44,281 nt of DNA from a virus: positions 39,880 through 84,160 of IMG/VR virus record IMGVR_UViG_3300030102_006169, one strand, 5' to 3'. How positions within the stretch are numbered: position 1 is the stretch's first letter; every line of letters begins with the position of its first letter. The translations under genes were made by a program, and so were the position numbers. Shown here one piece after another: positions 1-44,281 of this stretch. The notes beneath the pieces were generated by a model. It was not told where the DNA came from and did no database searches. It saw nothing but the letters and a program-made list of their open reading frames with translations.

Positions 1-552
1 TACTCTTTTTTTCTTTTTTGTTGGTAGTGGTTTTAATTTACCACCGAATATTGTATCACCTATTTTGATTTTAATATCTTCAGTTACTAAAGATTTATCT
101 AAATACTCTTCTACAACCTCTCTAACTACATCCCCTATCTCTTCTCTAACTATTTGTCTAATATCATTAGTTTCATAGTTAGGTGTTGGTAATGGTTGTT
201 GTGTAGGTACACTTTCATTTACTAAATCTTGTACATCCGCCAATTCAAAAGTATGATTAGGAGACTCAGGAATCTCTATTGGGTTGTTTACCATTGCATC
301 TAATACTTCTTTAGGCATCTTAGAGGTTTTTAAATTTCTATATTGCCCCCCTTGTGGTGCTACTGATCTCGTACTACTTTTAGAATGTCTACTAATATAA
401 TTTTCTGTTAAGTTAGGCATTTCTTTTTCTTCACCAGAAAAAGAGTTATTACTTTGTGTGTTTCTAATAGTAGTTCCGTGATTTTCATCGGTTTTTTGCA
501 TTACCGCTTTAGATCTACTTAATATATCTGCCAATTTGTTAGCGCTACTCAT
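1..552 (-). CDS. Hypothetical phage protein, C-terminus beyond the window
   Basis: Reading starts at an ATG at 552 and stays open for 184 codons to the window edge, so the C-terminus is missing. No family is recognised. The first two thirds are polar and rich in Ser, Asn, Thr and Pro, which suggests a flexible region. Around residues 135-160 there is a charged helix containing REEIGDVVREVVEEY, followed by a short beta-like stretch (IKIGDTIFGGKL) and a Lys-rich tail that runs off the edge. It is the last visible gene of a five-gene leftward operon, 9 bases after the WYL-like gene. A virion assembly role is possible because of its neighbours, but nothing in the sequence proves it. Confidence 0.7.
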   Translation of the reverse strand, partial: MSSANKLADILSRSKAVMQKTDENHGTTIRNTQSNNSFSGEEKEMPNLTENYISRHSKSSTRSVAPQGGQYRNLKTSKMPKEVLDAMVNNPIEIPESPNHTFELADVQDLVNESVPTQQPLPTPNYETNDIRQIVREEIGDVVREVVEEYLDKSLVTEDIKIKIGDTIFGGKLKPLPTKKKKRV

Positions 553-561
553 AATATTTTT

Positions 562-930
562 TTATTCAAATTTTGTTATATAATATATGTTTGTCATATC
601 TTTATCTCCTGTTGGGTTAAATAGTGGTTTAGCTTCGTTAAATGTTCCCCCTAATGTTCTCATATTTTCCATTCTATCAGTTCTAAATAATTTCCATCCC
701 GGTTGTATGGTTTTAGTGTCTCCACCCACTTGATATACCCTTACTACTTCATTCCCCGCTTTAGATACCCCATAACAATATATTTGTATCCATCTTTTTC
801 CTTTTCCACCTGGATCTTCTTCATCATCATAGTTTAACTCAATAATTCTACGTTTACGCATAGCATTCATTATGTCACCCTTAGCGGCAACTTCTAATAT
901 AAGACTTTCTGCTAAATTGTAAAGTTTCAT
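562..930 (-). CDS. WYL-domain-like protein
   Basis: This 122-residue protein resembles a stand-alone WYL domain, the SH3-like beta-barrel of many bacterial regulators that is thought to sense nucleic-acid or nucleotide ligands. Supporting features are the first strand after a helix (RRIIELNYDDE, about residues 27-37), the central aromatic strand (RWIQIYCYGVSKAG, about 46-59), VVRVYQVGG, and the late motif GWKLFRTDRMENM (about 78-90) ending in a conserved-type Arg. There is no N-terminal HTH, so it is not a classical transcription factor; the N-terminus is only a short helix (MKLYNLAESLILE). It lies 6 bases after the preceding gene in the leftward operon. The family call is by motif shape, and the function in the phage is unknown. 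Confidence 0.55.
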   Translation of the reverse strand: MKLYNLAESLILEVAAKGDIMNAMRKRRIIELNYDDEEDPGGKGKRWIQIYCYGVSKAGNEVVRVYQVGGDTKTIQPGWKLFRTDRMENMRTLGGTFNEAKPLFNPTGDKDMTNIYYITKFE

Positions 931-936
931 TATTAT

Positions 937-1251
937 TTAAGTAGCTTTAAATTGATTTTTATTATCATCTGTTGATGGTGTCTCATATGGTTTTTCTGCA
1001 CTATACTTATTTTTTGCAATATTCGCAATTCTACCAGAACCTGGTTCGTTAGATGAACCTATTTCATCACTTAATGAACCACCATTATATGTATCTAAAA
1101 AATTACCAGTACCTTTACCTTTATTATCTCCATCTGATTTAGCATTAGGGTGTTTCGCACCATATTGATTTCCTTCACCATTCTGATAAGTATTTTTGAT
1201 TATATTGTCTTTTCTGAATTGTTTACCTAATTCTTCTAATTTACTTGCCAT
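937..1251 (-). CDS. Small Asn/Gly-rich hypothetical protein
   Basis: This 104-residue, very polar protein is rich in Asn, Gly, Lys, Ser and Asp and has almost no hydrophobic core. A central stretch reads HPNAKSDGDNKGKGTGNF, followed by LDTYNGGSLSDEIGSS. It is probably intrinsically disordered, as expected for a virion linker, scaffold or decoration protein. It sits in the leftward operon with 4-base and 6-base gaps to its neighbours, so it is co-transcribed with the WYL-like gene and the upstream 178-residue gene. The ATG at 1251 has only T/A-rich leader sequence and no Shine-Dalgarno element. No enzymatic motif is seen and no function is assigned. Confidence 0.65.
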   Translation of the reverse strand: MASKLEELGKQFRKDNIIKNTYQNGEGNQYGAKHPNAKSDGDNKGKGTGNFLDTYNGGSLSDEIGSSNEPGSGRIANIAKNKYSAEKPYETPSTDDNKNQFKAT

Positions 1252-1255
1252 TTTT

Positions 1256-1792
1256 TTATTTTTTATACTTATACGTTATTAATTTTTTTATTTTTTTTAC
1301 TTCTTCATAAACTGGTTTACCTCTTGAAATTTGTCCACTTATATCTTTGTGTATTTTAGGTAACTTTATTTTTAAAGTTTCCCTATTAACTTTATTAACA
1401 TCTTTGTTATGAGACTTAATAAATTGATTGGTTAATCCTGTTTCCATTTTTATTTTTTTAGGTGCTTTAATTGCTTCAGTTTCTCTATTTAAAGTAGAAT
1501 CAACCCAATTATGCATTGTTTTACCACCATTTAATCTATATTCCATATCATCATTACTCCCTTCAAAAGAATCGAACCAGTTTTTAATTCTTTTCATTTG
1601 TGAATATTCTATAAGATTATTTTGTAATATTCCTTTAGCTCTTTTATAACCTTCAGTAGTTTTACCCCCTTTATTTAAAGATTCATATCTCTTTACTGCA
1701 GTACTAAGTGCATTAGTAACATATTCAGGACATGACCAATGTTTACCACGTAACTCACTGTTACCACCTTTATTCTCCTTCCTGTTCGCCAT
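1256..1792 (-). CDS. Basic hypothetical protein of leftward operon
   Basis: This 178-residue protein is strongly basic (many Lys) and mostly helical in appearance. Its middle part contains QMKRIKNWFDSFEGSNDD (about residues 85-102) and a following stretch with MHNWVDSTLN; the C-terminus is a Lys-rich tail ending KYKK. The ATG at 1792 lies inside the end of the upstream gene (23-base overlap, different frame), which suggests translational coupling. No catalytic signature or membrane segment is visible. The basic composition could fit DNA or scaffold contact, but that is only inference. Confidence 0.65.
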   Translation of the reverse strand: MANRKENKGGNSELRGKHWSCPEYVTNALSTAVKRYESLNKGGKTTEGYKRAKGILQNNLIEYSQMKRIKNWFDSFEGSNDDMEYRLNGGKTMHNWVDSTLNRETEAIKAPKKIKMETGLTNQFIKSHNKDVNKVNRETLKIKLPKIHKDISGQISRGKPVYEEVKKIKKLITYKYKK

Positions 1793-2600
1793 ATTTAATC
1801 TTATCCCCTAAAATTTCTCTATGTTTTTCACTAATTTCTTCTACCTTAACATTTTTAATTAGGTGGTTGAGAAGTATTGCTAATTCTTCACCATTTAACT
1901 CTTCTTTTTCTACTAATTTAAGTAAATGGTTTAATTTATGAATAACCATAGGTTTTTCAAAAGTTTTTTTTAATTCACTAATATCTGCGATTTCTATTTT
2001 ATCACCAACTAGATCTTGTTCATTAGTTTTTTTAATTATACCTTTATCTGTTTTTTTAGATAAAAACATTTCATCTACTAAACCTTTCATTTTATTTTCT
2101 TCTAAAAAATCAAAATTAAATTCGGTATCATAAGGTATTTGATAATTTGCCCAATCTTCAGAAGGATCTAAATCATATCCCGGTGCTTTTGGTTTATGGT
2201 AGTGTTTACTAATATCTTTTTTAGCAATTTTTCTACCTATTTCTCTTTCATCTCTACTATATTTTTTCTTTGTATTATGAAACGCATCTAAATCTTGTAA
2301 TGCTTCATGAGAAATATTTTCATCTATATTTTCTTCTTCATTTACAACATAACTATAATTAATCCCATAATACGGACCACCATAAATAAAATATGCTTCT
2401 GGACCTTGTGTAGCCGCCCTAGCAAAATCATCACTAGTTTTTTTAGATTTTATAACTGAAGGTGTTGCTCTATAGTTGTCATCTTTATTTATTAATGCAC
2501 CAGCAGTATCAACTAATTCATTAACTTCTTCCTCTTCAACCACATTTTTCTTTTCCTCAATATATTTATGTATATCGGACTTTTTATATGTTTTATTCAT
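1770..2600 (-). CDS. Hypothetical protein, first gene of leftward operon
   Basis: This 276-residue protein is highly charged. Residues 1-60 are Lys/Glu-rich with an acidic run (NVVEEEEVNELV). The middle has a Tyr/Gly-rich patch (FIYGGPYYGINYSYVV, about 92-107). The last 80 residues look like a helical bundle rich in Leu, Glu and Lys (HLLKLVEKEELNGEELAILL). No known family is recognised. It heads the leftward operon: its ATG at 2600 is 16 bases from a leftward ATATTTAT element at 2617-2624, the same spacing as the divergent element has to the rightward gene at 2662. A structural or assembly role is plausible from the late-type promoter but not shown. Confidence 0.65.
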   Translation of the reverse strand: MNKTYKKSDIHKYIEEKKNVVEEEEVNELVDTAGALINKDDNYRATPSVIKSKKTSDDFARAATQGPEAYFIYGGPYYGINYSYVVNEEENIDENISHEALQDLDAFHNTKKKYSRDEREIGRKIAKKDISKHYHKPKAPGYDLDPSEDWANYQIPYDTEFNFDFLEENKMKGLVDEMFLSKKTDKGIIKKTNEQDLVGDKIEIADISELKKTFEKPMVIHKLNHLLKLVEKEELNGEELAILLNHLIKNVKVEEISEKHREILGDKIKYGEQEGE

Positions 2601-2616
2601 GTTTAAAGTTTTTTAT

Positions 2617-2624
2617 ATAAATAT
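2617..2624 (-). promoter_or_regulatory. Putative late promoter element (leftward)
   Basis: On the minus strand this reads ATATTTAT followed by ATAA, 16 bases before the ATG at 2600. It is one of eleven such elements near transcription-unit heads. No TTTG -33 element is present. It is divergent from the element at 2638-2645. Confidence 0.5.
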
Positions 2625-2637
2625 AACAGAAAACTAA

Positions 2638-2645
2638 ATATTTAT
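2638..2645 (+). promoter_or_regulatory. Putative late promoter element (rightward)
   Basis: This reads ATATTTAT followed by TA, 16 bases before the ATG at 2662. It would drive the first four fibre genes, up to 8860, which are separated by only 1-27 bases. Confidence 0.5.
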
Positions 2646-2661
2646 TATTAAAGGTAAAAAT

Positions 2662-4332
2662 ATGTCGGATTGTGAAAAGAAATTAATAACCCAAGTAGAC
2701 TTAGCGAGACAAGCAACTATATTAACAGGTAATACTGCTTGTTTCGATGGTAAAATACAGGCTGGTATACCATTTAGTGGTTATCCTACGGGTGTAGATG
2801 TAGATAGTATTGTATTATTAAATCCTAATGATGGTGATTTACAAACTGCAATTTTTAGTGGAAATTCGTTATTTTCTAATTATAATGTTACTGATCCTAC
2901 ATCCCCTAACTTTATCCCATCTTATTTAAGTGGTATAACAACAGATGAAATTCCATATAGTTCTTTGACTTGGACTAACCCACTTTATACAACAACGGCT
3001 ACCCAGATACCTGTTGGAATTACCCCAAATACAAGTAGTTTAGGGGGGGACGGAGATCCATTTATTACTGGTATAACTACTTTTCTTAATAGTACTATAA
3101 CTGTAGGGCCGTTTTGGGATATTACATTATCAGGTACTAATGGTACTCATAATATAGCATTAGAATATAGTGGTTATAGTATTGAATATAATTTTAATGT
3201 TGATACTGCTAATGCCAGTGGTGCAACTTTAGATCCGTTGGATATTAGTGGTGATGGAACAGTGGGGGTATTAAATGGTGTAGCTCTTAGTGCACAAACT
3301 TTTACGGCAAACACAGGATTCATAAGTGCAACTTACTTAGAATTTTCTGCTAAATCTTTAGATTATACAGGACCTTTAGATTATTTAAGGAGTAGGGAAG
3401 ATGCCACAATAGATAATAAATTAACGACTGATAAAATAAGAATAAGAGATGGTGCATCTTTAGGAACTATCGGTTATGTATTAACACAAGACGAAGAAGA
3501 TGGTACTGGTGTATGGGCACCAGCGGCAGGTGGATCTGGTGGTACAATACCTAATTATATTAATACTGCTTCCACTACGGAAACGGTAGGTGGTATACTT
3601 GCAGGAAATACATTTCCACCACCAGGTAGAACAATGCAACAAATGTGGGATCAATTATTATATCCTTACCAACCACCTTCTTTTACCAGTTTTAATAGGG
3701 CAGACCTTAAAAGTGTTTACGAAGTAGGTGAAACAATAACAACAGGAAGTAAGAATTTTACTTGGAGTACATCTAATAGTGTTAATGTAGAATCTGGAAT
3801 TGCAGGTAGTATAGAAATAAAAGAACTTGATCCATCTGCGACTATTGCAAATTCTGAAGATAACGATGGTTCACAAACTGTTACTACTACTGCAGCAATG
3901 GGTAGGACAACAGTGGGTAGTAAAAATTTATATCAAATATTTGGTATAAACACACAAGGTGGAACTTTTAATAGAACAATAAGTAGAACTTGGAGAATAC
4001 GATGGTATTTTGGTAAAAATGTCAGTGCTACTTTAAATGCAACACAAATGCAATCCTTAGCGGGTGGAGGTTTAGTTAGTAGTGTCGTAAATAGTTATGT
4101 AACCCAACCAGCAACTGCTGGTGGTGAATATATGTATTGGTGTATTCCAAATACTCTTGGGCAACCATCAGATATTAGAGATTCTGTTGCGGGATGTTTT
4201 GGTAATAATATACCTTTTATTGAATTATCAACTATAACAATAACAAATCCGTTTACTGTATCGGTGACTTATAGAATTTATAGGTCGGTTAACCAAACGG
4301 CTGCAGCATTTACCACATGGTTATGTAATTAA
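2662..4332 (+). CDS. Modular fibre/adhesin protein with shared C-terminal module
   Basis: This 556-residue protein is rich in Thr, Ser, Gly and Asn and has the beta-rich composition of phage tail fibres. Residues 1-290 are unique in the window; a stretch near 255-290 (IRIRDGASLGTIGYVLTQDEEDGTGVW) resembles shaft segments that precede chaperone or tip domains. From about residue 294 (GGTIPNYIN) to the end is a module of roughly 260 residues that is homologous to residues 203-473 of the next gene, including TVGGI, then MQQMWDQLLYPY, and a terminal beta-strand with YRIYR. It is first in a four-gene rightward unit. A role in host binding or baseplate decoration is inferred from composition and position; the receptor is unknown. 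The start at 2662 is supported by the promoter spacing. Confidence 0.7.
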   Translation: MSDCEKKLITQVDLARQATILTGNTACFDGKIQAGIPFSGYPTGVDVDSIVLLNPNDGDLQTAIFSGNSLFSNYNVTDPTSPNFIPSYLSGITTDEIPYSSLTWTNPLYTTTATQIPVGITPNTSSLGGDGDPFITGITTFLNSTITVGPFWDITLSGTNGTHNIALEYSGYSIEYNFNVDTANASGATLDPLDISGDGTVGVLNGVALSAQTFTANTGFISATYLEFSAKSLDYTGPLDYLRSREDATIDNKLTTDKIRIRDGASLGTIGYVLTQDEEDGTGVWAPAAGGSGGTIPNYINTASTTETVGGILAGNTFPPPGRTMQQMWDQLLYPYQPPSFTSFNRADLKSVYEVGETITTGSKNFTWSTSNSVNVESGIAGSIEIKELDPSATIANSEDNDGSQTVTTTAAMGRTTVGSKNLYQIFGINTQGGTFNRTISRTWRIRWYFGKNVSATLNATQMQSLAGGGLVSSVVNSYVTQPATAGGEYMYWCIPNTLGQPSDIRDSVAGCFGNNIPFIELSTITITNPFTVSVTYRIYRSVNQTAAAFTTWLCN

Positions 4333-4343
4333 TAAAATGAAAA

Positions 4344-4359
4344 AAATAAATAAATAAAT
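4344..4359 (+). repeat. AAAT x4 microsatellite abutting a start codon
   Basis: Four AAAT units end immediately before the ATG at 4360, in the short gap between two fibre genes. The tract is short, so any slippage role is speculative. Confidence 0.6.
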
Positions 4360-5781
4360 ATGGGTACTGATTATGGAGGCTTAGGAGGTGTTAAAATTAC
4401 TGGATTTATATCACCAGGTAATACTGATGATAAGTATGCAGTTATCGACACTCAATTAGGTATTGATGGATTAAGAAACTATAGTGGTACTACTACAGAG
4501 GTTCTAAGTGGTGAGACTGTAACAGAAGAGCGCCGTAGGGCTGGTATGATTGTAGGTGTTGAGGGTGGTGATAGATATTTTAAACTAAAAGATAAAGATC
4601 CTTGGGATTTTGATTTAACTGACTGGGAAGAGATTAATTTTGGTGGTGGATCTGGTTCTGCAATTACCGGTGGTACATATAGTGCTGGCACATTAACTTT
4701 AGTAAATGGTAGTGGTGATACTATTAATATTAGTGGTTTTACTATAGAAGATTCTTATACTGATGGTGTAACTTTGGTAGGTAATGTATTACAATTTGAT
4801 AATAACGTATTTGGTTCTAATTTTTACAATGTAGACTTATCCGCATTATCAGGTGGAACTGCAGATTCTTATACAGATGCGGCGACATTAGTTGGTACTA
4901 CTTTACAATTCGATAATAATTTATATGGTGCCAATTTCTATAATGTTGATTTGTCTCCTTTATCTGGTGGTACAATACCTAATTATATAAATAGTGCCGC
5001 AACTCCTACAACAGTAGGTGGTATAACCGCAGGAAGTTCATTTCCTGCACCAGGTAAGACAATGCAAGAAATGTGGGACGATTTATTATACCCATATATC
5101 CCACCAACCTTTAATTCTTTTACTCGTAGTGATTTACTTAGTAGTTATGAAATAGGTCAGGAGACTACACCAGGTGTTCCGGTTTCTAAAGATTTTAGTT
5201 GGTCTACTACACAACCCGCAAATGTAGATGATTTAATATCTAATAGTGTGAAGGTTACTGATTCTAGTGGTAATATATTATTAGATAGTCAACCTAAGGC
5301 AGGAACAACAGGTGCAACAATACAAGTATCTGACGTAAAAACAAGTGTAGGTTCAGAACCCTTATACACAGTACATGGAATTAATACTCAAGGGGCATCT
5401 TTCACTCGTAACATTTCCGCAACATGGAAATCCTATGTATATTTTGGTATGGGTGGATTAACATTAACTGGTGGGCAAATGGTTGCCTTATCAAATAGTC
5501 AGTTTGTAACGTCATTAGGTTTTGGTTCGGTTCTTACGGTTGCGAATTCGGGTAGTAATTATTTATGGGTATGTGTACCAGATATACTAACTAATGTTGG
5601 TTCATGGACATCTGCAGGATCACCTATTACTGATTTTGCTGGTGTAACACCAATACCAGGATCTTTTCAAACAGATATTAGTATAACTAATAGTCAAGGT
5701 CTACCAGTAAATTATAAAGTGTGGAGACAAACATTTGCTCAAACAAGTAACCCATACAAATTTCAATTAAACAATGTATAA
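4360..5781 (+). CDS. Chimeric fibre/adhesin protein
   Basis: This 473-residue protein combines modules of both neighbours. Residues 1-125 match the N-terminus of the gene at 5794 (shared strings GLRNYSG, RRRAGMIVG, RYFKLKDKDPWDF, GSAITGG). Residues about 130-203 are two tandem copies of a segment of about 37 residues (DSYTD...TLVG...LQFDNN...FYNVDLS). Residues about 203-473 match the C-terminal module of the upstream gene. The natural reading is an N-terminal virion-attachment domain plus an exchangeable distal domain. It lies 27 bases after the upstream gene and 12 before the next one. The A-rich leader has no Shine-Dalgarno. No enzymatic motif is seen. Confidence 0.7.
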   Translation: MGTDYGGLGGVKITGFISPGNTDDKYAVIDTQLGIDGLRNYSGTTTEVLSGETVTEERRRAGMIVGVEGGDRYFKLKDKDPWDFDLTDWEEINFGGGSGSAITGGTYSAGTLTLVNGSGDTINISGFTIEDSYTDGVTLVGNVLQFDNNVFGSNFYNVDLSALSGGTADSYTDAATLVGTTLQFDNNLYGANFYNVDLSPLSGGTIPNYINSAATPTTVGGITAGSSFPAPGKTMQEMWDDLLYPYIPPTFNSFTRSDLLSSYEIGQETTPGVPVSKDFSWSTTQPANVDDLISNSVKVTDSSGNILLDSQPKAGTTGATIQVSDVKTSVGSEPLYTVHGINTQGASFTRNISATWKSYVYFGMGGLTLTGGQMVALSNSQFVTSLGFGSVLTVANSGSNYLWVCVPDILTNVGSWTSAGSPITDFAGVTPIPGSFQTDISITNSQGLPVNYKVWRQTFAQTSNPYKFQLNNV

Positions 5782-5793
5782 AAATATAGATAT

Positions 5794-8052
5794 ATGGCAA
5801 ATTATGTAGACATAGGTGGTGTTCCAATATCAGGATTTATTTCTCCTGGTACAACTAGTGATACTTTTCCCGTTATTGATACTACTTTAGGTATTGATGG
5901 TTTAAGAAATTACAGTGGAGGTACTGAAATATTTTCGGGAACTACCATAACAGAATTGCGCCGTAGAGCTGGTATGATTGTAGGTATCGAAAGTGGTAGT
6001 AGATATTTTAAACTAAAAGATAAAGATCCGTGGGATTTCGATGAAACTGATTGGGAGGAAGTTAATTTTGGTGGTGGATCTGGTTCTGCAATTACCGGTG
6101 GTACATTTAGTGCGGGTACATTAACATTAGTAAATGGTAGTGGTGATACTATAACAATAACTGGATTTACTAGTGGTGGAGATAGTTATTGGATATCTGG
6201 TTCAACAGGTATCGGTTCAATTAAAACAATTTCTGGTGGTAATATATCACAAGGAGATTACTCTATATCTCAAGGATTTAATAATAGTGTTGTTGTTTCA
6301 CCTTTATCTACAACTATAGGTGGTTCTGGTAATACAGTGACTAAAACTTATTTGTCTTCAATTATAGGTGGGTTGGATGATGAAATAATTGCATCATCTG
6401 GTACTACAATTATTGGTGGTGCCACTAATCAAATTGCTGCGGGTAGTGATAACGGTATTTTTCAAGGTCAAAATAATCTTTTTAATAGTTCATATAATTC
6501 GTTAATTTTTGGTGGTGACGATAATAGTATTACTAGTGATACATACTATGGTACATTAATTAATAGTATAGAAAGTGATATAGTGGAATCTTTATCCTCT
6601 CAAATTTTAGGGGGTGATGGAAACATAATATCAGACGGAAACCATTCATTTATAATAGGGGGTACTGGATTAACAATTACTAACGGACAGTTTTCTACCA
6701 TTATTAATGGTTTAGAAAATCAACTAATAGGTGCAGGTGGTAATAACATAGTTTATGAAAGTTCTATAATTGGGGGTAGTAATAATGTAATGTCATCCGC
6801 ACAAATAGGATCATCAATTATTGGTGGTAGTGGTAATACTATTAATGGGTATTATTCTGGTAGTCTTTTTGGTAAATACAACTCTATTATTGGTGGTGTT
6901 AACAACCAAATAGGTATTGGGACAGAGAGAAATGGTATAATAGGGGGTACTGATAATAGAATTAACGGTGAAGGTGGTATTTCTAATGGTGTAATTGCCG
7001 GTGGAGATAACAATTTTATTGCGGAGGCGATGAATAATAAAAATTCGTTCATTGGTGGCGGTACAAATAACTCAATACTTTATGACTCCTCAGTCCCGCT
7101 TATTTCACCTAATTCCGCAATTATTGGTGGTAGTGGTAATACTATTGCTACATTAGGAGAAGAAATAGAGGGTAATACAGTAATTTTAGGTGGATATAAT
7201 ATTACTGCCACTACGGCAAATACAGTTTACGTACCTAAATTAAATATAAGAGATGTAGTTTCTGGTACTTCAATATATAATTTAGGTATAGATTCTAATG
7301 GTTTTGTGGTAACGGGTACAACTAATAATGGTGGGGGTAGTGGTACAACAATAAGTGCGTATACATATGATTCTACAAATAATACGTTTAGTATTGAGAT
7401 AAGTGGAAGTAGTTCATTTGACGCATCTTTTAATACAGTTTCTGGACTTACTGTAACTAATGATTTAACAGTAAATAATGAATTAGAAGTTAATGGTTTT
7501 GCATATGTGAATGGACACTCAATTTTTAGTGGTGAAACAGACACTTATTTATTTGGTCCAGTACTACAAATAGCGGGAACTGGTGACACAGAACCAATAT
7601 TTGCAGTAGAAGGTTCGGTAGGAGAATTATTTACTGTTACTGATACATTAACTGGCGAACTATTTGGGGTTAATAATGTATCTGGATTACCTATTTTAGA
7701 AGTTTATGATGATAATACGATAATGATGGGTAATCATTTAGCACCTTCGCTAAATACTACAGTTATTATCAATCAAAATGTAGGACAGTCTATTCTTTAT
7801 AGTATTCCCACTACGGCATATACTGGTGGATTCTTTGAATATACTGTAAAAAACACTTCTGGTGTTAGAGCGGGATCTATAATGTCAGTTTTTAGTGGAT
7901 CATCAATAGATTTTAATGAAACTACAACTAATGATATAGGGGATACTACTGATGTTACTTTTGATATGAATATAAGTGGTACATCTGCTAATTTATTAGT
8001 ATCAGCAACTAGTAATGGTTGGGAAATAAAAACAATAGTAAGAAGTATATAA
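5794..8052 (+). CDS. Tail fibre protein with YadA-head-like beta-roll repeats
   Basis: This 752-residue protein shares its first 125 residues or so with the previous gene, so both probably dock on the same virion site. Residues about 145-480 are a long run of repeats of the form S-I-I-G-G-x-x-N-x-I, typical of the left-handed beta-roll of trimeric autotransporter heads (YadA/hemagglutinin type). They end with TVYVPKLNIRD, a cap that recurs in the gene at 8939. The next part (YTYDSTNNTFSI, SGLTVTNDLTV) is also shared with that gene. The C-terminal 170 residues are beta-rich and lack an obvious chaperone motif. It is probably a trimeric, long and thin adhesin. The stop is one base before the next gene, so expression is coupled. 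Confidence 0.75.
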   Translation: MANYVDIGGVPISGFISPGTTSDTFPVIDTTLGIDGLRNYSGGTEIFSGTTITELRRRAGMIVGIESGSRYFKLKDKDPWDFDETDWEEVNFGGGSGSAITGGTFSAGTLTLVNGSGDTITITGFTSGGDSYWISGSTGIGSIKTISGGNISQGDYSISQGFNNSVVVSPLSTTIGGSGNTVTKTYLSSIIGGLDDEIIASSGTTIIGGATNQIAAGSDNGIFQGQNNLFNSSYNSLIFGGDDNSITSDTYYGTLINSIESDIVESLSSQILGGDGNIISDGNHSFIIGGTGLTITNGQFSTIINGLENQLIGAGGNNIVYESSIIGGSNNVMSSAQIGSSIIGGSGNTINGYYSGSLFGKYNSIIGGVNNQIGIGTERNGIIGGTDNRINGEGGISNGVIAGGDNNFIAEAMNNKNSFIGGGTNNSILYDSSVPLISPNSAIIGGSGNTIATLGEEIEGNTVILGGYNITATTANTVYVPKLNIRDVVSGTSIYNLGIDSNGFVVTGTTNNGGGSGTTISAYTYDSTNNTFSIEISGSSSFDASFNTVSGLTVTNDLTVNNELEVNGFAYVNGHSIFSGETDTYLFGPVLQIAGTGDTEPIFAVEGSVGELFTVTDTLTGELFGVNNVSGLPILEVYDDNTIMMGNHLAPSLNTTVIINQNVGQSILYSIPTTAYTGGFFEYTVKNTSGVRAGSIMSVFSGSSIDFNETTTNDIGDTTDVTFDMNISGTSANLLVSATSNGWEIKTIVRSI
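6220..7230 (+). repeat. Tandem IIGGxxNxI beta-roll repeats
   Basis: This is a coding repeat within the 5794-8052 gene, with more than fifteen degenerate copies of an approximately 14-20-residue unit containing I-I-G-G and N-x-I. Nucleotide identity between copies is low, so the repeat is old and selected at protein level. Confidence 0.7.
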
Positions 8053-8053
8053 T

Positions 8054-8860
8054 ATGGCAATTTTTCATTCACCCAAAATAGTAACTGATGGTTTAATATT
8101 TTATGTTGACGCACAAAATACTAATTCATACAATATAAATGATGGGGTAGTTAATAATCTTGGTAAAAAAGAAGCAGGAACAAACTTTAGAAGATTAGAT
8201 TTCGTAGAAAACACAGATCAAGGGCCTGGGGCAATACCACCATCTGCAACTACCTCACAAATAGTAGTGACTACAGATAATAATATAAAATCTTTCTTTT
8301 TTGATGGTAGTGATTATTATTTTCAATCGATAGGAAAACCTATGGTAAATATGCCTTCAGAATTAACCTATACTACATGGATAAATCATAATAGAAGTGG
8401 TCCTTTAGGTTCTACAATATTTTGTCCGGGTACTGCTAATGGTGGAGGAAACATTAATAGGAGTTGGTTGTACATATTTAGTGACACTATTCAAATGGCA
8501 ATTACTGATGGTACACAACAAGGATATGGTACTTATACGGCATATACTGAAACTAATTACCCCTTAGATTTTAATTATGTAGTTACTACATGTTCTGATA
8601 ATGGTGATGGTACTAGTACAATTAAAATATATGTTAACGCTGATTTAGTAGAAACTAGAAGTGATGTGCCGGTGATATCGGGTAGAATTGCTGGTACAAA
8701 TGAACCAGATGTTGCTAGGGGGGGTAGTTCTGGTGGACAAAGATTTAGTGGTAAAATTGCGTCAGCATCTATGTATAATAAATGTTTAAATCAAGAGGAA
8801 ATATTAAGAAATTATGTTGCTATGAGAAGTAGATTTAAACACCCATCTAGAATTTATTAA
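8054..8860 (+). CDS. Concanavalin-A-like (LamG-type) lectin-fold protein
   Basis: This 268-residue protein has the signature of a LamG/concanavalin-like jelly roll: an opening DGLIFYVDAQNTNSY (residues about 12-26), a FDGSDYYFQ strand, LTYTTWINH, the core strand TIKIYVNADLVETR (about 195-208) and the closing G-K-I-A-S-A-S-M-Y-N with LNQEEILRNY. Stand-alone LamG-like proteins of this size are common in tail-fibre regions and probably bind glycans. There is no signal peptide, consistent with assembly into a virion. It is the last gene of the four-gene unit that starts at 2662. The ATG follows the preceding stop by one base. Confidence 0.7.
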   Translation: MAIFHSPKIVTDGLIFYVDAQNTNSYNINDGVVNNLGKKEAGTNFRRLDFVENTDQGPGAIPPSATTSQIVVTTDNNIKSFFFDGSDYYFQSIGKPMVNMPSELTYTTWINHNRSGPLGSTIFCPGTANGGGNINRSWLYIFSDTIQMAITDGTQQGYGTYTAYTETNYPLDFNYVVTTCSDNGDGTSTIKIYVNADLVETRSDVPVISGRIAGTNEPDVARGGSSGGQRFSGKIASASMYNKCLNQEEILRNYVAMRSRFKHPSRIY

Positions 8861-8884
8861 TATTTTAGTTTTATTAACTTTAAC

Positions 8885-8892
8885 ATATTTAT
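8885..8892 (+). promoter_or_regulatory. Putative late promoter element (rightward)
   Basis: This ATATTTAT lies 46 bases before the ATG at 8939. A forward TATAAATA (T4-like late box) also occurs at 8894-8901, so the exact element used here is uncertain. Confidence 0.45.
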
Positions 8893-8938
8893 ATATAAAT
8901 AATAACATTTAATAACTGGAAAGGGAAAGTATTAAATA

Positions 8939-11900
8939 ATGGCACACGAATTTATAATAAAAAATGGGTTTGTATCTAAAGGTAATTCCTTAGTTGAAGG
9001 AAATCTTTCAGGACAAACATTTAATATTATTAACACACCCGTTAATGATAACTCAGCAACAGAAATTTTAGTAAGAAATACTACTACTGGTAATGTAGAA
9101 TATAGAGATTCTTCTACTTTAAGTGGTGGATCATCAACTGATGTTTTTGTTAATAGTGGTTCTGCAGATGTAACCACTCAACAATTAACATTCACAAATA
9201 CAACTGGCGGAACATTTAATGTGACAAATGCAGCAGCTTTATTTAGTGATAACGATATTAATGTAACCGGTGGAACTTATGATGTAAACACTGGATGTGT
9301 TACGTTTGCTACAAATAGTGGGAGTACCTTTGATATTTGTGGATTTGTTACTGGATTAACTGATACATTTACCACAGGTGGTACTTATGATTCTACCACA
9401 GAATTAATAACATTTACACTATCAGATAATACAACATATAATGTAGATTTATCTGGTATTAGTGGTGGTAGCGGTGGTGATAAACTTACAGGTTATACCT
9501 ACAATGAGACTAATAATACATTTAGTATCGGTATAAGTGGTGGTACACCATTAGATGCAACAATAAATGTGGTTAGTGGTTTAACAGTAACTAATGATTT
9601 AATTGTTAGTGGTAGTACAGGAATAGGAACTGATACACCAACAGAAAAGTTACATATAAAATCCACTACAAATGCTAAAATTAAAATAGAAGCAGACATA
9701 AATGACGTAGATGATACGGATACTGCAGATATTTTACTAACACAAGATGGTGGTATTTCAACCTCTAATATTGGTATTTCACCTGATTCGATAAACGATT
9801 TAGTTATAGGGGTTAACTCAACTACCGATCCTAGTATTAAGTTTGCGACAAGAAATGATGGTACTACTTTTAGTACTACTGCAGATACCAAAGTAACCAT
9901 AACTAATAGTGGTAGTGTAGGTATTGGTACAATAGACCCAACGGAGAAATTACATGTTATGGGGGACTTCAAAATGGAAGAACCTGGTGGAATATTCGAT
10001 TCAGACCTTAACAGTGGTAACGCACTTGTTAGATTAAGTGCGGGTACAACAAATCAACTTGCTAGAATAGCAGTTTCTAATCCAGGAAAAGGTGGTATTA
10101 CATTTGGGGTTAGAGGTAGTACAGAGAATAGTTTTCCGGGATATGGTGCACAAGGTGATGGTTATCTTTATTCTTCTATCGATCAAAATGGTTTAAATAT
10201 TATTTCTGCACCTTCATCTCCTGCAGGTACATTACCAGATTATATTAGGATGTATGCAGGACAAGATGCAGATGGTGGTGTTCCTGATATACACATTCAA
10301 GGAAAAAATACCACAGATTCTTCAAGGGGTAATGTGGGAATCAATACCGATACCCCCACAGAAACATTTCATGTTAATGGTACGGTAAGAATTGTAGATG
10401 GTACAGAACAACTTGGTTATGTATTAACTTGTGACGCAGATGGGGTAGCAAGTTGGCAACCTTCCTCTGGTAGTACAACTGGTGGTACAGTTTATTGGGA
10501 TATAGAAAATGGTGGATTAAAAAGTATTAATCAAAATGCAGGAACAATTAATGGTACGTCAACCGGTTCAGTATTAGTAGGAGGTTACTTTAACACTAAC
10601 GATATTTATGACAGTTTAGTTTCAACTATAATAAATGGTAGTAGTAATACAATTAGTGGTGGTAGTACATCTGCCATAATATCTACAAGTAATTCTAATA
10701 TTAAAGGAACTATAGATTATGGTGTTATTATTGGTGGTAGTGATAATAATATTGAGGATACTGTAAGTGATTCTGAAAGAGCATTAATTGCGGGTGGTGT
10801 TGGAAATGATATAAATAATTCATTTAATTCAGCTATGTTAAGTACTGTATCATCTACTATAAGTGGGGGTAGTTCAAATATTATATTGGGTGGTAATGAG
10901 TTAAATATTATTGAAGAAAGTGGTGGATCTTTAATGTATTCGTCTATTATTGGAGGTAATCAAAATACCATACAAGATACTACAAGTGGAGGATCTCCTC
11001 AGCGTTCCACAATTATTGGTGGTAGACTTAATGCATTGTCTGATTCTAGAGACAGTGTTATTTTAGCATCTTCAGGAAGTGAAATTACTGGTAGTTGTAC
11101 TAATTCAGCGATATATAATGCTTCAAATTCCATTATAAATAATGCAACCTCTTCGTCAATTTTAGGTGGTATTGTTAATCTTATTAGTGGTGGTTCGGAG
11201 AATGCTATTATTGGTGGTCAACAACATAAAATAATTAATAGTACACAAAGATCTGTTATACTTGGGGGTAGAAATATTACTGGTAATACAACCGACACAG
11301 TTTATGTACCTAATTTAAATATTGGAACTGTTGGTGCTGGCACACCATTAATTAATTTAGGATTAGATGCTAATGGATTTGTGGTTACTGGAACTACAGG
11401 TAGTGGTGGTGGAAATTCAGGTATTACAGGTTATACATACGATCCAACAGAAAATGAATTTGCAATAGGTATAAGTGGTAGTACACCTCAAACTGCAATC
11501 ATAGATGAAATGAATGGGTTAACCATTAACGGTGAATTAAGAGTTACTGGAAATACTCAATTAGATAGTGATTTAATAGTAGATGGTAATACAGGAATGG
11601 GTACAGATACCCCATTAGAGAAATTAGATGTTAGAGGAGATGTTCTTATATCTAACCCATCTAATAATAGTGTATTAACATTAAGTGCTACTTCCTTAAA
11701 TCGCACAATTATTGATTTTGATAATAATGGTGTATCAACACCTTTTGCTAGAATAGAAGGTACTACTTTTGCGGGTGGTGTATCAGGTAATTTACAATTT
11801 TATACTTATCCTACAGGTGGACCACTAAGTGAAGTAATGGTATTAACAAATAACCAAAGTGTTGGTATTGGGGATATTACAAATAATGATGTAGATAAAA

Positions 11901-14900
11901 CTCTACATGTTATGGGAGACTTCAAAATGGAAGAAACTGGAGCAATATTTGAGTCAGACCTTAACTTAAATAGCGGTGCGAATGTTAAATTAAGTGCGAT
12001 TACAACAGATCAACTTGCTAGAATATCAGTTGCCACACCAGGAAATGGTGGTATTACATTTGGAGTTAGAGGTAGTACAGAGACTAGTTTTCCGGGATAT
12101 GGTGCAAAAGGTGACGGTTATCTTTATTCTTCCATTCATCAAAACGGTTTAAATATTATTTCTGCACCTTCAAATCCCGCAAATGCATTACCAGATTATA
12201 TTAGGATGTATGCAGGACAAGATGCAGATGGCGGAATACCAGATATACATATACAAGGTAGAGACACCACAGATTCAACAAGAGGTTATGTAGGCATAAA
12301 TACTGAAACACCAACGGCACAATTGTTTATTCAAGGAGATAGTAGTACTAGTACTGGACCAACTGATCCAGATAATTTTTCTTTACAAATACAGAATAGT
12401 CTTAATCAAAATATATTATTAGTTAAAAATGGTAATAATGGAGTTGCAGGTTCTACCGCAGGTAGAGTATCTATTAATGGTAATTTTGGACCTTCTACTC
12501 CATTAGTAGACGATGACGCAGTATTTAGTGTTTTAGGTGATACTAGCAGTTTATCTACTGCATTAGGATCAGTGATGGCAATAAAAGATGGACAAACTAA
12601 CACCTTACATAGTTTTTATAATAATGCTGCAACTTCTTTAGCAAAAGGAGCTACACAATACGGTAAAGTAGGTGTGGGTACAACTACTGCAGCTAGTATA
12701 GAGGCTAAATTACATGTAAAGGTTGGTGATGAATGGAAAGAGACTCATGGTAATGATTTTACACTTAGGGTAGATGGGTTACAAAATGTTGCACCTTATA
12801 CGGCAACAACTGATAATATTTTAACTTTAGATAATTTTGGTAACTTAAATATTAAGAAAAGAACCACTACTGAAAACTTTACTATGACTAGTGGTGCGAC
12901 TAATGGATACGTATTAACATGTGATGCAAATGGCGTAGGAAGTTGGCAACCTTCCTCTGGTAGTACAACTGGTGGTACAGTTTATTGGCAAACTGAAAGT
13001 GGTGGTTTAAAAAGTATCAATCAAAATGCAGGAACAATTAGTGGAACATCGACTGGTTCAATATTAGTAGGTGGTTCTTCTAATACTAATAGAATTAGGG
13101 ATGGTAGAGATTCTACAATAATAAATGGTGGGAATAATATAATAAGTGGTGCAAGGACATCCAGTATTATATCAACAAGTAGTTCAATTATTTCAGGTAA
13201 TAGTTTATCAATACTTCAGGGTAGTGCGGTAGTGGGTGGAACGAGTAATGAAATATACGGGTCTTCGATTCACACTTTAATAGGGGGTGGTACACAAAAC
13301 AAAATAATTGATAGCCCAAACTCTTCTATTATTGGTGGTACTGGAAACTATATGGATAGTACATCTAGATCAATTATTTTGGGTGGTAGTAATATTACTG
13401 GAGACACTTCAGATACTGTTTATGTACCTCAGTTAAATATTAGAGACGTACTTGATAATGAACCAGTAGGTACTTTAGGGTATGACGCAAATGGTTTTGT
13501 TGTAAATAGTAATATCTCAGATATCACAGGTGGAACACTTAATGGTGACGTATTAACATTAATAAATAACAACGGAAACAATATTACCATATCCGGTTTC
13601 AGTAGTGGTTCTACTAGTGGATTTTGGGAAGAAGGTGGGGAAGGAAATTCTCTATATGACATTAAAGGTAGTCACGTATTAACAGGATCATCAAGATACT
13701 CAATGATTGCTGGGGGCGAGACTAATAGAATTACTGATCATGATTCTTCAGGTATCTTTGTAGGTAAAAATAATGTATTAACAGGTAGCTCAGTAGGATT
13801 TAGTGAATCACAAAATGCAATAATAGGTGGTGAAGATAATATTATATCTTCTAACTTAGGATATATGGATAATAACATTGTTTTAGGTGGTAATAATAAC
13901 TCTATTAGTGATGGTAGGATAAGAAATAGTATCATAATAGGTGGGAAAAATCATAGTATAAGTGATACTATTAATGATAGTGTAGTTATAGGTGGTAATG
14001 GTAATAAAGTAAAAAGTCAGAGAAGTGTTGTATTGGGTGGTGCTGGAATCACAGGAACAACAGATAATGATACAGTATATGTACCTAGATTAAATATTAG
14101 AGATGTTTCTAATGGAACACCTACAATGAATTTAGGTGTTGATGCTAACGGAGTGGTAGTGTCAGCAGCAACCGGTTCTAATTCAGGAAATTGTATAAGT
14201 GAATTATGGGTATCCAATATAGAATCATGCTCACCTTTAAATATTAATACGTATAATCAGGGTAATATCTATATAGGTACACAAGGTGGTTTACCATTAG
14301 TTACTATAGATATTACAACTCCAGACGAACCAGGAATTTTATTTGGTGAAGAAAGTTTTATAAAATATAATGAAAGCCAAAAGAAATTAAAAGTTGGTGC
14401 AGACAGTGCTACTGGTTCTAAATTAGTATTAGAAACAGATGGTAGAGAAATAGTAGAAGTTAGTACTGGTACAACTAGAGTTATAAAAGGTGATTTAGAA
14501 ACAGAAGATGGTAATATAATAGTAAAATCAGGTAATAGTAAATCTTTAATTGTTGAGGATATTCCTGATGTTAGTGGTGCTAACTTAGGTACAGATTTAG
14601 ATGGTAAAATAATTGACTTACCTTCTGATAGTAGGTGTAAATTTAATATTCTGGATATACCAAACGTTGTGGATCCTATATTGTTCTTAGACGCATTAGA
14701 GGGTTATCAATTCGAATTTCACCCTAGAACAAGAATTAGTAGTATCGGAAAAAAACATTATGGGTTTAAAGTAGATGATTTTAGAGATAACTTATTTGAT
14801 GGAAATGTTTTATCTGCAGAACAAAGAAGGGTTAATAATATAGCAAAAACTTTTGTTAGAACATGTAAAACTCAGTATGATATAGATGGATCTGGTAATA

Positions 14901-15204
14901 AAGCAACTGTAGATTCTATGAATTATGTTGATTTAATACCATTTATGGTGGAAGGTATTAAACAATTAAATACTAATATAAATAATATAACTGGTGGTGG
15001 TAAAAAATATGTGGAAACTAAGACATTAACTACAGGACAAAACACAATTACACATAGTTTAAAAGACGAAAATGTTATAGTACAAGTTGTTGAGACTTCA
15101 ACAGGACAAATAATAATACCTGATCATATATCTAACTATCAAAATAATAGTGTAGATATTTATGTAGAAGAAGGTGGGGAATATAAAATTATAATTATTG
15201 GATA

Positions 15205-15205
<1 letters not shown>
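8939..15205 (+). CDS. Giant tail fibre with beta-roll repeats and S74-type chaperone domain
   Basis: This 2088-residue fibre begins with a short attachment segment. Residues about 68-150 hold a module also present in the gene at 24029 (TQQLTFTNTTGG...). Shaft motifs of the type GIGTDTPTEKLHI recur. Two long near-copies occupy about residues 338-469 and 989-1123 (FKMEE...RMYAGQDADGG). Three beta-roll arrays with I-I-G-G repeats lie near 538-784, 1368-1487 and 1585-1708. At residue 1896 begins SDSRCKFNI, the usual opening of the intramolecular chaperone domain (Peptidase_S74), whose Ser promotes self-cleavage after trimer folding; it continues through YGFKVDDF and DLIPFMVEGIKQL. About 70 further residues follow, which is unusual. 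The stop overlaps the next ATG by one base (TAATG). Confidence 0.8.
9952..10345 (+). repeat. Fibre shaft module, copy A
   Basis: This stretch of about 390 bases in the 8939-15205 gene is repeated with high nucleotide similarity at 11903-12305. Shared marks include GACTTCAAAATGGAAGA and AGGATGTATGCAGGACAAG. It is a coding, in-frame duplication. Confidence 0.7.
11903..12305 (+). repeat. Fibre shaft module, copy B
   Basis: This is the second copy of the module at 9952-10345. It is followed about 620 bases later by another duplicated segment (12932-13070, matching 10441-10580), so a larger block seems to have been duplicated within the gene. Confidence 0.7.
14624..14970 (+). other. S74-type intramolecular chaperone domain
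   Basis: This encodes residues 1896-2011 of the fibre. The opening S-D-x-R-x-K-x-N-I is the recognised start of the self-cleaving trimerisation chaperone; the expected cut is at the Ser (1896). The Leu usually found before Lys is Cys here (R-C-K). Confidence 0.65.
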
Positions 15206-21933
<6,728 letters not shown>

Positions 21934-21966
21934 TTTAATATTAAAACAATTAATTGGTAATTCTTA

Positions 21967-21974
21967 ATATTTAT
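21967..21974 (+). promoter_or_regulatory. Putative late promoter element (rightward)
   Basis: ATATTTAT followed by TA, 15 bases before the ATG at 21990. Confidence 0.5.
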
Positions 21975-21989
21975 TAATAAACTATATTA

Positions 21990-23978
21990 ATGAGTAATAT
22001 TAACCAAAATAATTTCAATAATTGTATGAACTTACAATTAAGTAATTCCGATTATTGGGATTTATTTATTTGTAACGACTGTGGATGTAGTATAGATCAT
22101 CAAGAAATTTTAGATGAGTGTGTCATTATTGATATAGATATCGATAATAATAAATGTATTAACGGAGATTCGTTATGTAGTTTAGTTGGGTGGACTGGTG
22201 ATACATGTTTTGAAAAGTTATCTTTACCAATATCAGCACTTACATTAAATGATATTGGTTTAACTGGTATAGATAATGGTTTTATTTCTTATGATTGTAC
22301 TGAATCAACTACTGGTTCTACTTTTATCAACACCTATACTGGTTCTTCATTAACCATAACTTCTGCAGATACTAAATTTTGTTTTACTAAGGTTAGTGGT
22401 TGTACGTATACTTACCCAACACAATTTATTACATCCGCCAATACTGTTGGTAGGTATGTAGAATTATGTGGTGGATTTTATCAAGGATTTTTTAAATTAT
22501 CGGATAGAACATTCTTTAAAGATATATCAAATAATATGTTTGTTTGGCCTATGGAGTGGTTTAATTGTCCACCACAATGTGGGAGTGGGTGTACTGGAAC
22601 TACTTCTTGTAGTTGTAATAATAGTAACCCTATTTTTATTCCTGGCTCTACTAACTGCAACTGCGGAAATAATAATTGTCAACTATGTGGAACAATATAT
22701 GCAGAAGAAGGTGTTGGTGGTTGTGGTCCTTGGTGTGAAAATGGTGATAGTTGTAAAGGTTGTCCCGATCCTAGAAAATCATATCAATGTTATTTAGAAA
22801 AAAAACCTACTCCTTGGGATTATCAAATTTTACCAACTAGGTATGAAAGTGGTTGGACTGCAGAATTTTGGATGAGAAGAAATAGTAAATCTTGTACTGG
22901 TGACACAGGAACAACAATAAACGCATTATATCCAAATAACGAAGGATTATTTTATTATATGGGTACTAGGTCAGAAAATAAATTTTGGGATGTGTTCAGT
23001 GGGGAAACAGGATATACTACCACATCAGGTTATCCTTTACCACCACCTAAAATTACTAAAGAAGAATTATTAAATAACCCCTTTTTAGTTTACCAACCAC
23101 AAGGTGATTGTTATTTTACTGGGGTAACTAAAGTTACTATTGACGAAAGAGATAAAAATGCAGATATAGTAGATAATGCATTAGGGTTTAGAATAAAAGA
23201 AGATGGTTCTATAGGGTATAGATCTTTAGGTGTTAGTGGAGTTTGTTCTGCAGTAACTTCTACAACAGTTACAACTTCTTGTGATAATTGTAGTTCTTCA
23301 TGTAATTGTAATAATTGTCAATTATGTGGAACAATATATGCAGAAGAAGGTGTTGGTGGTTGTGGTGATTGGTGTATAGATTGTGACACACCAACATGTA
23401 AAATAACTGGTACAACAGTACAAGAAAAATATATTACCGGAGTAACAGTTAATGAAGAATATTCAGAAGCCGGTATAATACCTAATGATGAATGGTTTCA
23501 ACTAGCTATAAGATTTTGTGCTTATGAAGAATACTTATTTGACGAAATGAATAATATACCTAGACGAAAAGGAAGGTTAGACTTTTTTGTTAATGGTTAC
23601 CTTAAATATTCTATTGAGGATTTTGACGAATTTTTATTTAAAGATTTATACGAATATAGGGAAAAACAAGAAGGTGTACCATTTAATTACTCTTTAGGTG
23701 GTGGTACGCAAGGGTTATTAGAAACTAATACTATTGGTGGACCTGACCCGTTAGATGAAAATTTAATTATACAACAAAATTTTGCTGGTAGTTTCTTTGG
23801 TGATATATCTAAATTTAGATTATATGAATGTTGTTTAGATATAACAACAATTAGATATAGATTTAAAAAATACTGTTTAAATTATGGAATTTGTCCACAA
23901 GAATTGATAGAATATCTCTTAACTGAGAATAGTAATATTATTTCTAGTGAAGACGGTGAAGATTTCTTAATAGTGTAA
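21990..23978 (+). CDS. Cys-rich protein with LamG-like fold
   Basis: This 662-residue protein carries an unusual number of cysteines. Two copies of a Cys-rich unit (CQLCGTIYAEEGVGGCG then WC) lie at about residues 228-249 and 441-462. From about residue 285 (SGWTAEFWMRR) to the end runs a LamG/concanavalin-like jelly roll whose late strands are WFQLAIRFC, RLDFFVNGYLKYSI (about 530-543) and GDISKFRLYECC. The second Cys unit is therefore inserted inside the lectin fold. The C-terminus is acidic. It is transcribed alone from its own upstream element. The Cys clusters could bind zinc or form disulfides; which one cannot be told from sequence. An adhesin role is inferred from fold and location. 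Confidence 0.7.
   Translation: MSNINQNNFNNCMNLQLSNSDYWDLFICNDCGCSIDHQEILDECVIIDIDIDNNKCINGDSLCSLVGWTGDTCFEKLSLPISALTLNDIGLTGIDNGFISYDCTESTTGSTFINTYTGSSLTITSADTKFCFTKVSGCTYTYPTQFITSANTVGRYVELCGGFYQGFFKLSDRTFFKDISNNMFVWPMEWFNCPPQCGSGCTGTTSCSCNNSNPIFIPGSTNCNCGNNNCQLCGTIYAEEGVGGCGPWCENGDSCKGCPDPRKSYQCYLEKKPTPWDYQILPTRYESGWTAEFWMRRNSKSCTGDTGTTINALYPNNEGLFYYMGTRSENKFWDVFSGETGYTTTSGYPLPPPKITKEELLNNPFLVYQPQGDCYFTGVTKVTIDERDKNADIVDNALGFRIKEDGSIGYRSLGVSGVCSAVTSTTVTTSCDNCSSSCNCNNCQLCGTIYAEEGVGGCGDWCIDCDTPTCKITGTTVQEKYITGVTVNEEYSEAGIIPNDEWFQLAIRFCAYEEYLFDEMNNIPRRKGRLDFFVNGYLKYSIEDFDEFLFKDLYEYREKQEGVPFNYSLGGGTQGLLETNTIGGPDPLDENLIIQQNFAGSFFGDISKFRLYECCLDITTIRYRFKKYCLNYGICPQELIEYLLTENSNIISSEDGEDFLIV
22671..22736 (+). 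repeat. Cys-rich 66-base unit, copy 1
   Basis: Encodes NNCQLCGTIYAEEGVGGCGP then WC. It differs from copy 2 at only three bases, with synonymous sites nearly unchanged. Confidence 0.85.
23310..23375 (+). repeat. Cys-rich 66-base unit, copy 2
   Basis: Same unit as 22671-22736, with Pro replaced by Asp and one silent change. It lies within the LamG-like fold. Confidence 0.85.
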
Positions 23979-24001
23979 AATGAATAATAAAGAATATTAA
24001 C

Positions 24002-24009
24002 ATATTTAT
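24002..24009 (+). promoter_or_regulatory. Putative late promoter element (rightward)
   Basis: ATATTTAT followed by ATAA, 19 bases before the ATG at 24029. Confidence 0.5.
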
Positions 24010-24028
24010 ATAAAAAAAGAAAATTAAG

Positions 24029-27000
24029 ATGGGATTTCCTAAAAAAATAAGTCAATTGCCTTTAAATTTAAGTTTAAAACCTGAAGATTTATTGGTAACC
24101 GTAAATGAAAATGATGTAACTTCTAAAATTGAGTTAAATCAAGTGATTGGTTTTTTAACTGGTGGTACAAACACTTTTGTTACTGGTGGTACATACAATG
24201 ATATAACAAAAAATATAGATTTTGATGGTACAAGTGGGTTTCCACCTTTTAGTGTTAGTTTAACTGGAATAACTGACACATTTGTTAGTGGTGCAACTTT
24301 AAGTGGTGCAACCTTAATATTAAGTAGAACAGATGATGATGAAATAAGTGTAGATTTAAGTTCTTTGACTGCAGATACAAATACTTTTATTACTGGTACA
24401 ACTTTAATAGGAACTCAATACACTATCAATGAGAATAATGGATCCGCATTTACAACTAATTTTAATCCTATAGTTAGTGGTAAAGTAGATACAACATTAT
24501 TTGACACATATACTGGAAATACTCAAACAGAAATTAATAATAAATTAGATACAACTGTTTTCAACACATATAGTGGTAACACACAAACCGAAATTAACAA
24601 CAAGTTAAATATTACTACTTTTGATAATTATACGGCAAACACCGTAGATAACAATACTTTTATAACTGGTACAACGTTAGTTGGTACTGAGTATACTATT
24701 AACGAAAATAATGGATCTGCATTTACTACCGATTTTGAAAGTATAGTTAGTGGTAAAGTAGACACTTCTCTATTTGATACATATAGCGCTAATACTCAAA
24801 CAGAAATTAATAATAAATTAGATACAACTGTTTTTAATACTTATTCTGGACTAACTCAAACTGAAATTAACAATAAATTAGATACTAGTATATTCGACAC
24901 ATATACTGCAAATACTGTAGATAATAATACTTTTATTACTGGTACAACGTTAGTTGGTACGGAGTATACTATAAATCAAAATAATGGATCTGCTTTTACT
25001 ACCAATTTTAATCCTATTGTTAGTGGTAAAGTAGATACTTCACTATTCGATACTTATACTGGGGATACTCAAACTGAAATTAATAATAAATTAGATACTA
25101 CTACCTTTAATAGTTATAGTGCTATTACTGATATGTTAATAGGTACTAAATTAGATACAACTTTATTCGATACATATAGTGGTAATACACAAACCGAAAT
25201 TAACAACAAGTTAAATATTACTACTTTTGATACTTATACCGCCAATACTTCGGATAATAATACTTTTATTACTGGTACAACTTTAATAGGTACTCAATAT
25301 ACCATCAATGAGAATAATGGAGCTTCATACCCTACTGATTTTAATCCTATTGTTAGTGGTAAAGTAGATACTTCACTATTTGATACTTACACTGCAAATA
25401 CTGTAGATAATAATACATTTGTAAATAGTGGTACTGCAATTGTAGGAACACAACAATTAACATTTACAAATACAACTGGTGGTACATTTAATGTTACAAA
25501 CGCCGCAGCCTTATTTACCGATAACGATGTTAATGTAACTGGTGGTACATATGATAATAATACTGGGTGTGTGACATTTAGAACTAATAGTGGATCAACG
25601 TTTCCTATTTGTGGATTTGTTACAGGATTAACTGATACGTTTGTAACTGGAGGTACATTATCGGGAACTGATTTAATATTAGAAAAAAGTAACGGTATAG
25701 ATGTAAATAGTATAGATTTATCTACCCTAATAAGTGGTAAATTAGATACTACTTTATTCAATACATACAGTTCTACAACTCAAACAGAAATTAACAATAA
25801 ATTAGATACTAGCACATTCGATACATATACGGCAAATACCGTAGATAACAATACTTTCATTACCGGCACAACCTTAGTTGGTACTCAATACACTATAAAT
25901 GAGAATAATGGATCAGCATTTACTACCAATTTTGAAAGTATAGTTAGTGGTAAAGTAGATACAACATTGTTTGATACATATAGTTCCACAACTCAAACAG
26001 AAATTAACAATAAGTTAGATACTACCACATTCGATACATATACTGCAAATACGGTAGATAATAATACTTTTATTACTGGTACAACTTTAATAGGAACTGA
26101 ATACACTATAAATGAAAATAATGGATCCGCCTTTACGACTAATTTTGATAGTATAGTTAGTGGTAAAGTAGATACTTCACTATTCGATACGTATAGTTCC
26201 ACAACTCAAACTGAAATTAATAATAAGTTAGATACTACATTATTTGACACATATACGGCAAATACTGTAGATAATAATACTTTCATTACCGGCACAACTT
26301 TAATAGGGACTGAATATACGATTAATGAAAATAATGGATCCGCCTTTACGACTAATTTTGATAGTATAGTTAGTGGTAAAGTAGATACAACATTGTTTGA
26401 TACATATACGGCAAATACTATAGATAATAATACATTTGTTACTGGCGGTACACTAAGTGGTGCTACTTTAGTATTAGATAGAACTGATGATGGTAAAGTA
26501 AGTGTAAACTTAAGTGCATTATCAGGAGGAACTGGAGGGGGTGATATAAATACAGGTAATGTATTATGGGTAGATTCTATATTTGGTGATGATGCGACTG
26601 CACTTACTAATAGACAAGATAAACCTTATTTAACTATAGACTCAGCATTAGATGACACAACTAATGGGGATACAGTAATTGTAAGACCTGGAGAATATCC
26701 AGAAGAATTTAGTATTCCTGAAGGTGTGTCTTTAGTTAGTGAAGGTGGCTGGGAAGTTACTATTTTAGGTCCTTCACCAGCAAGTGCAGCTGGTGCAATT
26801 GTAGAATTAAGCGAAGACTCTTTTATTGACGGTTTTAGTATTAACGTACCACAAGGAAGTTTTGACGCACTTATTTCATCACACATTAGTGGTACATCTA
26901 CCGCCAATAATATTACATTCTACGGTAATGGTGGTGTAGGTAGTACAGGTACAGGACTTTATAAAACTGGTGGTGGTAAATTAATTGGTTATGGTATAAG

Positions 27001-29314
27001 AGTTGAAGGTGGGGGGATGTCTAATTGTTTAAAAGTAGATTCAGGTACTTTAGCTTTAGAAGGTGTTCATGTACCACAGTCTAATGGAGATATTGATAAT
27101 GTGTTATTGGTAACCACTTCGAGTGGTACTAATGCGGGTAGAGCACAAATGGTAGGGTTTAATTGTGGAAACAATAATGTAACTAACGCCATTAGAACTG
27201 AAGGTGGTAGTTCGGGAGTAATACCAGTGGCAAAAATATTTACACCTAACATAGCCAATTCAACTAACGCATTAAGTGCATCAGGTGATTATGAAAATAT
27301 TAATTTATTGGGTGGTGCATTAGAAGATGTAACTTACGCAGTAAAAATAGATTTAACTGGTACAGGTGTAGATGCTTCATATAGAATAACCTCTAATCAC
27401 CAACCAAATTATATTTATACACCAGCAGTAGCTTATACTGCAGAGTTTGGTTTAGATTTTACTCAAGAATCTACCGATGAATTCAAATCTAGTAAAAATA
27501 TATTTGGTTTATCTCAAATGAGTTTAGGTTTTGCAGAGAAAGGAACAGAATTTAATGCAGGAAGGGGTGCACCATCTACTGTAGGTATGAAAGTATTTAC
27601 TACAGATAATACTGCAACTAGTGCAAGTGATGGTGGAAACATAACAGATGTTACGGATGATGCTAAATCTAAAGAAGGAAGTACTATTACTTTTCAATCA
27701 GGTGGTACTAATACTACCATATTATTTACCACACAAAGAATTTCTTCAGATTTAACTACCCCATTAAAATATTATGGTATTGATTTAAATGTATTACAGA
27801 AAAAAGTTGGTGGTGAATATGTTTTTGAATATTGGAATGGAACAGAGTGGGTTGAGGATTTAGTACATATACATTCTGCAGATTTAGGGTATAGTTACGG
27901 AAACGAATTATTTTTAAGAAGTCAAAGTGATGAAAATTTAGTTTTTGATTTAAGTAAAGATTCATGGTCAGCAAAAACTATAAACGGTGTAAATGGTTAT
28001 TGGATGAGATGTAGAACAGTAAGTACAGGAACAACTAAACCAACCATAGAACAATCCAAAATTATTTATGATAGTAGTACTATAAGTAAAGATGGTGTAC
28101 TTTCATTCAATGGTAAATCTCTATATAAAGAGGTAAGCAATTTATATTGTGGAACATGGGGTTATCCGAATGGTTTTCTGTCTGATTATAATGTCACCGT
28201 AGGTTCTGGTACAGGATTGCAAACTTGGACACACGAATTTTTAGATTCTCAGTTTGGAACTAACGAATCCGCAACTTTTATATTAAAAATACCACAAGGT
28301 GCTAGTACATCACAAAAGGTTAATGTTAATGCCACTTATACCTTAAACGGTAGTGCCGCAGACACCACCGCAGCACAATTAGCATTTTCTTTCTTACCAG
28401 TAGAAGTAGCCAATGTTAGAATTGCAGACAGTGAAGGTAGTAAAGAACCAGTCCCTAGAATAGTTTCTGCTACTACGGCATTTAATGTAGATGCAGCACA
28501 AACTACAACACCTATAACTGAAATAGGTGAAGACAAAATGTTTCAGTCTCCGTTAGGTAGTTTTGATATATCAGATTACTATGAAGGTGACATAGTACTT
28601 ATGAGATTGGAAAAGGATGCGGGAACTAGTGTTAACTTTAATTTAGTATCTTTAGATTTTGAAGTTTCTAAATGGAGTTTAGGTAAACAATCCGAAGGGT
28701 TAAAAATTGTAAGTGAAACAATATTTACTGAAGATTGGTCAGACTTTGGTGTTGGCAATGGATGGCAATATTCACAAAATCCGGCTGAAGCTAACTTATG
28801 GGTAGTTAGTAGTGGTACTTCTAGAACCGGTGACAACTCCGCCTATATAACAAATGATAGTGGTGGTACTAATGTTTATGACTATACTACTAACAATCTT
28901 CAGGGTGGAACACATCTATATGTAGACTTTACAATTCCATCCAAAGCATCTACTTTAACAATTAATTTTTATTGGACTGGGAAAGGTGAAAATTCTACAT
29001 CGAGCTCAGTTTTATGGGATTACGGTAGAGTAGGTTTATTACCAACTAGTACAACACCAAGTCCGGCTAGTGAGTTTTCTTCTACTTATAGAATAGGTGC
29101 AGATTCCAACTTAAATAAGTTTAATTTAGGATATAATGGTGGTGCATTTGAAGACGATTGGCAATTAGAAACCATTCCAATTTCAAATAGTTTATGGACT
29201 GCTGGTGAAGATAGAAGACTATGTTTAACTTGGAAAAATGACAGTGGTGCTGGTACTCAACCACCATTTGCGGTAGCGGATATATCAATTGATATACAAT
29301 TTATAGAAGAATAA
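24029..29314 (+). CDS. Tail fibre/spike with tandem shaft repeats and beta-helix
   Basis: This 1761-residue protein starts with an attachment segment (FPKKISQLPLNLSL). Residues about 118-800 are tandem shaft repeats: seven copies of NTFITGTTL...YTIN.NNG...SGK, separated by segments of the type TQTEINNKLDTT.F.TY that look like short coiled-coil or triple-helix spacers. One inserted module (about 465-550) is shared with the fibre at 8939. Residues about 845-1130 resemble a pectate-lyase-like right-handed beta-helix (ILWVDS-like opening, TVIVRPGEYPEEFSIPEGVSL). The last 600 residues are beta-sandwich-like, with ETIFTEDWSDFG opening a final jelly-roll-like domain. The helix could be a polysaccharide-binding or cleaving spike; no catalytic residues can be assigned. 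It shares a unit with the gene 12 bases downstream. Confidence 0.75.
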   Translation: MGFPKKISQLPLNLSLKPEDLLVTVNENDVTSKIELNQVIGFLTGGTNTFVTGGTYNDITKNIDFDGTSGFPPFSVSLTGITDTFVSGATLSGATLILSRTDDDEISVDLSSLTADTNTFITGTTLIGTQYTINENNGSAFTTNFNPIVSGKVDTTLFDTYTGNTQTEINNKLDTTVFNTYSGNTQTEINNKLNITTFDNYTANTVDNNTFITGTTLVGTEYTINENNGSAFTTDFESIVSGKVDTSLFDTYSANTQTEINNKLDTTVFNTYSGLTQTEINNKLDTSIFDTYTANTVDNNTFITGTTLVGTEYTINQNNGSAFTTNFNPIVSGKVDTSLFDTYTGDTQTEINNKLDTTTFNSYSAITDMLIGTKLDTTLFDTYSGNTQTEINNKLNITTFDTYTANTSDNNTFITGTTLIGTQYTINENNGASYPTDFNPIVSGKVDTSLFDTYTANTVDNNTFVNSGTAIVGTQQLTFTNTTGGTFNVTNAAALFTDNDVNVTGGTYDNNTGCVTFRTNSGSTFPICGFVTGLTDTFVTGGTLSGTDLILEKSNGIDVNSIDLSTLISGKLDTTLFNTYSSTTQTEINNKLDTSTFDTYTANTVDNNTFITGTTLVGTQYTINENNGSAFTTNFESIVSGKVDTTLFDTYSSTTQTEINNKLDTTTFDTYTANTVDNNTFITGTTLIGTEYTINENNGSAFTTNFDSIVSGKVDTSLFDTYSSTTQTEINNKLDTTLFDTYTANTVDNNTFITGTTLIGTEYTINENNGSAFTTNFDSIVSGKVDTTLFDTYTANTIDNNTFVTGGTLSGATLVLDRTDDGKVSVNLSALSGGTGGGDINTGNVLWVDSIFGDDATALTNRQDKPYLTIDSALDDTTNGDTVIVRPGEYPEEFSIPEGVSLVSEGGWEVTILGPSPASAAGAIVELSEDSFIDGFSINVPQGSFDALISSHISGTSTANNITFYGNGGVGSTGTGLYKTGGGKLIGYGIRVEGGGMSNCLKVDSGTLALEGVHVPQSNGDIDNVLLVTTSSGTNAGRAQMVGFNCGNNNVTNAIRTEGGSSGVIPVAKIFTPNIANSTNALSASGDYENINLLGGALEDVTYAVKIDLTGTGVDASYRITSNHQPNYIYTPAVAYTAEFGLDFTQESTDEFKSSKNIFGLSQMSLGFAEKGTEFNAGRGAPSTVGMKVFTTDNTATSASDGGNITDVTDDAKSKEGSTITFQSGGTNTTILFTTQRISSDLTTPLKYYGIDLNVLQKKVGGEYVFEYWNGTEWVEDLVHIHSADLGYSYGNELFLRSQSDENLVFDLSKDSWSAKTINGVNGYWMRCRTVSTGTTKPTIEQSKIIYDSSTISKDGVLSFNGKSLYKEVSNLYCGTWGYPNGFLSDYNVTVGSGTGLQTWTHEFLDSQFGTNESATFILKIPQGASTSQKVNVNATYTLNGSAADTTAAQLAFSFLPVEVANVRIADSEGSKEPVPRIVSATTAFNVDAAQTTTPITEIGEDKMFQSPLGSFDISDYYEGDIVLMRLEKDAGTSVNFNLVSLDFEVSKWSLGKQSEGLKIVSETIFTEDWSDFGVGNGWQYSQNPAEANLWVVSSGTSRTGDNSAYITNDSGGTNVYDYTTNNLQGGTHLYVDFTIPSKASTLTINFYWTGKGENSTSSSVLWDYGRVGLLPTSTTPSPASEFSSTYRIGADSNLNKFNLGYNGGAFEDDWQLETIPISNSLWTAGEDRRLCLTWKNDSGAGTQPPFAVADISIDIQFIEE
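24380..26440 (+). repeat. Seven tandem shaft repeats
   Basis: These are in-frame coding repeats marked by ACTTTTATTACTGGTACAAC-like strings and by AATAATGGATC. Copies differ mainly at third positions, though the last two copies are close to identical. Confidence 0.75.
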
Positions 29315-29326
29315 AATTATATTAAT

Positions 29327-29695
29327 ATGGAATTTTTTATAAACCAAAATAGTACTTTACCACCATTAAAAATGGAATTAATAAATGATGGTAGAAATGA
29401 CTTTAAAAAGTTTTTTGAAAAGATACAAAATGCAACTATTAAATTTAATATGTATGATGTAGATAATAAAGTTAAAATAATTGCTAATTCACCTGCAGAT
29501 ATTGAATTAAAATGTGAATCTTGTGATATAGGTGGAGATGAAAACGAATATTATATTGTATATAATTGGAGAAATAGGGATACTAAAAAAGTTGGTAAAT
29601 TTAACGGTGAATTTATTATAGAATTTTTAGACGGTACGGGAACATTAATTGCACCAATTAGAGACAAATTATTTATTAATGTCTTAGAAGTTTGA
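29327..29695 (+). CDS. Small beta-rich protein, possible baseplate/fibre accessory
   Basis: This 122-residue protein appears to be a single beta-sandwich domain: an alternating pattern with TIKFNMYDVDNKVKI (about 38-52), a Cys pair in ELKCESCDIGG, YYIVYNWRNRD and a closing FIIEFLDGTGTL with RDKLFINVLEV. The pattern of a strand-rich N-terminal domain that ends with a D-G-x-G turn recalls baseplate upper-protein (BppU-type) attachment domains, but the match is weak. It is the last gene of the adhesin array, 12 bases after the giant fibre stop, so it is co-expressed with it and could link or cap that fibre. Confidence 0.6.
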   Translation: MEFFINQNSTLPPLKMELINDGRNDFKKFFEKIQNATIKFNMYDVDNKVKIIANSPADIELKCESCDIGGDENEYYIVYNWRNRDTKKVGKFNGEFIIEFLDGTGTLIAPIRDKLFINVLEV

Positions 29696-29721
29696 TAATT
29701 ACATTTTTTTTAGTATATTTG
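29691..29721 (+). promoter_or_regulatory. Bacteroidota-type promoter before DNA polymerase
   Basis: TTTG at 29691-29694 and TATATTTG at 29714-29721 are separated by 19 bases. They match the known -33 TTTG / -7 TAnnTTTG consensus of Bacteroidota. The -7 box lies 24 bases before the ATG at 29746. This is the only rightward gene here with this arrangement and without an exact ATATTTAT box. Confidence 0.65.
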
Positions 29722-29745
29722 TAATAATAATTAATATTATATAAT

Positions 29746-32700
29746 ATGCCTGCAACTGTAAAAGAAATTGAAACATACTTAGAAGGGTATGACGATCAGA
29801 AATATATTGTAGGGGTTGAGTCTTCTTATAAGGAGAATAAAATAAGTCTAATAATTCACGACCCTGAAAACGGAAAACGTATTGAAAAACATAGGTTAAA
29901 ACCTTTTTTATGGATGAAGTCTCCTAATATGACTGTTTTTTATAAAGGTGATAGAAGGAAGATAAAAGATAAAATGAGAGAGTATAAAGTTAAGTTTATA
30001 CCACTAAATATTAATGACGAAAATAATGAGGTAGTTGAGAGGTTAGAATTAGGTTATAAATTTTTAGTAAGATGTAAGGGTACATATGGTGATTTATTAA
30101 AGTTTTTTCAAGAAGGTGGTACACCAGTATATAGTGAAGAACATAGAGATAATTTTTTAGCAATTAACCCAACAGAACAATTTCTTATACAAACAGGTAA
30201 ACGATTATTTAAAGGTTTTGAAAATTATGATGATATACATCGTTTATCCTTTGATATTGAGACTACTAGTTTAGATCCATCAGATGGTAGGATTTTTCAA
30301 ATAGGTATAAAAGATAATAGAGGATTCCAACATGTATTATCTATAGAAGGTGGGACAAGAAGAGAATTAAGGGAAAGGGAAAGAGAAGCTATTATAACTT
30401 TTTTCAAAATTATAGATCACCTTAAACCAGCAATTATTGCGGGATATAACTCAGAAAATTTTGACTGGTATTATATAGTTAAAAGGGCACAACTATTAAG
30501 ATTAGAAATAGGACAAATTGCTAAAACATTAGGTAATATTCCTTTCTATAGAAAAAAACAGAGTTTAAAAATGGGTCCTGAGATGGAGTATTATGAACAA
30601 ACTGTTATGTGGGGTTATAATATAATGGATGTATATCATGCGGTTAGAAGGGCACAAGCAATTAATTCATCAATTAAACAAGCAAGTCTTAAATACATTA
30701 CTAAGTATTCTAATGCGGCAAAACCTAATAGGGTTTATATTCCAGGTGATAAGATTAGTAAAGTATGGGAAGATGTAGATAATAAGTATTGGTTTATAGA
30801 AGAAAATGGAGAGTGGGGTATAGTTAGTGGTGATTTACCAGATAATAGTAAACAAGTTACTGGTAAATATATTGTAGAAAGATATCTAATAGATGATTTA
30901 TGGGAAACCGAAAAGGTAGATAATATATTTAATCAAGCAACCTTTCTTTTATCGAAGATATTACCTACTTCATTTATGAGATCATCAACTATGGGTACGG
31001 CAGCCACATGGAAACTATTAATGTTAGGGTGGTCTTACCATAATGGGTTAGGTATACCACATACTATGCCGACTAAAGGTTTTACTGGTGGATTATCTAG
31101 ACTATTAGAGGTAGGGTTTACAAAAAATGTAGTGAAGTTTGACTTTGCATCTCTATACCCATCTATTCAATTAACACACAATGTTTTTACTGAGTGTGAT
31201 GTCACAGGAGCAATGAGAGGATTACTTCAATATAATTACGATTATCGTAACTTATATAAAGAGTTAAAATCTAAACACGCTAAATTAGGTGAAAAAGAAA
31301 AATCAGAATATTATGATAAAAAACAATTACCATTAAAAATATTAAATAATGGTATGTTCGGTTCTATATCTGCACCTAATGTATTTCCTTGGGGTGATAG
31401 TAATATGGGGGAAAAGATTACTTGTACTGGTAGACAATACTTAAGACATATGATAAGATTCTTTAATAAAAAAGGATTTAGACCTTTAGTAGGTGATACT
31501 GATGGATTTAACTTTTCTATACCACAGTATGTAGAAGATAATATATATACTTCTAATGGTAATCATAGATTTAATGAGACAGGTAAAACATATAGAGGGT
31601 TAGATGCCGTTGTGGCAGAATATAATGACAAGTATATGAAAGGGGTAATGGGATTAGATGTAGATGAAATATGTGAATCAACTATTAATTTAGCTCGTAA
31701 AAATTATGCAGATTTAATCGATGGAAAAGTAAAATTAGTAGGTAACACTATTAAATCTAAAAAATTACCTACGTACATTGCGGAATTTATAGATGTGGGT
31801 ATTCACATGTTATTAAAAGGTAAGGGATACGAATTTGTTAATGAATATTATGACACAATAGAAAAGATATATAATCAAGAAGTACCACTTTCTAAAATTG
31901 CTAATAAATCAAGAGTTAGAATGTCGGTTAAAGATTATGAAAAAAGATCATTACAATTAAATGTTGCTGGTAACCCCTTACCTAAACAAGCACATATGGA
32001 ATTAATTATAAAAGAAGGATTAACTGTAGATTTAGGTGATACTATTTATTACGTTAATACTGGTACAAAAAAGTCACACGGTGACGTACAAAAAGTTAAT
32101 AAACCAAAGAAAGGGTGGAGTGAAAGTCAGATGGATATGTTTGCCAAAGAAGGTAAAAATTATGAAGAAAAAAAGAATACCCTTTTAAAAAATGGGTGGG
32201 AGATGTCATGGTCTGAAGATAATTGGGTTCGTAGTAATTCAAAAAATAAAGAAGCCAACACTGGTATATCAACCGATCAAGCATACGGAACTCTTATGGG
32301 TGACTCTATAGTTAAACTTAATTGTAGATTAATACCTAATGATGTAATAGAAAATAATCCTGACGCTACAGGTGAATATAATATAGAAAGGTATATAGAT
32401 GCATTTAACAAAAGAATAAAACCCTTATTAGTATGTTTCTCACCGGAAGTAAGAGACGATATTTTAATTACTACACCTTTAGATAGACAATATTTCACTC
32501 AAAAACAATTAACTTTGACTTCTGGACAACCTATGAAAGAAGGTGATCAAGATACAATAGAGGATTTATTAACTATAACTATTGAAGAAAGGTTGTTTTG
32601 GGATTTAATAAACTTATCCCCAACATATATGTTCGAAGAATACAATATTGTAGATGAAAATTGTTTAGATAACAAACAGTCCGAGAGGTCTATATTGTAA
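29746..32700 (+). CDS. Family B DNA polymerase
   Basis: This 984-residue replicative polymerase carries both exonuclease and polymerase motifs. Exo I is D170-I-E172 (LSFDIETTSLD), Exo II is YNSENFDWYY (N236, D240) and Exo III is YLIDD (Y380, D384). Polymerase motif A is FDFASLYPS (D466), motif B is KILNNGMFGS (K531-G539) and motif C is GDTDG (D584, D586). All catalytic acids are present, so it should polymerise and proofread. It is longer than T4 gp43 (about 900 residues), mainly through extra residues after motif C, around 780-850, rich in Lys, Trp and Glu. No intein or split is seen. It has a host-type promoter and no late box, so early expression is inferred. Its 3' end overlaps the convergent gene by 36 bases. 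Confidence 0.95.
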   Translation: MPATVKEIETYLEGYDDQKYIVGVESSYKENKISLIIHDPENGKRIEKHRLKPFLWMKSPNMTVFYKGDRRKIKDKMREYKVKFIPLNINDENNEVVERLELGYKFLVRCKGTYGDLLKFFQEGGTPVYSEEHRDNFLAINPTEQFLIQTGKRLFKGFENYDDIHRLSFDIETTSLDPSDGRIFQIGIKDNRGFQHVLSIEGGTRRELREREREAIITFFKIIDHLKPAIIAGYNSENFDWYYIVKRAQLLRLEIGQIAKTLGNIPFYRKKQSLKMGPEMEYYEQTVMWGYNIMDVYHAVRRAQAINSSIKQASLKYITKYSNAAKPNRVYIPGDKISKVWEDVDNKYWFIEENGEWGIVSGDLPDNSKQVTGKYIVERYLIDDLWETEKVDNIFNQATFLLSKILPTSFMRSSTMGTAATWKLLMLGWSYHNGLGIPHTMPTKGFTGGLSRLLEVGFTKNVVKFDFASLYPSIQLTHNVFTECDVTGAMRGLLQYNYDYRNLYKELKSKHAKLGEKEKSEYYDKKQLPLKILNNGMFGSISAPNVFPWGDSNMGEKITCTGRQYLRHMIRFFNKKGFRPLVGDTDGFNFSIPQYVEDNIYTSNGNHRFNETGKTYRGLDAVVAEYNDKYMKGVMGLDVDEICESTINLARKNYADLIDGKVKLVGNTIKSKKLPTYIAEFIDVGIHMLLKGKGYEFVNEYYDTIEKIYNQEVPLSKIANKSRVRMSVKDYEKRSLQLNVAGNPLPKQAHMELIIKEGLTVDLGDTIYYVNTGTKKSHGDVQKVNKPKKGWSESQMDMFAKEGKNYEEKKNTLLKNGWEMSWSEDNWVRSNSKNKEANTGISTDQAYGTLMGDSIVKLNCRLIPNDVIENNPDATGEYNIERYIDAFNKRIKPLLVCFSPEVRDDILITTPLDRQYFTQKQLTLTSGQPMKEGDQDTIEDLLTITIEERLFWDLINLSPTYMFEEYNIVDENCLDNKQSERSIL

Positions 32701-33819
32701 AGATTTATTTAAGTTTTCTGCCTCACCTGCTTTTAATTCTAATTGTTTAGCGTTACTTAATCTTTCTAATCTAGCATCCAAATCTTCTAATAATTTAGTT
32801 TGTTCTTCTTTACCTTCACTCAATAAACTGTCATAGTCCATTGTTAATTCAGCGTCTGGTACTTTTAATGCACCACTAAATTTACCTCTTACTCTACCTA
32901 AAGCTTCTTTAAATAATGCCGTTAGATATCTTCTAACCCAAACTCTTGTTGGTTCATTTAAATCAGAATACATTAATTTAGATAGTGGAACATCATTAGG
33001 TAATTTTATTATATCTTTATTCTCATTTAAACATAAATTTAATTCATCTTCGGACATACCATTAGTATCATAATAATAATACCACACTTTAGTTCCCGCT
33101 AAACCTATCTGATTACCTATTAAACCAGCTGCACTAAAAGATAATCTACTTCCCGGTATAGGCATTAAATGTAATAATCTAGTACCATTAGGTCCTGCAG
33201 TAACCTTGTGAGTTAATTCACTTCTCAATAACTTAGATTTTAGACTAAAATCGGAAGCTCTAAGTAATACGTCAAACGCAGGTGCAACATAAAATCCACC
33301 GTTACCTAATCCTCCACCTTGACCCCAACCAGCGTAAGGTACTTGTCCGAAACCACCACCAAAACCATAATCTCCAAAACCTGCAAACGAATATAATGCA
33401 TGATCAGTACTGTTTGGTGTTATCCACAACACTTCGTTAACTTCTCTACCGCCAGGTATTTGATAAACTTGTTGTCCCGCAACTATTGTTACATAATCTT
33501 TTTTCATTTCCCACGGACCTCTATCTTGTAAACCTACTTGTTTAGAATATGCGTACGAAAACCTACTTTCAAAATCTAATGAACGAGTGGTTAGTGCAAA
33601 AGCAATATCAATATTATCTGCTTCGTTACCTAATAAAGATGACCATTGGTTTTCTATTAACCAATCCTGTACTCTTTGTGCATAGTCTTCAATCGCAGTT
33701 TCTAATAATGAACACATTTGATCATTATCTAATTCAATTTTTCTAATAGGTGCACCTAATCTATGCTTTATTAATGTGAATAATTCATCTTTTAATTTAT
33801 CATTTAATGCATTTGCCAT
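32665..33819 (-). CDS. Probable neck/head-tail connector protein (gp13-like)
   Basis: This 384-residue protein has an N-terminal helix pair with the pattern LIKHRLGAPIRKIELDNDQM (about residues 17-36) followed by LLETAIEDYAQRVQDW. Proteins that open this way are common neck or connector components in T4-like phages. The middle contains a Gly/Phe/Tyr-rich stretch (about 143-180) with repeated FGG and GWG. The C-terminal part has a helical region with TRVWVRRYLTALFKEALGRVRGKF and a charged helix near the end. The gp13 assignment is by recall of the pattern and by the nearby gp14-like and gp15-like genes; it could be another connector protein. It is transcribed leftward, opposite to those partners, from an ATATTTAT box 18 bases upstream. 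Confidence 0.5.
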   Translation of the reverse strand: MANALNDKLKDELFTLIKHRLGAPIRKIELDNDQMCSLLETAIEDYAQRVQDWLIENQWSSLLGNEADNIDIAFALTTRSLDFESRFSYAYSKQVGLQDRGPWEMKKDYVTIVAGQQVYQIPGGREVNEVLWITPNSTDHALYSFAGFGDYGFGGGFGQVPYAGWGQGGGLGNGGFYVAPAFDVLLRASDFSLKSKLLRSELTHKVTAGPNGTRLLHLMPIPGSRLSFSAAGLIGNQIGLAGTKVWYYYYDTNGMSEDELNLCLNENKDIIKLPNDVPLSKLMYSDLNEPTRVWVRRYLTALFKEALGRVRGKFSGALKVPDAELTMDYDSLLSEGKEEQTKLLEDLDARLERLSNAKQLELKAGEAENLNKSLQYRPLGLFVI

Positions 33820-33837
33820 AATTCTATGTATTTATTT

Positions 33838-33845
33838 ATAAATAT
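33838..33845 (-). promoter_or_regulatory. Putative late promoter element (leftward)
   Basis: On the minus strand this reads ATATTTAT followed by AAATAA, 18 bases before the ATG at 33819. Confidence 0.5.
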
Positions 33846-33849
33846 TAAG

Positions 33850-33857
33850 ATATTTAT
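33850..33857 (+). promoter_or_regulatory. Putative late promoter element (rightward), very close to start codon
   Basis: ATATTTAT followed by TAA, only 3 bases before the ATG at 33861. If transcription starts just downstream, the message would have almost no leader. Confidence 0.4.
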
Positions 33858-33860
33858 TAA

Positions 33861-34271
33861 ATGATGAAAAGAAACATAATAAAAAAAATTTTAAGAGAAG
33901 AAACTACTTACGAAGTAGAAAAAAATCTTTTTCCATATACTAAAACTGATACACATACGTCTACTGATATTGCCGTAGGTTTAATGCATAAAGCAATGAA
34001 TCATTTAGCATCTGCACTTAGAGATATAGAATCTGCAATACAATTCGCTTATGAAGCGGATACCAATAATGAAGAACTTATTGAGGGATTAGAGGATATT
34101 AGAAAATCTTTACTTCATGGTAGTGGACAAGGTGCGGGATGGAATGGTACAGAAGAACATGATAATATAATTAATGAATTAGGTTCATTAATTGAAAAGT
34201 ATAGTGACGGTAACGATAACTTTAATCTAAATGGTTCTCACGATCAGAAAGCTCCTGAAGGTACTCCTTAA
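33861..34271 (+). CDS. Small helical hypothetical protein
   Basis: This 136-residue protein starts MMKRNIIKKILREE. Two adjacent ATG codons (33861 and 33864) are possible starts. The centre is helical (GLMHKAMNHLASALRDIESA, about residues 40-59, then ELIEGLEDIRKSLL). A GSGQGAGWNG loop and a polar tail follow. No known family is recognised. It stands alone between two leftward genes and its last 50 bases overlap the 3' end of the oxygenase-glutaredoxin gene in the opposite direction. Possible virion protein given the late-type element, but no evidence for a specific role. Confidence 0.6.
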   Translation: MMKRNIIKKILREETTYEVEKNLFPYTKTDTHTSTDIAVGLMHKAMNHLASALRDIESAIQFAYEADTNNEELIEGLEDIRKSLLHGSGQGAGWNGTEEHDNIINELGSLIEKYSDGNDNFNLNGSHDQKAPEGTP

Positions 34272-35148
34272 TCATATTTACCCCATCATCAATAGTTTTA
34301 AATGATTTATCAGGTAAAAATGCTTTTTTTCCTATAATTACTGCAGGTAAAAAATCACTACCAACTTTTTTTGAAAAGGATTCATATAAAACTTCATTTT
34401 CTTTTGCGTCTGTATCTATTTCTTTAAAATCTATATTAGATTCTTTAAGTTGTTTTTTTAGGTTATCACAATGTGGACAACCTTGCATACTAAATACTAT
34501 TGGTATTGTTTTCATAATTATTTTTTCTGTATCTTTTATTTCTTTATTATAATGACGTTCATATTTGTTTATTATAGGTTCAATAGCGAATAAAATCAAT
34601 AGTTTAAAAAAACTTTTTATTTTTTTTATGAAAGTTTTATTTTTGTTAAGTCTTACATTAATAGTGTATCTAACCCCATTTTTTATAGGTAATGCTCCAT
34701 GCCAACTCTTTATTTTTCTACCTGAAAATAAAAGAGCGTTTCCCACACCAAATTCTGAAGCATGTGCAGTTTTTTTCAACAACGGAAATACAGTACCACT
34801 ACCTTCATAATTATCATTAATAAAAATTAAAATGGTATAATCATCTCCATCGTAATGATGGGGCATAGAAGGTGCATCTTTAGTATATCTAAGACCGGCA
34901 GATCTTGTTACGGTATAATCTTTTAATTTTGGTATTTTTTTAATCTTATTTACTATAAGTTCATGTACTTCAGGAAATGTATCATTTAATGTAGATTCAT
35001 AAACTGAAAGTCTAAAACTTCCATGATTTACAGTTAGTCCGAATTGATGTAAATTAGTTTCAAATAAATTCTCTATTTTTTTTGCTTCTTCTTTAGAAAA
35101 TATATTAATATTTTCCCATACCATTTTATTTTTCCACATCATTTTCAA
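34222..35148 (-). CDS. Fused 2-oxoglutarate/Fe(II) oxygenase and glutaredoxin-like protein
   Basis: This 308-residue protein joins two redox domains in one frame. Residues about 10-167 form a prolyl-4-hydroxylase-type double-stranded beta-helix. The iron ligands are in H98-Y-D100 and H150 (SWHGALP), and R160 (GVRYTINVRL) is placed to bind 2-oxoglutarate. GSGTVFP and GNALLFSG are also typical of the family. A basic, partly hydrophobic linker (FFKLLILFAIEPI, about 181-193) follows. Residues about 212-300 are glutaredoxin-like, with active site C224-P-H-C227 (FSMQGCPHC) and the cis-Pro region FLPAVIIG. An internal Met at 212 could give a separate glutaredoxin. The start overlaps the helicase stop by 23 bases, so the two are co-translated. 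Candidate substrates include phage or host proteins; see findings. Confidence 0.85.
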   Translation of the reverse strand: MKMMWKNKMVWENINIFSKEEAKKIENLFETNLHQFGLTVNHGSFRLSVYESTLNDTFPEVHELIVNKIKKIPKLKDYTVTRSAGLRYTKDAPSMPHHYDGDDYTILIFINDNYEGSGTVFPLLKKTAHASEFGVGNALLFSGRKIKSWHGALPIKNGVRYTINVRLNKNKTFIKKIKSFFKLLILFAIEPIINKYERHYNKEIKDTEKIIMKTIPIVFSMQGCPHCDNLKKQLKESNIDFKEIDTDAKENEVLYESFSKKVGSDFLPAVIIGKKAFLPDKSFKTIDDGVNMIKEYLQELSDRENHLD

Positions 35149-36943
35149 TCTTTTTAATAAATTCTTCTATAATATTTTCTTCACCCATAATAGTTCCGAT
35201 GATTTTCTTTTTTTCATTTAAAATATCCCACACTAATGTGTCTATTGTTTCATCTATTAACATATAATATATATTAACTGTTTTATTTTGACCTATCCTA
35301 TATGCTCTATCTTCCGCTTGTTCATGATTTCCCGGTACCCAGTCTAATGAATTCATAATTACTATCTCTGCAGCAGTTAAGGTTAATCCTACACCGGCAG
35401 CCTTTATTTGTCCTACGAAAACTTTACAATTATCATCTTCTTGAAATCTATCAACCGCCAATTGTTTTTGTTTATCTGACATTCCTCCCCTTATACAAAC
35501 ACACTTATCTCCAAAATACCTAATAAACGCATCCATTTCGTCATTGAAGTTACAAAATATAATAGTTTTTTTATTTAATTCTAATGCTTCTTCTACTTTT
35601 TCTATAGTATATGGAACAGTTTCCATAGCTATAAAAGTTCTTAACAATGTAGCTTCTACTAAATCTCTTGCGGGATTACCTTTTTTACCATCTACTTTAC
35701 GTTGTGCCAAATATTCTTCCCACACATTTTTATAACCTTCTACATTTTGTAATTCTAAATAAATTGGTGTTATAAGTTTATCTGGTAAATCCAATACTTC
35801 TTCTTTTTTACGTCTTAAGATAGTTCTTTTAGTTTTTTGTGCTAATTCTTCTAAATTAGATGCACCTTTAGTTACCCAAACAAACCTACCACCTTTTTTA
35901 AATCTTACTCCTTCACAATAAGTTCTAGCATAATGTACCCAATTATTTGCAACTCCACATTCTATTATGGATAAAAGATTATAATAGTCCATTGGTCTAT
36001 TAGCTATGGGTGTACCAGTTAACAACCAACATCTTTTAGGCGAAAATCTTTTTGAAATATCTTTTAAAATTTTACCCCTTATACTTTTATGATTTTTTAC
36101 AAAGTGTGCTTCATCTAATATTATTAGATCTGGATTAAATTCAACTATTTCTCTTCTTAATTCCCAGTCTTCATATTTTTTACCTCTTTCTTCTATAGTA
36201 TGAAAATTTTTTAATATATCATAATTTATAATAGTAAATCTATCTGGATTCCAATGTTTCCCCTTTATTATAGAAACATCTTCACAAAAGTTTTGTACTT
36301 CTCTCATCCAATTTATTTTTAAAGATGCTGGACAAACAATTAAAACTCTTTCTGCATTACATTCTAATGCAGCAACTATAGATTGATATGTTTTACCTAA
36401 ACCCATATCATCCGCCAAAATACATTTTTTATTTTTTAATAAAAATTCTATACCTTCTTCTTGATGTTTAAATGCTCTCCAACCCCTTTTATCTAAATCT
36501 ATGTACTTTTCAAAGTCTACTTCTACTTCTACTTCCTCATAGTGAATATCTTCAATTAATTGAGTTTTAGGTATCCATATTAATTTAACTTCTTTTTGAT
36601 TTTTATAAAATTTACATATTGCGTGTATTGCTTTATCACTTTCTGCTAATATAGTTTCTACTAATATTTTATTAATTGGTGTAGTCAATTTATACTCTTC
36701 TTTTAATTGATTTGAAAAATATTCAGTGATTTCTACAATTTTATTAATATTTTTAGGTATGTAATTAAAATAATTAGTAATATATTTTGTTTGACTATTA
36801 GTTAAAAAATATGATTTTTCGGTTTGATATTTTTTCTTTATATAATTAATATAGGGATTCTTACCATTATATGTAACTAATAGTTCTTCAATTTTCAATC
36901 CTTTAATGTCTTTTATATCTAACATATTTCTAATTATAATCAT
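35126..36943 (-). CDS. SNF2-family helicase/ATPase (SMARCAL1-like)
   Basis: This 605-residue superfamily 2 protein has all SNF2 motifs: the Q-motif-like AFKHQEEGIEFL (about 157-168), Walker A DDMGLGKT (178-185), Ia VCPASLKINW, motif II DEAH (277-280), motif III LTGTP (308-312), motif IV IIFCNFND, motif V AAGVGLTLTAA (515-525) and motif VI QAEDRAYRIGQ (542-552). The order and the RIGQ ending resemble SMARCAL1/HARP annealing helicases more than T4 UvsW. The N-terminal 150 residues are Tyr/Asn/Lys-rich and carry no known domain. A role in fork remodelling, branch migration or repair during replication is inferred. It is first in a two-gene leftward unit with the oxygenase-glutaredoxin. A symmetric promoter element lies 13 bases upstream of its ATG. 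Confidence 0.9.
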   Translation of the reverse strand: MIIIRNMLDIKDIKGLKIEELLVTYNGKNPYINYIKKKYQTEKSYFLTNSQTKYITNYFNYIPKNINKIVEITEYFSNQLKEEYKLTTPINKILVETILAESDKAIHAICKFYKNQKEVKLIWIPKTQLIEDIHYEEVEVEVDFEKYIDLDKRGWRAFKHQEEGIEFLLKNKKCILADDMGLGKTYQSIVAALECNAERVLIVCPASLKINWMREVQNFCEDVSIIKGKHWNPDRFTIINYDILKNFHTIEERGKKYEDWELRREIVEFNPDLIILDEAHFVKNHKSIRGKILKDISKRFSPKRCWLLTGTPIANRPMDYYNLLSIIECGVANNWVHYARTYCEGVRFKKGGRFVWVTKGASNLEELAQKTKRTILRRKKEEVLDLPDKLITPIYLELQNVEGYKNVWEEYLAQRKVDGKKGNPARDLVEATLLRTFIAMETVPYTIEKVEEALELNKKTIIFCNFNDEMDAFIRYFGDKCVCIRGGMSDKQKQLAVDRFQEDDNCKVFVGQIKAAGVGLTLTAAEIVIMNSLDWVPGNHEQAEDRAYRIGQNKTVNIYYMLIDETIDTLVWDILNEKKKIIGTIMGEENIIEEFIKKIENDVEK

Positions 36944-36956
36944 TTTTTTGCAAAGT

Positions 36957-36964
36957 ATAAATAT
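36957..36964 (-). promoter_or_regulatory. Putative late promoter element (leftward), half of a palindrome
   Basis: On the minus strand this reads ATATTTAT followed by AC, 13 bases before the helicase ATG at 36943. It overlaps the rightward element within the perfect palindrome at 36956-36969. Confidence 0.45.
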
Positions 36965-36968
36965 TTAT
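36961..36968 (+). promoter_or_regulatory. Putative late promoter element (rightward), half of a palindrome
   Basis: ATATTTAT followed by AG, 13 bases before the ATG at 36982, mirroring the leftward element. Confidence 0.5.
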
Positions 36969-36981
36969 AGGTAAAAGATAC

Positions 36982-37503
36982 ATGAAAAATAACAGAAAAG
37001 TCCCAATTACGAGAGTAAACAAGTTTTTTTCACAAGAAGATTTTAATTTAGAAGTAGATTTTGGTAGGGAATGGTTAGAGGGTGATATAAACATAAAAGT
37101 AGTTCTTTTTCAAGTAGATCAAAGTAAATCATTAACTGATGATATATATGGAGAATCTGCACCTAATGAAATAAGATTTAAAACACCGGTTGAGTTAACA
37201 GTTAATTTCCAAATGGAAACTCCTAAAAATGAAGCTTGGAATCCTAATGGTAGTTTAAGGCATTTGGAACATGGTAATCTAACTTTAGGTGTATATCAGT
37301 CACATTTAGATGAATTAGGTGTTGAGATTAATTATGGGGATTACATAGGATATCATGAAACTGAAGATAAGATGACTTACTGGACAGTATCTAATAATGG
37401 TATAATAACATCAGACAACGCACACACTATTGCAGGTTATAAAGGTTTTTACAGAACTGTGACATGTGTACCTACACCTGAAGATGAATTTAAAGGTATT
37501 TAA
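36982..37503 (+). CDS. Probable neck protein (gp14-like)
   Basis: This 173-residue protein resembles T4-type gp14 neck proteins in layout. It has an N-terminal polar arm, a strand-rich segment with the loop DDIYGESAPNEIRF (about residues 53-66), a central FQMETPKNEAW stretch, and the pair GVYQSHLDELGVEINYGDYIGYH (written here as separate elements GVYQSHLDELG and INYGDYIGYH, about 103-125), in which a G-D-x-I turn is typical. It is shorter than T4 gp14 (about 256 residues). It is followed after 5 bases by the gp15-like gene, the same neighbour as in T4, which supports the call. In the virion it would close the portal and join head to tail. Confidence 0.5.
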   Translation: MKNNRKVPITRVNKFFSQEDFNLEVDFGREWLEGDINIKVVLFQVDQSKSLTDDIYGESAPNEIRFKTPVELTVNFQMETPKNEAWNPNGSLRHLEHGNLTLGVYQSHLDELGVEINYGDYIGYHETEDKMTYWTVSNNGIITSDNAHTIAGYKGFYRTVTCVPTPEDEFKGI

Positions 37504-37508
37504 TTAAA

Positions 37509-38540
37509 ATGGGACTTCCTAAGAATTATAGAAAAAATTTAAAATTTACCCCTACTCCAGAGGGTTTTGAGGCTAGACAAAATATATTAAATGATATTGC
37601 TAATCCTGGTACATATCTACCTAAAGGTATTTTACACGAAGATATGGATAGAGAGTTTGTTCAATATATGGAGGATGATATAAGTTTAGTTTTAAATGGT
37701 GAAAAAGTACCAGTTATTTTTTTAAGTATACAAAGATGGGCAGAATTTGCAAAAACTTGGCAATTTTCAGATGAATACAAAAATATTACAATGCCCTTTA
37801 TTACCATAATAAGAAAACCAGATGCACAAACTGGTACTAATTATGCGGGAACTTTTAATGTGCCAGGAAAACCTACGTTTACATATATGAAAATACCTAC
37901 ATGGGATGGTAATATAAAAAGTTTTGACATTTATAAAATACCACAACCTATTTCTGTAGATTTAAACTATGAAGTTAGATTATTTTGTACAAGAATGAGA
38001 GATTTAAACGTGTTAAATAGATTAATGTTAGACTCATTTTCTGCAGGTGAAAAATATATTAGGGTAAATGGTCATCCAATACCACTTATGATGGATAGTA
38101 TAGGTGATGAAAGTTCTATACAAAATTTAGATGAGAAAAGATACTACGTACAATTATTCAGTATAAAAATGTTAGGTTATTTATTAGATCCAAAACAGTT
38201 TGAGGTGACACCAGCAATTAGTAGGGCAATTACTTTCTTTGAAATTGCAGAAAATGTTAATTTAGCTACCCACCAGATTAAAGAAAGAGAAGAAGACACA
38301 TCAATCGAATTAAATATTCAATTTGCACCAGGTATTAATGTTTTCCAATTATCAATTGAGAACGACGCCAATTACAGTAGTGTTTCACAACAAAATATTA
38401 GTAACTTTACTGTAACAGTAAATGGTAACGTAAAAACATTACCTTTTGATGTTTCTTATGGAGATTCATTAGAAATTACAATAACAAAATTAGATGTAGG
38501 AAATCCTGCATTTTTAACAGTAATAGGAAACGCAAAATGA
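37509..38540 (+). CDS. Probable tail completion/sheath stabiliser protein (gp15-like)
   Basis: This 343-residue protein fits the gp15 tail terminator pattern. It has an N-terminal region with VPVIFLSIQRWAEF (about residues 68-81), a MPFITIIRKP strand, then the region ISVDLNYEVRLFCTRMRDLN (about 150-169), which matches the family's strand-plus-helix with partner contacts, and later YYVQLFSIKMLGYLLDP (about 211-227). T4 gp15 is 272 residues; the extra C-terminal 90 residues (from about 255) form a separate beta-sandwich-like domain. The role would be to cap the tail tube and hold the last sheath ring. It is coupled to the next gene by an ATGA overlap at 38537-38540. Confidence 0.6.
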   Translation: MGLPKNYRKNLKFTPTPEGFEARQNILNDIANPGTYLPKGILHEDMDREFVQYMEDDISLVLNGEKVPVIFLSIQRWAEFAKTWQFSDEYKNITMPFITIIRKPDAQTGTNYAGTFNVPGKPTFTYMKIPTWDGNIKSFDIYKIPQPISVDLNYEVRLFCTRMRDLNVLNRLMLDSFSAGEKYIRVNGHPIPLMMDSIGDESSIQNLDEKRYYVQLFSIKMLGYLLDPKQFEVTPAISRAITFFEIAENVNLATHQIKEREEDTSIELNIQFAPGINVFQLSIENDANYSSVSQQNISNFTVTVNGNVKTLPFDVSYGDSLEITITKLDVGNPAFLTVIGNAK

Positions 38541-38827
38541 AAAGGATAGTTAGAAATTATGTAGTAAGAGATCCAAAACCTATAATGGACGCAATACTTA
38601 GGGGTGTAAGTAATTATAATGCAATTAATATAAAACCTTCTATTAAAGGACAAACTATCTTTGATGAAATTAAAGTTAACATTAACGATGTAGAAAAAAC
38701 GGAATTATATGTTAACGGTTTAAGATATGTTGTTAATACAGATTATAACATAGAAGATAATAAACTTATATGGTTAGGTGATTTTGAATTAACTCCAGAT
38801 TTTGATTTAGTTTTAATAGTGAGATAA
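38537..38827 (+). CDS. Small beta-rich hypothetical protein
   Basis: This 96-residue protein opens with a basic segment (MKRIVRNYVVRDPKP), then has a strand-rich domain with TELYVNGLRYVVNTDYNI (about residues 55-72) and a closing DFDLVLIVR. The x-x-L-Y-V-N-G-x-x-Y pattern recurs in small phage tail and fibre domains, but no family is assigned. Its ATG overlaps the gp15-like stop (ATGA), so translation is coupled. It is probably a tail or neck accessory. It converges with the ribbon-helix-helix-like gene, with one base between the stops. Confidence 0.6.
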   Translation: MKRIVRNYVVRDPKPIMDAILRGVSNYNAINIKPSIKGQTIFDEIKVNINDVEKTELYVNGLRYVVNTDYNIEDNKLIWLGDFELTPDFDLVLIVR

Positions 38828-38828
38828 T

Positions 38829-38987
38829 TTATCTTACCACTTCACCGTACAAATCTTTTTTAGGGACACATTTTTCTTTTATTATTTTTTCTACAAATGC
38901 AAACATTTTTAATCCATTTTCTTCACAATAAGTTTTTAACAATAAATGTGTTTTGGGTGTAATTTTAAGATTTTTAGTCCTTTTCAT
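38829..38987 (-). CDS. Small ribbon-helix-helix-like DNA-binding protein
   Basis: This 52-residue product is read from an ATG at 38987 to a TAA at 38829-38831. The sequence begins MKRTKNLKITPKTHLLLKTY, then CEENGLKMFAFVEKIIKEKC and a short tail. The layout fits the ribbon-helix-helix fold of Arc/MetJ/CopG-type repressors: a basic N-terminal strand (K-N-L-K-I-T-P), a first helix that starts at PKTHLLL, a G-containing turn (ENGLK) and a second helix (FAFVEKIIKE). It is the only leftward gene in its neighbourhood and lies just downstream of a set of AGTATGA repeats (39004-39034), so it probably binds there and represses itself and perhaps the divergent sheath gene. The length agrees with phage Arc-type repressors. 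The fold is by pattern only. Confidence 0.6.
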   Translation of the reverse strand: MKRTKNLKITPKTHLLLKTYCEENGLKMFAFVEKIIKEKCVPKKDLYGEVVR

Positions 38988-39003
38988 AGTTGTTTTTTAT
39001 ATA

Positions 39004-39034
39004 AGTATGACAAAAGTATGAAAAATATCATACT
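39004..39034. promoter_or_regulatory. Putative operator: AGTATGA repeats
   Basis: AGTATGA occurs at 39004-39010 and 39015-39021 (11 bases apart, about one helical turn) and inverted as TCATACT at 39028-39034. A minus-strand -7-like TACTTTTG (39018 down to 39011) lies between the first two. It sits between the divergent small gene and the sheath gene. Confidence 0.5.
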
Positions 39035-39068
39035 AAATATCTGAATATTAAAATAATTCACTTACTTT

Positions 39069-39101
39069 CAAAAATAATTGCATATTTATAATAAAAACAA
39101 A
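39069..39101 (-). promoter_or_regulatory. Candidate host-type promoter for the small DNA-binding gene
   Basis: On the minus strand TTTG (39101-39098) and TATTTTTG (39076-39069) are separated by 21 bases, within the 17-23 range described for Flavobacterium. The AGTATGA repeats lie downstream of it. This is an alternative to the -7-like element inside the repeats. Confidence 0.35.
39082..39089 (+). promoter_or_regulatory. Putative late promoter element for the sheath gene
   Basis: ATATTTAT followed by AATAAAA, 42 bases before the ATG at 39132. Confidence 0.5.
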
Positions 39102-39131
39102 ATAATAAAAAAGATTAAAATAAAAAATTAA

Positions 39132-41957
39132 ATGGCTTCAACAAATAGAATTTTCGTTAGTCCAGGTGTTTTTACATCAGAAAAGGATTTAACATTCGTA
39201 ACAAGACAAGTGGGGGTAACTACATTAGGTTTACTAGGGGAAACACCTAAAGGTCCTGCATTTGAACCAGTATTCATTTCTAATTATGATGAATTCACAT
39301 CATATTTTGGTAACCTAAACCCTGAAAAATATAAAGGTAATGGATATCCAAAATATGAACTTAACTATATAGCTAGATCGTTTTTAACACAAACAAATCA
39401 ACTTTATGTTAGTAGAGTATTAGGATTATCAGGATATAAAGCAGGTAATGCTTGGTGTATTACATTGGATGCAGAGTTTGATCCATCAACAGAAGAAGTA
39501 ATAGGTACTACTTCTTATCCTACATTATTAACTTATAGTGCGAGTACAGGTGGAACACCAGTTACAATGACATTTAGTGATCCTCTTTTACAAGAATTAT
39601 ATGATCAAGGGGAAATTAGTAATAGTTTTTCTGCAATAGGTTTAAGTGCAACTGGTGATACTATATCAATAACTTCACCTAAATATATAGAAGTGGGTAG
39701 TGACTTTTCTGGTGCTACTTTCTCTATGGAAGTTATCGCAACATCTGGTTCTACACCAGGTTTTGTAACAGGTGTTACTTCAGGTACGGTAATAACTTAT
39801 ACTGCATCATCTTATAATATTGATGGTAGTGTGGTTGCCACTTTAAGATCTAGAGGTAATTATGGTGGAGATCAAATATTAGATTACACAGTATCAGGTA
39901 TAACAGATGTAAGTATGTCAAATACTTCGGCAATTGTAACTAATCCTTTTGGTAGTTTTACAATAAATGGTACAACAAGTAGTGGTGTTGACTTTGACTA
40001 TAATGTGTCATTAGATAAGACTAAAAAGAACTATTTACCTAATGTTTTTGGTGTTAGTTCACAAGATAAAGAAACAGAACTTTTTGTAGAAGAATTGTTT
40101 ATTAACAGTTTAGATGATTTAAATACTGCTGGTAAAGTAAGAGGTTTAAACATTGATTTTGTTAGAATAAGTGCAGATTCTACTTATAATTTAAGTAATT
40201 ATGAAGAAAAATATCAGTCTGCAGCTTCCCCATACGTATTATCTGAATTAAGGGGTAATAAACTTCAGAGATTATTTAGATTTATTACAATATCTGATGG
40301 TAATGCGGCTAACAGAGATATTAAATTTTCTATTATCAACATTAAACCAGATGAAAAAACATTTGATTTAATAGTAAGAAGATATAATGATAATGACGCC
40401 AATCTAAGTGTTTTAGAGAAATTTTCTAAACTTTCTTTAGACCCTACAGATAACGGATTTATTGGTAGAAAAATTGGTACGTCAGATGGTGAATTCCCAT
40501 TAAGAAGTAATTATATTATGGTAGATATGGCAACCGATTACCCAACTAATGGTGTACCTGCAGGTTTTGAGGGAGTACAAGTCAGAGACTATATCGGTGA
40601 TACTACGGCATTACCACCACAAATAGAGTATGGTACAAAATACCCTTCATTGAATAACTCACAAATAAGAAAATACTATTTAGGTCTTAATACGACTATT
40701 GGTGTAGACCAAGATTTCTTCGATTACAAAGGATTAGACGCAGTAACTAAAGTAGCGTATACTGGTAAATCGGATGGTTTTCACTTAGACGTAAACGCAA
40801 AAGGGGCAGAAATATCAGCAGGTAATGATAGTTATTTTCCATCATTACAAGTAGGTATATCAGCATTTACTACTGAAGCATCTTTACAAAGTGGGCCATA
40901 TGAAAAAGTAACTGCTAGGAAATTTACTTTCGCACCATACGGTGGTTTTGATGGTTGGGATGTGTATCGTTTAGACAGAACAAATACTGACTCATATACC
41001 AAAACTGGTAGTAAGGGTAATGAAGGTTTACTTAATGGAACGTTTACAACTTATACTACTTCTGAAGGAGATGATGGTATAACTTCAGATTACTTTGCAT
41101 ATTTAGAAGGAATATATACTTATAATAATCCAGAAGCAGTAAATATAAATGTTTTTGCAACACCAGGATTAGATTTAAGAGATCAACCTTCCTTAATTGA
41201 TGCAGCGGTTGATATGGTTGAAAATGATAGAGCAGATTCATTGTATGTAATTACTACACCAGATACTAGTAGCGATGGAGAAACTGTTTTAACACCAGAT
41301 GAAGCAACAGGAATATTAGATGATTCAGGAATAGATAGTAACTATTCTGCAACTTACTTCCCTTGGTTACAGATGAATGATACAGAAAATAATCAATACA
41401 TTTGGTTACCACCAACATTAGAAGTTGTTAGAAACATTGCATTAACGGATAACGTGGCGTTCCCTTGGTTCGCAGCAGCTGGTTTAAACAGAGGTACTAC
41501 AAATGCAATTAAAGCGAGAACAAAATTAACTTTAGATCAAAGAGATGATTTATATGAAGGAAGAATTAATCCAATGGCAACATTCTCAGATGTAGGTGTT
41601 TGTATTTGGGGTAATAAAACCTTACAATCTAAAGATACGGCACTTAACAGAATTAATGTTAGAAGATTGTTATTACAAGCTAGAAAACTTATTTCGGCAG
41701 TATCTATTAGATTATTATTCGAACAGAATGATGATGTTGTAAGAAATCAATTCCTTTCATTAGTTAATCCAATATTGGATAATATTAGAAAAGAGAGAGG
41801 TTTAACTGACTTTAGAGTTGTATTAGATGATACACCAGAATCTATTGATAGAAATGAATTAAACGGTAGAATATTCATTAAACCAACCAGATCTTTAGAA
41901 TACATTAGTATTGAATTTAATATTACTAATACTGGAGCATCTTTTGATGATATCTAA
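39132..41957 (+). CDS. Contractile tail sheath protein (gp18-like)
   Basis: This 941-residue sheath subunit is longer than T4 gp18 (659). The N-terminus (SPGVFTSEKDLTFVTRQVGV, residues about 10-29, then GLLGETPKGPAFEP and YDEFTSYFGNL) is typical of sheath proteins. The C-terminal core domain is also typical: WGNKTLQ (about 827), NVRRLLLQARKLISAVS (about 843-859), QFLSLVNPILDNIRKERGL and the final RIFIKPTRSLEYISIEFNI. Residues about 115-330 form a beta-rich Thr/Ser/Gly insertion that could be a surface domain. Sheath subunits stack around the tail tube and contract to drive DNA injection. It is transcribed alone, between the operator region and a hairpin terminator, which allows very high expression. 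Confidence 0.93.
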   Translation: MASTNRIFVSPGVFTSEKDLTFVTRQVGVTTLGLLGETPKGPAFEPVFISNYDEFTSYFGNLNPEKYKGNGYPKYELNYIARSFLTQTNQLYVSRVLGLSGYKAGNAWCITLDAEFDPSTEEVIGTTSYPTLLTYSASTGGTPVTMTFSDPLLQELYDQGEISNSFSAIGLSATGDTISITSPKYIEVGSDFSGATFSMEVIATSGSTPGFVTGVTSGTVITYTASSYNIDGSVVATLRSRGNYGGDQILDYTVSGITDVSMSNTSAIVTNPFGSFTINGTTSSGVDFDYNVSLDKTKKNYLPNVFGVSSQDKETELFVEELFINSLDDLNTAGKVRGLNIDFVRISADSTYNLSNYEEKYQSAASPYVLSELRGNKLQRLFRFITISDGNAANRDIKFSIINIKPDEKTFDLIVRRYNDNDANLSVLEKFSKLSLDPTDNGFIGRKIGTSDGEFPLRSNYIMVDMATDYPTNGVPAGFEGVQVRDYIGDTTALPPQIEYGTKYPSLNNSQIRKYYLGLNTTIGVDQDFFDYKGLDAVTKVAYTGKSDGFHLDVNAKGAEISAGNDSYFPSLQVGISAFTTEASLQSGPYEKVTARKFTFAPYGGFDGWDVYRLDRTNTDSYTKTGSKGNEGLLNGTFTTYTTSEGDDGITSDYFAYLEGIYTYNNPEAVNINVFATPGLDLRDQPSLIDAAVDMVENDRADSLYVITTPDTSSDGETVLTPDEATGILDDSGIDSNYSATYFPWLQMNDTENNQYIWLPPTLEVVRNIALTDNVAFPWFAAAGLNRGTTNAIKARTKLTLDQRDDLYEGRINPMATFSDVGVCIWGNKTLQSKDTALNRINVRRLLLQARKLISAVSIRLLFEQNDDVVRNQFLSLVNPILDNIRKERGLTDFRVVLDDTPESIDRNELNGRIFIKPTRSLEYISIEFNITNTGASFDDI

Positions 41958-41978
41958 TAATAATTAAATTATAATATT

Positions 41979-42004
41979 AAAACCCACTATATGTGGGTTT
42001 TTTT
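41979..42004 (+). terminator. Rho-independent terminator after the sheath gene
   Basis: The stem AAAACCCAC (41979-41987) and GTGGGTTTT (41993-42001) encloses a TATAT loop, and the T run continues to 42004. It starts 21 bases after the sheath stop. It is the only convincing hairpin terminator seen in the window. Confidence 0.85.
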
Positions 42005-42014
42005 ATGCGGTTAA

Positions 42015-42022
42015 ATATTTAT
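42015..42022 (+). promoter_or_regulatory. Putative late promoter element (rightward), very close to start codon
   Basis: ATATTTAT followed by TAA, 4 bases before the ATG at 42027 and just after the terminator. It would give a nearly leaderless transcript. Confidence 0.45.
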
Positions 42023-42026
42023 TAAT

Positions 42027-44281
42027 ATGAGTTTAAATGAACAATCTAAAAATTTTGATGGGGAAATGGGACCTACCCGTAAAGTAGATATGAATTACGG
42101 TTGGTTATCTACTAACAGTAATTATAGGGATGGTGTAGGTAAACAAGATAAATATTTGTGGAAATTTGGTGGTAAGGGGTTTCATTCTAGTTATTTTTGT
42201 CCAAAATACAATCAATTAGGTGATAATAAATCATTACCTAATAAAGAGATAAAAGAGTTTAGAGATTTAATATTTAAATTAGCAGGAAATCCTAGTGGAC
42301 CTTCTTTTACAGGTGCAAAAACTATGCAATATAATGATTTTATAGTTAAGGGATTACAAAAGTATAGAGATACGGTAGTACCTACTAAAAATTGGGACGA
42401 TAATCAAAAAAGGTATACTAAGACCATGCTTAATAACTTCATAAACTATATAGATGGAAAAGAATATGCGACATTATGTGATTATACTTCTGTTGAAGAT
42501 ATTATTGGTCATTCTCATGAGTTAATATATGAAAATAGACATGAAATTTTAGATATTGCTGCCCTTATATTTGCATTCATTCCTGGCGGTATCGTTATTT
42601 CTGGTGTAATAGAGTTAGCTAATGGTGCTTTATATATTAAAGAAGGAGATCCAGTAACAGGTGGAATCTCAATAATATTTGCATTTCTACCTTTTCTTAA
42701 TAAAATACCCGGTTTTGAAAAGGTTTCTACTAAAATAATGTTACCTATAATTGAGAAACTACGTAAAGGTCAAGAATTAACTAAACAACAATTTACTTTT
42801 CTTCAAAAATTTATAAACGATTTAATAACACATAAAAAACTTATCACAGATAAAATTGGTTTTTTAAAAAAACAAAAAGAAATATTTTTAGAAAATGGTG
42901 GTACAGAAGAATTATATAGCAAATATTTAAAAGAAGTTTTAGAAGGTAAAAAAACTAAAGAAGAGTTTTTTTCTTTACTGAAGGGTAGTGTTAAAAAACC
43001 ACCAATAAAAAAAATAGGGGTAGTTAAAATTGCAAAAGAAAAAATAGAAGAAATAAAAAATGTTTTTAAACAAAAGGGTTGGGATGATGTTTGGGGTTAT
43101 GACGGTGAGACGGGCGATCCCAATTTTATTGAGACTATAATGAATATTGATGGTGTAGAAACAAAAGTTAAATTAACAGTAAGTGATTATGGGCCTCATA
43201 GACTTAAGGGTAAGGGATTAGAAAGATATGATTTAAAGGCTCAAAATGCTGCGGGAGTACGTCTAACGGATGATGAGGGAGTTGATTGGGTTATTTTGAG
43301 ACCTGGATCTCATAAGACGTTTGACGATATTTTATTTTCGTTAGAACATGAATTAGTACATGTCATACAACCATCTAAAATGAGTAATAAGTTATCATCT
43401 TCTTATGTAACGGATACAGAGATAAAAAATATGAATTTTGGAAATGTGGTAAAAACGTTGAGTAAATACCCTAAACACGTTAAGTTAAATCATTTTAAAC
43501 GAGCAATATATCACAAAGCACTGGGTAAATGGTCAAAGCTAAGAAAATATGAGGATGATTTTATTAAAAACTTTGTGGCGGATGAGGATGAGGTTATGTT
43601 TAGGGAAAGTTATGATTTATGGTTTAAAGAAAAAGGATCCAAAATAGACAATCCTTGGTTAAAAACTATGTTCGATGAATTAAAGGAAGTTGATAGCCGG
43701 TATACCGATTATAATCAATTTTATAAGAATTTTTTAAACAAAAGTGAGGAAGAGGTTGATAAGGTATTTAAAATTTATTTAAATAGTACTGATAAGTCCC
43801 ATCAATCAATAGTACGAGATATTTTACATAATGTCGGCTATACTGAACACCAATGGGAAATAGAAGCAAATTTATCGCCTTTTATTAGTAGTTTAATTGA
43901 CTACGCTAAAAAATCAATTAAACCTGAACAAGGTGAAATTACTAGTACCTTTATTAAAGATATGAAAAAGTGGTTAAAATCACTTGGTACTAATAACGAT
44001 TATAATGCTGCACGAACTTTAAGGGATTATCATGTAAGTGATAGTTTTTACAGGGAAATGTTAAATTATGGAAAATTATTTGATACTGATCCAGAAAAGG
44101 GTAAAAAAGTTGTAAACAAAATATACAAACAATTAGAAAATCTTAAAACATCAGGTTTAAAAGAATCTATGAAACCTAAAAAAATAATAATTAATCAACA
44201 CCAAAAAGGTTTATTAACGGAATTTAAAAAAAGAGCATATTCATTTGATTGGGACGATAATATTTTATTTATGCCCACTAA
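42027..44281 (+). CDS. Large HExxH metallopeptidase-like protein with HAD-like motif, C-terminus beyond the window
   Basis: Translation from the ATG at 42027 is open for 751 codons to the edge. The N-terminal 170 residues are polar (GKHELIYENRHE-like stretches rich in Asn, Tyr, Lys). Residues about 175-230 are hydrophobic with a helix-turn-helix look (IAALIFAFIPGGIVISGVIE, then ISIIFAFLPFL), recalling pre-toxin or membrane-active segments. A Lys-rich helical part (about 240-345) follows. A peptidase domain carries the zinc motif H441-E-L-V-H445, and E611/E613 in WEIEANLSPF are placed as a third ligand, as in gluzincins and ImmA/IrrE-like peptidases. Close to the edge, KIIINQHQKGLLTE leads into FDWDDNILFMPT (D741, D743), a HAD phosphatase motif I. 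It has its own promoter box after the sheath terminator. Function is unknown; a virion-borne or injected peptidase is one possibility. Confidence 0.7.
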   Translation, partial: MSLNEQSKNFDGEMGPTRKVDMNYGWLSTNSNYRDGVGKQDKYLWKFGGKGFHSSYFCPKYNQLGDNKSLPNKEIKEFRDLIFKLAGNPSGPSFTGAKTMQYNDFIVKGLQKYRDTVVPTKNWDDNQKRYTKTMLNNFINYIDGKEYATLCDYTSVEDIIGHSHELIYENRHEILDIAALIFAFIPGGIVISGVIELANGALYIKEGDPVTGGISIIFAFLPFLNKIPGFEKVSTKIMLPIIEKLRKGQELTKQQFTFLQKFINDLITHKKLITDKIGFLKKQKEIFLENGGTEELYSKYLKEVLEGKKTKEEFFSLLKGSVKKPPIKKIGVVKIAKEKIEEIKNVFKQKGWDDVWGYDGETGDPNFIETIMNIDGVETKVKLTVSDYGPHRLKGKGLERYDLKAQNAAGVRLTDDEGVDWVILRPGSHKTFDDILFSLEHELVHVIQPSKMSNKLSSSYVTDTEIKNMNFGNVVKTLSKYPKHVKLNHFKRAIYHKALGKWSKLRKYEDDFIKNFVADEDEVMFRESYDLWFKEKGSKIDNPWLKTMFDELKEVDSRYTDYNQFYKNFLNKSEEEVDKVFKIYLNSTDKSHQSIVRDILHNVGYTEHQWEIEANLSPFISSLIDYAKKSIKPEQGEITSTFIKDMKKWLKSLGTNNDYNAARTLRDYHVSDSFYREMLNYGKLFDTDPEKGKKVVNKIYKQLENLKTSGLKESMKPKKIIINQHQKGLLTEFKKRAYSFDWDDNILFMPT

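Follow-up and report, generated by a model that had tools for sequence, protein, structure and literature searches.

Results

A tail-region gene that runs off the end of its record

The stretch of DNA analyzed here, referred to as the window (44,281 nucleotides), comes from a marine T4-like phage and ends in a long open reading frame behind the tail sheath gene. A preliminary description had recognized in this frame a hydrophobic stretch, a metallopeptidase-like zinc site and, at the cut edge, a HAD-type motif, which raises the question of why such parts are joined in one gene and what the product would do for the phage. The virus record is 84,160 bases long and the window takes up its bases 39880-84160, so the record holds no sequence beyond it, and the frame is open after 751 codons. 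It was completed with L002 (IMGVR 3300012920_000026), a near-identical contig that carries the whole ORF, encoding 989 aa, without a frameshift. The features discussed below are as follows, numbered from the first base of the window.

39132..41957, + strand: tail sheath protein gene, the upstream neighbor (assigned through searches)
41979..42001, + strand: terminator hairpin in the gap between the tail sheath and fusion genes (folding energy against shuffles)
42027..44279, + strand: fusion ORF, residues 1-751; 751 codons, running off the record end; 989 aa in L002
42531..42695, + strand: hydrophobic hairpin, residues ~169-223, with a glycine/proline turn and an EGDP loop; the module recurs in tagged phage genes
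43251..43952, + strand: putative zincin-like metallopeptidase core, residues ~409-642 (from motifs and a trimmed alignment with L051)
43347..43361, + strand: HELVH, H441-H445, putative zinc site (HELTH in L051)
43857..43871, + strand: EIEAN, residues 611-615 (E611, E613), candidate third zinc ligand (EIEPN in L051)
44163..44168, + strand: E713-S714 of LKE|S, possible first cut before the internal tag, suggested by the sequence
44169..44222, + strand: internal capsid-targeting-type tag, M715-E732 (MKPKKIIINQHQKGLLTE), with a predicted prohead-protease cut after E732 (LLTE|F)
44223..44279, + strand: first part of the phosphatase-like HAD domain, from F733, with D741-W-D-D-N745; cut by the record end

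The window record and L002 are separate contigs that are 97% identical over the 751 residues and fused across the same junction, and a further contig, L003, holds the first 341 codons. The gene order in L002 is tail sheath, fusion, two small genes, tail tube and a gene for a 942-aa protein. The 989-aa product is made up of the hydrophobic hairpin (~169-223), the metallopeptidase-like region and a complete HAD domain (733-989), and no Pfam or NCBIfam model matched it above cut-off.

The hairpin behind the sheath gene, taken earlier for a terminator, proved to be real: it folds at -14.4 kcal/mol (z -4.5), and none of 200 shuffles was equally good, although a consensus terminator scan listed none. 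The late promoter element assigned to the gene was not supported. TWAAATA does occur upstream of it, but the motif is present in 8 of 65 upstream regions versus 12.7 in shuffles and is thus not enriched.

The metallopeptidase-like region

The peptidase region has one diverged homologue, in the phage locus L051, and local BLAST joined the L002 and L051 regions at an E value of 2e-4 among 2,012 ORFs. HExxH was misplaced both in the pairwise BLAST alignment and in the first global alignment of the two; the pair was trimmed after the motif had been seen, and only the trimmed pair aligns HExxH. In this trimmed pairwise alignment the peptidase cores share 31% identity, and HELxH, the Q that follows it and EIExN are all conserved. 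Both motifs of the preliminary description, HELVH at residues 441-445 and EIEAN at residues 611-615, are present and kept in the homologue, the latter as a candidate ligand. On these motifs, residues ~409-642 probably form a metallopeptidase.

No further peptidase relatives were found besides L002, L003 (first 341 codons only) and L051, and these are too few for a deep alignment or a usable model; a single-sequence model of the 989-aa protein had a mean pLDDT of 37.5 and is useless for zinc geometry. A family-library search with the fusion gave no match above cut-off, and HExxH of this kind occurs in only 7 ORFs of the local set. The L051 region matches capP weakly (E 0.009), which we took as a lead only.

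When the window was compared with L002, residues 346-660 showed 18.5 non-synonymous and 2.5 synonymous changes (pN/pS 1.7). The ratio was 0.3-0.5 in residues 1-345, and residues 661-751 were without any change. Few as the changes are, the value over the peptidase region is compatible with diversifying selection or with relaxed constraint.

The HAD domain

The DWDDN motif seen at the cut edge indeed begins a HAD domain: it starts at D741, and the completed domain (733-989 in L002) carries the motifs that are invariant in 55 sequences, namely, D26/D28, T123-A-R125 and D228-D229-D230 in alignment numbering. A model built from these 55 sequences reached a pLDDT of 86 and is compact from about residue 20. 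The tag part of the model is of low confidence, and its pLDDT falls below 50 at residues 1-5 and at residues 16-18, which are T731-E732-F733 at the predicted cut; the bacterial rows of the alignment are without the tag, and this may itself reduce confidence there.

The closest solved fold to the model is the 3'-phosphatase domain of T4 PseT/Pnkp (5uj0), the top VIA-align match (Z 11.2, rmsd 3.2 A), with 131 aligned residues, or about half of the model. The next matches were T4 Pnkp again (Z 9.9) and a capsule-synthesis enzyme (Z 8.8), and HAD enzymes are prominent among the fold matches. Foldseek returned nine viral models below an E value of 0.001 and no solved structure below that value (best E 0.066). 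In contrast to T4 Pnkp, the phage HAD has no kinase domain and bears the tag, and its sequence matched no solved chain below an E value of 0.08. Motifs and predicted fold together make it very probable that the domain is a phosphatase, and a DNA/RNA-end or nucleotide phosphatase would be the likeliest activity. A weak fold match to the Legionella effector Lem4 was not taken as function, and six unrelated Pfam families with 1-5 matches each in a 42-member HAD scan (best E 0.00032) were treated as chance.

A short tag ahead of the HAD fold

How the HAD domain is encoded in sister phages was read from a scan of phage loci, in which the best 80 of 150 relatives gave 79 loci that were kept and 77 that were read (L078 and L079 had no reading by the first pattern). 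In 75 of the 77 the HAD is a separate protein, of about 270-300 aa where complete, and it is fused in two, L051 and L009, the latter being the same contig as L002. The suggestion of a separate HAD product was thus right in substance. Nearly all of the separate HADs read here begin with a tag of the form K-hydrophobic-x-hydrophobic-T/S-E-x-Q...LxE, for example, MKLKLTESQYKTLLE immediately before FQKRAYSFDWDDN. At the window junction, which reads MKPKKIIINQHQKGLLTE|FKKRAYSFDWDDN, the tag is internal and lies between the modules, with ATG 44169 (M715) at its start. The x-E-S ahead of it also precedes the internal tags of L041, L051 and L108.

The phage leaders were then set against those of bacterial HADs, found by running the HAD alignment against prokaryote genomes (best 80 of 168 relatives kept). 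Of these 80 loci, one carries the tag; it lies on a related contig in a Prochlorococcus assembly. The remaining 79 contigs, mostly labeled Kiritimatiellae, Lentisphaerae or Verrucomicrobia, are without it, and they yielded 76 distinct leaders. Counting both junctions, there are 47 distinct phage leaders; 45 of them have [LI]xE before the fold, versus 0 of the 76 bacterial ones. The counts for the tag core are the same (45/47 versus 0/76), and the looser [LIVM]xE is found in 47/47 versus 15/76. The bacterial leaders in this comparison were trimmed at a nearby Met and are often shorter than the phage leaders. The HAD relatives of two very large phage records (L006 and L008) are also without such a tag, so that it goes with a group of phages rather than with the HAD family.

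The tag on other proteins

A census of the tag was taken over mechanically called ORFs (ATG start, greedy longest), in which homologues were each counted singly; 852 ORFs were reduced to 618 by collapsing identical C-terminal 60 residues, and a larger set comprised 765. The loose pattern is N-terminal in 99 of the 618 nonredundant ORFs versus 4.7 in shuffled N termini. When families were clustered with the N-terminal 40 residues hidden, 21 of 238 were majority-tagged, about 17 convincingly and about 4 in a chance-like manner as judged by eye, and among the 21, LxE stands 6 residues past the Q in four, 7 residues past it in two and 11 residues past it in six. The strict pattern is N-terminal in 62/765 phage ORFs versus 0/597 ORFs of bacterial loci. 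Counted over the 856 ORFs with their own 5' end, strict matches number 62, on 29 HADs and 33 other proteins. Strict internal matches number six in the phage set, of which one (L087) is chance-like and three represent one family, and none in bacterial loci.

Control proteins were chosen by their later parts, with complete 5' ends only. The loose tag was absent from all of them (sheath, 0/19; tube, 0/42; capsid protein, 0/4; portal, 0/3; terminase, 0/2; protease, 0/2; DNA polymerase, 0/3), and it was found on 50 of 56 HADs chosen in the same way. The window tag matches the loose pattern and not the strict one, and loose internal matches occur at similar rates in phage (28 in 270,631 residues, 10.4 per 100,000) and bacterial sets (14 in 199,218, 7.0 per 100,000), so its identification rests on position and homology, not on a pattern count.

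The hydrophobic stretch of the fusion was borne out as well. Of all 19-residue windows in the L002 copy, those that begin at residues 177, 174 and 180 score best (mean Kyte-Doolittle values of 2.47, 2.29 and 2.16), and a second, weaker hydrophobic arm follows. The preliminary description likened this stretch to the ones that precede toxin domains in polymorphic toxins; no pre-toxin or toxin model of Pfam or NCBIfam matched the fusion above cut-off. An iterated hairpin profile detected the module in a further 13 distinct genes, all from related phages and several of them orthologues (at the locus after the tube) or near-identical, and 13 of 13 carry the tag at the N terminus. The window fusion is the only hairpin gene without an N-terminal tag. 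One of the hairpin genes (L035) also encodes a LysM domain that is over the Pfam cut-off.

The prohead protease and its putative sites

Genes for a T4-type prohead protease (G000:14184-14873; PF03420, E 6e-27) and for gp23 (PF07068, E 8e-63) are present in the record that contains the window, and each was found in 5 of the 13 records searched. Because a separate protease of this type is present, the earlier alternative of a virion maturation enzyme became less likely for the fusion. T4 gp21 is described as cleaving after L/I-x-E (PMC9026906), and the T4 propeptide tags have 10-20 residues (PMC9026906, PMC5694885). By analogy, a putative cleavage site was placed in the window's capsid protein, which reads ...NQASALLTE|ATDAQSSG; four records would have LLTE|A as this site, and a fifth would have LINE|Q. 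The fusion junction has the same LLTE with Phe at P1', unlike the Ala that follows the capsid-protein site. The tag quite likely serves as a targeting and cut site; that the prohead protease cuts at this particular junction, LLTE|F, is somewhat less assured, and we consider it reasonably likely.

Probable insertion of modules beside the tag

The DNA of L002 and that of L011 are 98.9% identical through the sheath gene and 95.3% identical from the tag onward. Between sheath and tag there are 2.2 kb in L002 and 38 bases in L011, a difference that was read as an insertion because most loci are without the module. About half of the tag residues differ between the two; the hydrophobic positions, Q, LL and E are kept, and the LL codons show only synonymous differences. 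L052 has a leader MGFFIYKQYLYYM and the tag, followed by a separate HAD. In L051 the same leader MGFFIYKQYLYYM and a tag are followed by the peptidase region, and another tag separates that region from the HAD; this fusion occupies the same place between sheath and tube. L041 likewise has two tags, one at the N terminus and one near residue 638.

In a second polyprotein family (L214-L221), all 8 of the loci found have an internal tag; they are 92-100% identical to the query and so represent few independent events. One linker is at the tag site in three of the eight. The other five have an extra 175-205 residues after an LxE-type stretch, with the tag after them; one of these five is on the L002 contig itself, and its ORF begins at the contig edge. 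The C-terminal domain of the family looks ParB-like, and it has no Pfam match.

Discussion

A head-packaged polyprotein as the favored reading

We favor, with some confidence, the reading that the gene encodes a head-packaged effector polyprotein that is cut by the prohead protease. The recognized modules, the recurrence of the tag, the bacterial HADs without it, the extra module beside it and the protease gene are there in the sequences; packaging, cleavage, injection and both enzyme activities we infer. According to this reading, module 1 (residues ~1-710) would consist of the membrane hairpin followed by a zincin-like metallopeptidase, and module 2 (733-989) would be a HAD phosphatase with a predicted fold nearest to T4 polynucleotide 3'-phosphatase. 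The capsid-targeting-type tag would pull the precursor into the prohead core, where during maturation the gp21-type protease would cleave LLTE|F and perhaps also LKE|S. Both enzymes would then be retained inside the head and pass into the host together with the DNA, and the hairpin might aid the peptidase module at the host membrane. An injected effector, one of the classes proposed at the outset, thus remains the best class, and the hairpin recurs in tagged phage genes. Several observations count against it: the fusion lacks the N-terminal tag of the 13 other hairpin genes, its internal tag fits the loose pattern only, P1' at the junction is Phe, the Foldseek matches of the HAD to solved structures are weak, and the pN/pS of 1.7 over the peptidase region, few as the changes are, could reflect relaxed constraint.

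A broader proposal is that one address-and-cut cassette joins effector modules in these phages, inserted modules adjoining the tag or bringing one along, in at least two unrelated polyprotein families. Translation of the arsenal would yield polyproteins that are taken up into the head and separated there by the prohead protease, a plan that would cover both the peptidase-HAD fusion and the L214-L221 family with its ParB-like C-terminal domain. We put this forward tentatively, as a proposal that could nearly as well be right as wrong.

Competing explanations

The tag could also be a relic of an old HAD start that now serves as a linker, in a plain fusion that is packaged and injected whole as an uncut polyvalent protein. 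The virion RNA polymerase of N4 also contains a metallopeptidase domain and is packaged without processing (PMC5512222), the ATG at the start of the tag (M715) is what a recent fusion would be expected to keep, and the window and L002 are identical in codons 661-751. A mere linker does not account well for the comparison with L011, in which the hydrophobic, Q and LxE positions persist while about half of the residues differ and the LL differences are synonymous; nor does it for the two tags of L051 or for the internal tag in all eight loci of the second family. We therefore regard an uncut protein as rather unlikely. Still less probable is that ATG 44169 is an internal start from which a separate HAD is translated alongside the fusion, in the manner of the internal start described for T4 gene 21 (PMC9026906). 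The position of this ATG would suit such a start, and the internal tag of L041 has an ATG with GGGAG upstream. Shine-Dalgarno-like motifs, at 5 of 128 in these phages, are too scarce to decide on the site. In L051, the 60 codons ahead of the HAD tag contain neither ATG nor GTG, only TTG at 16 and 58 codons, and for this reason cleavage at LLTE|F is the likelier route to a separate HAD.

The cut might also be made by the embedded metallopeptidase and not by the prohead protease; autoproteolysis by embedded zincins has been proposed for polyvalent proteins and for P1 DdrB (PMC5512222). Against such self-processing, HExxH of this kind turned up in only 7 ORFs of the local set, while the tag is found on far more proteins, the separate HAD included, and its end has the L/I-x-E form of prohead-protease sites. 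This explanation is very improbable. An assembly artefact, in which two genes were joined through a chimera or the loss of a stop codon, could be suspected, as most sister phages read have the separate HAD only and one complete copy of the window fusion was found. A frameshift or chimera was rejected in view of the two separate contigs fused at the same junction and of L051, where a second fusion occupies the corresponding position, again flanked by sheath and tube, and we give an artefact hardly any credence.

Relation to known systems

The favored reading, a packaged polyprotein cut by the prohead protease, has partial counterparts in several systems. On this reading the protein would work like a polyvalent protein that is equipped with T4-type targeting. 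Polyvalent proteins (Iyer et al. 2017, PMC5512222) are likewise large multidomain proteins of mobile elements with a zincin-like metallopeptidase as a hub. Their several catalytic domains may be paralleled here by a HAD recognized from motifs and fold and a candidate peptidase recognized from motif and one homologue only. They are expected to be delivered with the DNA, which for the window fusion is suggested by tag and neighborhood, and to be processed by embedded peptidases, whereas the modules here are joined by repeated capsid-targeting-type tags with putative prohead-protease sites at their ends. The T4 internal proteins and Alt (PMC9026906) likewise bear a short N-terminal L/I-x-E tag, on unrelated packaged proteins cut by gp21, and a T4-type protease is encoded in the same genome here, too. 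The tag sequence is different (K-h-x-h-T-E-x-Q), and the T4 sites described in the available text delimit terminal propeptides or lie in fragmented core proteins, while the window tag lies inside a two-module fusion. As a T4-type capsid-targeting sequence is N-terminal and the window tag is internal (715-732) in a protein whose N terminus bears none, the latter is a variant and not a plain sequence of that type.

The P1 Dar proteins (DarA, DarB and DdrB) are head-packaged anti-restriction proteins. The N-terminal 30 residues of DarB suffice for capsid targeting and DarA is thought to be processed; no internal tag like that of the window fusion is described in the available part of the source (PMC9024508). 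In SPN3US and phiKZ, several head proteins are cut C-terminal to x-x-E by a gp21-like protease (PMC10052503, PMC5694885). Among the 14 mapped SPN3US sites in the available text, 13 remove N-terminal propeptides and one removes a C-terminal propeptide, and none parts two large modules as the proposed window cut would (PMC10052503). What differs from the known polyvalent proteins and from T4 targeting is the tags that separate modules. In the literature searched, mostly in non-subscription journals, we found no description of this tag, of an internal targeting tag or of a polyprotein with several enzymes that a prohead protease cuts apart.

Processing of polyproteins by the protease of capsid maturation is a design usually tied to eukaryotic viruses, and the favored reading, if true, would add bacteriophage examples. 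The tag would then be a sequence handle that lists injected proteins in a set of uncultured phages, any protein bearing it being predicted to reside in the head and to enter the host, and it would name the hairpin-peptidase and the HAD phosphatase as concrete effectors.

Among cultured phages, the best relatives by capsid protein and protease, in the matches listed, are phages of Flavobacterium and Microcystis. The tag pattern is absent from the head-region proteins of the closest cultured relative except for one chance-like match. In Flavobacterium phage immuto (NC_055915), which grows on Flavobacterium sp. LMO8, the T4-type protease begins with MNNPLLINVTPFKGLLTE, and inspection by eye shows short leaders peculiar to this phage that end in LxE and differ from the tag.

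Separate HAD genes and the HAD family outside phages

At the phage loci with a separate HAD gene, the HAD start codon was found to lie a few bases 3′ of the U-tract of the tail sheath terminator (L011:3965-4000; L106:11430-11466), and thus the separate HAD is probably translated from read-through or processed transcripts. Members of the HAD family are also encoded by numerous contigs that bear the label Kiritimatiellae, Lentisphaerae, or Verrucomicrobia (L117-L195, drawn from the best 80 of 168 relatives); Pfam and NCBIfam yielded no clear model for the family at these bacterial loci.

When the putative metallopeptidase region of the fusion gene (window 43062-44006) was compared with the complete copy in contig L002, nonsynonymous changes exceeded synonymous ones (18.5 versus 2.5), an excess possibly reflecting an arms race.

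Other tagged proteins and window genes

The internal tag recurs in a second polyprotein family, whose linker carries an extra module of ca. 175 to 205 aa in five of the eight loci. Its members, and two further genes of the window, are as follows.

L214-L221; L108:46-1575; G008:133075-134367: second polyprotein family, internal tag
Window 34222-35142, − strand: 2-oxoglutarate hydroxylase-like and glutaredoxin fusion protein (by eye)
Window 15205-21933, + strand: 2,242-aa protein with long collagen-like runs, probably a fibre

In record G008, glutaredoxin is a separate gene (64303-64590), whereas in the window it appears to be fused to the hydroxylase-like part (by eye). A tagged hairpin protein in phage contig L035 (5474-6790) contains a LysM domain (E value of 6e-5), which suggests contact with peptidoglycan. 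An acidic 112-aa protein (L083:2132-2470) is tagged at both ends.

In Flavobacterium phage immuto (NC_055915), several proteins near the head genes share a different leader, like MENFDLKKFLVENKLT.NS..LKE, and a protein annotated as a 5′-3′ deoxyribonucleotidase has a leader ending in LLLE (both by eye).
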